48,543 nt of DNA from Rhodospirillales bacterium (GTDB taxonomy: Bacteria > Pseudomonadota > Alphaproteobacteria > BOG-932 > Roseiterribacteraceae). The translations under genes and the position numbers were made by a program. The notes under the pieces were generated by a model. That model ran no database searches, was not told the DNA's origin, and saw nothing but the letters and a program-made list of their open reading frames with translations. Below are positions 1 to 48,543 of the stretch, one piece after another; position 1 is the stretch's first letter; every line of letters begins with the position of its first letter. The stretch is from assembly GCA_028291345.1 (NCBI GenBank), contig JAQGIF010000379.1, positions 1 through 48,543 of the forward strand. Reading direction: 5' to 3'.

Positions 1-40
1 CTACCCTATAACGACGCTTCATTCGTCGAAGTTATCGAAA

Positions 41-335
41 ATGATCAACCTCCAGGAACTCCCCTACCTCGTCGCCCTCGTCGACCGCCTGCATTTCGGC
101 AGGGCGGCGTCCTGCGGGTCAGCCAGCCGAGGCTCGGCACGCACCTGAAAAAACTCGAGGAGTTTCTAAGCGCGCGGCTATTCGAGCGCACCAAAAAGGC
201 GGTGCATATCACCGCTTCGGGCCATCAGGTGCTTGCCCGGTCACGTCAAGCCCTGGCCGAGATCGACGCCATTCTCGAGATCCCAAAACGCCAATCAGGC
301 TCGTCGCAACGGTCGCTCGAGCTGGGCATCATTCC
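41..335 (+). pseudogene. oxyR-like LysR regulator, 5' fragment with frameshift
   Basis: The ATG at 41 opens a typical OxyR-like N-terminus (MINLQELPYLVALVDRLHFG). The reading frame breaks near 115, where one base appears to be missing. It resumes in another frame with VSQPRLGTHLKKLEEF and [15 protein letters not shown], the recognition helix and wing of a LysR-family winged HTH. The match runs on through the linker helix to LELGIIP and stops at about 335, where the effector-binding domain of about 200 residues should begin. From 338 the sequence instead matches catalase. OxyR is a peroxide-sensing activator of catalase genes and is often found next to katA, so a deletion that removed the back of oxyR and the front of the catalase gene is the simplest reading. 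The fragment cannot make a functional sensor because the cysteine-bearing domain is absent. Identity as OxyR rather than another LysR protein rests on the N-terminus and the catalase next door. Confidence 0.75.
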
Positions 336-337
336 GG

Positions 338-506
338 CCCAAGATCTGGCCGCATGGGGACTGTCCTTTGACCGATGTCGGCGTGCTCGAACTGAACCGC
401 AATCCCGAGCATTATCGCCGAGATCGAACAGGCGCCCTTCTCGCCGTCCAACTTCGTGCCGGGCATCGGCTTCAGCCCTGACAAGATGCCGCAGGCCGCC
501 GAGTAG
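338..506 (+). pseudogene. Catalase (KatA-type) internal remnant
   Basis: From 338 one frame reads [19 protein letters not shown] and continues RNPEHY. After a two-base loss near 416 a second frame reads [18 protein letters not shown] and FSPDKM, ending at a TAG at 504-506. These are hallmark consecutive segments of monofunctional haem catalases, from the conserved region just before the proximal haem-ligand tyrosine. The N-terminal half, with the catalytic His and Asn, is missing. So is the segment after PDKM, with the haem-ligand Tyr. No active enzyme can be made. The piece is fused directly to the oxyR-like fragment upstream in the same orientation. Confidence 0.8.
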
Positions 507-528
507 GCTTGGCGGACAGCACGAGAAG

Positions 529-559
529 GGAGGGGTCTTAGGAAGGCTCCTCCTTTTTT
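529..559 (+). terminator. Possible rho-independent terminator after the catalase remnant
   Basis: GGAGG (529-533) can pair with CCTCC (549-553), and six T residues follow at 554-559. The stem is short and the loop is 15 bases, so strength is doubtful. It could be the original terminator of the lost catalase gene, and it sits just before the convergent DUF2339 gene ends. Confidence 0.35.
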
Positions 560-565
560 GTGCGC

Positions 566-3235
566 TTATGCTGTGGGTGGTGACGCCGCCGCCGTGCCGG
601 GCTGAAATTTCTGATACGCATAGCCGACGCCGATCAGGCATAGACCCAACCCCAGGAACGACGCGGCGCGCCACAACCCGGTCAGATCGTCCATGTCGAT
701 CAGGAATGCCTTGCCGAGCGTCAGCGCCAGCAGGGCGAACCCGGCCAGGCGCAGATCGCTTTTCGGCCAGCGCAGTCCGCCGGCCAGCAGGCCGAGCGAG
801 ATCAGCAATATACCGGCCGAATAGCTGTAGGTTTCAGCCTGACTCATTCCCGACCCATCCAAGCGGCTGCCATGGAATGCCTGGCGTATTTCCAGCAGAA
901 CCGTCGCGATCGACAGCGAAACGGCGGCTGCCGTGACAGTTTGGCTGGCCGGTCTTTGATGTTGGCGGGCCAGTTCGTCGGCGCCCGCCCACAGCAGTAA
1001 GGCAGGCAGCCCATAGGCCAGCAGCACCAGATTGAGGATCGGTGTCGCGCCGACGCCGAATGGGCTCCATATCGGATTGACCGCCAGCAGCGTCATCAGA
1101 AGGGTCCAGGCCAGACCGGCCCCGCCGATCAGTTGCCATCCCCAATGGCGCACCGCATTGGATCCATTCCGATCCAGACGCAGCAGCAGAAACCCGAGCG
1201 CCAGCCACCCGTTGCCGATCGCAGCGACCTGGCCCAGCGGCTCGCCGGTGGCGAACAGGCGGCCCTCACCGGACGATGTGTGCCACAGTTCCAGGCTCAT
1301 CAGTGCCGTGCCGAATGCCAGCGCGGCGGCTTGCAACAACGTTTCGACCCAGCCATCTCCTGGCTCGGACCGGAACCAGCGCGCGGCGGCCCAGCAGGCC
1401 AAGGCCGGGATGCCGTAACCGTATAGCAGCCAATTCCAGAGGATCGGCATATCCCCGGCGTAATCGGCGACATGTGGGTTGAGAATCAGCCGGACCGTCA
1501 GTATCGCGGCAATGATGCCCGCCAGGATGCGAATACTTGGCAGGTCGGCCTGCGCCGACCTGCTTTTGCGCCAGATCCAGGCCAGCGCCGGCAATTCCAG
1601 CGCCAGCGCGACGGTCAGCCAGGCGGCATGCAGCGCCATCGCGGCAGCCAATGCGATGGCCGTCGTTACCGCCGCAGCATAGGCCGCCAAGGCCCCGCTC
1701 AGCGGTGGCCGCCGATGGGCAGCCCGCTCGGCCGCGGCGAGCGCGAGCGCAGCAAGACCGATCCCCACACTGGCCCAGGGCAGCGACTGCACAAGGCCGG
1801 ATAGGCGTGCATACAGCAGGGCCAATAGAGCAAGCGGCACCGATGCCGAGACGCTGGCCCACACGCCCGGTTGCGACGATCGCCACAGCAGGACGAAGCC
1901 TCCGACGCCGAACAAAGCAGCATAGATGGCGACTGGCGCAACATAAGCGGCCAAGGTCGGGGCCAGGAGCGGACCGCGCATCAGCCACGGCATGGCCTCG
2001 TCCGGCGTCATGGCCGGGACCGTCCATGCCGCGGTCAGACCGACGGTCATGAGTGCAGCAATCGGCAGTATCGGCTGCTGCGTCGGCGCCGAGCGCGCCA
2101 ATAGCAGCAACATCGCCAGCCCCACGCCCCAGCCGGTCGCGGCGGTGCCGCCATATCCGGTGCCGGCGGCCAGCAGCCATAACAGCCCGAAACTGCCCAG
2201 CACGGTCGCGCTCACCGTCCAGACCGGCAGAGGGGCTTTCGACCAGTCCCACCGCCACCATGGTCCCGCCGGCTCCGGCCATGGTTCGCGCAGCAGAAGC
2301 CAAAAGCTCAACACCGGGATCGCAAGCAGATGTGCAACCCGAATTATCCCCTGACCGCCGCCGACCGACAGCATCCATGACAATTGCCAGATCCCATTGC
2401 CGGCCAGTGCCAGCCAAGCCAGCCATGGCCAGGTCCGGTAACGGATCACGGCGAATATCCCCGCCGTGACGATGAAGAGGTATGGAAACAGAATCGCCGC
2501 GTTCGGATTGTCGCTGGCGACTAGGGCGGGCGCGATCAGGCCCATCCCCGCGCCCAGGGTCGCCGCCAGCGGGCCATAGAGCAGGCCGGCCGCCAACGAG
2601 CCGAAGGCGACGATAGCCAGCAGGATGAAAGTCATCGTCGCCGGCATGAGATCGTAGAACGCGTGCGCGGCATAGACGACGCCATAGAGCGTCACCAGTC
2701 CCGCCGCCGACAAGGCAGCTGGAACCTGATGCAGCGGGATAGGACCAGGTTCAGGTTTGTGCGCAACCGAGCGCTGCCGCACCCATTCCGCCCCGCCGAT
2801 CAGGGCCAGTCCGACCAGCGCCCCAAGGATCGTTCGCGCCGCCGGGCCGAGCAATCCCTGCTCAATCGAATAACGCACGATGAACAGCCCACCCAACGCC
2901 GCGGTCAACCCGCCGGCCGCGATGATCCAGCGCTCGACCAGCCAGTGTTCAATCGCTTCCCAAGCGGGGTTGGGGGCAGGAGCGGGCGACGGTGCCCCGG
3001 GCCTTGCCGCCGGGGTAAACGGTGACGACAGGGCAACGACAGGCGGGGCTTGTGTCACGAGCGGCGTGATAGGCTGCGGCGCCACCGGCACGCTATCCGG
3101 CAGAGGGGGCGGCTTCCCGGCACGCAAAGCGGCCACTTGCGCCTCCAGCTTCTCGATACGAGCCTTCAGACCATTGGCGATGACAAACGGGCTCAATACG
3201 CCCCAGCCGATCAGAATGATCAGAAAAAGAGTCAC
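566..3235 (-). CDS. DUF2339 family multi-pass membrane protein
   Basis: This 889-residue protein has an N-terminal hydrophobic helix, a short coiled-coil stretch (residues about 24-40, ARIEKLEAQVAALRAG), a proline/alanine-rich linker to about residue 90, and then some twenty or more hydrophobic helices to the C-terminus. This architecture, with the RWIIAAGGLTAALGGLFIVRY entry into the membrane region, is that of the DUF2339 predicted membrane proteins common in sphingomonads and pseudomonads. The function of the family is unknown. The start is a GTG. The gene stands alone: convergent with the decayed oxyR-catalase fragment on one side and divergent from the toxin-antitoxin remnant on the other. 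Nothing suggests truncation. Family membership is fairly sure and the biological role is unknown. Confidence 0.85.
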   Translation of the reverse strand: MTLFLIILIGWGVLSPFVIANGLKARIEKLEAQVAALRAGKPPPLPDSVPVAPQPITPLVTQAPPVVALSSPFTPAARPGAPSPAPAPNPAWEAIEHWLVERWIIAAGGLTAALGGLFIVRYSIEQGLLGPAARTILGALVGLALIGGAEWVRQRSVAHKPEPGPIPLHQVPAALSAAGLVTLYGVVYAAHAFYDLMPATMTFILLAIVAFGSLAAGLLYGPLAATLGAGMGLIAPALVASDNPNAAILFPYLFIVTAGIFAVIRYRTWPWLAWLALAGNGIWQLSWMLSVGGGQGIIRVAHLLAIPVLSFWLLLREPWPEPAGPWWRWDWSKAPLPVWTVSATVLGSFGLLWLLAAGTGYGGTAATGWGVGLAMLLLLARSAPTQQPILPIAALMTVGLTAAWTVPAMTPDEAMPWLMRGPLLAPTLAAYVAPVAIYAALFGVGGFVLLWRSSQPGVWASVSASVPLALLALLYARLSGLVQSLPWASVGIGLAALALAAAERAAHRRPPLSGALAAYAAAVTTAIALAAAMALHAAWLTVALALELPALAWIWRKSRSAQADLPSIRILAGIIAAILTVRLILNPHVADYAGDMPILWNWLLYGYGIPALACWAAARWFRSEPGDGWVETLLQAAALAFGTALMSLELWHTSSGEGRLFATGEPLGQVAAIGNGWLALGFLLLRLDRNGSNAVRHWGWQLIGGAGLAWTLLMTLLAVNPIWSPFGVGATPILNLVLLAYGLPALLLWAGADELARQHQRPASQTVTAAAVSLSIATVLLEIRQAFHGSRLDGSGMSQAETYSYSAGILLISLGLLAGGLRWPKSDLRLAGFALLALTLGKAFLIDMDDLTGLWRAASFLGLGLCLIGVGYAYQKFQPGTAAASPPTA

Positions 3236-3323
3236 CGCATCACCGGTCAGGGTCCATTTTGTTTATTCTGTCGGTATTCTCAGCCAGGGATCGAAGCTTG
3301 CCAAGTCCGTCAATGCCGTATAA

Positions 3324-3601
3324 TTGGAGGTCGAATTCGACTCGGCCCTCTCAAACGAGGCCAAACATGGCGTCACGTTCGAACATGCCCTTCCTGGATT
3401 CAGGTGATAACACGCCATGTCGTGTTCGATGCCAGCCGTTCGGCGGACAATGAACGGCGTTTGGAATTAGTCGGTTCGATCGACGGCGCGTTCTGTACAC
3501 TGATTTACACCATGCGCGGCAAGGCGATCCGGATCATCTCGACCCGCTGCAGCAACCGCAATGAGGAACGCGCTTATCGTGACGGTTGGCTACATATATG
3601 A
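3324..3601 (+). pseudogene. BrnT-type toxin gene, frameshifted
   Basis: A TTG at 3324 preceded by A/T-rich DNA opens MEVEFDSALSNEAKHGVTF and EHALPGF, which fits the start of BrnT ribonuclease toxins (F-D-x-A-K..N..KHG-V-x-F-x-x-A). This frame stops at 3405-3407. The rest of the family signature continues in a different frame from about 3404: VVFDASRSADNERR, then a strand segment, then KAIRIISTRCSNRNEERAY, ending with TGA at 3599-3601. The last part corresponds to the conserved R-I-I-S-x-R of BrnT with the usual basic residues after it. One missing base near 3404 explains the break. The 3' end overlaps the downstream HTH gene, as in a normal toxin-antitoxin operon. It is either a disarmed toxin or, less likely, a sequencing indel. 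Confidence 0.65.
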
Positions 3602-3935
3602 TCCGGCAAATCCACCGAAGCCGACACAGGAACAGCGCACCCGGCTCGACGGCGTGACCGAAGAGCTAATCGAAGCGAATGCGCCAGGCGATCCTGATAA
3701 TCCGCCGTTAACGGACGTGGAGCTGGCAACCGCCTTTCGCTCCGGCGATATTCGCGATCTGCGTCAACGCCTGGGGCTTAGCCAATCCACGTTTGCCCAG
3801 AGATTTGGCGTTAATCTGCGAACTCTCCAGGAATGGGAACAAGGCCGCCGCGCACCGGATCAGATCGCGCGGTCTTATCTACGGGTGATCAGCCTAGACC
3901 CCGATGCCGTCGCGCGGGCGTTGGCAGCGGCGTAG
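3561..3935 (+). CDS. HTH (Xre-type) antitoxin-like protein
   Basis: This protein of up to 124 residues has a Cro/C1-type helix-turn-helix in its second half: LRQRLGLSQSTFAQRFGVN followed by LRTLQEWEQGRRAPDQIARSYL, the usual arrangement of a HigA/Xre-like antitoxin with recognition helix and W-E-x-G-x-R turn. The first 40 residues are a looser acidic segment (PPKPTQEQRTRLDGVTEEL) and probably contact the toxin. It starts at ATG 3561 or at the in-frame GTG 3579. Both lie inside the end of the BrnT-type gene, so the two are translationally coupled. The usual job is to neutralise the toxin and repress the operon. Here the toxin frame is broken while this gene is intact, which is the order of loss expected when a toxin-antitoxin pair decays. 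Confidence 0.75.
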   Translation: MRNALIVTVGYIYDPANPPKPTQEQRTRLDGVTEELIEANAPGDPDNPPLTDVELATAFRSGDIRDLRQRLGLSQSTFAQRFGVNLRTLQEWEQGRRAPDQIARSYLRVISLDPDAVARALAAA

Positions 3936-3958
3936 ATCGAAAGGCAGCGTGTAATTGG

Positions 3959-4843
3959 CTACGACCCCAACTCTCCCAACCTCCGCTTCACCGCCAGCAA
4001 ATCCGCCCAAGCCTCGCGCTTCTGCCCGGGCGAGCGCAGTAGGAAGGCCGGATGGAAGGTCGGCAGCACCGGGATCGTCTCGGTGGTATCCGGTTTCGGC
4101 CAGGTGAACCATTTGCCGCGCAGGCGAGAGATGCCTTCGGTACGGTTGGTCAGCGTCTTGGCCGCCGTGTCGCCCAGCAGCACGATCAGTGCCGGGTTGA
4201 TCAGCGCGATGTGGCGCTCGATGAAGGGGAGGCACAATGTCATTTCGGCGGGGCTCGGCTTGCGATTGCCGGGCGGGCGCCAGTTCACGATGTTGGTGAT
4301 GTAGCTGTTCGTCCGGTCATGGCCGATCGCGGCCAGCATGCGGTCGAGCAGCTGGCCGCTGGCGCCGACGAAGGGCAGGCCGCGGCGATCCTCTTCCCCG
4401 CCGGGCGCTTCGCCGATCAGCATCAGCGTGGCCTCAGGGTTTCCATCGGCGAAGACCAGGTTGGTCGCCGTCGCCTTCAGGCTCAGCCCGTCGAAGCTAC
4501 CGATGGCGTCCTTGAGTTCGTCCAGTGTTTGCGCGGCGCCTGCGAGTTCGCGGGCTGTCGCGGCGGCCTCGGGAGTGCCGAGGGGGATGCCGGTGCTGGG
4601 CCTGGAATTTCCGCCCCCACCAAACCCTCCCCTATCAATGAGGAGGGCGCCGGATCGTGTCCCTTCCCCTTGATGGGGGAGGCCAGGGAGGGGTGACTGC
4701 TGTACCGACCTATCCGGCAAAGACCCGGACGACAGAGGGCCCCGAAAACGGTCGATCGGCGCGTCGGCTATCGCCTCGTCGGCGCCCACCGCGACAAGCC
4801 AGGCCAGCGCCGCCGCATTGTCGGAGCGATTCCGCTCAGTCAT
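3959..4843 (-). CDS. Type-4 uracil-DNA glycosylase
   Basis: This 294-residue enzyme removes uracil from DNA as the first step of base-excision repair. Family-4 landmarks are clear: [17 protein letters not shown] (active-site motif A plus the F-V-G segment), then [31 protein letters not shown], and the minor-groove motif [13 protein letters not shown] near the C-terminus. Family-4 enzymes usually hold a [4Fe-4S] cluster with four cysteines. Here I find one cysteine only (in LCLPFIERH), and the other ligand positions read DGLSLK and IVNWRPP. Loss of some of these cysteines is, from memory, common in alphaproteobacterial homologues, so the protein probably folds without the cluster. Residues about 51-80 are Gly/Pro-rich and are encoded by a palindromic repeat inserted in frame between the N-terminal helix and the catalytic domain. 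The gene diverges from ETF-QO. Confidence 0.88.
4604..4693. repeat. Palindromic repeat element inside the uracil-DNA glycosylase gene
   Basis: The segment holds two linked imperfect palindromes. One is CCTCC..GGAGG around the sequence CCTATCAATGA. The other is CCTTCCCCTTGATGGGGGAGG-like. The outer arms (CCTCCCCTATCA and TGATGGGGGAGG) are also complementary to each other with one mismatch. A related half-copy lies at 47855-47892. The element keeps the host reading frame and adds about 30 residues to the glycosylase, as Rickettsia palindromic elements do. Intergenic copies of such C/G-rich sequences are common in sphingomonads; an intragenic copy is less usual. Confidence 0.7.
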
Positions 4844-4919
4844 TCTGTACGCGAGTCTTCATATTTCTTCACAGACCTCTTATGACGGACGGGCAACATC
4901 GGGGAAAGAGGCTAACACC

Positions 4920-6593
4920 ATGGATGAGACCGTCGAACGTGAGAGCATGGAGTACGATGTCCTCATCGTCGGCGGCGGTCCATCCGGTCTTTCGGCGGCG
5001 ATCAGGCTGAAACAGCTCGCAGCCGAAACAGGTCAGGAAATCTCGGTCTGCGTGATCGAGAAAGGCTCCGAAGTCGGGGCGCATATCCTGTCCGGCGCGG
5101 TGATCGACCCGATCGCAATCAACGAGCTGATCCCCGACTGGAAGGAACGGGGCGCCCCCATCCACACCAAGGTAACGAAGGACCGTTTCGCCTTCCTGAC
5201 CTCGCTCGCCAGGATCACCATCCCCAATATCGCGCTGCCGCCGCTGATGAGCAATCACGGCAATTATATCATCAGCCTTGTCAATCTCTGCCGCTGGCTC
5301 GGTACCCAGGCCGAGGAGCTCAGCGTTGAAATCTATGCCGGCTTCGCCGGAGCCGAGGTGCTGTATGACGAGAAGGGCGCGGTTGTCGGCGTCGCCACCG
5401 GTGATATGGGCATCGGCAAGGATGGTCAGAAGACCGAAAACTATACCCCCGGGGTCGAGCTGCGGGCGAAATATACCCTGTTCGCCGAGGGCGCGCGCGG
5501 CTCGTTGACCAAGGGCTTGTTCGAACGCTTCAAGCTGCGCGACGGTGTCGATCCGCAGAAATTCGGCATCGGCATCAAGGAATTGTGGGTCGTCGATTCG
5601 GCCAAGCATCAGCTGGGCTCGGTCACCCATACACAGGGCTGGCCGCTGGACAATAAGACCGGTGGCGGATCGTTCATCTATCATCTGGAAGACAATCAGG
5701 TAGCGATCGGCTTCGTCGTCCATCTGAATTACTGGAACCCACACCTGTCGCCGTTCGACGAATTCCAGCGCTTCAAGACCCATCCCGATATCCGGCCGTT
5801 GCTCGAGGGCGGCAAGCGGATTTCCTATGGCGCGCGGGCGATCAATGAGGGCGGGCTGCAATCGATCCCCAAGCTGACCTTCCCGGGTGGCGCGTTGATC
5901 GGCTGCACGGCGGGCTTCGTCAACCTGCCGCGCATCAAGGGCAGCCATAATGCGATGAAGACCGGCATGCTCGCGGCCGAGGCGGTGTTCACCCGCTTGG
6001 CCGCCGGTTCCGAAGGCGGCGACGAGATTACCGCCTATCCCGCGGCGCTGCGCAAAAGCTGGGTCTGGGAGGATCTGCGTAAGGTGCGCAATGTGAAACC
6101 CAGCCTCAGTTTCGGCCTGCTGACCGGCACCTTGCTGGGCGGCATCTATATGTGGCTGGAATCGCTGAAGCTCGGGTTCCTGGCGCCCTGGACCCTGCGT
6201 CATAAAAAGGCCGACTACGAGTCGCTGAAGAATGCGTCGGAAAGCCCGAAGATCGCCTATCCCAAGCCGGACGGCGTTGTCAGCTTCGACAAGCTGACCT
6301 CGGTGTTCATCTCGAACACGAATCATGAGGAAAACCAGCCGTCGCATCTGAAGCTGAAGGACCCGACTATCCCGATCCGGGTCAACCTGCCGCTCTATGA
6401 TGAGCCGGCGCAGCGTTACTGCCCGGCCGGCGTCTACGAAATCGTGCGCGATGACAGCGGTAACGACCCGCGCTTTCAGATCAACGCGCAGAATTGCGTC
6501 CACTGCAAAACCTGCGACATCAAGGATCCGGAACAGAACATCAATTGGGTCGTCCCGGAAGGCGGCGGCGGGCCGAACTATCCGAACATGTAG
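4920..6593 (+). CDS. Electron transfer flavoprotein-ubiquinone oxidoreductase
   Basis: This 557-residue membrane-associated enzyme passes electrons from reduced electron-transfer flavoprotein (fed by acyl-CoA and other dehydrogenases) to ubiquinone. The N-terminal FAD-binding motif is VLIVGGGPSGLSAAIRL (residues about 12-28), followed by EVGAHILSGAVIDP, typical of the family. The quinone-binding/amphipathic region and GCTAGFVNLPRIKGSHNAMK (second FAD contact) follow. The C-terminal [4Fe-4S] domain shows all four cysteines: CPAGVYE and NCVHCKTCDIKDP. I chose ATG 4920 because GGAAAGAGG precedes it and the flavin motif then sits at the expected distance; a longer in-frame ATG at 4818 overlaps the divergent glycosylase start. 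Length agrees with the family. It is monocistronic, with the decayed yjcH-actP remnant downstream. Confidence 0.95.
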   Translation: MDETVERESMEYDVLIVGGGPSGLSAAIRLKQLAAETGQEISVCVIEKGSEVGAHILSGAVIDPIAINELIPDWKERGAPIHTKVTKDRFAFLTSLARITIPNIALPPLMSNHGNYIISLVNLCRWLGTQAEELSVEIYAGFAGAEVLYDEKGAVVGVATGDMGIGKDGQKTENYTPGVELRAKYTLFAEGARGSLTKGLFERFKLRDGVDPQKFGIGIKELWVVDSAKHQLGSVTHTQGWPLDNKTGGGSFIYHLEDNQVAIGFVVHLNYWNPHLSPFDEFQRFKTHPDIRPLLEGGKRISYGARAINEGGLQSIPKLTFPGGALIGCTAGFVNLPRIKGSHNAMKTGMLAAEAVFTRLAAGSEGGDEITAYPAALRKSWVWEDLRKVRNVKPSLSFGLLTGTLLGGIYMWLESLKLGFLAPWTLRHKKADYESLKNASESPKIAYPKPDGVVSFDKLTSVFISNTNHEENQPSHLKLKDPTIPIRVNLPLYDEPAQRYCPAGVYEIVRDDSGNDPRFQINAQNCVHCKTCDIKDPEQNINWVVPEGGGGPNYPNM

Positions 6594-6690
6594 GACCCGC
6601 AGGCGCTGAATTTCAGCGCTATTTCGTTGAACCGCCGGACCCTCGCCGCTATCGTTGCGCTCAAGTACAGCGATCTAAATGAGGGGCGAC

Positions 6691-6997
6691 GTGGACGACG
6701 CGACCGTTCGCAGGCTTATGCCAATTCTCAGTTGCAAGATGTGGCGCGCAAGCGCGCGCTGTTCAGCTGGTCGCTCGCCTCTATCATGCTGCTGATCTGT
6801 TTCAGCATATTTTTTTCGTCGCCGTCGCACCCGGCTTCACGGCCCAGCCCGTGGCCGAAGACGCGGTCACGTCGGTGGCGCTACCGCTGGGCGTGGGGAT
6901 GGCACTGAGCGCGATCGTCCTCACCGGCCTCTATGTCTGGCGGGCCAACGGCGAGTTCGACCGGTTGACCCGCAGCATCGTCGAGGACGCGAAATGA
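6691..6997 (+). pseudogene. yjcH-like DUF485 membrane protein, frameshifted
   Basis: A GTG at 6691 with GAGGGG ahead of it starts VDDATVRRL. The frame then shifts near 6717 to give YANSQLQDVARKRALFSW and SLASIMLLICFSIFF. A second shift occurs in a run of seven T at about 6812. After it a third frame reads VAVAPGFTAQPVAEDAV, LPLGVGMALSAIVLTGLYV and RANGEFDRLTRSIVEDAK, ending in TGA at 6995-6997. Together this is a complete two-helix DUF485 protein (YjcH), the small partner always found ahead of the acetate/glycolate permease ActP. The stop overlaps the next start as ATGA. Two indels break it; the T-run one is in a classic slippage site and might be a sequencing error. Confidence 0.75.
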
Positions 6998-7735
6998 GGC
7001 GCGCCGCTCTTATCTCCCCGACGCTTGCGCTAGCTGTTCCCCCTCCGCCATTCGTCGCCGAGGCGCTCGGCCAGACCGAAAAGCAGCCGACCAACTGGGC
7101 CGCCATCGGCATGTTCTTGACCTTCGTGCTCACGCCGTCGGCGGCGACGTTCTGATGGGATTCATTTGGGCGGTCGCCTTCGTCACGATCCTCGTCGTCG
7201 TTTCCGGGCTGACCCTGTCGGGAGCCCCCGGTTTCGCACGATTTCTACGCCAACGTCTTCTGCAATGGCCCTGTGGACGAGCGGCATGAGCTGATCGCGT
7301 CGAAGATCACCATTGGCGCTCGGCGTCATCGCGATCCTGCTCGGCATCGCGTTCGAGAGGCAGAATATCGCCTATATGGTCGGCCCGGCCTTCTCGGTTG
7401 CGGTCGGCGCGAATTTCCCGCCGCTGATCCTGTCGATGTATTGGGGCGGTCTGACCACGCGCGGTGCGGTTGCCGGCAGCACGCTGGGCCTGATTGCGGC
7501 AGTGGTTCTGCTCGTGCTCAGCCCCCGCGTCTGGGTCAGCGTCATCGGCTATAAGGAGGCGATCTTCCCCTATAATGCGCCGGCGCCGTTCTCGATGCCG
7601 CTGGCCTTTTTCGTCAGTTGGCTGGTATCGGTGCTGGATCGCAGCCCGAAAGCGCGCGGTGTCAAGTGAGGTTTCGAGGCGCAGTTGCTGCGTTCCCAAA
7701 CGGGAATCGGCGCGGCTGTTTCGACGTCCCATTGA
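6994..7735 (+). pseudogene. actP-like sodium:solute symporter, internally deleted
   Basis: The ATG at 6994 starts a signal-like segment and ALGQTEKQPTNWAAIGMFL, the usual first helix of ActP acetate permeases. At about 7130 the sequence jumps to the late part of the protein: HAVGGDVLMGFIWAVAF, TILVVVSGLTLSGA, then after a shift VSHDFYANV and ERHELIASKI. After a further shift near 7313 it reads ALGVIAILLGIAFERQNIAY through to FSMPLAFFVSWLVSVLDRS. An in-frame TGA at 7667-7669 interrupts the tail, which then continues GFEAQLLRSQTGIGAAVSTSH to TGA 7733-7735; that ending is characteristic of ActP. Roughly 300 codons encoding most transmembrane helices are absent. With yjcH it forms a dead acetate-uptake operon. 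Confidence 0.8.
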
Positions 7736-7777
7736 TCGTGCCGCCGTCGCGCAATCGAATACTGAAGGTAGGATCGC

Positions 7778-8671
7778 ATGTCACAGAATGTAACGATCGG
7801 AAACGGCCAGCTAACCGCCATCGTCGCCGCAAAGGGGGCCGAGATTCAATCCCTCGTTCCGGCGGGCGGCCAGGATGTGATGTGGACGGGCGACGCCGAT
7901 GTCTGGCCGTGGCATGCCCCCAACCTGTTCCCCATCGTCGGCGCGCTAGCGGATGACGCGCTGGTGCATGAGGGTGAGCGCTATCCGATGAAGCAGCATG
8001 GCTTTCTGCGTAATAGCTTGTGCGAGGTCACCCTGGCCGCGCCGGAGTCCTGCGCCTTCCGCCTGGCCGACAACCAGGACACGCGAGAGCAATATCCTTT
8101 CGCTTTCGCGCTCACGGTCGCATACCGCCTCGCCGGAGACCGGCTGGATTGCACCTTCTCTCTGCACAACCCGGATACTGTGCCGCTTTACGCCAGCATC
8201 GGCACCCATCCCGGTTTTCGCCGCCCGCTGGGCAACACCGCGCGGGATGCGCATGTCGTTCTATTCGATCATCCCGAGCCGGCGCCGATCCGCCGCCTTG
8301 ATGCTCGTACGCTGGATCTCGAGCCCAAGCCGACGCCGGTCGAGGGCCGGGTGCTGCTGCTGCGCGATGTTCTGTTCGACGACGATGCGGTGATCTTCGA
8401 CCGGCTGACCAGCCGCCGGATCATCTATGGTGCGCCGGGCGGGCCTGCCGTCGAGATGGACTTTCCCGATTTTCCCGATCTGGGCATCTGGGCCAAGCCG
8501 GGCATCGCACCCTTCGTCTGCCTGGAACCCTGGCAGGGTATGGCCAGTCCCGCGGGTTTCGCCGGCGAATTCTCACTGAAACCTGGGGTCGTTTCCCTGC
8601 AGCCCGGCGCGACGCGCGATTGGCATTATTCCATTCGGATATTGCCAGAAATGCCCGAGCTACCCAGGTAA
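7778..8671 (+). CDS. Aldose 1-epimerase family protein (LacX/YeaD-like)
   Basis: This 297-residue cytosolic protein belongs to the galactose-mutarotase-like superfamily, which interconverts alpha and beta anomers of hexoses or hexose phosphates. Visible landmarks are NLFPIVGAL, KQHGFLRNS (first conserved His), IGTHPGFRRPLG (second conserved His, within G-T-H-P-G-F) and CLEPWQGMASP, which carries the glutamate that acts as catalytic base. This spacing matches the LacX-like subgroup rather than classical GalM. The ATG at 7778 has AAGGTAGGATCGC in front of it. No sugar-catabolic genes lie next to it, so the substrate cannot be told from context. The gene follows the actP remnant and is followed by the TPR-ispE pair after a 130-bp gap. 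Confidence 0.85.
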   Translation: MSQNVTIGNGQLTAIVAAKGAEIQSLVPAGGQDVMWTGDADVWPWHAPNLFPIVGALADDALVHEGERYPMKQHGFLRNSLCEVTLAAPESCAFRLADNQDTREQYPFAFALTVAYRLAGDRLDCTFSLHNPDTVPLYASIGTHPGFRRPLGNTARDAHVVLFDHPEPAPIRRLDARTLDLEPKPTPVEGRVLLLRDVLFDDDAVIFDRLTSRRIIYGAPGGPAVEMDFPDFPDLGIWAKPGIAPFVCLEPWQGMASPAGFAGEFSLKPGVVSLQPGATRDWHYSIRILPEMPELPR

Positions 8672-8800
8672 GCTACGGTCCGTCGGCGCAGCCTTATCCT
8701 TTTCGCTTCCTTGTGACGGGCGGCGATCTCGCGTAGCCTTCGGATCGCGTCCTATATAGGGATCGCGGCCCTGGGGTCCTACGCGGAGCAGGTTCTCGAC

Positions 8801-10615
8801 GTGAATTTCTTGATGAGACTTAGCCGGGTTTCGGTTCTTGCCGGATTGGCGATCGGAATTGCGACCGCCGCTCAGGCCGATCCCCAGACCCCTGCGAAAT
8901 CGCCTGCGCCGGCGAAATCCGCTGCGGCCGCCAAGCCTGACACCCACGCCAAGCCTGGCCCTTCAAAGCCTGGCGCGAAACCGGCCGAAGCCGCCGCGCA
9001 GGTCAAACCGCGTTTGTCCGAATATCTCGCCGGGCGCGCGGCCCAGCTGGAGCGCGATTGGCGCAGCGCCGGCCCGCTTATCCGCCGCGCCTGGGAGGCC
9101 GACCCGGAAGATCCCGGCCTCAGACACGATGCCCTGCTTCTATCAGTCGCGGGCGGCGATTTCGCCGGTGCGTTGCAGGTGGCGCGAGCCATTCCCGCGG
9201 ATTCCAGCGATGTGCCGCTGGCGAATTTCGTCCTGATGCTCGATGACTTCACCGCTGGCCGGTTTGTCCAGGCCGAGACGCGGCTTGCCGCTGCTCCCGC
9301 GCACGGCCCGGACCGGTATCTCGCGCCGATATTGACCGCCTGGTGCGAAGTTGGACGCGGCCGCAAGGCCGAAGCACTGGCTGCGTTGGCGCAGCTTGAT
9401 AATGCGGCGGGCGCGTCCGAACTGCACGCCCTGCAAAGCGCGATGGTAACCGATGCCCTGGGCGACCACGCGGAGGCGACCGAACTTTACGACCGGATCG
9501 TGGGCTCCAACCCACCGCTCCATGCGATTGCGATCGCCGCTCAGTATTACAAGCGGCAGGGTGCTACCGATAAGGCGCGCAAGGCGGTCGAACAGATCGA
9601 AGTCGATGGCGCGTCCGCCTCGGTTCGGGCCGAAATGCTTGCCCGCCTGGCGGATAAGGGACGAACGGTACCGGTGCCGGACCCCCGTGTGGGCGCTGCC
9701 GACGCCCTGTTCAGCATTGCCGCGACCCTGACCTCGCAAAAACAGGCCGATGTCGCGCCGCTACTTTATGTTCAGCTCGCCTTGCATGTCCGTCCGGATT
9801 TCCCGTCGGCTCAGCTTCTTCTGGCTGAAATCCAACAGCGCTGGGGGCGGCTGGACGATGCCGCGGCGGCGCTGACGGCGGTCGATGACAAGTCCGAGAT
9901 ACGGGCTACCTCCGATCGAATGGCTATGGCGATTTACGATAAGGCTGGACAGTCCGACAAGGCGCTCAAGGTTGGACAGGCCGCGGTCAAGGCGCATCCC
10001 CTCGATGTCGACCTGCTCTTGTCCTATGCCGACCTGCTGCGTGAGAAGTCGCATTTCTCCGAGGCGATTGCCGCCTATGACGCGGCACTGGCGAAGATTT
10101 CGCCGACCAGCAACCGCAAGGGCCTAGCGCTCTATCATCGCGGCATCGCCTACCAGCAGGCCAAGCAATGGCCGCACGCCGAAACCGACCTGCTGGCCGC
10201 GCTGCAATTGCGGCCTGACGATCCGGGGTTGCTTAATTATCTCGCTTTTTCCTGGGCAGATCAGGGCGTCAATCTCGACCGGGCGCGCACGATGCTGGAG
10301 CGGGCGATCCAGCTGGTGCCGGACGACGGCGCCATAATTGATAGCCTGGGCTGGGTTATGTATCGCGCCGGCGACTTCGATCAGGCTGTCAAGCAGCTCG
10401 AGCACGCCGTTGCGCTCGACGCCAACGACGCTACGATCAACGACCACCTGGGCGACGCCTATTGGCGCGCCGGACGGCAGCTAGAGGCGCGGACGCAGTG
10501 GGAGAAGGCGTCGCGCCTGACTGAGGACAAGGCGCTGTCCGAACAGATCCGTGTGAAGCTGCGCGATGGACTCGCGCAGGATACGCCGCCGCCCAGCCGC
10601 GCCGCCGTAAACTGA
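8801..10615 (+). CDS. Exported tetratricopeptide-repeat protein upstream of ispE
   Basis: The protein has 604 residues from a GTG start; an ATG twelve bases further in is also possible. The N-terminus is a Sec signal peptide (LSRVSVLAGLAIGIATAAQA) followed by a Pro/Ala/Lys-rich linker to about residue 65. The rest is helical repeats, with the clearest TPR units between about residues 340 and 570 (for example FSEAIAAYDAALAKISP, ALYHRGIAYQQAKQWPHAE, LDRARTMLERAIQLVPDD, FDQAVKQLEHAVALDANDA). TPR solenoids are protein-binding scaffolds, here in the periplasm or at the outer membrane. The stop lies one base before the ispE start, so the two genes are probably co-transcribed, an arrangement I recall from other sphingomonads. 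The specific partner is unknown. A palindrome CCTATATAGG at 8751-8760 lies in the upstream region. Confidence 0.85.
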   Translation: MNFLMRLSRVSVLAGLAIGIATAAQADPQTPAKSPAPAKSAAAAKPDTHAKPGPSKPGAKPAEAAAQVKPRLSEYLAGRAAQLERDWRSAGPLIRRAWEADPEDPGLRHDALLLSVAGGDFAGALQVARAIPADSSDVPLANFVLMLDDFTAGRFVQAETRLAAAPAHGPDRYLAPILTAWCEVGRGRKAEALAALAQLDNAAGASELHALQSAMVTDALGDHAEATELYDRIVGSNPPLHAIAIAAQYYKRQGATDKARKAVEQIEVDGASASVRAEMLARLADKGRTVPVPDPRVGAADALFSIAATLTSQKQADVAPLLYVQLALHVRPDFPSAQLLLAEIQQRWGRLDDAAAALTAVDDKSEIRATSDRMAMAIYDKAGQSDKALKVGQAAVKAHPLDVDLLLSYADLLREKSHFSEAIAAYDAALAKISPTSNRKGLALYHRGIAYQQAKQWPHAETDLLAALQLRPDDPGLLNYLAFSWADQGVNLDRARTMLERAIQLVPDDGAIIDSLGWVMYRAGDFDQAVKQLEHAVALDANDATINDHLGDAYWRAGRQLEARTQWEKASRLTEDKALSEQIRVKLRDGLAQDTPPPSRAAVN

Positions 10616-10616
10616 C

Positions 10617-11525
10617 ATGACGTCCACGCCGTTGATCTTGGCCGCGCCGGCCAAGCTGAACCTGTATCTTCATGTCACCGGCAAACGCGCCGACGGCTAT
10701 CATTTGCTGGATAGTCTGGCGGCCTTCATCGACGTCCACGATACGCTGACCCTGACACCATCGTCCGCCATCGCCTTCACGACGGATGGTCTGTTCGCCA
10801 ACGGGTTCGGCGATGAGGACCCGTCGACGAACCTCGTCGTTCGGGCGGCGCGTGGTTTGGCGGAAGCGACCGGCCGTGCAGCCGACGTCGCGCTGCATCT
10901 GACCAAGAACCTGCCGGTCGCGTCGGGGATCGGCGGCGGTTCAGCCGATGCCGCGGCCTGCCTGTGCGGTCTGGCGCGGCTATGGGGTCTGGATCCCGGC
11001 GACCCTGCTGTGCTCGGGGTCGCCGCCGGGCTGGGCGCCGATGTGCCGGTGTGCGTGCATGGCCGCGCCGCCTATATGGGGGGGATCGGGACCGAGATCG
11101 CGGCCGCGCCGGAACTTCCACCTGCTGGGCTTGTGCTGGTCAATCCTGGCATTGGCCTTTCTACACCATCGGTCTATCGCGCGCGCCGGGGGGATTTCTC
11201 GCCGGCCGGCCGCTTCGACGCGCCGCCCGCGGATGCGGCAGGCCTGGCGGCGCTGCTGGCGGAGCGGGGCAACGACTTGACGGATGCGGCTGTCTCTCTC
11301 GTTCCAGAAATCGCCGCTGTTTTGAACGCCATTGGCGCGGACGAGAGGTGCCTATTGGCCCGCATGTCGGGCAGTGGCGCGACCTGTTTCGGTATTTTCA
11401 CTGACGTGGACGAGGCGGCGGCGGCGGCGGCGCTGTTGAAGCGGGACCATCCCGGGTGGTGGGTGGCGCCGGGCCGGTTGCTGTCCGACGCCCATACGTT
11501 GGATGGCCAGAATCTGAACGGCTAG
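10617..11525 (+). CDS. ispE: 4-diphosphocytidyl-2-C-methyl-D-erythritol kinase
   Basis: This 302-residue GHMP-superfamily kinase phosphorylates CDP-methylerythritol with ATP in the MEP pathway to isopentenyl diphosphate. Motif 1 is APAKLNLYLHVTGKRADGYH near residue 10, with the catalytic lysine and the substrate-binding R-x-D-G-Y-H. Motif 2 is LPVASGIGGGSADAAA (about residues 101-116), the glycine-rich ATP loop. Motif 3 near the C-terminus is LARMSGSGATCFGIF. LGADVPVCVHGRAAYMGGIG is also characteristic of IspE. The start ATG follows the TPR stop by one base, implying translational coupling. Its stop codon overlaps that of the convergent oxygenase gene in the four bases CTAG. Length and motifs are complete. 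Confidence 0.95.
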   Translation: MTSTPLILAAPAKLNLYLHVTGKRADGYHLLDSLAAFIDVHDTLTLTPSSAIAFTTDGLFANGFGDEDPSTNLVVRAARGLAEATGRAADVALHLTKNLPVASGIGGGSADAAACLCGLARLWGLDPGDPAVLGVAAGLGADVPVCVHGRAAYMGGIGTEIAAAPELPPAGLVLVNPGIGLSTPSVYRARRGDFSPAGRFDAPPADAAGLAALLAERGNDLTDAAVSLVPEIAAVLNAIGADERCLLARMSGSGATCFGIFTDVDEAAAAAALLKRDHPGWWVAPGRLLSDAHTLDGQNLNG

Positions 11526-12145
11526 GCGCCTGCGCCCGCTCCCGACAGCCGCTTCATCCAGCCCGAGAAGCGGTGCCGCGCCAGTTCGCGCTTAACATAG
11601 GCGTCTCCACTTACCCAGTTGAATTGCAGCGCCAGCCGCCGCGATTTGGACGGCAGATGGCCGTGCCAGGACCGGTCGCTACGCCGAAAAACAACCATGT
11701 TCCCCGCGACCGGCGGAATTTCCAACGCATAAGATTCGAGATTCTTGCCATCGCGCAACAGGCGCAGCCGTCCGCCAGCCTCGTTCCAATCCAGGTTGAG
11801 ATAGAGCAGCCCGGTCAGGATCTTTTCCTTGCTGTCGGTATGGATGGCGCCGTCTTTGCCGCGCACATGACCCCGCACCGTGATGTGGAGGGGATAGGGC
11901 GCCAGGTCCATCTCGAATTTCTTCTCGAACGGCGTGCGAAATGCGTCGCTACGGATTTCAGCGACAAGCCGCTGGAATGCGGGCCCTGACTCGAGCGTGG
12001 CGACGTCGAAGCTGCCGCCGGCGGGAATTTCCGGAAAGTCGCGGACGATCTCGGCCAATTCGCCGGGATCGATGGTCGCCGGGACATAGAGGAAATCGAA
12101 CGGATCGGTGGAAAGTGAGGCTGCGTGCAGTCTATCGAAATGCAA
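11522..12145 (-). CDS. 2-oxoglutarate/Fe(II)-dependent oxygenase
   Basis: This protein of about 207 residues has the double-stranded beta-helix signature of 2OG-Fe(II) dioxygenases. The iron-binding HxD is in GAIHTDSKEKILTGLLYLN. Strand GGRLRLLRDGKN follows, then AGNMVVFRRSDRSWHGHLP with the distal iron-ligand His, and SRRLALQFNWV with the 2-oxoglutarate-binding Arg. The substrate is unknown; related small proteins hydroxylate proteins or small metabolites. The open frame extends upstream to 12418, but I place the start at TTG 12145 because GGAG precedes it at a good distance and HFDRLHAASLSTDPFDFLYV is a typical family N-terminus; the longer version is cysteine-rich and non-family-like. The gene converges on ispE with overlapping stop codons. 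Confidence 0.8.
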   Translation of the reverse strand: MHFDRLHAASLSTDPFDFLYVPATIDPGELAEIVRDFPEIPAGGSFDVATLESGPAFQRLVAEIRSDAFRTPFEKKFEMDLAPYPLHITVRGHVRGKDGAIHTDSKEKILTGLLYLNLDWNEAGGRLRLLRDGKNLESYALEIPPVAGNMVVFRRSDRSWHGHLPSKSRRLALQFNWVSGDAYVKRELARHRFSGWMKRLSGAGAGA

Positions 12146-12342
12146 GATCTGTCTCCGAAAGGCACGCCAGAATAAGCTCAGGGCCTTGCAGGGGCAACCG
12201 CAGCCCTCGAATGCCCGATTTCGATACTGATGCCAAAATGCAACACAGGGCGCGGAAATGTCCGAGAGGGCAGGTTTGGTCTGGACGTTACGCTGGAGAC
12301 GTTCATAACTACAAGGCAGCTGGTAAACAGATGCGGGACGAT

Positions 12343-12377
12343 AAAAAAAGAGCCCGGCACCCGAAGGGGCCGAGCTC
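12343..12377 (-). terminator. Intrinsic terminator of the minus-strand operon
   Basis: On the minus strand GAGCTCGGC pairs with GCCGGGCTC across a CCCCTTCGGGT loop (one mismatch), followed directly by seven T. A stable UUCG-type loop and uninterrupted U-tract make a strong rho-independent terminator. It lies about 75 bases after the stop of the 25-codon reading frame at 12454 and so ends the transcript coming from the AI-2E gene. Confidence 0.8.
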
Positions 12378-12453
12378 AGTCTAAGGGAGGGTGCCGGTGT
12401 CAGCGCCGGCATCCACACCTCAATATAATAGCTTCTTCAGAAATTGCCATAGC

Positions 12454-12531
12454 CTAACGGATGGGTGCTTCCGCTTGCCGCATGCAGTCGGCTTTTGGGC
12501 AAGTGCAGCCTTGGGTCCGGGCCAAGCGCAT
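12454..12531 (-). CDS. Small cysteine-rich 25-residue protein (candidate)
   Basis: An ATG at 12531 is preceded by GGAGGAG with a five-base spacer, the best Shine-Dalgarno sequence seen in the region. The frame encodes 25 residues and ends with TAG at 12454. It is basic and contains CTCPKADC at residues 9-16, a C-x-C...C arrangement that could bind a metal or redox partner. It starts about 30 bases after the AI-2E transporter stop, in the same direction, and is followed by a strong intrinsic terminator, so it is probably the last gene of that transcript. I do not recognise a family. The alternative is an untranslated 3' region whose Shine-Dalgarno match is fortuitous. Confidence 0.5.
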   Translation of the reverse strand: MRLARTQGCTCPKADCMRQAEAPIR

Positions 12532-12560
12532 GAGATCTCCTCCACCTGAAAATAGCCCTC

Positions 12561-13694
12561 CTATCCGCTAGCTTTCAGATTCAATCGGCGCGGAACCGGG
12601 TCTGTCCATTCGCGCCAGAGCGAAACCAGCGCGGCCATGATCGCCGGGCCTAGGAAAAGCCCGACGAGTCCGAATGTTTCCAGGCCGCCGAAAATGCCCA
12701 GCAGGACCCACAGAAACGGCAGCTTCGCCGCGCCCCCGATTAGGACCGGACGGATGGCATGATCGGCTACGCCGACCACGACCCAGCCGAAAGCGAACAA
12801 CCCGATCGCGGCCCCCACGCTGCCTTTGAACAGCAGTAGGGCGGAAGCCACCGTAAAGATGATCGGCGCCCCGAAAGGAATCATCGCCAACAAACCGGTA
12901 AACGCGCCCAGCAGCGCAGGATGTGGCACCCCGAACAGCGCATAGGCGACACCCAGGAAGGCGCCTTCGCCCAGCCCCACGAGGACCAGCCCGTCCGCTG
13001 TGCTTCTCACTGCCGTCACGGTCAAGGTGGCGAGATATTCACCTGGCTCGCCTAGCAACCGGTTGCACAGCGTCTGAAATCTTTTGCCCAACGCGATCCC
13101 GTCGCGAAACAGGAAAAATAAGGTCAGGATGGTGAAGGCGAAGAAGGTCAGCCGCCGGGCGATTACCAAGCTGATTTCCTGCGTTAAGCGCGCGAATTTT
13201 CCGGTGTCCGTGCGGCCGATCAGGTCGGTGATCGCACCGGGCTCCGCAAGATTGCTCTGCCACCAACCGGCGATCTGCTGACTGAAGAACGGCAGCCGCG
13301 ACACCATGGCCGGAACCGGCAAGCCATTTTTTTCCGCGCCGGTGATCCAGTGCAGCAAGGCATTCATTTCACGCCATATCTCGACGACGCCGACGCCGAA
13401 CGGGATGATGAAGACCAGCGCGATCAACAGGGTAAAAAGAGCAGGGGCCAAAGTCCCGCGGCGTTGGGGTGCGAACGCGGACCGGAAGCGGTCATAAAGC
13501 GGCCATGTCGCCAGGGTCAGCACAACGGCCCAGGCAAGCGCGCCGAAGAATCCGCTCAAGACCCAAAATCCCAGACCGACTAGGGCGATATCGACGATCA
13601 CTGTCGCGATACGTTGCGACCTGTTGGTGCGGGATATCGCGCTCTGCACGCGGGCGTTCAGCGTCGTATCGGTGGTTGGAGGCAACTCGTTCAT
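12561..13694 (-). CDS. AI-2E family transporter
   Basis: This 377-residue inner-membrane protein belongs to the AI-2E/PerM family. An N-terminal pair of helices (IVDIALVGLGFWVLSGFFGA, LAWAVVLTLATWPLYDRF) is followed by a short soluble segment. The C-terminal set of helices contains the family signature: GVAYALFGVPHPALLGAFTG, LLAMIPFGAPIIFTVASALL and FLWVLLGIFGGLETFGLVGL, then FLGPAIMAALVSLW. Family members export small signals or organic ions, or act as Na+/H+ antiporters; which applies here is not shown. The start overlaps the stop of the upstream GIY-YIG-like gene as ATGA, so the two are co-translated. A 25-codon cysteine-containing frame follows. Confidence 0.88.
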   Translation of the reverse strand: MNELPPTTDTTLNARVQSAISRTNRSQRIATVIVDIALVGLGFWVLSGFFGALAWAVVLTLATWPLYDRFRSAFAPQRRGTLAPALFTLLIALVFIIPFGVGVVEIWREMNALLHWITGAEKNGLPVPAMVSRLPFFSQQIAGWWQSNLAEPGAITDLIGRTDTGKFARLTQEISLVIARRLTFFAFTILTLFFLFRDGIALGKRFQTLCNRLLGEPGEYLATLTVTAVRSTADGLVLVGLGEGAFLGVAYALFGVPHPALLGAFTGLLAMIPFGAPIIFTVASALLLFKGSVGAAIGLFAFGWVVVGVADHAIRPVLIGGAAKLPFLWVLLGIFGGLETFGLVGLFLGPAIMAALVSLWREWTDPVPRRLNLKASG

Positions 13695-14098
13695 CCCAGA
13701 CCGCCGGCGATCATGTAGGCGGCAATGTCGGCGGGTTTGATCTTCAGGTCCTTGATTTCGGGCTCCCCCGCCAGTGCCCGCGTCACGAGCAGGTGGTTTT
13801 CGACCTGGGTGGGCACGATCTTGAAGATACCCCTCGTATCCTTGATGCGGGGATTGAGGCGTGGGTCGATCATCTTCAGCTTTCCGGCAAGGCGGGCGAT
13901 GATCTCATCTTCGCTCGTACCTTCGACATTGTCCTGCTTCTTCACAAGTTCCCAGTCGGTTTCGCCAGCCCATCCTGCGGCGACGACATCCTTTACCGAC
14001 TCTTCAGTATAGCCGATTTTATAGAGATGCTTGCTGAGGCCGACGTCGTAGCCCCATTGGCTGAGGGCCTTGCTGCGCGCGACATAGATCGTTCCCAC
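13691..14098 (-). CDS. GIY-YIG/T5orf172-like small protein
   Basis: This 135-residue protein starts at a GTG with AGAGAAG upstream. TIYVARSKALSQWGY and HLYKIGYT look like the two signature strands (Y-V-A/Y-K-I-G) of the GIY-YIG-related T5orf172 or Mug113 nuclease-like group. GWAGETDWELV follows, in the place where members of this group carry their next conserved segment. The remaining 80 residues are charged and helical, ending in a hydrophobic tail (IAAYMIAGGLG). I assign the superfamily with moderate confidence and cannot confirm nuclease residues. It lies 17 bases after the alpha/beta hydrolase and overlaps the AI-2E gene by four bases, so it sits inside an operon. Confidence 0.5.
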   Translation of the reverse strand: MGTIYVARSKALSQWGYDVGLSKHLYKIGYTEESVKDVVAAGWAGETDWELVKKQDNVEGTSEDEIIARLAGKLKMIDPRLNPRIKDTRGIFKIVPTQVENHLLVTRALAGEPEIKDLKIKPADIAAYMIAGGLG

Positions 14099-14115
14099 GG
14101 GATTCTTCTCTAGGA

Positions 14116-14997
14116 TCAGGATTTCAAAAAAGGCTCGACGACCGCGAGGAATTCCTGCAGTCGATCATGATGAACCCAATGGCCGGCATTTGCGATCGTG
14201 GCGGTTCGGGCGTTGGCGAAGAACTCCAGCGCGCCGTTATTCTGCGGCGTGCTCATCCAGCTATCGGCGCCATGGATCAGCATGGTCGGGCAGGAAATTT
14301 CCCGCCACAGGCCGGTGATTTCGGCCGCGCTGAAGCCATAGGGCGCGAAGGCGCGGACATAATTGTCAAATTTCCAGCTGAAGGTGCCGTCCTCGTTCTG
14401 ATTGACGCCATGAATGGTCAAATGGCGGGCATGTTCCGGCGACAGGAACGGGTTCTCCGCGCGCATCCGCTCCAGCGCCTCATCCAAAGTCGCGTATTTA
14501 CGGGGCAGGCGGGCGGACAAATCGTGCAGCTGGTCGACCCAGGTCGAAATCCGCTCGCGCAGCGGGGTGTTGCGCCGTTTCTCGAATTCCGACGGCGACA
14601 TGATGATGCCCTCGATGACCGCCAGCTTTTTCACCGTCTCGGGAAACGCGCCAGCATAAAGCAGGCTGATAGCGCCGCCCATCGAATGGCTGATGATCGA
14701 TACCGGCGTCAGATGCTTCTGCTTCAACAGATGGGCGATGTCATAGACGAAATCCGCCAGCGCATAGCTGCCGCCGACCGCCCAGGCAGAGTCGCCATGG
14801 CCGCGCAAATCGGGGGCGATGATATGATAATCATGGCGCAACGCCTGGGCCACCCAATCCCAATTGCGGCAATGATCGCGGCCGCCATGGATCAGCAAAA
14901 GCGGCGGCGCGCCGTCATTGCCCCAATCGACGTAATGCAGTCTCAGACGCTGGGAGAAATAGGTCTGAGAGGTCGGCCCGGACATTTTTTCCGACAT
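14116..14997 (-). CDS. Alpha/beta hydrolase
   Basis: This 293-residue cytosolic enzyme has the alpha/beta-hydrolase fold. The oxyanion-hole HGG sits in LLLIHGGRDHC. The nucleophile elbow is IISHSMGGAIS with Ser105. The acid is probably the Asp in CPTMLIHGADSWMS and the catalytic His lies in NAGHWVHHDRL near the C-terminus. The cap region between about residues 130 and 220 (EKRRNTPLRERISTWVDQL) resembles those of carboxylesterases, C-C bond hydrolases and haloalkane dehalogenase relatives. The substrate is not evident. It is the third gene of a VOC-SDR-hydrolase run on the minus strand with gaps of 41 and 48 bases, suggesting a shared catabolic route for the compound imported by the TonB receptor upstream. 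Confidence 0.85.
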   Translation of the reverse strand: MSEKMSGPTSQTYFSQRLRLHYVDWGNDGAPPLLLIHGGRDHCRNWDWVAQALRHDYHIIAPDLRGHGDSAWAVGGSYALADFVYDIAHLLKQKHLTPVSIISHSMGGAISLLYAGAFPETVKKLAVIEGIIMSPSEFEKRRNTPLRERISTWVDQLHDLSARLPRKYATLDEALERMRAENPFLSPEHARHLTIHGVNQNEDGTFSWKFDNYVRAFAPYGFSAAEITGLWREISCPTMLIHGADSWMSTPQNNGALEFFANARTATIANAGHWVHHDRLQEFLAVVEPFLKS

Positions 14998-15045
14998 GTC
15001 TCGCTCGTGAATGGTTCGACCCCGTGGTAACTCGCTAGTATCGCA

Positions 15046-15813
15046 TCATCCGGCTAGTTGACCACCATCGATCGCGAAAGTCGCACCGGTGATATACCGG
15101 CCCTCGTCCGAGGCGAGATAGGCGAAGATCGCGGCCACTTCCTCAGGCTCGGCCATCGCTCCGCCATTCATCTTAGAGTTCAGCAGCGACAGCAGTTGGA
15201 TGTCGAATGTCTCGACCCAGGTTACTTTGTCCGACAGGGCGGTGGCGATCCCACCGGGGCACACCGCGTTCACCCGCACGCCCTTGGCGGCATATTCGAT
15301 CGACAGCGACTTGGTCAGGCCGACGACGCCGTGCTTGGCGGCGCAATAGGCCGCGCAATAGGCCTGCCCCTTGATGCCGGCGGTCGAGGATGCGTTGACG
15401 ATATTGCCCTTGCTTTCTACCAGATGCGGCATGGCGCGCTTGGAAATATGGAACAGGCTGCTGAGGTCGACACCGATGATCTGGTCCCAGGCCTCGTCGG
15501 GAAAATCGGTGAAATGGTTCCAGTCGAAAATACCCGCGATATTCATCAGTACGTCCAGTCGGCCAAGCGCAGCGACCGATTTATCGACCATGTCGCGGCA
15601 GGATGCGGGCTGGGCGGCATCGAACTGAATAGCGGTGACGGCGACGCCGTATTCGGCGCGGATCACCTTGGCGACGGTTTCTGCGCCCTCAATATTGATA
15701 TCGGCCAACGCCAGCGACGCACCCTCGCTACCCAGTCTGCGCGCGGTCGCGCGGCCGATGCCCGATGCCGCACCAGTCACCAGCGCCGCCTTACCGTCAA
15801 ATCTCTTGCTCAT
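15046..15813 (-). CDS. SDR family oxidoreductase
   Basis: This 255-residue classical short-chain dehydrogenase/reductase has the cofactor motif TGAASGIGRA (residues 14-23), an NIAGIF segment in place of NNAG, a catalytic Ser in NIVNASSTAGIKG, and the Y-x-x-x-K pair in YCAAKHGVVGLTKSL. The C-terminal NAVCPGGIATAL and ITGATFAIDGG are standard. Asp36-type residues after the second beta strand (LALADINIEGAE) suggest NAD rather than NADP. It will oxidise or reduce an alcohol/ketone of an unknown substrate. It is between the VOC and hydrolase genes, co-oriented and closely spaced, and probably works in the same pathway. Confidence 0.9.
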   Translation of the reverse strand: MSKRFDGKAALVTGAASGIGRATARRLGSEGASLALADINIEGAETVAKVIRAEYGVAVTAIQFDAAQPASCRDMVDKSVAALGRLDVLMNIAGIFDWNHFTDFPDEAWDQIIGVDLSSLFHISKRAMPHLVESKGNIVNASSTAGIKGQAYCAAYCAAKHGVVGLTKSLSIEYAAKGVRVNAVCPGGIATALSDKVTWVETFDIQLLSLLNSKMNGGAMAEPEEVAAIFAYLASDEGRYITGATFAIDGGQLAG

Positions 15814-15854
15814 CCCATGCCCTGTTTTTGATTGTCGCTGATTGGGTGATGTCC

Positions 15855-16319
15855 TCAGTCCCCTGTGGGAACCGGGCCGGAGGCCAGCCGCATCAGTTCC
15901 ACGCGGATGCCGTCTGGGTCCAGGCAGAAAATGAAATCTCCGGCCGGCGACATGCTGCGCGTCGACTCGACGATCGTGCCGCCGAACTCGACGGCGCGGG
16001 CCGCAACCTCGTCGACGTTGCCCACCAGAAGCGACAGATGGGTTAGGCCCAGCTGATTCATCGGACGGCGCTTGCCGTCGCCCTGATGCGGGGGCGATTC
16101 GAACCCAAGCAACTCTATGCTGACGCCGTCACGGCGGATGAAGACGGAATTCAATACAATCTCACCATCGACCTCCATCGTCGGCCCGACCTCGTTGCCG
16201 ACCTTGAAGGCAATGACCTGCCTGAAGCCCAACCCGTCGCAATAGAAACGCTTCGATCGTTCGACATCGGAGACGCAGATGCCGATATGCGAGAAGACGC
16301 GGATCGATGAGGCTGACAT
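15855..16319 (-). CDS. VOC (glyoxalase/dioxygenase-fold) family protein
   Basis: This 154-residue protein has two beta-alpha-beta-beta-beta modules: FSHIGICVSDVERSKRFYCD and GLGF (residues about 9-33), then LGLTHLSLLVGNVDEVAARA (residues about 90-110) and FCLDPDGIRVELMRL. The likely metal ligands are the His in FSHIG, the His in GLTHLSL and the Glu in RVELM, with another Glu in SIELLGF. Members include glyoxalase I, methylmalonyl-CoA epimerase and extradiol-type dioxygenases; the substrate cannot be chosen from sequence. It is the first gene of the VOC-SDR-hydrolase run, 150 bp downstream of the receptor-OmpA gene, from which it is separated by an intrinsic terminator. Confidence 0.85.
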   Translation of the reverse strand: MSASSIRVFSHIGICVSDVERSKRFYCDGLGFRQVIAFKVGNEVGPTMEVDGEIVLNSVFIRRDGVSIELLGFESPPHQGDGKRRPMNQLGLTHLSLLVGNVDEVAARAVEFGGTIVESTRSMSPAGDFIFCLDPDGIRVELMRLASGPVPTGD

Positions 16320-16391
16320 GTGCGGACCTGGAATGGCTAATTGAGCGGATCGGTAAACACTCTATGCCAAACTAGCAGTAAAGCCGGAACG

Positions 16392-16420
16392 AAAACGGCG
16401 CTCTCCGAAGAGGGCGCCGT
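16392..16420 (-). terminator. Intrinsic terminator after the TonB receptor-OmpA gene
   Basis: On the minus strand ACGGCGCCCTCT and AGAGCGCCGT form a near-perfect stem around a short TCGG-containing loop, followed by TTTTCGTT. It sits about 50 bases beyond the stop of the receptor gene. The VOC-SDR-hydrolase genes downstream therefore need some read-through or their own promoter. Confidence 0.7.
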
Positions 16421-16469
16421 CATCGTGATCCGCTCTACCGCTTGCGGGAGAGGGGAGGGCTATGGTGCT

Positions 16470-19217
16470 TTACGAGGTCGCGCCACCCTCATAGACGATC
16501 TGAACACGCCGGTTCTGCGGTTCCTTCACGCCGTCGGCGGTCGGGACGAGGGGATCCCGCTTGCCTTTGGCGATGATCTCGATCTCAGAAGAAGGAACAC
16601 CGTTCTTCTCCAGCTGGGCCGCGACCGACTCCGCACGGCGGCGGCTGAGACGCATGTTGTAGGCGTCGGAGCCCACCGTGTCGGTGTGACCGGTCACTTC
16701 GAGCTTGGTCACTCCCGCTGGGCCGGCGTTATGCGCCGCTTGGTCGACGATCGTAACGGCCTGGGGCGTCAGGTCAGACTTGTTGAAGTCGAAGAACACC
16801 AGATAGCTCTTCGGCACCGACGGCGCCGGAGCGACGACCGGTGGCGCCGCATAAGCCGCCGTCTCGGCCGGAGCCTCTTCGTGCTTTCCGAAGTGGTAGG
16901 TTACGTCGCCGCCGAAGGTGGGCGGATCGCCGTAATAGGAGATCGTCATGTTTCCGAACCCCGGACCGAAATCGATGCCGTTGATGCGGTATTTGTCGTT
17001 AAAGATGTTCTTGCCCCACATCTCGATATCGACCGTGCCGTCCGGCACGTCGATATTCGTCAGGCGCAGTCGGGCATCGAAGATGTTCTGCGGGCTCGCC
17101 TTGGTCGATCCGGCGAAACCCTCAGGACCGGCTGCTGGATTGAACGAGTATGGATACTCGTAATAGGCGTCAGAGTGGCGGTAATCGACGATGAAGTGCA
17201 GCCTGCCGATATCGTTGTCCATCAAAGTGGCATCGGCGCTCATGCTCGCGGTGAATTGCGGGGCATAAGGGAAGGCACGATCGTTGGCGACGTTGATACC
17301 GTTGTTGATGAACGTGTTGTAGGCTGTGTTGAGATAGCCGACCGCCCCCGTCAGGCTCAGCCAGGAAACGGGCAGCGCCTGGATGTCGAATTCGACGCCG
17401 CTGATGTCGGCGGAGCCGGCATTGCGGACGACCGACGCCGCGGCACCCGTTGCCGTGAACACAGAAAGCTGCAGATCCGAATGCACGTCGTAGAAACCGG
17501 CGACGTTGACGTTCAACCTGCCGTCCAGCCAGCGCGTCTTCAATCCGACTTCGTATTCGTCGACGCTTTCCGGCAGGAACGGCGTCACCGCCTCGGCCGC
17601 ACTCGGAGCCTCCCCGTTGAAGCCGCCGCTTTTGAAGCCTTGGGCAAATTTGGCGTAGACATTGATGTCGTCGGTCACCGCATATTTGAGTACGGCCATC
17701 GGCGTTGCCGAGTCATAGTTTTTCGTCGCGCTTTCGTACGGGATTAAGACGGTCAGCGGCGCAAAGGCCGTGCCCCCGGTCTCGAACCGGCTGCCGAACT
17801 TGGTTTCGTTGTTGTACCTGAGACCGAAAGTGACGGTCAGCTTGTCGTCCAGGACCGGCGGATTGTAATCGACCTGACCATAGAATGCGTAGTTCTGGGT
17901 CGCATAGCCGTATTGGGAGTTGAAGACGACACCGCCCAGAAAAAACTCCTGCGGATTCTGTGTATAGCCGCCATCCTCGAAATAGAAGGCCCCGACGGTG
18001 TAGTGGAAGCGGTCGATTTGGCCGCTCGCCTGCAGCTCCTCGGATGCGGAATGGTAATGCGTGAACAGTTCGGTCCCGGCGACCAGCAGCGGGGAACCGT
18101 CCAGGTCGAGATTGTTCGACCAATCGATCCAGCGCAGTCCGCTAATGGATTTCAGGGTCAGCTCGTCGCTGACGTCCCAGGTCGCGGTCAGCGAGTGGGC
18201 GCGGACATTGGCGATTTCAAACACCCGGCTGCCGTTGAAGCCCCCGTTGATCGTGGCGGCGTTACTGGGTCCGGGGCTGTGCTGGATGTATGAGGCCAGC
18301 GGAATCCCAAGATAGACGGGTGAAGTCGGATCGAAAATATTGCCGGCGCCAACCCGCGTCAGCTGGGAATAGTTGGGCGTGTCCTTCTGATAGCTAATGT
18401 CGAAGGCGTAATCGAGCGTGATATCGTCCGTGACGTCGGCGCGGATCGCGATGCGGCCGGACCGGCCGTTGACGCTGTCCAACTTGCCGAGCCAGGACGG
18501 CGAAGCCAACGGGCTGTGGAGCGGATCGCTCACGGTATTGATGTAGCCGTCATGACCCTGCATCACGCCGGACAGGGCGATGCTGAAAATGCCGATCTTG
18601 GGCAGGTTCAGGTTGCCGCGGACCTGCGTCGAGCCGTAATTGCCCGCGCCGGCTGTGATATATCCCTCAAGCTGACCGGTCGGTTTTTGCGTGACGATGT
18701 TGATCGCGCCGCCGAGCGAATTGCGGCCGTACAGCGTGCCCTGCGGGCCACGCAGGACTTCGACATGGTCGATATCGGCCATATCGGTCACGTTGCCGAT
18801 TGCCTTGGGAATATAGACGCCGTCGATATACAGCCCGACGGTCGGATCCCAGTAGGGCGCCGGATTGATGGTGACGCCGCCGCGGACCGCGATGTCGGCT
18901 TCGGTCTGGTAACCCGGCGACTGCACGATCGCAACGTTAGGCGCAAAGCCCTGAATGCCGCGAATATCGGTAATGTTGCGCGACGACAGCGTCGCGGCGC
19001 TGAACGACGTCACCGCGATTGGTACGTCGCGCAATTTTTCCTCGCGGCGTTCGGCCGTGACGACGATTTCTTCAAGGCCCCCGGTCGAGGCGGTGGACTG
19101 GTCGGCGGGCGCAGCGTTTTGGGCGAATGCAGGAAAAGCAAAGCCGGCGGCGATGGCCGAAGCGGCCAGGAGTCGGTTACGCAGGCCATTGCGAGATGGC
19201 AGAATCATGGTCAGCAC
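16470..19217 (-). CDS. TonB-dependent receptor fused to an OmpA-like peptidoglycan-binding domain
   Basis: This 915-residue outer-membrane protein has a signal peptide (LLAASAIAAGFAFPAFAQ), a TonB-box-like LEEIVVTAERREEK and a plug domain (about 45-165) with DHVEVLRGPQGTLYGRNSLG and GGAINIVTQKP. A 22-stranded-barrel-sized region runs to about residue 777, ending GDVTYHFG, the usual last-strand ending of such receptors. A Pro/Ala linker (AAPPVVAPAPSVPKS) then leads to an OmpA C-terminal domain at about 803-915: LVFFDFNKSDLT, EVTGHTDTVGSDAYNMRLS, RRRAESV, NRRVQIV. Asp846 and Arg861 occupy the positions that bind diaminopimelate in OmpA. Import of an unknown ligand by the receptor with anchoring to peptidoglycan is inferred. 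The GTG at 19217 has GAGGGAAG upstream; ATG 19208 is the alternative. It diverges from the marR gene across an operator-rich gap. Confidence 0.92.
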   Translation of the reverse strand: MLTMILPSRNGLRNRLLAASAIAAGFAFPAFAQNAAPADQSTASTGGLEEIVVTAERREEKLRDVPIAVTSFSAATLSSRNITDIRGIQGFAPNVAIVQSPGYQTEADIAVRGGVTINPAPYWDPTVGLYIDGVYIPKAIGNVTDMADIDHVEVLRGPQGTLYGRNSLGGAINIVTQKPTGQLEGYITAGAGNYGSTQVRGNLNLPKIGIFSIALSGVMQGHDGYINTVSDPLHSPLASPSWLGKLDSVNGRSGRIAIRADVTDDITLDYAFDISYQKDTPNYSQLTRVGAGNIFDPTSPVYLGIPLASYIQHSPGPSNAATINGGFNGSRVFEIANVRAHSLTATWDVSDELTLKSISGLRWIDWSNNLDLDGSPLLVAGTELFTHYHSASEELQASGQIDRFHYTVGAFYFEDGGYTQNPQEFFLGGVVFNSQYGYATQNYAFYGQVDYNPPVLDDKLTVTFGLRYNNETKFGSRFETGGTAFAPLTVLIPYESATKNYDSATPMAVLKYAVTDDINVYAKFAQGFKSGGFNGEAPSAAEAVTPFLPESVDEYEVGLKTRWLDGRLNVNVAGFYDVHSDLQLSVFTATGAAASVVRNAGSADISGVEFDIQALPVSWLSLTGAVGYLNTAYNTFINNGINVANDRAFPYAPQFTASMSADATLMDNDIGRLHFIVDYRHSDAYYEYPYSFNPAAGPEGFAGSTKASPQNIFDARLRLTNIDVPDGTVDIEMWGKNIFNDKYRINGIDFGPGFGNMTISYYGDPPTFGGDVTYHFGKHEEAPAETAAYAAPPVVAPAPSVPKSYLVFFDFNKSDLTPQAVTIVDQAAHNAGPAGVTKLEVTGHTDTVGSDAYNMRLSRRRAESVAAQLEKNGVPSSEIEIIAKGKRDPLVPTADGVKEPQNRRVQIVYEGGATS

Positions 19218-19321
19218 TTTCTTCCCTCAGGATGTGAATTCCGACCGAAGCGCGTAATCTATCGAACGCGTCTTAACGGTTAAACGGGGTTTACGGCGCG
19301 GAAGCTGATAGGAAGCGCAAG

Positions 19322-19397
19322 AACAGTCAATGACTGTTACGCAGGCCGCAATAAGATTTAGTCACAGTTGCATATACGCAACAGAATAACAGCTGTT
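19322..19397. promoter_or_regulatory. Three inverted repeats between the receptor and marR: likely operators
   Basis: The divergent intergenic region contains a perfect 17-bp inverted repeat AACAGTCAATGACTGTT (19322-19338), a GTTGC-N6-GCAAC repeat (19367-19382) and the palindrome AACAGCTGTT (19388-19397). The first and third share the half-sites AACAG and CTGTT. Palindromes of this size are what MarR-type dimers bind. Their position suggests control of both the receptor and the marR-efflux operon. Confidence 0.6.
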
Positions 19398-19565
19398 CTG
19401 GGCTAGGCGTGTGCATTTGTGCTTAATCATTGAAAAGATAGATAAAATCTACGGATCTTCCTCAGGTTGCAGCCGGGGCTGCAAATGCCTTATATTTCAC
19501 TCTACGAAATACTGTTTTGTCCGGCGCAACCGGGTATTGTCAGACCGCCAATATGTAAGGACGAC

Positions 19566-20030
19566 GTGAGCGCACCAATCCAAATCACCGATCGACAAGA
19601 CCTCGCGGCGGAGGTGTCGACATTTCTGCGTCATTTGCACGGGCTGAATATGAGCATCGTGCAGCAACTTTCTCCAATCCTGGAGGAACGGCAGGGGATC
19701 GACCTGCGGCTCTACTATATTCTCCATCACGTCGATAACGGCGCCGTTCACCCCGGCGCGATCGCACAGGTCATGAAGCTGCCGAACAGCCTGATCACCA
19801 AACATCTCGATCAGCTTGCCAGCAAGGAACTGCTGGAACGCAGCATCGATGCGCACGATTCACGCCGGATATTGATTAGGCTGACACAAAAAGGCGTCGA
19901 TCTGATGCATACCGCGGATGCGATCCTGTCCGAATTGGTTGGCCGACGCCTTGCCCGAATCGCGGACGATCAGCGCGCGAGCTTTATCGCCACGCTCGTC
20001 GCTCTGGCCGGGGATTCGGAGAAAAAGTGA
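19566..20030 (+). CDS. MarR family transcriptional regulator
   Basis: This 154-residue winged-HTH repressor starts at a GTG with AAGGA four bases ahead; an in-frame ATG at 19467 would add an unusual hydrophobic leader. The DNA-binding region includes LRLYYILHHVDNGAVHPGAI, AQVMKLPNSLITKHLDQLAS (recognition helix) and the wing DSRRILIRLTQKGVDLM. The D-x-R in DSRR is the conserved MarR wing motif. Flanking helices make the dimerisation domain. It overlaps the efflux gene as GTGA, so it should control that pump and its own transcription. The inverted repeats ahead of it are probable binding sites, possibly also controlling the divergent TonB receptor. The ligand is unknown, presumably a substrate of the pump. 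Confidence 0.88.
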   Translation: MSAPIQITDRQDLAAEVSTFLRHLHGLNMSIVQQLSPILEERQGIDLRLYYILHHVDNGAVHPGAIAQVMKLPNSLITKHLDQLASKELLERSIDAHDSRRILIRLTQKGVDLMHTADAILSELVGRRLARIADDQRASFIATLVALAGDSEKK

Positions 20031-21874
20031 GTTCATCTGATTTTGTGCGGGCCGCCGTTACCCCACAGGAACGGCGGCTGACACTGGCTGCCTTGATGGC
20101 GGTGCTGCTGTTGAGTTCGCTCGACCAGACCGTCGTCGGTGTCGCCATGCCGCGCATCATCGCCGAGCTTCACGGCCTTAGCCTGATCGCCTGGCTGACC
20201 ACCGCCTATATGCTGACCTCTACCGTCTTCGTGCCGATCTATGGCAAGCTCAGCGACCTCTATGGCCGCAAGACGATCCTGGTCTTTGGCATCGTCGTCT
20301 TCCTCGTTGGCTCCTGGTTCTGCGGGATGAGCGGAGAGTTCGGGGACTTGCCGCTGATCGGTGACGGCATGAATCAGCTGATCCTGTTCCGCGCTCTCCA
20401 GGGTATCGGTGGCGCGGCACTGTTCACAATGACCTTCACCATCATTGCCGACCTGTTCGAACCGCGCGAGCGCGGCAAGTTCATGGGTATCTTCGCGTCC
20501 GTATTTGGTGTGTCGCTGGTTTTGGGCCCGCTTGCCGGTGGTTTTTTCACGGATCTTGGTTCAGTAAATATCCTCGGTTACAACTTTGCCGGATGGCGCG
20601 GCGTGTTCTATGTGAACCTGCCGATCGGCCTGCTCGCGCTCTTTATGATTATCTTCAAGATGCCGACCTTGGGCCGCCGCGTACCGGGCCGGGTCGATTA
20701 TCTGGGCGCCATATTTTTCATGGCCGCGGTCACGCCGTTTCTGCTCGCGTTGACCTGGGGAAACACCTATGGCTGGGCGTCCGTGCGTGTGCTGTCGGCC
20801 TTCGCGACCGCCGTGATCAGCCTCGGTGGCTTTTTCGCGGTCGAAATCGGCAATCCCGATGCGCTGATGCCGCTGGGCCTGTTCCGCAACAAAGTGTTCG
20901 CGATTGCCAACTCCGGCGCCTTCCTGGTCAGCATGGCGTTTATGGGCGTCATCAGCTTCCTGCCGCTTTATATGCAAGTGGTCCGTGGCGTCAACGCGAC
21001 GAAAAGCGGCCTATCGATGCTGCCGCTGCTCGGCGGGCTGATGGCGACCAGCGTGCTCTCGGGTTTCCTCGCCTCGAAAACCGGCCGCTACAAGCCCTTC
21101 ATCCTGGGAGGTTACGTCGGTGTCTTGATCGGCGTCATCCTGCTGTCGCGCATCGGGCCGGACACGACGACACTCGACCTCGGCTGGCGCATGTTCATCG
21201 TCGGCATCGGCATCGGACCGACGCAGAGTCTGTTCAACCTGGCGATCCAGAATGCAGTTCCGCCCGCGCAGACCGCGACCGCGACCAGCACCAGCCAGTT
21301 CTTCCGCCAGATCGGCTCGACCGTCGGCGTGACGCTTTTCGGCACCATGCTGACCGGCAGCTTGCTGGTTGAGCTACCCAAGCAACTGCCGGTCGTTCCC
21401 GGCATGAGTGTCGGCAAGGTCGATATGGGTGAGGCGCAGTCTCAGGCCATGAACCCGAACCGCATCCATGACCGGGTGGCGCAGGCATTCGACGATCAGT
21501 ACCAACAGTTCGACCGCGCCTATCACGGCAACCCGGCGGCGGTGACCGCCGTGCTGGACAATCCCGCGGTGCCCGACGGGATGAAGACCAAATTACGGGC
21601 GGGCGACACCTCGAACGCGGACCAGACGCTGAAGGCGATCCGCCAGGCGCTCGATCATCGCTTGCCGGACCTGGTCGCTAAGCTCGAGCGCGGGACCAGG
21701 GTCGCTTTCTCAAATTCCATCACGGGCATGTTCAAGAACAGCTGGGCTATCGTGGCGCTGGGAATATTGATTGTCCTGTTCCTGCCCGAGATTCCGTTGC
21801 GCCACCGCGCCAAGCCCGGCGAGGCTTCCGATGGGGCCGATGACGAGACGCATATTGTAGCGGCGGCTGAGTGA
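20027..21874 (+). CDS. DHA2-type MFS multidrug efflux transporter (EmrB/QacA family)
   Basis: This 615-residue inner-membrane proton antiporter has a GTG start overlapping the marR stop. Family motifs are LDQTVVGVAMPRIIAELHG (motif D1 region), GKLSDLYGRKTILVFGI (motif A, cytoplasmic loop 2-3), LFRALQGIGGAALFTMTF (motif B), and GVSLVLGPLAGGFFTDLG (motif C, antiporter). About fourteen hydrophobic helices are present. Between helices 13 and 14 lies a soluble stretch of roughly 125 residues (starting LVELPKQLPVVPG and including AQAFDDQYQQFDRAYHG), longer than I expect in EmrB-like pumps. The last helix (WAIVALGILIVLFLPEIPL) follows it. With the MarR regulator it forms a classical drug-responsive efflux operon. 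Substrate unknown. Confidence 0.9.
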   Translation: MSSSDFVRAAVTPQERRLTLAALMAVLLLSSLDQTVVGVAMPRIIAELHGLSLIAWLTTAYMLTSTVFVPIYGKLSDLYGRKTILVFGIVVFLVGSWFCGMSGEFGDLPLIGDGMNQLILFRALQGIGGAALFTMTFTIIADLFEPRERGKFMGIFASVFGVSLVLGPLAGGFFTDLGSVNILGYNFAGWRGVFYVNLPIGLLALFMIIFKMPTLGRRVPGRVDYLGAIFFMAAVTPFLLALTWGNTYGWASVRVLSAFATAVISLGGFFAVEIGNPDALMPLGLFRNKVFAIANSGAFLVSMAFMGVISFLPLYMQVVRGVNATKSGLSMLPLLGGLMATSVLSGFLASKTGRYKPFILGGYVGVLIGVILLSRIGPDTTTLDLGWRMFIVGIGIGPTQSLFNLAIQNAVPPAQTATATSTSQFFRQIGSTVGVTLFGTMLTGSLLVELPKQLPVVPGMSVGKVDMGEAQSQAMNPNRIHDRVAQAFDDQYQQFDRAYHGNPAAVTAVLDNPAVPDGMKTKLRAGDTSNADQTLKAIRQALDHRLPDLVAKLERGTRVAFSNSITGMFKNSWAIVALGILIVLFLPEIPLRHRAKPGEASDGADDETHIVAAAE

Positions 21875-21940
21875 CGCTATTAGCCCACAATCATTTTGCG
21901 CGATCACAGCGTTCACCCAAATCGACAGAGCGAAAACACA

Positions 21941-23092
21941 ATGACTGAAGAAGCCCAGGTCCTTCCCAAGCCAAAGAAATCCGTTGCCTTGTCGGGCGTG
22001 CCAGCCGGGAACACCGCGCTCTGTACAGTTGGGCGCAGCGGCAACGATCTGCATTATCGCGGATACGACATCCTCGAAATCGCCGATGCCTGCGAGTTCG
22101 AGGAAGTGGCCTATCTGCTGGTCCATGGCAAGCTGCCGAACATGGCCGAACTGATCGGCTATCGCGCCAAGCTGAAGGCGCTGCGCGGCCTGCCTATTGC
22201 GGTGAAGGACGTGCTGGAGCAGCTTCCGGCCGCCAGCCACCCGATGGATGTGCTGCGCACCGGCGCTTCGGCGCTGGGTTGCGCGCTGCCGGAGAAGGAC
22301 GATCACAATATCGCCGGCGCGCGCGACATCATCGACCGGCTGATCGCCTCGTTCGGTTCGATGCTTTGCTATTGGTACCATTTCAGCACCAACGGCCGCC
22401 GGATCGAGGTCGAGACCGACGACGAAACCGTCGGCGGCCATTTCCTGCATATGCTGCACGGCACCAAGCCGTCGGCGTCCTGGGTGCGCGCGATGCACAC
22501 CTCGCTGATCCTCTATGCCGAGCATGAGTTCAACGCCTCGACCTTTGCCGCCCGCGTCATCGCCGGCACCGGGGCAGACATGCATTCCGCGATCACTGGC
22601 GCCATTGGCGCGCTGCGCGGACCCAAGCATGGCGGCGCGAACGAGGTCGCGTTCGAAATCCAGAAGCGTTACGATACGCCCGACGACGCCGAGGCGGATA
22701 TCCGCGCCCGCGTCGAGAAGAAAGAGGTCGTGATCGGCTTCGGTCATCCGGTCTACACGATCGCCGATCCGCGCAACCAGGTCATCAAGGAAGTCGCCCG
22801 AAAGCTGTCGAAGGAAGCCAACGACACCAAGATGTTCGACATCGCCGGGCGTCTCGAGACGGTGATGTGGGAGATCAAGAAGATGTTCCCGAACCTGGAC
22901 TGGTTCTCGGCCGTCTCCTATCACATGATGGGCGTCCCGACCGCGATGTTCACGCCCCTGTTCGTCATCGCCCGCACCACCGGCTGGGGCGCGCATGTGA
23001 TCGAACAGCGCATCGACGGCAAGATCATCCGTCCCAGCGCGAACTACACCGGCCCGGAGGCCCGCAAGGTTCCGCCGATCGACCAGCGCTAA
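21941..23092 (+). CDS. 2-methylcitrate synthase / citrate synthase
   Basis: This 383-residue enzyme condenses an acyl-CoA (propionyl-CoA or acetyl-CoA) with oxaloacetate. The start of the fold ([40 protein letters not shown]) is typical of the short, PrpC-like citrate synthases. Active-site segments are [13 protein letters not shown] and [16 protein letters not shown], each with a catalytic or substrate-binding His, and [19 protein letters not shown] and [20 protein letters not shown] near the C-terminus. These features favour 2-methylcitrate synthase of the propionate cycle. Partners prpB and prpD/acnD are not adjacent in this window, so the assignment rests on sequence alone. ATG 21941 is chosen because the family N-terminus begins here. 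Confidence 0.88.
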
Positions 23093-23214
23093 CCGCGCTT
23101 TCGATCGTTTGTCCCAAACTGTCGAAGCGCCGGGAATATAGCCGACCGGTTTGACGTCGTTGGAAAGTGCGTACCGGGGAAAGTGCGCACCGGCGCATTT
23201 TCCATCGGGGACTT

Positions 23215-24510
23215 ATGACCATATTTCGAAAAGCTTGTCTGGCTTCGCTGGCTGTACTTTCACCGTCCGTTTCGTGTTTCGCCGAAGATCAACCGGTTTC
23301 GGCCTCCGGGTTTTATCTCTCCGGAGCGGTTGGCGCCGACTCGATGCCGAATATCAGCCTCAAGGTGAATGGTTTTCCGGCGACCTCCAGCTGGAAGACC
23401 GGTTACGGCGTTCTGCTCGCCGGGGGTTATAAATGGGATTTCGGTCTGCGGACGGAGCTCGAATACAGCTATCGCGATACGAAGGTGAAGGCGTTCAACT
23501 TCACCAATCCCTGGCTGGGAACCCAGTGGGACAATTCGCTGATGGCGAATGTCCTGTACGAAGTTCCGACCGGTATCGCGCTGCGGCCCTATATCGGCTT
23601 TGGTGGAGGCGGCTCGCATATTTCCTGGGGTGATAATTTCCGGAACCGGGGGCCGATCATCTATGACGGCACCGACACCAAATTCGCCTACCAGGCGATG
23701 ATCGGGGTGGCTTATGCCCTGACCCCGCAGATCGACGTAACGCTCGATTACCGACTGAAAGGTTCGGAAAGCTTCTCCTTCCGGGGTAGCGCCCTGAATA
23801 CCGCTGTCACCAACTTCAGCGATCGCACCCGCACGCTGTTCCTGGGCGCGCGCTATACATTCGGCGAGGGGGCTTTCGAAGACGTGCCTTCCGATAGCGG
23901 AGCAGGGGAGCAGGCACCGTCCACGCCGCTGGCCGGGCCCTATCTGGCTGCCGGCGCCGGTCCCGATTTCAAGCCCGATACCGGCCTCAGTATCGACGGC
24001 GCCCACGTCACCTCGACCTGGAAAAGCGGTTACGGCCTGTTTCTGGCCGGCGGCTATAAATGGGATTCCGGGCTACGCGTCGAAGGCGAATACAGCTACC
24101 GCGAGGACCATGTCAGAAGCTTCAACACCAATCCCTGGTTCGGAACCCATTGGGACAATTCGGCTATGATCAATGTGCTGTACGACGTTCCGACAGGGAC
24201 GAATATCATGCCCTATTTCGGCGTCGGTGTCGGTGGCTCGCATATTTCCTGGGGCGATAATTTCAGGGCCAGAACACCACCGGTCATTTATGACGGCTCC
24301 AACCTTAAATTCGCCTGGCAGGGGATCGTCGGCGTCGCCTATGCGATCACGCCGAAAATCGACGTGACTTTGGATTATCGGATCAAAGGCACCGAAAGCA
24401 TGACGTTCCGGGGCAGCGCGCCGAATACCGTCATCACCGACTTCACCGACCTGACACACAGCGTCTTCGTGGGCGGGCGTTATTCCTTCGGCTCTTGGGC
24501 GCGGATGTGA
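23215..24510 (+). CDS. Outer-membrane protein of two tandem beta-barrel domains
   Basis: This 431-residue protein has a signal peptide (FRKACLASLAVLSPSVSCFA) and two homologous halves. Half one (about residues 28-225) begins SGFYLSGAVGADSMPNISL and ends LFLGARYTFG. Half two (about 243-428) begins GPYLAAGAGPDFKPDTGLSI and ends VFVGGRYSFG. Matched segments include LLAGGYKWDFGLRTELEYSY versus FLAGGYKWDSGLRVEGEYSY, and GGGGSHISWGDNF versus GVGGSHISWGDNF. Each half looks like an eight-stranded OmpA/opacity-type barrel with alternating hydrophobic residues and an aromatic-Gly ending. A 17-residue acidic linker joins them. A tandem duplication within one chain is evident. Function is unknown; structural or adhesion roles are usual for single-barrel relatives. 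Confidence 0.82.
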   Translation: MTIFRKACLASLAVLSPSVSCFAEDQPVSASGFYLSGAVGADSMPNISLKVNGFPATSSWKTGYGVLLAGGYKWDFGLRTELEYSYRDTKVKAFNFTNPWLGTQWDNSLMANVLYEVPTGIALRPYIGFGGGGSHISWGDNFRNRGPIIYDGTDTKFAYQAMIGVAYALTPQIDVTLDYRLKGSESFSFRGSALNTAVTNFSDRTRTLFLGARYTFGEGAFEDVPSDSGAGEQAPSTPLAGPYLAAGAGPDFKPDTGLSIDGAHVTSTWKSGYGLFLAGGYKWDSGLRVEGEYSYREDHVRSFNTNPWFGTHWDNSAMINVLYDVPTGTNIMPYFGVGVGGSHISWGDNFRARTPPVIYDGSNLKFAWQGIVGVAYAITPKIDVTLDYRIKGTESMTFRGSAPNTVITDFTDLTHSVFVGGRYSFGSWARM

Positions 24511-24592
24511 TCCGCAGAGGTGTCGTGTCGACGGCATTTGCCTGCCTTGGCGTGCTGCAACCCTCAAATCGCGGGGAATGTCGATTGACCTC

Positions 24593-26242
24593 CTAAAATG
24601 ACCGTTCGATGCTGAGTTCGATCAGGTCGCGATTCTCGAGCGATTGCTGCGGGCCGCCGAATCCGACGATGGAATATTTGGCATTACCGAAATAATGGGT
24701 CAGCGTGAGCGAACCCTTCCAGACGCCGTCGACAGTTGCGGTGATGCCGATATTAACGTCGCCGGTGCCTCGGTTCATCGCCGGATCGGTCTGGGACAGG
24801 CCCAGGAAATTATAGCCTACCCCGACCGGAACGGTGACGTCGATGCGAGGCAATAGCTGAAAGAATTGCGGCTCGAAAACCATCCGCAGGGCGGCTGCGG
24901 TGCGGGTGCGTCCAGGCGCGAGCGCGTTCGGATTTGCGGTTGTTTCGAGAAGATGATTGGCGGCGACCTCGCCGCGCCAACTTGCGCCGTCCGGCAGGCC
25001 CGGCAGCGGCGGCACCGTATAGAGCCACGAGAATTGGGCATGGATCGTGTCGCCGAGCGGATAAAGTGGGCGGCCGACGAATGCCGGCTGGACGCCGGGC
25101 CCCGGCCGCAAGAAAATCCCGCCATTGACCAGCGGCATGTTGCGGCGGCCCGAGATTTCGGCGGCAACGGCCGCATTGCCGAGAGGCGCGGCGACGCTCG
25201 CGCCGTAGATCTCGATGCCCCTGGCAAATTCCAGGCTATAGGCGCCCGGCGCGAACAGTGCGGAGGTCGAAGAGGTGTTGGGATCATAATAGATGTTCGG
25301 CGTCTTGGAATCATAGCTCAAGGCGTAGAGTCCGAAATCGAAATCGCCCCGATGAAATTTCAACGCCACGCCATACTGATCGGTTGAACTGGGAAGCCTG
25401 TCCGGCGTGCGGTTGTAATAAAACGTGCCAAGCCGCGGCACGGTCAGCTGGATCAAATGCGTTCCTTCGGCACCCAGCACGTTATTGGGATCGACATAGG
25501 CATATTGCGGGTCAATACGGCTGCGCCGCCACTCGAATTGATAATAGGCCTGGATCGAGAGATTGTCGGCCACCGCCCAGCTGAACGACATCTGATTGAC
25601 GGGCAAATAGACGTTTTTCCCGTGATAGTCGCCCACGCTCTGTACGATATAGCTGTCGATCGGCGCCTGGCCGGCGGCTACGCCATTGCTTGGGAAAAAA
25701 AGACTTTCCCCCCAGATGACGCTGTGGCGGCCGACCCGGAAGGAGAGCGACCTGTCGCCGCCGGTTTCGATCGTGCCATGCAGGAACGCTTCGAACAACT
25801 CGATATCGTGACCGCCATTTTCCGAGATGTCGGCGGTGCGCAACGTGCCGCCCTCATTGGAAATATTGTCGCTGTTGTCGATCGCGTCGTACCAGGCGGC
25901 CGCGCTCACATGCAGGCCGAAATTCCGATAGGCAACATCGATTTGCGACAGGAGGTCGATCCGCGCCGAACGGAAACCGGCGCCATACCCACAACTGTGG
26001 TCGTCGGCCGCCGGTAGGATCTGGTTTTGCGGCTCGTAGAGGGCGCAATAGCCGGACGTGGCGGACGACGCATTGTGCAGCCCATATTGCGTGCTCAGAT
26101 CGACCGTGTTGTCCCAATGAAATTCCAGCGCGTCGAAGGGGCCGGCCTGGGTCTCGCCCGTGACAGCCGCCGTCATGGCCGCTATGCCGATCAGGCAGGC
26201 GAACCGGCAAAGCACCGTTGGGGCCGTCCTTCGAACGGTCAT
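24593..26242 (-). CDS. DUF1302 family outer-membrane protein
   Basis: This protein of about 549 residues begins at ATG 26242 with a signal peptide (TVLCRFACLIGIAAMTAAV...TQA). It then shows GPFDALEFHWDNTVDLSTQY, the segment that opens DUF1302 proteins. Further family-type stretches are FRVGRHSVIWGESLFFPSNG, DSYIVQSVGDYHGKN and QMSFSWAVADNLSIQAYYQF, followed by alternating-strand sequence to a C-terminal Phe (LIELSIERSF). DUF1302 proteins are predicted outer-membrane barrels, repeatedly found with DUF1329 proteins and RND transporters in hydrophobic-compound or steroid gene clusters. Here the DUF1329 partner is 4 kb away beyond the protease and sigma-factor genes. An upstream ATG at 26347 is in frame but would place the signal peptide internally. 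It follows the S8 protease by 55 bases and is probably co-transcribed. Confidence 0.8.
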   Translation of the reverse strand: MTVRRTAPTVLCRFACLIGIAAMTAAVTGETQAGPFDALEFHWDNTVDLSTQYGLHNASSATSGYCALYEPQNQILPAADDHSCGYGAGFRSARIDLLSQIDVAYRNFGLHVSAAAWYDAIDNSDNISNEGGTLRTADISENGGHDIELFEAFLHGTIETGGDRSLSFRVGRHSVIWGESLFFPSNGVAAGQAPIDSYIVQSVGDYHGKNVYLPVNQMSFSWAVADNLSIQAYYQFEWRRSRIDPQYAYVDPNNVLGAEGTHLIQLTVPRLGTFYYNRTPDRLPSSTDQYGVALKFHRGDFDFGLYALSYDSKTPNIYYDPNTSSTSALFAPGAYSLEFARGIEIYGASVAAPLGNAAVAAEISGRRNMPLVNGGIFLRPGPGVQPAFVGRPLYPLGDTIHAQFSWLYTVPPLPGLPDGASWRGEVAANHLLETTANPNALAPGRTRTAAALRMVFEPQFFQLLPRIDVTVPVGVGYNFLGLSQTDPAMNRGTGDVNIGITATVDGVWKGSLTLTHYFGNAKYSIVGFGGPQQSLENRDLIELSIERSF

Positions 26243-26297
26243 GGAGGCGACGGGCCGCCAAGGCACCCGGCGTCGATTCGATGCGACATGCTCATGC

Positions 26298-28619
26298 TCA
26301 AAAAACGATATTATACCGGATTCCCGCCGCATAGTCGGTTGGCGCATTTGTATCGTGGCCGGGATTGAGTCGCGCCATGATGAAGGCCTGGACCGTCGCG
26401 GGCTCCCCCCTGCCGGCGAATGTTTCGAGCGGGGCGCGATAAGCGAGTTGAAGGTCGATCTCCCGCCCTTTCGGGGCCAGATTCACATGCCGTGTGCTGC
26501 GCAGGATAGTGCCGTTGGCATCCATCGCCACCGGCAGCAGCAGATCGGCGCGCGCGTCGCTGACGCGGATCGGCTGGGCGATCTGAAACCCTAGCATGTC
26601 GCCCTTGACGATGCCGTCATGCTGGATCGCGCCGATCGCGAAGGCATCGCTGGCGATGCGGCCGACATTGGAAAATAGACCGCCGCCCGGCCGGGCACGC
26701 GTCTGTCCCTTCGTAAAGGCAGCGGTCAGTTCCAGGTGCTCGGTCGGATGGCCCGCTGCCATCACGGTCAGGAAGGTTGAAACGCTTTCGCTACCTACCG
26801 ACAGGGCCCCGCTGGAAATCGAGCCGAACATCCCACCCTGCTCGGTCAGGTGGCCGATACCCAACCCGAGGTCGATTGCGGCGATCGTCGCCGCGGTTGT
26901 CAATTGTACGAGGCCGGTGGCGCCGTTGCGGTAGAGCACGCCGGCATCGCCGATATCGCTCTGGCTTGAAATCGCCGCGGCAGTGATTTGGAACCTGCCG
27001 AACCGATGCGACAAGGCAGCGCCATAGCCGTCATTGGCGAACCCGGCTTGCGGCAGGACTGTGAGATCGCCGCGCAGGAATAAGGGCGCGCCGCGTTCAT
27101 CGGCGCCCAGCATGTCGGGTAGGCTGGCCGTGGAAAGGTTCAGCGCGCTCAGATGCTGGCCGAATTCCGCCACCGTGTCGGCACTCAGGCTGACAGCAAT
27201 ATCCATGCCATTGGGCTTGGTGGCGTTGCCGGGAATGATCGCAAAGCCGACAGGGCGCAGCCCTGTCGATCCTTCGGCCGCAAGCCGCAATTGCGACGGG
27301 GCCAGCGCGACGACGGATGCCGGATTTATCCACTCGCTTCCGGCGCCGGTCCGGTCGCGCGGCGCGGAAGCAGGGGACGGCAGCGCGGCCATATAGCCGC
27401 GTTGGTAACTATCGAGGGCGAGAACATGCAGTCCGGCCAGTGCTGTCCGGGCGCCGCTGCCGAACGGCTGGCCGAGGGTGAGGCGGGCGTTGGATAACAG
27501 GCTTGCGTTTCCGCCGGCGATCTCGCTTGTCGGGATCGACAGCGCGCCGATCGGCTGGATGGCCTTCGCCAGATTTAGTAGCCCCGCGCCGAAATCGGCC
27601 GAACTGCCAGTCGCAAGCGGGTCCGCGGTCACCAGCAAGATCTGCACCACCTTGGCCGCGGTTAGATTGGGAAATTCCTGCTTCAAAAGCGCTGCCGCGC
27701 CGGAGATGATCGGCGCGGAATAGCTTGTGCCGCTGACCGTTATCGGTGCGCCCTTGCTGTCCAGAGTGGCGATCTGGTCGCCGGGCGCGACGAGGTAAAA
27801 GGACTTGCCGCTGCCGGCGCGATGCGAAAAGCCCGCGAGCGTTCCGGCCTGGGTCGAGGCGCCGGCGATAATCACCTGTCCTTTCGCATCGGGATCGGCC
27901 GCGAACAAAGCGAGCGCGCTTGGGTTTCCCCCAGCCACGGCCGGCCCGGTATTATTACCGGCGGCGATGACAATTACCTTCCCCGCATCGATCGCCGCGT
28001 CGAGATCGGTCCGCAACTCGTTGGAGATAGGGGCGGTTCCACCCAGGCTGAGATTGACGATCGCTGCATCGACCGTCCCGAAGCTTTGGTTTGTGCCGGC
28101 CGCGACTTCCAACGCAGTCCGCAGATCGGACTGGGAAAAACTCAGTTCGCTGCCCGCCTTGATATCGGCGATCCGTGAGCCGTAGGCGATGCCGTGCATA
28201 TAGACACCGTCGCTTTTCGCGGCGATCACCGCCGCCACCGAGGTTCCGTGGTCATCTTCTATCAGCGGATTGGCCGTGACGTTTATGTGCGCGGCGATCT
28301 CGCCCTGAAGTTTGGCGATATCCGCGACGCCGGAATCGATTACTGCGACCGTAACGCCGACGCCGGTCAGGCCGGCAACATAGGCGTTGCCGGCATGGAC
28401 GGAATCCAACGCATAGTTGCCGAAATATTCCGCTGTAAAGATGCGCGGATGCAAAGCGGGGCTTGCCGGAAAGGGAGGCGGTATCACCCGTATGGTGAAC
28501 GGCGGCCGGGCGAAGGACGCAGCGGTTGTCCTATCCCGATCGATACAGCTGCTGCAGCATGCGAGGATGAGTGATACTAGCGAGCCCGAAACGGCGGTGC
28601 GGTAGGCTGCGCGGTCCAT
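26298..28619 (-). CDS. Subtilisin-like (S8) serine protease lipoprotein with autotransporter-like C-terminus
   Basis: This 773-residue protein starts with a lipoprotein signal (LVSLILACC; lipobox I-L-A-C at residues 18-21). The S8 protease domain runs from about residue 62 to 355. Asp95 is in VAVIDSGVAD, His124 in DDHGTSVAAV and Ser299 in SGTSYSAPIISG, with the oxyanion Asn222 in IAAGNNTG, so the catalytic set is complete. The 400-residue remainder has DRTGAGSEWINP, then strand-rich sequence (GYGAALSHRFGRFQITAAAI, LTVMAAGHPTEHLELTAAF, AAGIRYNIVF) ending in Phe, as in a C-terminal outer-membrane barrel. A surface-displayed protease tethered at both ends is the reading. It is divergent from an ECF sigma factor, and DUF1302 follows. 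Confidence 0.85.
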   Translation of the reverse strand: MDRAAYRTAVSGSLVSLILACCSSCIDRDRTTAASFARPPFTIRVIPPPFPASPALHPRIFTAEYFGNYALDSVHAGNAYVAGLTGVGVTVAVIDSGVADIAKLQGEIAAHINVTANPLIEDDHGTSVAAVIAAKSDGVYMHGIAYGSRIADIKAGSELSFSQSDLRTALEVAAGTNQSFGTVDAAIVNLSLGGTAPISNELRTDLDAAIDAGKVIVIAAGNNTGPAVAGGNPSALALFAADPDAKGQVIIAGASTQAGTLAGFSHRAGSGKSFYLVAPGDQIATLDSKGAPITVSGTSYSAPIISGAAALLKQEFPNLTAAKVVQILLVTADPLATGSSADFGAGLLNLAKAIQPIGALSIPTSEIAGGNASLLSNARLTLGQPFGSGARTALAGLHVLALDSYQRGYMAALPSPASAPRDRTGAGSEWINPASVVALAPSQLRLAAEGSTGLRPVGFAIIPGNATKPNGMDIAVSLSADTVAEFGQHLSALNLSTASLPDMLGADERGAPLFLRGDLTVLPQAGFANDGYGAALSHRFGRFQITAAAISSQSDIGDAGVLYRNGATGLVQLTTAATIAAIDLGLGIGHLTEQGGMFGSISSGALSVGSESVSTFLTVMAAGHPTEHLELTAAFTKGQTRARPGGGLFSNVGRIASDAFAIGAIQHDGIVKGDMLGFQIAQPIRVSDARADLLLPVAMDANGTILRSTRHVNLAPKGREIDLQLAYRAPLETFAGRGEPATVQAFIMARLNPGHDTNAPTDYAAGIRYNIVF

Positions 28620-28762
28620 CGCCTACCGAACCGGTGACGATTGGTGGAATAAACCGCACAATGTTGGCGTCCATATCGATAATCCCTCGCCAAGTGGCTG
28701 GGGTCTGCGTTGAGCCGAATTATTAAGGTGGGTAATTTGTCGACCAGATACCGCTGGACCAC

Positions 28763-29383
28763 GTGATCTCCCGATTTCCGATGGACCGGGTGACGCGCAA
28801 TTCGGACCGAGGGGCGAAGCGAAATGCAGGATCGGGTGATGCCTCGAAGTTCGACGAATTCTCCAGCGCGGTTTTGGCCGCGATACCGCGCCTGCGGCGT
28901 TATGCGATCGCGCTGCTGCGGGATTTGAGCATGGCGGACGATCTGGTGCAGGATTGCATTGAGCGCGCGTTGAAAAATCGCGCCTCGTTGGCCGATAACA
29001 GCCACATTTCCGGCTGGTTGAGCTCGATCCTGCACAACCTTTATATGGATTCATTGCGCCAGCAACGCCGTCGCGGTGCGCATGTCGAACTCGACGACTC
29101 GCTGAACCTGATCGAACTCAGCGTCCCGGCCGCCGACCGCGGCACAGCTAAGGATCTTGTTGAGGCGATGTCGGACCTGAGCTTCGAGCATAGGCAAGTG
29201 CTGCTGCTGGTAGGTTTGGAGGGCTTTAGCTACCGTGACGTCGCAGCACAGCTGAATATTCCGATCGGCACGGTAATGTCGCGCCTGGCGCGAGCGCGCG
29301 CGCAATTGCGCAGCAGGTTGGACGGCGAGACGCCGGTCGGCGAGGCGGGGCAGTCGGCCCTTGCCCCGACAAGGGGGCGGTGA
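28763..29383 (+). CDS. ECF-type RNA polymerase sigma factor
   Basis: The protein has up to 206 residues (ATG at 28763 or 28781). Region 2 is visible as FSSAVLAAIPRLRRYAIALL, DLSMADDLVQDCIERALKN and ISGWLSSILHNLYMDSLRQQ. Region 4 is MSDLSFEHRQVLLLVGLEG, FSYRDVAAQLNIPIGTVMSR and LARARAQLRSRL, the HTH that reads the -35 element. These are typical of sigma-70 ECF factors of the RpoE type. The next gene, eight bases further on, is a membrane protein with the look of its anti-sigma factor. The divergent S8 protease-DUF1302 genes and the convergent DUF1329 gene are plausible targets. No confident ECF promoter could be picked by eye. Confidence 0.88.
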   Translation: MISRFPMDRVTRNSDRGAKRNAGSGDASKFDEFSSAVLAAIPRLRRYAIALLRDLSMADDLVQDCIERALKNRASLADNSHISGWLSSILHNLYMDSLRQQRRRGAHVELDDSLNLIELSVPAADRGTAKDLVEAMSDLSFEHRQVLLLVGLEGFSYRDVAAQLNIPIGTVMSRLARARAQLRSRLDGETPVGEAGQSALAPTRGR

Positions 29384-29390
29384 AATAGAG

Positions 29391-30149
29391 ATGAAAAATA
29401 TCTCCCTAACCGACGAGGAACTGCACGCCTTCATCGATGGCGAACTCGACGATGCCAGCGCCAGATCGGTCGCTGCGGCAGTCGCCGCCTCGGCCGAACT
29501 CACCGCGCTGGTCGATCATTACCGCGCCGACAAGGCGCTAATCGCCGGCATCTACGGTCCGCTGATCGATCGGCCAGTTCCTCTCGCGATGATGCGTCCG
29601 CTAGGACGGGAAAAGTCTACCGCGCGTGTTCGGATAATTGCCCGGATTACGTCAGCCGCCGCCGCGATCGCGGCCATGATTGTGGTCGCCTGGTTCGGAT
29701 ATCCGATGATTAACGGTGCGGTGACCGATCCTTTGGTTGCGGAGGCAGTTGCGGTTCGCCAAGGCAAGGTTCAGGCGGACAGGGAAATCGACAGTTCGCA
29801 GGTCATGACATCGGACGCGCGGAATCGGCTGGCTGAGACGATCCTCGCCGTGCCGGTCAGGGTGCCAAATCTCGAGAAATCTGGCTATGTCCTGGCGTCG
29901 ATCGCGGTCTATCCCGATCACGGAAATCGGCACTCCCTGCAGTTGAGCTATCGCGGGCGCAATGGCGCGCTGTTCACCATGTATCTGCGCCCGATCGCCG
30001 GAGCCGACCGCTTCGCTCTATCGCGGCGTGGGGAGATGCAGGTCTGCGTCTGGCAGAATGACAAAATGAGCGTCGTCATGCTGGGCGAGATATCGGCGCG
30101 GGAAATGCTCCGCGTCGCCACTTCCACCTACGCCGACCTCGATTTCTAA
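29391..30149 (+). CDS. Transmembrane anti-sigma factor
   Basis: This protein of about 252 residues begins MKNISLTDEELHAFIDGELD, the usual N-terminal anti-sigma helix (E-L-x-A-F-I-D-G-E-L-D) that clamps the ECF factor. No H-x3-C-x2-C zinc motif is present. A single membrane helix lies at about residues 85-107 (ITSAAAAIAAMIVVAWFGYP). The periplasmic part of about 140 residues holds VPVRVPNLEKSGYVLASIAV and QLSYRGRNGALFTMYLRP and may sense an envelope signal. It starts eight bases after the sigma gene. It is convergent with the DUF1329 gene, with about 15 bases between their ends. Release of the sigma factor by proteolysis is the likely mechanism; the divergent S8 protease might be a target or an effector. 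Confidence 0.82.
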   Translation: MKNISLTDEELHAFIDGELDDASARSVAAAVAASAELTALVDHYRADKALIAGIYGPLIDRPVPLAMMRPLGREKSTARVRIIARITSAAAAIAAMIVVAWFGYPMINGAVTDPLVAEAVAVRQGKVQADREIDSSQVMTSDARNRLAETILAVPVRVPNLEKSGYVLASIAVYPDHGNRHSLQLSYRGRNGALFTMYLRPIAGADRFALSRRGEMQVCVWQNDKMSVVMLGEISAREMLRVATSTYADLDF

Positions 30150-30164
30150 ACGGGTAGGAACCCG

Positions 30165-31622
30165 CTAACGCACGCCCTCGGCCGCCAGCGTATCCGGCGA
30201 GAACTCGTGCGTGCTGTGGGGCGGCGTCGGTTTGAACGGTGCGCGTTCGTTGTTGAAGGCAAAGGCGAACACATACCCGCCCTCCTGCAGATCATAGATC
30301 AGTTCGCTCGCCAGAACGACGGCGGGCAGGTCCGGAACCATGTACATCGTGCCGTGGCTGAACTTCCAAAGGCGGCCGTCGGCGTCCCACGCGTCCGCAT
30401 AGACTGCGAACCAGGTGTCTTCATCGATATAGAAGCGGCGATGCGGTGCGAGGTGATGTTTGCCGGGCGCAAGCGTGGCATCGACAACCCAGACGCGATG
30501 AAGCTCATAGCGCAGAGCCGCGGGGTTGGCGTGCCGGGGCCCGGCTATGTCGGCGATCGCCGTGGCGTGGAACCGGTTGTTGTTATAGGGAATATACATC
30601 TCGCGCTTGCCGAGCAGCTTGAATTCGTACCGGTCGGGGCTGCCGCTGAAGATGTAGTAGTCGTCGAAGCTTTCGATGCCGCCCCCGTCGGGCGTGGGCG
30701 TGTCATAGGATAGCAGCGGCGATTTTCGTACGCGACGCTCGCGCGGCAGATATTGCCATGCCTGGACCGGATGACGCGCGATATTGCTAGCTGACCATAC
30801 CAGATAACCGCGGCCAGCCAGCCCCGGCGGACCGTCGCTGACCTCGCGCCTCAGAAAATAATAATCGCCGTAGGAGTCGGGCGTGGCACCGGGATAGTAA
30901 TATGGAAAGTCGATGATTTCATGATACTGATTCGATAGCTCCAGCGTGCCATCCGACGACACGACATAGTTTCGAATATTGTCTTCCCGCGCCGCCCCCC
31001 AATAGGCGAGTAAATGGTTCCAGATGACTTCAGCTCCGCTTTGGGGTATCGGAAATGGAATCCCGCCTACGGCGCCGGTCACCCCATAGGCGATGCCCTC
31101 GTCCGCTGCCTTGGCCCTCGTGGCATTGGCGAAGATATTGTCATAGACCGCCTGCGGCAGCGCCGCCGTCCGGTGGCTGGGATAGACATCCATCCGATAG
31201 TCGGGATATTTGGCAAATAGAGCTTTCTGCCCCTCGGGCAGCTGGTCCGCATAATTCCTGAAATTTGCCGCGGTGATCGAGAAAATCGGCTTCTCGTCTT
31301 TGAAGGGGTCGGGCCGCGCTTCGCCCGGCACATATCCGAGGGCGGGGGAAGTCTCGCCGCCTGTCCAGGGCGGAATAGTGCCCGCCGCGTTTCCCGCTCG
31401 CTCGGCGCCCACGGGGGTCAGGCTCGTTTTCAGCCGTCCCGCTTCGTCGGGCGAAACCGCCGCGCGCGCGAAATGAAGCGTTGGCCCAAGCAGCGCGGAC
31501 GTCAGAATGATCGCAAGGACGAGCCGCTGCCCGCTTGTGCCGGGACGTTTTGGGTGATTTGCCAAAATGGTCGTGCCGCCTCCCTGCCCTAGGGTGGCCT
31601 TCAATATCGCCATGGCCCCCAT
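30165..31622 (-). CDS. DUF1329 family exported protein
   Basis: This protein of about 485 residues has a signal peptide (QRLVLAIILTSALLGPTLHF-ARA) and then VSPDEAGRLKTSLTPVGAER and AGNAAGTIPPWTGG, the classic DUF1329 N-terminus. Further family stretches are DNIFANATRAKAADEGIAYG, GGIPFPIPQSGAEVIWNHL, DDYYIFSGSPDRYEFKLLGK, REMYIPYNNNRF and RRFYIDEDTWFAVYADAWD. DUF1329 proteins are periplasmic, LolB/LolA-like in fold, and usually encoded with DUF1302 proteins in clusters for hydrophobic compounds. The start is uncertain: ATG 31622, ATG 31613 or a TTG nearer the signal peptide. It is convergent with the anti-sigma gene. Two copies of a 13-bp sequence lie about 80 bp upstream. Confidence 0.85.
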   Translation of the reverse strand: MGAMAILKATLGQGGGTTILANHPKRPGTSGQRLVLAIILTSALLGPTLHFARAAVSPDEAGRLKTSLTPVGAERAGNAAGTIPPWTGGETSPALGYVPGEARPDPFKDEKPIFSITAANFRNYADQLPEGQKALFAKYPDYRMDVYPSHRTAALPQAVYDNIFANATRAKAADEGIAYGVTGAVGGIPFPIPQSGAEVIWNHLLAYWGAAREDNIRNYVVSSDGTLELSNQYHEIIDFPYYYPGATPDSYGDYYFLRREVSDGPPGLAGRGYLVWSASNIARHPVQAWQYLPRERRVRKSPLLSYDTPTPDGGGIESFDDYYIFSGSPDRYEFKLLGKREMYIPYNNNRFHATAIADIAGPRHANPAALRYELHRVWVVDATLAPGKHHLAPHRRFYIDEDTWFAVYADAWDADGRLWKFSHGTMYMVPDLPAVVLASELIYDLQEGGYVFAFAFNNERAPFKPTPPHSTHEFSPDTLAAEGVR

Positions 31623-31701
31623 AGATCGCAACCGCCCACAGATTGCAACTACCGGGACCAAGACAAGGCAATTGTCGCCGCGACCATTAAAGGCAACAGC
31701 T

Positions 31702-31744
31702 TTGGAATAAATCGCCCGGCGCGAACCGCCGTTGGAATAAATCG
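31702..31744. repeat. Direct repeat TTGGAATAAATCG x2, spaced by 30 bp
   Basis: The 13-base sequence TTGGAATAAATCG occurs at 31702-31714 and again at 31732-31744. The centre-to-centre distance of 30 bp is close to three helical turns. It lies in the divergent promoter region between the DUF1329 and propeller genes, so a regulator binding two sites on one face of the DNA is plausible. Confidence 0.5.
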
Positions 31745-31817
31745 TCAAGCCAACCGTCCATCCATCGAAGACAATATCCGGCGGTCGCCGGTCAACAGCT
31801 TTAAGGGAGTATTCTCA

Positions 31818-33584
31818 ATGCAAAGGACGTTCGCATGGACTGCCTTATCGTCTGCGACGCTGGCGGCTATGGCTCTTTTTTCGACGGTTCCGGCGGGCGC
31901 CGTATCGATCACGGAATTCCCGGGCGTCCTGGCTGGCACGGGCCCCAACGTCATCACTCTCGGACCCGACGGCGCGCTTTGGTATACGGAATTCGGGAGC
32001 AGTAAGATCGGCCGGATCACCACCGCGGGCGTCGTCACGGAATTCGCCACACCGCCGAACAGCACGCCCTATGGGATCACCACGGGGGCCGATGGGGCGC
32101 TGTGGATCTCCGATCAGGTGTCGCCCAAAATCCGGCGCATGACGACCGCCGGCGTCGTCACCGAATTCCCCATACCGAGCGGCAACACGACGTCCGGCAT
32201 CACCAGGGGACCCGACGGCAATATTTGGTTCACCGAACAAACCACGGCATCGATCGGGCGGATCACTCCGGCCGGAGTGATTCTCGAACTGCCGATCAGC
32301 GCCGGGTCGACAGGGCCGGCCCCCTATATGGGTTATAGCCTAGTCACTTCAGCCAACGGCGCGCCGACGACGATCGTGGCGGGGCCTGACGGGCTCATGT
32401 GGTTCACTGAAAAGAACGGCGCCAAGGTCGCTCGCCTCAATGCCGACACTTCGTCGACCGAATTCGCCATCAGCGGTCCGGCGATCGGCATCACGGCCGG
32501 CCCCGACGGCGCCCTCTGGTTCGTCGAGGAAGGGGCCAACAAAATCGGCCGGGTGACCACCGCCGGCATGGTGACCGAGTTCGCCGTGCCAACCCCAGGC
32601 AGTCTGCCTTTCGGTATTGCTTCAGGACCTGACGGTGCCCTCTGGTTCGCGGAATTCGGCGCGGGCAAGATCGGCCGCATCACGACCACGGGCGCGATAT
32701 CGGAATTCCCGGTTCCTAGCCCGAACAGCTCGGTCTACACGATCGTCAACGGGCCCGACCAGGCGCTGTGGTTCACCGAATCCGACGCCAACCGGATCGG
32801 CCGCCTGGATCCGGCGGCGAGTCCCAGCCCGCTCGTTTCCGCTGTCCTACCGACCAGCCGGTCGGTACAGGTAGGATCGACGGCGACCGTGTTCGCGACG
32901 CTCATCAACAGCGCGGGCACGCCGGCGACCGGGTGCCACATCGTGCCGATCACGCCTGTCGCCGCCAATTTCTCATACCAGGCGACGAATTCAGCAACCA
33001 ATGCCCCCATCGGCTCTGCGAATACGCCGGTCGATGTCGGGGCGGGTGCGGCGCAAAGCTTTGTCATCTCGTTTGCGACCGCCGCCGCCTTTGCCCCGAC
33101 CGACACGGCGCTCGGCTTTTCCTGCACCGGCGTACCGGCGGCATCCAACAATGTGGGGCTGAATACTCTCCTGCTCTCGGCCTCTCCTTCCCCGGTGCCC
33201 GATGTCGTCGCGCTGGCGGCGACGTTGAGCAGTGACGGCATTCTTAGTGTTCCCGGTGTTGCTGGATCGAACGCTTTTGCCGTCGCGACAGTGAATGTCG
33301 GTGCAGGCGGGGCCATTACCGCCGTCGCGGATACAGGCCCGGTGCTGCTGCCGGTGGCCATTTCGCTGTGTCAGACAAATCCGGCGAGCGGGAAGTGCAT
33401 CTCGGCGGTCGGGCCCAGCGTGACGACGACGATCAACGCCAATGAAACCCCGACTTTCGCGATCTTTGCGACAGCTAGCGGCGCGATACCGTTCGCACCG
33501 GCTTCAAATCGGATTTTTGTGCATTTGAAGGATGCGGGTGGTGTGGTCCGGGGATCGACAAGTGTTGCGCTGCGGACGCAGTGA
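31818..33584 (+). CDS. Exported seven-bladed beta-propeller protein, streptogramin-lyase-like, with C-terminal domain
   Basis: This 588-residue protein has a signal peptide (LSSATLAAMALFSTVPAGA) and then seven repeats of about 40-55 residues with the pattern G-P-D-G-A-L-W-F-T-E-x-x-x-x-K-I-G-R-I. They include GPDGALWYTEFGSSKIGRI, GADGALWISDQVSPKIRRM, GPDGNIWFTEQTTASIGRI, GPDGLMWFTEKNGAKVARL, GPDGALWFVEEGANKIGRV, GPDGALWFAEFGAGKIGRI and GPDQALWFTESDANRIGRL. This is the virginiamycin-B-lyase (Vgb) type of propeller. I see no histidine in the propeller region, so the catalytic His of Vgb is missing and lyase activity is unlikely. The last 250 residues (from LVSAVLPTSRSVQVGSTA) form a separate beta-rich domain with two to four cysteines. 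Role unknown; extracellular or periplasmic binding is likely. Confidence 0.8.
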   Translation: MQRTFAWTALSSATLAAMALFSTVPAGAVSITEFPGVLAGTGPNVITLGPDGALWYTEFGSSKIGRITTAGVVTEFATPPNSTPYGITTGADGALWISDQVSPKIRRMTTAGVVTEFPIPSGNTTSGITRGPDGNIWFTEQTTASIGRITPAGVILELPISAGSTGPAPYMGYSLVTSANGAPTTIVAGPDGLMWFTEKNGAKVARLNADTSSTEFAISGPAIGITAGPDGALWFVEEGANKIGRVTTAGMVTEFAVPTPGSLPFGIASGPDGALWFAEFGAGKIGRITTTGAISEFPVPSPNSSVYTIVNGPDQALWFTESDANRIGRLDPAASPSPLVSAVLPTSRSVQVGSTATVFATLINSAGTPATGCHIVPITPVAANFSYQATNSATNAPIGSANTPVDVGAGAAQSFVISFATAAAFAPTDTALGFSCTGVPAASNNVGLNTLLLSASPSPVPDVVALAATLSSDGILSVPGVAGSNAFAVATVNVGAGGAITAVADTGPVLLPVAISLCQTNPASGKCISAVGPSVTTTINANETPTFAIFATASGAIPFAPASNRIFVHLKDAGGVVRGSTSVALRTQ

Positions 33585-33607
33585 TGGCGCCCGCGACTGA
33601 TGCGGGA

Positions 33608-35923
33608 TTATTTTTCCTTCATCTGCCAGACGCCGATCCAGTCATCTGCCGGTGGATGCTCGATCATATATTTGCAACGGTCGATATAGGTCTGTGACAG
33701 GCGGTCCTTGGGGTGGCGCTCAAGGGCTTCCTGGAAATTCTCGATCGCTCGGCCGAATTCCCGTTTGCGGTAGATCCTGATGCCTTCGTTGAAATAGTTC
33801 ACCACGTCCATCAGATTCGGGAAGGTCTCGTCCGTATGGTAGTCGAGAACTTCATAGACGCCGACCGGCTCGGTCTTGCCCTTGACGATGACCATGTCGA
33901 TATCACGGACCCGATAGGTTCCGCGCAGCCTTTTATAGGTATTTTCGCTGATCAGGATACGCGCCGAATAGGCCTTGCAGGCGCTCTCCAGGCGTGAGGC
34001 CAGATTCACGCCGTCGCCGATCAGCGTGTAATCCATGCGCCGAGCCGAGCCGATATTGCCCGATACGACCATATCGGTGTTCAGCCCGATCCCCATATCC
34101 ACCGGTACAAATCCCTTGGCCACGCGCTCGGCGCTGTATTTCCAGCATTCGCGGATCATCGCGATCGACGCGCGAACAGCGCGATCTTCATCGTCGTCAT
34201 GCGGCATCGGCAGGCCGAACGCCGCCATGATCGCATCGCCGATGAACTTGTCGAGCATCCCCTCTTCTTTTGAGATCGCCTCGACCATGATCGTGAAGTA
34301 TTCGTTCAGGAACGACACCGTGCCTTGGGCGCCCAGCTGCTCGGTAATCGGCGTGAAGCCGCGAATGTCCGAGAACATGACAGTCGCGCGGGTGTTCTGG
34401 CCGCCCAGCATCCCGCCATCGTCGTTTTCCAGCATCCGTGCTGCGATCGTCGGGTCCATATAGCGGGACATCGTGGCCTTGACCCGCTTTTCCGTGCTGA
34501 TGTCTTCGATCATCAGCATGGTGCCCAACTGCTCGGCGTGGTCGGTCTTCAGCGGCAGGACGGAGAAATTGACCGTCGCCGTCGTCCCGCCGACGTCGAG
34601 CGCGACGTCCATCTGAATGTCGGAAGTCTTTTGCGTCTCGACCTTGGCGATCCGCTCCACGATCCATTCATTCTTGCCGACGAAGAAATCCGAGGCCTTC
34701 TTGCCGATGATGTCGGCGGCCTTGCACTGGAATATCTTCAGCCCGGCTTCGTTGCAGGTGACGACGACCCGGGATTCGGACAGCGTGACCACACCGTTCG
34801 ACATGCTGAGCAGCATGCTTTCGTTGTAGTTCTTCATCTTCTGGACGTCGTCGAACAGCTTCGCATTTTCGAGCGCAATCGCGACCTGGGCGGTAAAGGC
34901 TTTCAGCCGGGATTCGTCGTCTTCCGAGAACGGACCGCCCTTTTTGTTCAGCGCTTGGGTCACGCCGATCACCTTGCCGTATTTGTTCACGACCGGCGTG
35001 CAGAGGATCGAGCGGGTGAAGAACCCGGTCGTCTTGTCGAAGCCCGGATTGAACCGCAGATCGGCATAGGCGTGCGGGATATTGACGGTCTTGTTGGTGG
35101 TAAAGACGGTGCCGGCGATGCCGGCGTGGCTGGGCAACCGGATCTCGCCGACCTTCGATCCCTGCGCGACACGGGAAAACAGCGTGTCGGTCTTCTCGTC
35201 GTGCAGGAACAGGGTCGACCGTTCCGCATCCAGCATGCGGGTGGCTTCCGCCATGACCCGGGCCAGCAGCGAGTCGAGTTCCAGTTCCGAGGTAATGTCG
35301 GCGACGACGCTCAGGAATTCCATCTCTTGGGCGCGCACCTTGCGCATGCGTTCGACGAACTGCGAGCTGCGCAGCGCCGGTACAGCCATCTGCGCGATGT
35401 CGCTTAGCAGCGATGCGTCCTTTTCGGTAAACGCGCCGCTATGCTTGTTGAGACACTGGGCAACGCCGATCACCTCGTCCTTCACGGTCCGGATGGGGAC
35501 GCACAGGATGGTTTTCGTGGTGTAGCCGGTCTCCTTGTCGACATCGGCATTGAACCTAGGATCCGAATAGGCGTCATCGACGATCATCGGCTCGCGCGAT
35601 TGGAACACGGCGCCGCCGACGCCCTCACTGCTCGAGAAACGAATCTCCCGACGATGGATGCCCTGGGCACTGCGGGAAAATAACTCGTCGGTGTTCGGGT
35701 CGAATAGAAAGAAGCTGCTGCGATCCGCGCCGATCGCACGCGATGTCGTCTCGACCAGTGCGTCGAGGATTTCGTCCAGTGATTCGGTTCCCGATACGCG
35801 GCGCGATACGTTCAGCAGAATATCGAAATGGCGCAGTTGGCTCTGGAGATCTGCAATTTTCGGACGCTTGCCGTGTAATCGCAGATCGATCCCGCCGTGA
35901 TGTCCCAGATCACCGTCCGCCAT
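33608..35923 (-). CDS. GAF-GAF-PAS adenylate/guanylate cyclase
   Basis: This 771-residue soluble class III nucleotide cyclase is built as GAF (about 30-180: LLNVSRRVSGTESLDEIL, VGGAVFQSREPMIVDDAYSD), GAF (about 205-355: SLLARVMAEATRMLDAERST, AGIAGTVFTTNKTVNIPHAY), PAS-like (about 365-470: MSNGVVTLSESRVVVTCNE) and a C-terminal cyclase domain (about 500-690). Metal-binding aspartates are in ATVMFSDIRGFTPITEQLG and DKFIGDAIMAAFGLP. DKF carries the purine-specifying Lys, and MDYTLIGDGVNLASRLES provides Asp, Asn and Arg of the active site. These favour cAMP production. A charged tail region (KTEPVGVYEVLDYH onwards) follows. The start overlaps the upstream coiled-coil gene by 14 bases, so the two are made together. 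GAF domains may bind cyclic nucleotides and give feedback. Confidence 0.9.
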   Translation of the reverse strand: MADGDLGHHGGIDLRLHGKRPKIADLQSQLRHFDILLNVSRRVSGTESLDEILDALVETTSRAIGADRSSFFLFDPNTDELFSRSAQGIHRREIRFSSSEGVGGAVFQSREPMIVDDAYSDPRFNADVDKETGYTTKTILCVPIRTVKDEVIGVAQCLNKHSGAFTEKDASLLSDIAQMAVPALRSSQFVERMRKVRAQEMEFLSVVADITSELELDSLLARVMAEATRMLDAERSTLFLHDEKTDTLFSRVAQGSKVGEIRLPSHAGIAGTVFTTNKTVNIPHAYADLRFNPGFDKTTGFFTRSILCTPVVNKYGKVIGVTQALNKKGGPFSEDDESRLKAFTAQVAIALENAKLFDDVQKMKNYNESMLLSMSNGVVTLSESRVVVTCNEAGLKIFQCKAADIIGKKASDFFVGKNEWIVERIAKVETQKTSDIQMDVALDVGGTTATVNFSVLPLKTDHAEQLGTMLMIEDISTEKRVKATMSRYMDPTIAARMLENDDGGMLGGQNTRATVMFSDIRGFTPITEQLGAQGTVSFLNEYFTIMVEAISKEEGMLDKFIGDAIMAAFGLPMPHDDDEDRAVRASIAMIRECWKYSAERVAKGFVPVDMGIGLNTDMVVSGNIGSARRMDYTLIGDGVNLASRLESACKAYSARILISENTYKRLRGTYRVRDIDMVIVKGKTEPVGVYEVLDYHTDETFPNLMDVVNYFNEGIRIYRKREFGRAIENFQEALERHPKDRLSQTYIDRCKYMIEHPPADDWIGVWQMKEK

Positions 35924-36500
35924 TTTTCTCCAACTCCAGTCTCAGTACCGCTATCGTCTTTTGCAACTCCGCGAATTCGGCGCGCCGGGCGCGTTCGAGG
36001 CTCTGGAGCTCCGCCTCATGCTTGATCTTCATGCCGTCGGCGTCGTTTCGCAGCAGTTGGACCACTGTGCGCAGCTGCGAAACTTCGTCATTCGCCGATG
36101 ATAGGATCTTCTGGCGTTCTTCCTGATGGCCGTTCCGAAGCTCGTCATTGACGGCGCGCATTGATTGGATCGTTTCGCGCAATTGCTTGACCTCCTCACG
36201 CGACGCCGCGATCACGGCGGTGGCTTCGCGTTCGGCTTCGATCGCCGCCAGTTCGATCGCGCCGCGCATCGACTGGATCATGCTTCTAAGCTGCAGCATT
36301 TCTGCCTCGTAGGATGACCGAACTTCCTGGTTGCTGTGCTTAAGCTCGAGGCTCGCCAATTCGAGCTCTTCGCGTAGTGCATAGACGGCGGCGCGAAGCT
36401 GCCGAACTTCTGTCTCAAGTTCCGCCCGCTTGGCGTCTGCAAAATCGACAACGGTCTCCACTTCGACTACTGCCTCCAGTTGCATCGCGCGGGCGGACAA
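35910..36500 (-). CDS. Coiled-coil protein of five 36-residue repeats
   Basis: This 196-residue, highly charged helical protein has no signal peptide or membrane helix. From residue 31 to 187 it consists of five units of exactly 36 residues. Their heads align: EVRQLRAAVYALR (31-43), EMLQLRSMIQSMR (67-79), EVKQLRETIQSMR (103-115), EVSQLRTVVQLLR (139-151) and EFAELQKTIAVLR (175-187). The remainder of each unit is Glu/Ala/Lys-rich. Thirty-six residues equals two hendecads plus two heptads, which suggests a coiled coil with a mixed and strictly periodic register. The gene lies 12 bases after the MBL-hydrolase gene and overlaps the start of the GAF-PAS cyclase gene. A role as a scaffold or spacer linking these enzymes is inferred. 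I do not recognise a named family. Confidence 0.8.
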   Translation of the reverse strand: MSARAMQLEAVVEVETVVDFADAKRAELETEVRQLRAAVYALREELELASLELKHSNQEVRSSYEAEMLQLRSMIQSMRGAIELAAIEAEREATAVIAASREEVKQLRETIQSMRAVNDELRNGHQEERQKILSSANDEVSQLRTVVQLLRNDADGMKIKHEAELQSLERARRAEFAELQKTIAVLRLELEKNGGR

Positions 36501-36512
36501 TTGTCCACCAAA

Positions 36513-37331
36513 TTACAGCGATATAACCATTCCCTCATGCGCGATAACTGCATTTGCATTTACTTTTTCAAGCTCGGCCGCAATCCCGTCCAGCGTATCG
36601 TCTGTATGGCTCGGATCATGATGGAAAAGCACAAGTTTTTTCACCGACGCCTGTTTGGCAAGCTTCGCTGCTTCCTGCCAGGTCGAATGCCCCCAGCCGG
36701 CATGCACTACATACTCCGCTTCTGTGTAAGTCGCATCATAGATCATGACATCCACGCCTTCGATCAGGCGGAGCACGTTGGCGTCAAGCTCGTCGGGCCG
36801 ATGTTCGGTATCGGTGATGTAGGCCACCGACCTTCCTTCCCATTCCACCCGGTATCCCGTTGCCCCGCCGGGGTGATTAAGCGGCGCGGTGCGTACAGTG
36901 ATGCCTTCTCTGGGCGAGAATGTGTTGCCGGCCTCAAAATCCTTGAACTCCAGATGCGCCGAGATCACGTCCACCAGATTCGGCAGATAGGGCTCCGACA
37001 GCGAGGTCGTCAGTACGTCGTGAATGCGCATCCCTGGCGGAAGATGGCCGGCCCAGAAACGCAGGCTGTTCGCCGGGCTGAAACAGGGCGCAAAGAAGGC
37101 GATTCCGCATATATGATCGAAATGCGTGTGGCTGCAGAGGATTTCGGCATGGACTGGTTTCTTCTCGGCGAACAGCGCGCCTCCCAGCCCTCTCAAACCC
37201 GTGCCGGCGTCGAAAATCAGCAGGTCTTCGCCGCAACGCAGCTCGACGCAGGACGTGTTGCCGCCATATCGTACGGTGTTAGGTCCGGGGCAGGGAATGC
37301 TGCCCCGCACGCCCCAAAAGCGGACTTGCAT
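36513..37331 (-). CDS. MBL-fold metallo-hydrolase (phosphodiesterase-like)
   Basis: This protein of about 272 residues opens with MQVRFWGVRGSIPCPGPNTV and RYGGNTSCVELR, followed by LLIFDAGTGLRGLG, the standard entrance of PhnP-like/COG1235 hydrolases. The metal-binding motif is CSHTHFDHICG; further ligands are probably the His in APLNHPGGATGY, the Asp in YITDTEHR, and the final His in LVLFHHDPSHTDD. HAGWGHSTWQEAAKLA is another conserved helix entry. Relatives include RNase Z-like and cyclic-nucleotide phosphodiesterases. With cyclase genes on both sides, degradation of cAMP is a reasonable guess but is not shown. It is the first gene of a three-gene operon with the coiled-coil protein and the GAF-PAS cyclase. 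A TTG 18 bases upstream is an alternative start. Confidence 0.85.
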   Translation of the reverse strand: MQVRFWGVRGSIPCPGPNTVRYGGNTSCVELRCGEDLLIFDAGTGLRGLGGALFAEKKPVHAEILCSHTHFDHICGIAFFAPCFSPANSLRFWAGHLPPGMRIHDVLTTSLSEPYLPNLVDVISAHLEFKDFEAGNTFSPREGITVRTAPLNHPGGATGYRVEWEGRSVAYITDTEHRPDELDANVLRLIEGVDVMIYDATYTEAEYVVHAGWGHSTWQEAAKLAKQASVKKLVLFHHDPSHTDDTLDGIAAELEKVNANAVIAHEGMVISL

Positions 37332-37498
37332 TTTATCCGGTTCAACCAAGCTGCAATCCTCATGCGTAGGTCAGTCCATGTTATGTTATAACGCGGACTG
37401 CTGATGAACGGCTTATGCAATTCGCCAAAATACCTTTTACGATGTCTAATATAAAGCGGATCAAGCGCGTGAATTGTCCGTGAAAGGCGCCGGCTTCA

Positions 37499-37807
37499 CT
37501 ATGCGTTGGCCTCGGCACGCAATTTAGCTCGGATACGGTCAATACCCCGCAGCGCTTCCTTATTTCCCGGCTCCGTCGCCAGGGCGCGTTCGTAAGCCGG
37601 CAAGGCCCATTTCAACTTGCCGATTTTTTCGGCTTCCTCCGCATATTGCAAATTGAGCACCAAGCTTTGCGGCTGTTGCTGGAGCCGCTGATAGATATCG
37701 GACAGCGCGTCAGCTTGAAGTGTGCCGAGCGGCGGCAGGGTCAACACCGTGCAGCAGGCCACGCGCCGCAACCAGAGTCGTCCTAGTGCTGTAGTTCTTG
37801 ATAGCAT
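37499..37807 (-). CDS. Small exported TPR-like protein
   Basis: This 102-residue protein has a signal sequence (LWLRRVACCTVLTLPPLGTL-QA) and roughly two TPR-like helical hairpins: LSDIYQRLQQQPQSLVLNLQ-YAEEAEKIG and KLKWALPAYERALATEPGNK, followed by EALRGIDRIRAKLRAEANA. The pattern of A-x-x-x-Y-x-x-A-L-x-x-x-P-x-N is clear. It is short for an exported TPR protein. It could be complete, or it could be the surviving front of a longer repeat protein, but I see no matching sequence after the stop. It is divergent from the FecR gene across about 105 bp and upstream of the MBL hydrolase by 168 bp. A periplasmic adaptor role is inferred only. Confidence 0.7.
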   Translation of the reverse strand: MLSRTTALGRLWLRRVACCTVLTLPPLGTLQADALSDIYQRLQQQPQSLVLNLQYAEEAEKIGKLKWALPAYERALATEPGNKEALRGIDRIRAKLRAEANA

Positions 37808-37913
37808 GGATTTTAGTCCATTTTTATGACCGACTTTCGCAATAGTATCAATTTTGTTTGCGACGGGCTATTTACCACATTAACTTGTGTAGTCTGGCTT
37901 TTTCCCGGAGTCA

Positions 37914-39047
37914 TTGATGAACGCTTCACGGCGTCTGTTGTCCTCGGTCAGTGCGATAACCATCGCCTGGCTCAATACACTGGCCTCGCCCATTGTCCTA
38001 GCCGATGTGGCTAAGGCCGGCACCGCCTCGACCGTGAAGGGGACCTCTGTGACCGGCGTCCTCGGTGCGGATTCGAGTGTTATCGTGGTCGGCAAGGACA
38101 TATTTGCAGACGAGTTTGTGAATACCGACACTACGAGCTCGACCGAACTTATGTTCCTGGATCAGACCAATTTGACGATCACGCCCGGATCGTCAGTGAA
38201 GATCGATAAGTTCGTCTTCGATCCGAACGGCAAGAAGGGCACGGTCGTTTTCAATGTGGCGCGCGGCTCGCTGCGCTTCGTCACCGGATCCCAGGATCCG
38301 ACCAGCTATCAGATCAAGACGCCCGTCGCGACGATCGGCGTTCGCGGCACGATCGTGAATTTTATAACGACCGACGGCGGCTTGGCTGTACAGCTCGAGG
38401 ATGGGACCGCCGGCGTGATCGGGACGAACGGCGTCCTTACGCCGATGAGTCCCGCGACGCAGCTTGCTGTGTTCGGCGTGACCGGCTCGGTGGCCACCGC
38501 CGCCAACGGCGGTCTCGCCGCCGCGGTCGGTGCCTTGCTCGTCGGCTCCGCCAACCCGGCTACCACGGCGGCCTCGCTGCTTGTGGTCGCCGGTAACAGC
38601 ACCGGCGCGTTGGCCGCTGTCGCCGCGGCTGCCGTTGCGAGCGCGGTGTCCGCCGCGGGCATCTCTCCGGCCGCCTTGACGGCCGCCGTCGCAGCCGCGG
38701 TCACGACGTCATCGAACCCGGCCGCCGCCGCCGCATCGGTGGTCAGTAGTTCCGCGACGCTGTCGCCCAGCCTGGCGTCTTCCACGGGTGCCGGCCTTGC
38801 GACGGCGGCAACATCTCTGGCGGCCAGTGACCCGACAGCTGCGGCCGCAATCGTAACTGTCGCCTCAACCTCGACGAATGCCGCAATCTCGGATCCGGTC
38901 GCCGCGGTTGCGCAGGCCGTCGCGAATACGCCCCCGGCAGCACCGCCCCCTCCGCCTCCGCCTCCTCCGCCGCCGCCGCCTCCTCCTCCTCCGCCTCCTC
39001 CGCCTCCTCCGCCGGTGGTGCCACCGCCGCAAAACAGCCCGCACTGA
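37914..39047 (+). CDS. FecR-domain protein with polyproline C-terminus
   Basis: This 377-residue exported protein has a signal peptide (VSAITIAWLNTLASPIVLA) and a FecR domain at about 35-170: VIVVGKDIFADEFVNTDTTS, STELMFLDQTNLTITPGSSV, KIDKFVFDP, NVARGSLRFVTG and TPVATIGVRGTIVNF. This is the periplasmic sensing fold of FecR, without the N-terminal anti-sigma part. Residues about 180-335 are Ala/Ser/Thr-rich and of low complexity. After TPPAA comes a run of 24 prolines (38943-39014), then VVPPPQNSPH. Poly-Pro of this length needs EF-P for translation and makes a stiff extension. The CHASE2 cyclase gene follows 135 bp downstream, a pairing seen in other Proteobacteria, so this protein may supply the periplasmic input to the cyclase. 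Confidence 0.85.
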   Translation: MMNASRRLLSSVSAITIAWLNTLASPIVLADVAKAGTASTVKGTSVTGVLGADSSVIVVGKDIFADEFVNTDTTSSTELMFLDQTNLTITPGSSVKIDKFVFDPNGKKGTVVFNVARGSLRFVTGSQDPTSYQIKTPVATIGVRGTIVNFITTDGGLAVQLEDGTAGVIGTNGVLTPMSPATQLAVFGVTGSVATAANGGLAAAVGALLVGSANPATTAASLLVVAGNSTGALAAVAAAAVASAVSAAGISPAALTAAVAAAVTTSSNPAAAAASVVSSSATLSPSLASSTGAGLATAATSLAASDPTAAAAIVTVASTSTNAAISDPVAAVAQAVANTPPAAPPPPPPPPPPPPPPPPPPPPPPPPVVPPPQNSPH

Positions 39048-39182
39048 TCGGTGGACGAAAGCCTATTCACAATTGATGCGGCGAATGCCAAAAGTTTGCT
39101 GATAAATACAAATACTCACCAACTATAAAACGCGCGGCCTATGCGCCGCAGGACCTAAGGGAATGCAGATGTTGTTTGCTGG

Positions 39183-41423
39183 ATGGATGCAGTGAATTTC
39201 GTTCGCCGTGGGCGCAAGCTGCTCTATCCCCTTTTCGTGCTGGGTATAGTTGCCCTATTCGTCGTCATCGGCATGGCCAACCCGTTCTTCGTCCAATCGG
39301 TCAGGCTGCTGACGTTCGACAGCATGCAAAAGCTGGCGCCGCGCGCTTATGACGAGCGGCAGCCCGTGCGTGTCGTCGATATCGATGACAAGTCGCTTGA
39401 GGTGCTGGGCCAGTGGCCCTGGCCGCGGACCGTCATGGCCGAATTGATCGGCAAGATCGGCGCCGCGGGCGCGGCATCGATCACCACCGATATTATCTAT
39501 GCCGAGCCTGACCGCACGTCGCTCGGCCGCTACACGAAGAACCTGCCGGCCGATAAAGCCGATGAGGTGGCAAAGCTCGTCGGCGGCCCGCTCGACAACG
39601 ACGCCGTCTTTGCCGACACGATCAGCAAGCTGCCGGTGGTGCTCGGTACCGTCCTGATCGATGACGGCAGCCCGAAGGTCCCGACGCAGAAATCCGGCTT
39701 CGCCGTCGCCGGCGACGATCCGCGGCCCTTCCTGCATGGCTTCACGGGTGTGCTGCCGAATCTGCCGGCGCTCGATACTGCGGCCTCGGGTATCGGCGCG
39801 ACCAACTGGATTCCGGACCATGACGGCATCATCCGCCGCGTGCCGCTGATGTTCCGCGCGGGCGACAAATATGTTCCCTCGCTAGCCGCCGAAGCGCTAC
39901 GCGTTGCGCAGGGTGCCGGTTCCTTTGTGCTAAAGGCGTCGAACGCCAGCGGCGAGACAGCCTACGGCGCGAAGACCGGCCTCAATCACATCAAAATCGG
40001 CGCGATCGAGGCGCCGACCGATGCCGATGGCGGCATCTGGCCGCGCTTCCGGCATTTCGATGCGCGCAGCTATATCCCCGCCTGGAAGGTCATGTCAGGA
40101 GATATCGCGCCTGATGCGCTCAACGGCGATCTCGTACTGCTCGGCATCAGCGCGCCGGGCCTCAAGGACGTCCGGGCGACGCCGCTCGATTCCACCGTTC
40201 CGGGTGTCGAGCTTCACGTTCAGATGCTGGAGCAGTTGCTGACCGGTGTGCGGCTGACCCGCCCGGATTACGCGCCGCCGCTGGAGCTGGTCTTTACGAT
40301 CGTGGCCAGCCTGCTGATCGCGGTGCTGCTGCCGCGTGTGCGGGCAAGCTATTCGTCGGCGCTGGCCGTCGTGATCGTCGCCGGAATCTTCGGTTACGCC
40401 TGGTACGCCTTCACCAAGCAGAGCCTGCTGTTCGATCCGGTCAACCCGTCGCTCGCGGTGACGGTCATGTTCTTCGCCTGCACGGCCTGGACCTACCGCC
40501 AGACGCAAAATCAGAAAGGTGAGATCCGCAAGGCTTTCGGTCAGTATCTGTCGCCGGATGTAGTTCAGCAGCTCATTGCCAATCCGGAAAAGCTCGCGCT
40601 GGGCGGCGAGGAGCGCCCACTGACGATCATGTTTTGCGACGTGCGGAACTTCACGTCGCTCTCCGAGTCTCTTGACGCGCAGGGGCTGACCCATTTTATC
40701 AATACGCTGCTGACGCCGCTGACCGGCGCGATCCTCGAGCGGCGCGGCACCGTCGACAAATATATGGGCGACGCCATCATGGCGTTCTGGAACGCCCCCT
40801 TGCCGCTCGACGGGCATGCCCGCAACGCGGTCGAGGCGGCCATTGCGATGGCCAATTCGATGCCCGACTTCAACGTGCGATGGAAGGCCGAGATGGAGGC
40901 CGCGGGCCGGGTCTATAAGGAGGTCAAGATCGGGATCGGCCTCAATACCGGTGTGGCTTGCGTCGGCAATCTGGGATCGGATCAGCGCTTCGATTATTCC
41001 GTGATCGGCGACGAGGTGAATATCGCGTCGCGCTTCGAAGGTTTGACCAAGCAATATGGCATGACTCTCGCCATTGGCGAGCGGACTGCGGAGGAGGTCT
41101 CCGGTTCAGGCTTGGGGACGCTGGAAATCGACCTCGTTCGGGTCAAGGGCCGTGTTACGCCCTCGCGTCTCTTCACCCTGACGGAAACGCTGAATGTTCC
41201 CGAAGGCCGCACGCCGGAGCTTATGGAAATGCATGCCGCCTTCATCACCGCCTATCGCAGCCAGCAATGGGACGAGGCGATCGCGCTCAAGGTCAAGCTG
41301 ACCGCGATCGGCGTTCCCGGCCTCGAAAAGCTGTATGAGATCTACACACACCGTATCGAGGACTACCTCGCCAACCCGCCGGGCGCGGATTGGGACGGCG
41401 CGTATACCGCAACTGAGAAATAA
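39183..41423 (+). CDS. CHASE2-domain adenylate cyclase
   Basis: This 746-residue inner-membrane class III cyclase has a first membrane helix at about 15-36 (LLYPLFVLGIVALFVVIGMA) and a periplasmic CHASE2 sensor at about 45-360 (VRVVDIDDKSLEVLGQWPWP-RT, TDIIYAEPDR, GATNWIPDHDGIIRRVPLMF, LVLLGISAPGLKDVRATPLD and VPGVELHVQMLEQLL). Three more helices lie at about 370-440. The cytoplasmic cyclase domain is at about 470-640. Metal aspartates are in LTIMFCDVRNFTSLSESLD and DKYMGDAIMAFWNAPLP; Lys of DKYMGD and FDYSVIGDEVNIASRFEG give adenine specificity and the Asn/Arg pair. All catalytic residues are present, so cAMP synthesis controlled by a periplasmic signal is expected. It is downstream of the FecR-domain gene and convergent with dodecin. 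Confidence 0.92.
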   Translation: MDAVNFVRRGRKLLYPLFVLGIVALFVVIGMANPFFVQSVRLLTFDSMQKLAPRAYDERQPVRVVDIDDKSLEVLGQWPWPRTVMAELIGKIGAAGAASITTDIIYAEPDRTSLGRYTKNLPADKADEVAKLVGGPLDNDAVFADTISKLPVVLGTVLIDDGSPKVPTQKSGFAVAGDDPRPFLHGFTGVLPNLPALDTAASGIGATNWIPDHDGIIRRVPLMFRAGDKYVPSLAAEALRVAQGAGSFVLKASNASGETAYGAKTGLNHIKIGAIEAPTDADGGIWPRFRHFDARSYIPAWKVMSGDIAPDALNGDLVLLGISAPGLKDVRATPLDSTVPGVELHVQMLEQLLTGVRLTRPDYAPPLELVFTIVASLLIAVLLPRVRASYSSALAVVIVAGIFGYAWYAFTKQSLLFDPVNPSLAVTVMFFACTAWTYRQTQNQKGEIRKAFGQYLSPDVVQQLIANPEKLALGGEERPLTIMFCDVRNFTSLSESLDAQGLTHFINTLLTPLTGAILERRGTVDKYMGDAIMAFWNAPLPLDGHARNAVEAAIAMANSMPDFNVRWKAEMEAAGRVYKEVKIGIGLNTGVACVGNLGSDQRFDYSVIGDEVNIASRFEGLTKQYGMTLAIGERTAEEVSGSGLGTLEIDLVRVKGRVTPSRLFTLTETLNVPEGRTPELMEMHAAFITAYRSQQWDEAIALKVKLTAIGVPGLEKLYEIYTHRIEDYLANPPGADWDGAYTATEK

Positions 41424-41439
41424 GCGGCCGTCGAGCAAC

Positions 41440-41664
41440 TTACTCGAGCGTGAAGCCGACCTTCAGCGTCACCTGATAGTGCCCGATCTGGCCATTTTCG
41501 ATATGTCCCCGCGTCTGAATCGCCTCGAACCAGCGCAGATGCTTGAGGGTTTTCGAGGCGCGGCTGATCGCACTCTTGATCGCGTCGTCGACTGACGTCT
41601 CCGATGTTCCGACCAGTTCGATGACTTTATAGACATGGTCGGAATCGCTTCCTGTCGATGCCAA
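41440..41664 (-). CDS. Dodecin (flavin-binding small protein)
   Basis: This 74-residue protein matches dodecin over its length: [65 protein letters not shown]. Dodecins form hollow twelve-subunit spheres that store riboflavin or FMN/FAD and buffer free flavin. The Trp in LRWFE, which stacks on the isoalloxazine ring, and the Gln of QVTLKVGF are present. It is a single gene, convergent with the CHASE2 cyclase with 16 bases between stops. No link to the cyclase is evident. Confidence 0.93.
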
Positions 41665-41939
41665 GGCTGCCTCCCCAATTTGTCGCGTGGGCGGAAGCTG
41701 GATGTTCCGCTTCGAACGAAACCCGCGCGACGGGACATAGGTCCATGGAAGTTTTGCGTCGGATGCTTAACAGGGGTGCGACGCAGCGGCTTTTGCACCG
41801 GACGGCAAAGCCTGTAGGGTCGGCGGGTGAATTGTATCGGGAGGTTGGGGAAGACGCGTGCCAGTTTGCGAGTATCGCCTATTTGCGAGCATAGACCGGC
41901 AGTCGGCACAGCATCCCTTGAATTGGGGATTTAGGCTTT

Positions 41940-42758
41940 ATGGCGACGGGTAATATCCAGTCCGGCGGCATCCTCGGCGGCGCGGCGGGGCAGGGCGGGC
42001 GAACCAGCCGACTCCAGCTAGGCACCCTGCATGCCGCAACCTTCCTGCTGTTTCTGGTCGTCTGGTGGATTTTGTCGATAACGGTGGGCCACGGCTTTCT
42101 GCCATCGCCGCAGGATACCGCAAAAGCCGCGGTCAAAATGTTCGGTGACGGTTCGCTCGAAGCGGCGACGCTGCAAAGTTTTTTCAGCCTGTTCTGCGGC
42201 TTCCTGCTCGCCGTGATCGTCGCCATTCCGGTCGGCATGGCGATGGGCGGCATTGCCATCGTCGGGGCGGTGCTCAATCCCTATGTCGACGCGCTGAGCT
42301 CGATGCCCCGCATCGCTTTCCTGCCGTTGATCATCGTCTTCCTGGGACTGGGCTATGAGGCGAAGATATTCATGGTGTTCCTGGGCGCGGTGATGCCCAT
42401 CCTCATCAACACTTATGCCGGGGTGCGCCACAGCGACGGCGAATTGATCGAGATGGCCAGGTCCGCCGGCGCGGGCGACGCCGATATTTTCCGCAAGATC
42501 GTGCTGCCGGGCGCGTTACCCCATATCATGACTGGGCTGCGTGTCGGCGCATCGCTGGCGCTGATCAACACCGTTGTCGCCGAACTCTACACGGCGGTGT
42601 CGGGCCTGGGCGGACTGTTGTCGATCTATGGCAACAGCTTCCGGATGGCGCCCTATTTCGTCATCGTGGCTATCCTCGCCGGGATGGGCATGCTTCTGAT
42701 GTATGGGATACGGTTGATCGAAAAACGGGTGATGCGCTGGCGTATAGAGCGGTCCTGA
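41940..42758 (+). CDS. ABC transporter permease (NitT/TauT/SsuC type)
   Basis: This 272-residue inner-membrane protein has about six helices. The first is LHAATFLLFLVVWWILSITV, after a Gly-rich N-terminus. LPSPQDTAKAAVKMFGDGS and TLQSFFSLFCGFLLAVIVAI are characteristic of the taurine/nitrate/sulfonate permeases. The cytoplasmic EAA loop is LIEMARSAGAGDADIFRKIV-LPGALPHIMTGLRVGASLAL, which docks on the ATPase. It heads a permease, binding-protein, ATPase order with short gaps of 25 and 11 bases, so the three form an operon. Substrate is not shown by the permease. Confidence 0.92.
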   Translation: MATGNIQSGGILGGAAGQGGRTSRLQLGTLHAATFLLFLVVWWILSITVGHGFLPSPQDTAKAAVKMFGDGSLEAATLQSFFSLFCGFLLAVIVAIPVGMAMGGIAIVGAVLNPYVDALSSMPRIAFLPLIIVFLGLGYEAKIFMVFLGAVMPILINTYAGVRHSDGELIEMARSAGAGDADIFRKIVLPGALPHIMTGLRVGASLALINTVVAELYTAVSGLGGLLSIYGNSFRMAPYFVIVAILAGMGMLLMYGIRLIEKRVMRWRIERS

Positions 42759-42783
42759 TAAGCCCGCCCAGTTTTTTTAGGAC

Positions 42784-43800
42784 ATGAAGATCATGACTGG
42801 TTTTGCATCTCGATATCTGGCCGCCGCCCTGCTGCTTTCGCTTGCGGCCCTCTCCACGCCTTTCGCCCGGGCCGAACCTTTCCGCATCATCATCACCGAA
42901 CCCGAAACGCCGCTGGTCCCGAACGCGGTCATCGAGCTGGCGGATCGGCTTGGCTATTACAAAAAGGCGGGAGTCGAGGTCGAACTGATTCGCGTCAAAG
43001 CCACGCCGTCGGCGGTCGCCGCGCTCAGGTCGGGCCAGGGCGACATGGCCAATATCGGCTTCGATATTGCCCTCCAGCTCAATGCCCGCGCTCAGATGCA
43101 GCTTCGCGGCGTGATCGTTCCGGATAAGGCGCTGCCCTTTGTCATCGTCGCGAAGAAGGACATCGCGACGCCGAAGCAGCTCGAAGGGCGTGTGTTCGGC
43201 GTCAGCCAGGTCGGCAGCGTGGATTACGTGCAAAGCCGCATGGTGCTGTCCAAGCTAGGGGTCGGCATCGATTCGCTGCGCTTTCTGGCGGTCGGCCAGC
43301 CGATGATCCGCGCACAGGCACTGGCCGCCGGTCAGATCGACGCCACGGCCGTCACTCTAGGCACCTGGCTAACCTTCCCCAACAAGGATGGGCTGGGCCT
43401 GCTGGTCGACCAGGCCGCCTATTATCAGGCGGCGCCGCTGATCACGAAACTGAATGTCGTGACGGCTGACACGGCCAAAAACCGGCATAAGGAGGTCGAG
43501 GCGGTCGTGCATGCCATCCTCGCCGCCTCGCGCGATTTCGCCAAGGCTCCCGAATCATGGGTCGATGCGATGGCCCAGGCGCGGCCCGACGTGCAGCGCG
43601 AGCAACTGGAGGTTCTGGCCAGGGCTTATGCGAAAAGCTGGGTCGTCGATGGCGGGCTTGACGAGCGCGAGTTGGAATTCACCACCGACGCCTTCTATAA
43701 GAGTGACGATTTCAAGGATATTCCCCGCCGCGTCCTCCCGGCTGAATGGATCGACCGCAGCTTCGTCGAAACGGCATTGCATGCTCTCGGCGGAAAATAG
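42784..43800 (+). CDS. ABC transporter substrate-binding protein (NitT/TauT type)
   Basis: This 338-residue periplasmic protein has a signal peptide (YLAAALLLSLAALSTPFARA), then FRIIITEPETPLVPNAVIEL-ADRLGYYKKAGVEVELIRV, the usual lobe-one opening of SsuA/NMT1-like binding proteins. ALRSGQGDMANIGFDIALQL corresponds to the substrate-cleft segment. IATPKQLEGRVFGVSQVGSV and LRFLAVGQPMIRAQALAAGQ are further family hallmarks. The mature protein has two lobes of expected size. Ligands of this class include taurine, alkanesulfonates, nitrate, pyrimidine precursors of thiamine and aromatic acids; no feature here decides between them. The ATG has AGGAC just upstream. It sits between the permease and ATPase genes. 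Confidence 0.9.
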   Translation: MKIMTGFASRYLAAALLLSLAALSTPFARAEPFRIIITEPETPLVPNAVIELADRLGYYKKAGVEVELIRVKATPSAVAALRSGQGDMANIGFDIALQLNARAQMQLRGVIVPDKALPFVIVAKKDIATPKQLEGRVFGVSQVGSVDYVQSRMVLSKLGVGIDSLRFLAVGQPMIRAQALAAGQIDATAVTLGTWLTFPNKDGLGLLVDQAAYYQAAPLITKLNVVTADTAKNRHKEVEAVVHAILAASRDFAKAPESWVDAMAQARPDVQREQLEVLARAYAKSWVVDGGLDERELEFTTDAFYKSDDFKDIPRRVLPAEWIDRSFVETALHALGGK

Positions 43801-43811
43801 CCGCTTGCCCG

Positions 43812-44675
43812 ATGGAATCAAACAGCGTGAGTGACGAGTCGCCCGCCATTTCCGTGCGGAATGTCACCAAGACATTCCGGCGGCCTAAGGCCGCGCATGG
43901 GGTCAACGCGCTCGACGGCGTATCGTTCGATATCAGGGCGAACTCCTTCGTCAGCATCGTAGGTCCGTCCGGCTGCGGGAAGACTACACTGCTCAGGATG
44001 CTGAATGGCCTTATTCGGCCGGATAGCGGCGACGTTCTGGTCGATGGCGCCGTGCCGACACCGGGGCCGCATATGGGCTTCGTCTTCCAGTCATTCCGGC
44101 TGATGCCTTGGCGGACGATCCGCTCCAACGTCGCCTTCACTTTGGAGGTGCATGGCGTCGGCGCCAAGGAATGCGCCGAGAAGGCCGATTACTATCTGAA
44201 CATGGTCGGGCTCCGCCGTTTTGCTCATTCCTATCCGGCGGAATTGTCGGGCGGCATGAAGCAATGCGCCGCGCTGGCCCGGGCGCTGATCGGTCAGCCG
44301 CGGTACCTGCTGATGGACGAGCCGCTCGCCAATCTCGATGCCCAGACCAGCGAATTCATGCAGATCGAGCTGATGAAGATATGGCGCAAACATCGGGGCG
44401 TCGTCGTTCTGGTGACCCACAGCGTCGATGAGGCCGTTTTGCTGTCCGACCAGATCATCCTGATGAATCCCAGGCCAGGCCGGGTCGCGGAAATATTGGA
44501 TGTGAAGCTGCCCCATCCGCGCTGGTCATACGATGCGCGCGCGACCCCCGAATTCATCGCGATGCGCGCCTATTTGTGGAGCCGGATCAAGAGGATGGTA
44601 GCCAGCGATCCCGAGTCGGAATTCTATCTCAGAGACGAGGCAATTGTCGGCGAGACCGCTGCGATTCAGGGTTAG
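43812..44675 (+). CDS. ABC transporter ATP-binding protein (NitT/TauT type)
   Basis: This 287-residue ATPase energises the importer. Walker A is VGPSGCGKTTLLRML, the Q-loop is FVFQSFRLMPWRTIRSNVAF, the signature is LSGGMKQCAALARALI, Walker B is YLLMDEPLANLDAQTS, and the switch His is in VLVTHSVDEAVLLSDQ. IILMNPRPGRVAEILDVKLP-HPR is typical of the TauB/SsuB group. ATG 43812 is chosen, shortly after the binding-protein stop; longer in-frame starts overlap that gene. A TonB-dependent receptor follows 126 bp downstream on the same strand, so the locus may link outer- and inner-membrane uptake of the same compound. Confidence 0.93.
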   Translation: MESNSVSDESPAISVRNVTKTFRRPKAAHGVNALDGVSFDIRANSFVSIVGPSGCGKTTLLRMLNGLIRPDSGDVLVDGAVPTPGPHMGFVFQSFRLMPWRTIRSNVAFTLEVHGVGAKECAEKADYYLNMVGLRRFAHSYPAELSGGMKQCAALARALIGQPRYLLMDEPLANLDAQTSEFMQIELMKIWRKHRGVVVLVTHSVDEAVLLSDQIILMNPRPGRVAEILDVKLPHPRWSYDARATPEFIAMRAYLWSRIKRMVASDPESEFYLRDEAIVGETAAIQG

Positions 44676-44686
44676 GGCGAAAAGCG

Positions 44687-44782
44687 CACAGCTGTGGTAT
44701 CGCTGATTTGCTTTTGCCGGGTAAGATATACAAATGTTTTATATATTATTGATTAACGAAGAATTCTCCGCGATGACGCGGA
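44687..44782 (+). promoter_or_regulatory. Leader of the second TonB receptor: palindrome and hairpin
   Basis: The 126-bp gap is AT-rich (for example TTTTATATATTATTGATTAA). It holds the palindrome CACAGCTGTG (44687-44696) and a perfect hairpin TCCGCG-ATGA-CGCGGA (44767-44782) followed by TCTATTTTA, 20 bases before the receptor ATG. The first could be an operator and the second could affect translation or early termination. Neither is a recognised element. Confidence 0.4.
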
Positions 44783-44801
44783 TCTATTTTACAGGCCCAA
44801 T

Positions 44802-47537
44802 ATGCGGCGTTGCCGATCCGTTATTTTTCCGCTTACGGCGGCCATTTGTGCGGGCGCCGCTGCAGGCCTCACGCCGCTCGGCATGGTCGCGGCTCAGTCG
44901 CCGCCGTCGGGCGCGCAATTATCCGTGGCTGACAGGGCGGGCAATTCACCGGGCTTCGAAGAAATCATTGTCACGGCGCGTAGGCGTCCCGAGCGGGTAC
45001 AGGACGTCCCGATCGCAATCGATAGTTTCTCGCAGGCCGATTTAGACGCGAAAAGGATCAGGACGCTCCAGGATCTGAAAACCGTCAGCCCGTCCGTCTA
45101 TATCCAGGCCGACCAGTTTCAGCAGGACACGGTCAATGTCACGATCCGGGGACTGCGGAATTATCCAAGCAACAACATCCAGTTCGACAGCGCAACCGCG
45201 ATCTATGTCGACGGTGTCTATCTGGCGCGCACCCAGGGGCTGGCCGGCACTTTGTTCGACGTGGACCGGGTGGAGATCGAAAAGGGTCCACAGGGCACGC
45301 TAGTGGGCCGCAACTCCACCGGTGGTGCGATTCTCTATACCACGATCCAGCCGCAGGACACGTTCGGCGGCTATCTGAACCTGACCGGCGGCGACTATGG
45401 CGACCGCGAGGTTGAGGCGGCGATCAATATCCCGATCAGCGAAAAACTCGCGGTCCGAGGCGCGTTCTCTTACAATATCCGAGATGGCTATCTGGATAAT
45501 ATTTATGCCAATCCCGCCACCGGTGCGCGCAACGCCACCGCGGCACTGGGTTATCGCAAGCTGGCTGGCAAGTTCTCTGCCAAGCTCACACCGACCGACG
45601 ATTTCGACGTGATTTTCCGGGCGGATCTAAGCGAGGAGCACGATACCGGTTCAGCCTATCACGATCTCGGATATTTCGTCGGCACCGTGCCGTCGCAAGG
45701 CCGGTCCTCGATCTGCGGTATACCGGGCACCTGCAATACTGTGGGCGGTACGACCTTTACCGATCTGAAGGGCAGGGTGATCGCACCTTACTTCAGCAAT
45801 GTAGCGACGCAAACCGTCAACACAGACCCGCGCGCCTATAATGCTCTATTGCATTCGGTGGCGCGCCAGGCCAGCAATTTCTGGTCCACCGATCAAGCTG
45901 ACAGCAATAGCGACGTCGATCACTTCCAGACTTATTCGCTGGAGGCGAACAAAAGCTTCGACGGGGTCAATGTGAAATGGCTGGGCAGCTATCGCACTTA
46001 TGATTCGGTGGGCACCGCGATCAGCCGGGGCCTTCCCTACGACACGGCGCAATATCAATTCCAGGTGCCCGATTACAACGCCTATTCCTCGGAAGTGAGC
46101 GTCAATGGCACCGATTTCAACGGTCGGCTGAAATGGACGGCGGGCTTCTTCTATTTCCGGGAGGAGGCGAACAACCAGGGATCGGCGATGTATCTCTACT
46201 CGCCCAATTTCCCCCAGCCGGCCGCAATCGCAGGTCATCAGATCACGCTGACCGATACGACCCGCAACGGTGGCACCAACGAGAGCTATGCGGGTTACGC
46301 CCAGGCAACCTACAGCATCCTGCCCGACCTGCGGCTGACCGCCGGCGTGCGCTACACGATCGACGAGCGCGATGCCAATATCGCGGCGACCAGCGTACGG
46401 TTCCCGGCAACCCCGGCTACCAATGCCGCGGTAGCCAACAGCCAGTTCAATCCGGGCAGTATTATGCTGAACGGCATCGCCTATCAGGGCTTCAGCACAT
46501 CCTGCGCGCTGACCGGAGCCGAGGGCAAGGTGCTGAAGCCCAGCGAATGCGCGTTCAACGTCTCGAAGCAATTCGAACGGCCGACCTGGACCCTGGCGCT
46601 CGATTACGACCTTTTCGAGCATACCTTGGTCTATTTCACCACCCGCTCCGGCTATCGTACAGGCGCGATCAATACAGGGGCGACGAACGCCTCCGTGACG
46701 GTGGCGCGGCCGGAAACGGTTCAGGATTATGAGATCGGTCTCAAATCCGATTGGCAGATCGGCACCGTCCCAGTCCGTACTAATTTCGCGCTCTATAACA
46801 CCGAGTATCAGAATATTCAGGTCCAAATCGCGTTGCCAAACGCCACCTTCGCCAGCGTCGTGGGCGGCGGCCCCTGCACTCAGCCAGCCCTCAACGCCGC
46901 GCTCTGCAACGGCACGACGACCGATAATGTGACCCTCAACGCCAAATCGGCGCGCATTTATGGTTATGAGTGGGATTTCGAGGTCAAGCCCATCCCCGAT
47001 CTGACCCTGACCTATGGCGGCAGCTATCTTCACGCCCGCTATACCGATTTCAGCTATGGCCTGCCGGCCGGTTATCTGTTGCCGGCATCCGGCAATTCGA
47101 ACCTGTCGGGTTCGCCGTTCCCGTTGCCGCAATGGCAGATGAACGCCAGTGCGACCTATACGCTGACCGGCGAGCGGCTGGGCCTGCCGGTCGCTGAAGT
47201 CGCGCTGACCGCCAACTGGTATTGGCAGAGCAAGTTCCTGGCGAACTTTACCGGATTCCGTTTCCCCGACCAGCAGGCGGCGGGCTACGGCATGACTAAT
47301 TTCCGCCTCGACGTCCAGAACATCGCCGACACCAATCTCAGCCTCGGCGCTTTTGTTACCAACGCCTTCGACAAGAAGGCCTGCCAGCCCGAAAGCGGCA
47401 GCACCGGCGGCGGCGGGGCGGGGGTGCTGAACTCCGCGCCGAATGCGACATTCGGCGTGCCGAACACCAGCGGCACTCTGCAATGCGTGCCGCTGCCGCC
47501 GCGCATGTTCGGCTTTACTGCGCGGTATAAGTTTTAG
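44802..47537 (+). CDS. TonB-dependent outer-membrane receptor
   Basis: This 911-residue protein has a signal peptide (SVIFPLTAAICAGAAAGLTP-LGMVAAQ), a TonB-box-like FEEIIVTARRRPERVQDVPI, and a plug with TVNVTIRGLRNYPSNNIQF, AIYVDGVYLARTQGLAGTLF, DVDRVEIEKGPQGTLVGRNS and TGGAILYTTI. The barrel region runs to FGFTARYKF, which ends in the conserved C-terminal aromatic residue. Extracellular loops are long and contain a few cysteines (SSICGIPGTCNTVGG), a possible disulfide. It resembles the many sphingomonad receptors annotated for iron or aromatic compound uptake. Its position behind an ABC importer of the NitT/TauT class suggests a shared substrate; that is inference from context. Confidence 0.92.
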   Translation: MRRCRSVIFPLTAAICAGAAAGLTPLGMVAAQSPPSGAQLSVADRAGNSPGFEEIIVTARRRPERVQDVPIAIDSFSQADLDAKRIRTLQDLKTVSPSVYIQADQFQQDTVNVTIRGLRNYPSNNIQFDSATAIYVDGVYLARTQGLAGTLFDVDRVEIEKGPQGTLVGRNSTGGAILYTTIQPQDTFGGYLNLTGGDYGDREVEAAINIPISEKLAVRGAFSYNIRDGYLDNIYANPATGARNATAALGYRKLAGKFSAKLTPTDDFDVIFRADLSEEHDTGSAYHDLGYFVGTVPSQGRSSICGIPGTCNTVGGTTFTDLKGRVIAPYFSNVATQTVNTDPRAYNALLHSVARQASNFWSTDQADSNSDVDHFQTYSLEANKSFDGVNVKWLGSYRTYDSVGTAISRGLPYDTAQYQFQVPDYNAYSSEVSVNGTDFNGRLKWTAGFFYFREEANNQGSAMYLYSPNFPQPAAIAGHQITLTDTTRNGGTNESYAGYAQATYSILPDLRLTAGVRYTIDERDANIAATSVRFPATPATNAAVANSQFNPGSIMLNGIAYQGFSTSCALTGAEGKVLKPSECAFNVSKQFERPTWTLALDYDLFEHTLVYFTTRSGYRTGAINTGATNASVTVARPETVQDYEIGLKSDWQIGTVPVRTNFALYNTEYQNIQVQIALPNATFASVVGGGPCTQPALNAALCNGTTTDNVTLNAKSARIYGYEWDFEVKPIPDLTLTYGGSYLHARYTDFSYGLPAGYLLPASGNSNLSGSPFPLPQWQMNASATYTLTGERLGLPVAEVALTANWYWQSKFLANFTGFRFPDQQAAGYGMTNFRLDVQNIADTNLSLGAFVTNAFDKKACQPESGSTGGGGAGVLNSAPNATFGVPNTSGTLQCVPLPPRMFGFTARYKF

Positions 47538-47851
47538 CTGAAAAATTGGCTCTTCGCGCTGGACCCTGGCAGGCGGCCTTCTTGAACGAGACGCGCCATC
47601 AGCAATGAGATGCGCGCCTCGCCATCCCGAAGCGCATGCGCCGACGTGGGATCCTGGCAGATGCTTACGGTCGGGCCCAGTTCGAGTCCCGGCGGCAAGG
47701 GGAGCAACAGCAGGTGCTGCATATCCGTCGCATCGCCGATCGGATCGAGGTGGTACGGACCCCGAACAGCAGTTCTGACGACGCGTGCAGCGCTATTCAA
47801 GGATACGCCATTGATTGGCTGCACTTCGATCCTTTGATCGGCTCCCTTCAA
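47534..47851 (-). CDS. Hypothetical protein, possibly a truncated regulator
   Basis: This 105-residue frame has GC-rich third codon positions like the surrounding genes, so it is probably or formerly coding. Visible stretches are NSAARVVRTAVRGPYHLDPI, MQHLLLLPLPPGLELGPTVS, SICQDPTSAHALRDGEARIS and LLMARLVQEGRL. The order (a strand pair such as LLLLPLPPG, then PTS...LRDGEARISLLMARL) faintly resembles the segment before the HTH in a sphingomonad LuxR-type group, but no full HTH follows. The 5' end runs into a palindromic repeat (47855-47892), so the gene may be cut there. Its stop overlaps the convergent receptor stop by four bases. Function not recognised. Confidence 0.35.
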   Translation of the reverse strand: MKGADQRIEVQPINGVSLNSAARVVRTAVRGPYHLDPIGDATDMQHLLLLPLPPGLELGPTVSICQDPTSAHALRDGEARISLLMARLVQEGRLPGSSAKSQFFS

Positions 47852-47854
47852 AGT

Positions 47855-47892
47855 CCTTTCCCTTGTGGGGGAGGGCGAGGGCTGGGTGGGAT
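47855..47892. repeat. Second, partial copy of the palindromic GC-rich repeat
   Basis: The sequence CCTTTCCCTTGTGGGGGAGG followed by GCGAGGGCTGGGTGGG resembles one half of the element inside the glycosylase gene (CCCTTCCCCTTGATGGGGGA then GGCCAGGGAGGGG). Here it lies just upstream of a short reading frame of unknown function. Two related copies 43 kb apart suggest a dispersed family in this genome. Confidence 0.6.
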
Positions 47893-48543
47893 GAATAGCT
47901 TACACCACCGCGTCCGGGAGCCGATCCATAAATTGTGCAGCAATATATTCCACTAAATGCTCAAGTTGTTTATTCTTTTGAGGTACCTCTAATCGGTTTG
48001 AAAAGGTAAAATGATATTGCCTGGGAATCAACGAGAAATCTATGCAGTACATCTATCAGTAAAAAATGTTTTTCAGGGTTGCGTTTCTAGATGAATCGTA
48101 TTAACCATTATGGATACGTTTGCTGTGTCCGACCCTCACTATCTGGGAATTGCTCACCACTAATGAAATCTTAATCGCCTCGCCTTCTATCGATTCAGCT
48201 CTCCGGGCATCCAAAACCGCACATCGTATTACGCTTTTGGAAATCCCAAGTTTTCCCTTAGGCTATTGAAGTGATTAACGTTTGATACTCCGTCGGCGCT
48301 AGGTCAGCGTGTCGGCACCCGCATGAATATCGTCGTGGATCGGAAAAAACCGGCGCGACCTCCTCCCAGCAGTGTTGGCGTCGTCAGAACGCGCCGCAGA
48401 TGATGTGCCGTGACTTAAAATGGCTGGCTCGCGTTTGGCCGCCCCTCTCACAAGAACTCCCTGATACAAAAGCAATAATAATAAAATATATTTTCTATAT
48501 AAGTTGATATATCTGAATAATTTTTATGTAAATCTCCAGAAAT
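47893..48543. other. AT-rich region with no recognised gene
   Basis: From about 47950 to the end of the window the composition turns AT-rich, especially 48466-48540 (AATAATAATAAAATATATTT and following). Six-frame reading shows only short frames. The longest of any interest is a 26-codon frame at 48323-48403 (MNIVVDRKKPARPPPSSVGV...), basic and proline-rich, with no clear ribosome-binding site. I see no tRNA, insertion-sequence end or attachment site. It could be an upstream promoter region of a gene beyond the window or acquired DNA. Confidence 0.5.

Follow-up and report, generated by a model that had tools for sequence, protein, structure and literature searches.

Does a cluster of six genes that sets two class III cyclases beside an MBL-fold hydrolase and several candidate envelope proteins encode one signaling system, or does it hold separate modules that happen to be neighbors? 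The question arises in a 48,543-nucleotide stretch of DNA from a Rhodospirillales bacterium (contig JAQGIF010000379.1 of assembly GCA_028291345.1; hereafter the window). The initial annotation of this DNA, made from the sequence alone, proposed that FecR and TPR proteins sense the envelope, that a CHASE2 cyclase converts the signal to cAMP, that the GAF domains of a second cyclase read or amplify it, that the MBL enzyme removes it, and that a coiled coil assembles the cytosolic arm. The six open reading frames stand exactly where that annotation placed them (Table 1), and Pfam confirms the GAF-GAF-PAS-cyclase, MBL, FecR, and CHASE2-cyclase domains on which the proposal was built.

Table 1. Genes and intergenic region of the cyclase island, in window coordinates.
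Feature	Position	Strand	Basis of assignment
GAF-GAF-PAS class III adenylate cyclase (GAF cyclase), 771 aa, cytosolic	33608..35923	-	Pfam GAF+GAF+PAS+Guanylate_cyc
Coil, 36-residue-repeat helical (coiled-coil) protein	35910..36500	-	Repeat period; conserved partner of the GAF cyclase
MBL-fold hydrolase, 278 aa, predicted metal-dependent phosphodiesterase	36513..37349	-	Pfam Lactamase_B_2
Small TPR-like protein, 102 aa, apparent N-terminal signal sequence	37499..37807	-	Weak TPR match
Divergent TPR-FecR intergenic region, putative control region	37808..37913		>30 bp identical in sister species
FecR-domain protein	37914..39047	+	Pfam FecR E 4e-12
CHASE2 membrane class III adenylate cyclase (CHASE2 cyclase), 746 aa	39183..41423	+	Pfam CHASE2 E 1.5e-55, Guanylate_cyc E 3.7e-17

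The minus strand reads TPR, MBL, coil, and GAF cyclase, the plus strand FecR and CHASE2 cyclase, and the two diverge from a 106-bp region. By spacing, MBL, coil, and GAF cyclase fit a single operon (a 12-bp gap followed by a 14-bp overlap). Given that the gap between the TPR and MBL genes (149 bp in the window, 149-200 bp overall) is poorly conserved, these two are perhaps not co-transcribed; 135 bp separate FecR from the CHASE2 cyclase. All six genes recur in identical order in the sister genome G001, the only same-genus relative found carrying the locus, where the MBL protein is 80% identical. Since the order is kept there and two of the three class III cyclase domains of the window genome fall within the island, the co-location is more than chance. 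In the divergent region the stretch shared with the sister (about 37844-37876, by comparison with L008) contains a 24-mer that occurs only once in the genome and is thus not a regulon-wide motif; a simple pattern scan of 33 to 42 kb for CRP/Clr-like palindromes returned no site. As the comparisons below make clear, the island is a joining of three separately recurring modules, namely coil plus GAF cyclase, FecR plus CHASE2 cyclase, and MBL.

The GAF cyclase has the Pfam domain order of CyaB1 and CyaB2 (tandem GAF, PAS, class III cyclase), and the best structure match of its GAF tandem is CyaB2 (1ykd, E 2e-38). The NKFDE motif of GAF-B is complete in the window protein (N326, K327, F332, D336, E337); across 98 sequences its N, F, and D are invariant, E is present in 96, and all have K or R. 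Catalytic residues D519, K559, D563, T633, N640, and R644, to which the general class III scheme assigns the roles of two metal-binding Asp, substrate Lys and Thr, and transition-state Asn and Arg, are kept in about 97 of the 98 homologues, and the catalytic motifs are present in the CHASE2 cyclase as well. Both cyclases carry complete adenylyl-cyclase residue sets, and the suggestion that a GAF domain reads cAMP looks well founded through the predicted cAMP-binding motif of GAF-B. In Anabaena, CyaB1 is described as a self-activating cAMP switch, and the GAF domains of CyaB2 mediate activation by cAMP (PMC4411481). The likeness to these enzymes (PMC4411481, 1ykd) covers the GAF-GAF-(PAS)-class III cyclase order, the GAF-B NKFDE motif, and the ATP-type catalytic residues; the window-type cyclase differs in a GAF-A whose motif is missing its last Glu, in a coil gene that nearly always precedes it, and in a mainly proteobacterial distribution.

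Full-length relatives of the GAF cyclase (53-72% identity) were found in many families by a class-wide search, and 24 of 299 phylum-wide genomes have the protein. A named genome collection yielded at least 575 candidate stretches matching it, from which the best 80 loci were taken; among the matches listed, the labels comprise Alpha-, Beta-, and Gammaproteobacteria, Thermodesulfobacteriota, Nitrospirota, Verrucomicrobiota, and Planctomycetota, some of the loci being MAG bins whose taxon labels may be wrong. This breadth bears on one reading of the island, an anti-phage cyclic-nucleotide defense of the Pycsar type. Both catalytic domains do match the PADLOC PycC models, but the match is limited to the generic catalytic domain, the effector models match none of the six proteins, and the GAF cyclase is widely conserved together with its sensory domains, all of which makes a defense role very improbable. 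The locus was not classed as Pycsar, having cyclase-domain matches only and no effector among its six products.

The coil gene is a near-constant neighbor of the GAF cyclase. It lies directly upstream on the same strand at 89 of 98 loci, in which genes were delimited by codon-model calling (longest-ORF calling gave shadow ORFs at high GC), and a separate sample drawn across the phylum has it directly upstream at 20 of 22 loci; in the loci searched, every coil match lay within 1.5 kb of a GAF cyclase. The protein matches no Pfam family. Its self-identity at a lag of 36 residues is 24% in the window (maximum 18% in 200 shuffles), and the 91 homologues average 0.37 at lag 36, 0.32 at lag 72, and no more than 0.13 at other lags, with Arg and Gln-Leu positions recurring every 36 residues in proteins of roughly 106 to more than 540 aa. 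Because 36 residues correspond to ten turns of a straight alpha-helix, the coil would be a non-supercoiled rod. Other neighbors of the pair are housekeeping genes, for example PGK, DNA polymerase IV, or petABC/SspA. The open-access literature, an incomplete source and weak evidence of novelty, offered nothing relevant on a GAF cyclase with a coiled-coil partner; coil and GAF cyclase thus appear to form a widespread pair, present in several phyla and apparently undescribed.

The envelope arm is another matter. The assertion that no such system had been described is wrong for the FecR/TPR/CHASE2-cyclase/phosphodiesterase arm, a cluster already published: in Campylobacterota, the majority of CHASE2 adenylate cyclases are encoded together with a cAMP phosphodiesterase, a FecR-domain protein, and a TPR protein (PMC9239204). 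The likeness covers the CHASE2 cyclase and the exported FecR protein, with the TPR-like protein and the MBL enzyme as candidate counterparts of the TPR protein and of the product annotated as a cAMP phosphodiesterase, although the TPR-like protein of the window is small and the genes there occupy two strands, and the text of PMC9239204 neither names the phosphodiesterase fold nor mentions a GAF cyclase or the coil. Further parallels are partial. The BiofilmReg operon (PMC5192318) also places a FecR-domain periplasmic protein (LysM-FecR) beside a CHASE2 sensor, but its output is a histidine kinase where the window has a cyclase. In magnetotactic bacteria, the gene after mtxA, itself a TPR gene, encodes a CHASE2 cyclase (PMC4439547). 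In Sinorhizobium meliloti, CyaD1/CyaD2/CyaK with NsrA and Clr (PMC13001267) resemble the window in that an envelope protein feeds a CHASE2 cyclase on its periplasmic side and a CRP-family regulator provides the output; NsrA, however, is an outer-membrane beta-barrel rather than a FecR or TPR protein, and the text consulted names no GAF cyclase or MBL gene.

Within the window, the FecR protein has an N-terminal hydrophobic/signal segment (residues 12-30) and a Pro-rich C-terminus, and the CHASE2 cyclase has hydrophobic segments near residues 13-43 and 365-411, an adjacent FecR gene, and the MBL gene within 2 kb. The 102-aa protein matches no Pfam family and owes its TPR-like label to a weak match (34% over 56 aa, E 0.001) with a TPR protein beside the FecR and CHASE2-cyclase genes of G108; it is also encoded in the sister genome L008. 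G108 itself carries MotA, MotB, MBL, TPR protein, FecR, and CHASE2 cyclase in a row on one strand. Across 190 genomes sampled from the class, 19 CHASE2-FecR gene pairs from 15 genomes lie within 3 kb, many of whose CHASE2 proteins are not orthologous to that of the window, against 0.36 pairs expected from gene counts and genome sizes; the neighborhood therefore recurs far above chance. Near the orthologous CHASE2 cyclases, single-sequence FecR queries detected nothing, and for 8 of the 22 a 20-sequence profile revealed a FecR gene no farther than about 5 kb away. Two observations stand apart. Very large FecR-domain ORFs of about 1,000 to more than 2,600 aa, some near cyclases, occur at L082:9633-12680, G170:C1:521001, G125:C14:30327, and G108:C12:313647, and might be secreted adhesin-like proteins. 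At 41440-41664 on the minus strand of the window, a small ORF that is dodecin-like by sequence appearance only faces the end of the CHASE2 cyclase gene in convergent orientation.

The MBL protein has the PF12706 fold with a [T/S]HXHXDH-type metal motif, as SHTHFDH, and its invariant residues are H74, H76, D78, H79, H159, D180, and H243. Structural matches to its AlphaFold model (pLDDT 93) include RNase Z (Z=29.6), YhfI (27.9), MBL proteins of Brucella that carry bound AMP or GMP (24-25), PhnP (24.2), yeast PDE1 (21.0), and Apyc1 (20). YhfI has been grouped with the atypical class-II phosphodiesterases (PMC9293780), and with those enzymes (Rv1339, YhfI, Corynebacterium glutamicum CpdA) the window protein has in common the PF12706 fold, a THxHxDH-type motif, and the metal ligands, together with a structure close to YhfI; it is, however, about 22% identical to YhfI, far under the cutoff of the cyclic nucleotide-degrading model NF041851 (58.6 bits, cutoff 400), and equally close to RNase Z, and it was not assigned to that group. 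From motif and model the protein is likely a phosphodiesterase, for which a cyclic-nucleotide substrate is plausible. RNase Z and phosphodiesterases match equally well; RNase Z identity was not accepted, and the GPMC system was likewise set aside (NF038230 and NF038231 score 30.4 and 26.2 against cutoffs of 1200 and 360).

Genomic context is informative here. MBL matches were found in 90 of the 190 genomes of the class, and a class III cyclase is present in the fetched flanks of 18 of 58 MBL loci, nearly always downstream on the same strand. By our own estimate, which assumes about 15-20 cyclases per genome, chance would give roughly 2-3 of 58, and the MBL-cyclase association thus recurs far above chance. 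The adjacent cyclases are mostly a membrane cyclase of about 455 aa, with a Cache-domain cyclase (G017) and CHASE2 cyclases (G152, G108) besides; in G152 the MBL gene comes directly after the CHASE2 cyclase. It is nevertheless quite conceivable, if short of an even prospect, that the protein is some other phosphodiesterase or a nuclease-like regulator, akin to RNase Z or PhnP, that keeps company with varied kinds of signaling genes. Its best sequence matches are to RNase Z, its NF041851 score is low, and homologues adjoin response regulators and MotA/MotB genes, with paralogues next to PP2C/STAS genes, including those of CHASE2-SpoIIE phosphatases, rather than cyclases. What such a regulator leaves unaccounted for is the recurrent, mostly co-directional placement by three different cyclase architectures and a fold close to YhfI, Apyc1, and PDE1.

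Several MBL loci merit mention in their own right. In Alphaproteobacteria (L175, L177, L180, L185, L194, L196, L207, and others) an MBL gene is followed by the membrane class III cyclase of about 455 aa, and an OmpR-type response regulator is often encoded immediately ahead of the unit. Paralogues of about 320 aa adjoin CHASE2 genes (L191:6006-10228, L192, G085:C9, G083:C89); in L191 the neighboring CHASE2 protein bears a phosphatase domain of the SpoIIE (PP2C) kind, and genes for FecR and OmpA are close by. The window genome also has such a paralogue, on C323, with a STAS-like neighbor. These paralogue loci are a parallel, non-cyclase version of the envelope theme. A scan of viral contigs gave no MBL match.

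Whether the two cyclases belong together is addressed by their linkage elsewhere. Outside the genus, among the matches listed, about 20 Rhodospirillales-like loci have the two genes convergent, the CHASE2 cyclase lying downstream of the GAF cyclase at a distance of 7 bp to 7.3 kb; in the window and its sister the two genes are divergent. Linked loci are scattered through a deep alphaproteobacterial clade of the GAF cyclase tree (22 linked and 12 unlinked among 34 assessable rows), the Betaproteobacteria rows are unlinked, and of the rows nearest the window, L064 is unlinked and L065 linked. Most of these linked loci were drawn from a list selected for resemblance to the window cyclase, and in an evenly drawn class sample linkage occurs in only two genomes of one family. 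Further, the CHASE2 cyclase of the window is not specifically closest to the CHASE2 cyclases linked to a GAF cyclase. No FecR gene was found near the 20 linked loci outside the genus, and the full six-gene set is consequently genus-specific in the data searched. The open-access literature held no description of a repeated pairing of two cyclases or of the coil as a near-constant GAF cyclase neighbor. The envelope arm and the GAF cyclase are thus of kinds already known, and what is apparently new is the adjacency of coil and GAF cyclase and the repeated cyclase pairing.

Starting from the observed domains, catalytic and cAMP-motif residues, gene order, and recurrence of each linkage, the island is most readily interpreted as a cAMP relay triggered from the envelope, amplified by positive feedback, and reset by hydrolysis, its three modules each being conserved separately. 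This is the likeliest of the readings considered, and we give it slightly less than an even chance. An envelope signal would reach the CHASE2 domain in the periplasm by way of the exported FecR and TPR-like proteins, whereupon the membrane cyclase, if active as predicted, would make cAMP. As the presumed shared messenger, cAMP would bind GAF-B of the second cyclase and switch it on, amplifying the signal as in Anabaena CyaB1/CyaB2, with the coil perhaps scaffolding or gating that enzyme. The co-transcribed MBL protein would hydrolyze the cyclic nucleotide and so reset the circuit, and output would run through CRP-like receptors encoded elsewhere; the cNMP-binding domain has 10 matches in the window genome. 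Should this reading be correct, the locus would provide a natural cAMP relay in which the product of one cyclase directly switches on a second, with the reset enzyme encoded alongside, and positive feedback in bacterial cAMP signaling would become testable. A partner would also be assigned to a large and so far unpaired group of tandem-GAF cyclases, and the coil proteins, with a constant 36-residue period and no Pfam entry, would represent a novel kind of scaffold associated with cyclases.

The main rival to the relay is that two independent cAMP modules lie side by side, the coil and GAF cyclase (with MBL) serving a cytosolic signal and the FecR-CHASE2 cyclase arm being of the published kind, with only a cAMP pool in common. 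Independent occurrence of the two arms in relatives had been named at the outset as the finding that would count against a joint system, and it was found in part. The coil-GAF cyclase pair stands alone, among housekeeping neighbors, in Betaproteobacteria, in other phyla, and in many further genomes; another genus of the window's family (G003, G004) has a CHASE2 cyclase only, its GAF cyclase matches being confined to the cyclase domain of other proteins; and in G063, the nearest GAF cyclase relative, the two cyclases are on different contigs. The arms are, on the other hand, linked at the 20 or so loci described above, and independence fits poorly with an adjacency repeated in different orientations across a deep clade, or with the near-invariant GAF-B motif, given which cAMP made by the neighboring enzyme should reach the GAF cyclase. 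Mere juxtaposition retains an appreciable probability that we place well below even.

Within the relay, a bolder proposal can be made for the pair itself, one we regard as rather unlikely and offer only tentatively. Coil and GAF cyclase would form an undescribed two-gene cAMP switch, the length-variable straight-helix coil acting as dedicated regulator or scaffold of a cyclase that cAMP activates in its own turn; Rhodospirillales-like bacteria would have wired this switch to a CHASE2 envelope sensor as a two-stage cAMP relay, to which the genus of the window added FecR, TPR, and the MBL hydrolase.

The surroundings of linked cyclases elsewhere add a few minor observations. In marine Rhodospirillales MAGs (L072, L074, L092, L095, L117, L138), the region downstream of the CHASE2 cyclase holds, in full or in part, a type I secretion ABC transporter, HlyD, MotA-like and MotB-like genes, and sometimes MBL, and a TolC-like gene lies near the GAF cyclase in L053, L054, L083, L091, and L093; a link of the cyclases to adhesin secretion or motility is possible. 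At L095:5517-5933, between the two cyclases, a 138-aa protein with a cNMP-binding domain is encoded, possibly a direct cAMP receptor. In L046 (18535-19764) and L065 (10077-11276), the CHASE2 cyclase gene is immediately preceded, on its own strand, by a gene for a GAF and HD-domain phosphohydrolase.

Follow-up and report, generated by a model that had tools for sequence, protein, structure and literature searches.

Fixed long repeats occur in coiled coils of the FilP/Scy class. These scaffold proteins are long rods in which heptads and hendecads are mixed (PMC9858780). The S-helix is a parallel coiled coil of about 40 residues that is linked to sensory and cyclase domains within one protein and carries a central ERT signature (PMC1592074). 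Among adenylate cyclases, CyaB1 and CyaB2 of Anabaena display a GAF-GAF-PAS-class III cyclase layout with an NK...F...DE motif in the second GAF domain, and the titles and abstracts found on these enzymes mention no rod. In the anti-phage system Pycsar, the class III cyclase PycC has a neighbouring effector that is activated by cyclic nucleotides. Here we analysed a stretch of 48,543 nucleotides from a Rhodospirillales bacterium (contig JAQGIF010000379.1, hereafter the window), in which a coiled-coil rod is encoded directly upstream of a cyclase with the CyaB1/CyaB2 layout and motif. Unlike FilP and Scy, this rod has a period of 36 residues, is always paired with a cyclase and lacks a DivIVA-like N-terminal domain (Pfam DivIVA matched neither the window protein nor five relatives). 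It differs from the S-helix in being a separate gene, in its tandem 36-residue unit and in a head consensus without ERT. The rod-paired cyclases in turn form a clade separate from CyaB1 and CyaB2, distinguished by the upstream 36-residue-repeat rod.

The rod gene was delimited from the open reading frame list and the repeat statistics at 35910..36500 on the minus strand, giving 196 amino acids from a TTG at 36500. The ATG at 36485 (191 amino acids) is the more likely start codon, because the same-genus homologue L080 begins MMHLEAVVEV at the equivalent ATG. In the TTG numbering, heads start at residues 31, 67, 103, 139 and 175, every spacing being 36. The head of the N-terminal repeat, EVRQLRAAVYALREELE, covers residues 31-47 (36360..36410, minus strand as are all five) and is followed by EMLQLRSMIQSMRGAIE (residues 67-83, 36252..36302), EVKQLRETIQSMRAVND (residues 103-119, 36144..36194), EVSQLRTVVQLLRNDAD (residues 139-155, 36036..36086) and, in the C-terminal repeat, EFAELQKTIAVLRLELE (residues 175-191, 35928..35978), which stops five residues before the protein end. 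Autocorrelation of the rod sequence peaks at lags of 36, 72 and 108, and no shuffle by composition (2,000 runs) or by hydrophobic/polar class (another 2,000) reached its periodicity value, which bears out the five heads at an exact 36-residue period that the original prediction had read from the sequence. Tandem Repeats Finder reported no tandem repeat in the DNA of the rod gene, since the protein repeats share a mean identity of only about 26%; together these two results indicate an old repeat whose length has been held constant.

Homologues of the rod were collected with three query types, namely the rod protein, the adjacent cyclase and a repeat profile. The profile is biased towards a period of 36 by construction, whereas the cyclase-based searches are unbiased and reach the same rods. 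The 42 related proteins thus obtained contain 256 units, from 2 to 14 per protein, and the spacing is 36 in 214 of 214 cases. The only other spacing, the last one (38) in a natural coil-cyclase fusion from genome G169, runs across a proline-rich stretch; this fusion was left out of the 42-protein set. When heads were scanned with a matrix that assumes no period (score of at least 6), 253 were in phase and 1 was off phase, and among six-frame open reading frames totalling 502,408 residues, 43 frames carried 36-spaced heads and a single other site scored at least 12. Irregular spacing in homologues, the sign of a coincidental period, was thus sought and not encountered in these proteins, and homologues differing in repeat number, which the original prediction had proposed to look for, do exist. 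A coiled coil would accept insertions of 7, 11 or 18 residues; no indel of these sizes was found among the 214 spacings in the 42 proteins, and the exact unit length is kept even between units only 19-30% identical. Judged from these sequences, the 36-residue period is supported as a conserved, selected property of the rod.

Each unit is made up of a 17-residue head (positions 1-17, two heptads) and a looser, hendecad-like spacer of 19 residues (positions 18-36). The hydrophobic pattern agrees with the predicted composition of two hendecads plus two heptads, and the harmonic that fits the unit best is 36/10, or 3.6 residues per turn. The head consensus is E-I-x-Q-L-[KRQ]-x-T-[IV]-x-A-L-R-[DE]-x-L-[ED], with weighted conservation of 83% at Glu1, 91% at Leu5, 99% at Arg13 and 98% at Glu/Asp17, and prolines account for just 2 of 8,418 repeat residues. 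The core residues of the spacer are small or charged, as expected of hendecads, and an undistorted helix has about 3.63 residues per turn (PMC9858780). This value lies so close to 3.6 that hardly any supercoil would result and the heads would all face one way. The AlphaFold2 model of the window rod is a single unbroken helix from residue 3 to 194 with a mean pLDDT of 91, and the rod is expected to be nearly straight and nearly unsupercoiled. With a helix rise of 1.5 Angstrom per residue, a unit is computed to span about 54 Angstrom (36 x 1.5) from head to head. We infer a parallel homodimer, because E1-K6 and T8-R13 are likely edge positions. The heads are plausible candidates for evenly spaced binding sites along the rod; the polar positions with the highest conservation (1, 6, 8 and 13) border the core and may perhaps only specify helix pairing.

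The partner, at 33608..35923 on the minus strand, is a 771-amino-acid GAF-GAF-PAS-class III adenylate cyclase with a TPR-like C-terminus, assigned from Pfam (two GAF domains, PAS and Guanylate_cyc), from PDB 1ykd and from co-occurrence with the rod. The tandem-GAF structure 1ykd, from Anabaena CyaB2, is the best match of the window cyclase by sequence and also the top fold match for its fusion relative in G169. Residues D636, K676, D680, N757 and R761 are invariant among the relatives (alignment A3), a set that covers the metal-binding Asp pair, the substrate Lys and the transition-state Asn/Arg. The second GAF domain, a candidate site for activation by bound cAMP, carries the motif NK-x4-F-x3-DE (NKKGGPFSEDDE). 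The rod stop and the cyclase start overlap by 14 nt (35910..35923, minus strand), which confirms the predicted overlap of the two genes, and a Shine-Dalgarno-like GGAG for the cyclase sits within the rod gene; this arrangement suggests translational coupling. An anti-phage reading of the Pycsar type was rejected, as the PADLOC PycC models match the shared catalytic domain only. The conserved neighbour of the cyclase is the rod, which no PADLOC model matches, in place of the effector found beside PycC.

The rod is an obligate partner of this CyaB2-related tandem-GAF/PAS class III adenylate cyclase. A search with the rod profile and an independent search with the cyclase retrieved the identical 26 of 398 genomes. 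In every locus fetched the rod lies directly upstream of the cyclase, usually overlapping it or separated by a gap of at most about 120 nt; the two genes are about 400 nt apart in Desulfonema magnum. Cyclases at least 53% identical to that of the window always have a rod, and those at 35-48% identity have none. In the tree, the rod-bearing cyclases fall on one side of a branch with support of 100/100 (42 rows versus 12). The fusion in G169 (L148:4270-6936, 888 amino acids) joins a three-unit rod in frame to the cyclase N-terminus, upstream of GAF-A. Its linker is proline-rich, so no direct rigid signal would pass from the rod there. Co-occurrence, adjacency, a single clade and this fusion all show that coil and cyclase belong together, as originally proposed.

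A 16S fragment of the window genome shares 91% identity with Skermanella and 90% with Indioceanicola, which probably places the host among the azospirilla-like lineages of the alphaproteobacteria. The pair is patchily distributed. Of the 142 genomes in the relatives sample, 13 yielded the rod. Two near-complete genomes from the family to which the window belongs lack the pair, and it is present in other classes of the same phylum and in Thermodesulfobacteriota; a contig search with the window rod protein alone matched only D. magnum. A magnetosome link, prompted by the lineages matched, was rejected. The magnetochrome domain PF18509 is absent from the window genome and present in just 12 of 43 rod genomes. 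Some magnetotactic bacteria therefore have the pair, but it is not tied to magnetosomes. One genome of family f160 (L194, G271:C113) has ten magnetochrome-domain matches and the other sampled members of that family have none; it is possibly a lone magnetotactic member. Two loci deviate from the intact pair. At L193:5220-5915 (G590) the rod gene is followed by only the last 96 or so residues of the cyclase, probably a decayed pair, a misassembled copy or an assembly gap. In L092 (G127:C135) the reading frame of the cyclase is interrupted by a TGA codon or otherwise broken near residues 122-141 in the numbering of the window cyclase, possibly reflecting a pseudogene or a sequencing error.

The number of units changes readily. 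Within genus g220, rods have 11, 5, 5, 7 and 7 units, and the cyclases that were compared share 88-89% identity. In these rods, one or two units at the start and three at the end can be matched one to one, and it is the middle units that have been gained or lost. Some adjacent units in D. magnum are identical, a sign of recent duplication. A division of N- and C-terminal units into distinct classes is clear within one genus and not significant over all lineages. The distance from the last head start to the protein end is 18-38 residues in nearly all proteins, mostly 20-24. Since rod length is not fixed, a molecular ruler is disfavoured, and the changing unit number with kept ends argues for a modular scaffold or a tether. 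The stoichiometric assembly that had been proposed from the gene overlap is unsupported, because units vary from 2 to 14, even among near-identical cyclases; the 14-nt overlap suggests only coupling.

A metallo-beta-lactamase-fold protein is encoded upstream of the rod (36513..37349, minus strand), outside the conserved module. Among the rod loci examined, the only other one with such a gene beside the rod is in G001, which belongs to the same genus. The predicted complex with this protein thus finds no support, and we rejected it as a third subunit, its adjacency being restricted to its own genus. On the plus strand, 37914-41423 adjoins the rod-cyclase pair and contains a gene for a FecR-domain protein whose tail is rich in proline (triplet repeats at 38943-39014) and, after it, one for a CHASE2-class III adenylate cyclase; two of the three class III cyclases of the window genome lie within 8 kb. 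L080, L082, L191 and L192 likewise have a CHASE2 cyclase in the vicinity of the pair. On the other side, a gene at 31818-33584 (plus strand) runs divergently from a DUF1329 gene at 30165-31748 (minus strand); the 588-amino-acid product of the former combines a virginiamycin B lyase-like propeller with an additional C-terminal region.

The sequence comparisons make a scaffold or tether dedicated to its cyclase the probable role of the rod. Our leading, if tentative, reading is that the straight rod would be a modular scaffold arraying several cyclase dimers. A rod of n 36-residue units (5 here, 2-14 elsewhere) would serve the cyclase encoded right behind it, and its near-zero supercoil would align the heads on one face at intervals of about 54 Angstrom. 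The cyclase would dock on the rod, most simply via its N-terminal region, since this is where the rod sits in the G169 fusion; a comparison of cyclases with and without a rod revealed no rod-specific conserved patch in GAF-A or the N-terminal helix. Several cyclase dimers lined up in this way might make cAMP locally or cooperatively. It is a rather unlikely further step that the whole forms a cAMP-signalling array with one cyclase-docking site per unit, its size tuned by in-phase gain and loss of units.

The rod might instead be a tether of free length, a reading that we consider less likely than the scaffold: the C-terminal repeat would hold the cyclase, the N-terminal end would anchor elsewhere (the pole, the membrane or another protein), and the middle units would be mere spacers, held in phase by the need for a straight rod. 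The orthologous end repeats with variable middle units in one genus, the near-constant C-terminal ending and the position of the rod at the cyclase N-terminus in the fusion all fit such a tether. However, key positions are no less conserved in the middle heads than in the end heads, Arg13 reaching its 99% over all units, and a pure spacer would not need key positions beyond the core; nor did Pfam recognise an anchor domain at the rod N-terminus. Improbable by comparison is an in-trans regulator that pairs with or clamps the helical linkers of the cyclase and sets its dimer state in the manner of a signalling helix. The obligate pairing, the overlap with its possible translational coupling and a fusion upstream of GAF-A are what such a regulator would predict, but 5 to 11 units with almost the same cyclase are unexpected if the contact is register-sensitive, and the head consensus is without the S-helix signature. 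The likeness of the heads to the GAF-B/PAS linker is also weak and equally found in rodless cyclases, and the heads were for that reason rejected as mimics of this linker helix.

If the rod assembled itself into cytoskeleton-like filaments, with the cyclase as their cargo or regulator, this would account for the variable rod length and for a fixed long heptad/hendecad repeat, as in bacterial coiled-coil cytoskeletal proteins (PMC9858780). We regard it as improbable too, because DivIVA-like, crescentin and other cytoskeletal models all score below cut-off, some rods have just 2-4 units, and strict pairing with one cyclase clade would be unusual in a general cytoskeleton. Least of all do we expect that the period simply reflects the duplication of units in a structural coiled coil and that its phase has no function. 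Recent whole-unit duplications such as those in D. magnum make this conceivable, but the length conserved in strongly diverged units and the missing indels tell so clearly against it that we hold it very improbable.

We found no entry describing the rod in Pfam, NCBIfam, PADLOC or among solved structures. The window rod scores below cut-off in all curated coiled-coil families of Pfam and NCBIfam, its relatives give scattered and mutually inconsistent coiled-coil matches, some above cut-off, and a PDB sequence search with the rod returned nothing. Full-text literature searches yielded no description of the rod, nor did the literature searched reveal a scaffold for any soluble tandem-GAF adenylate cyclase from bacteria. 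Coiled-coil scaffolds and tandem-GAF cyclases are already known, and it is their obligate, repeat-counted pairing that appears new. The rod is a coiled coil with frozen phase but free length. The same cyclase combined with 5-, 7- and 11-unit rods in one genus, together with the fusion, constitutes a natural experiment, and the effect of cyclase clustering on cAMP output is therefore directly testable.
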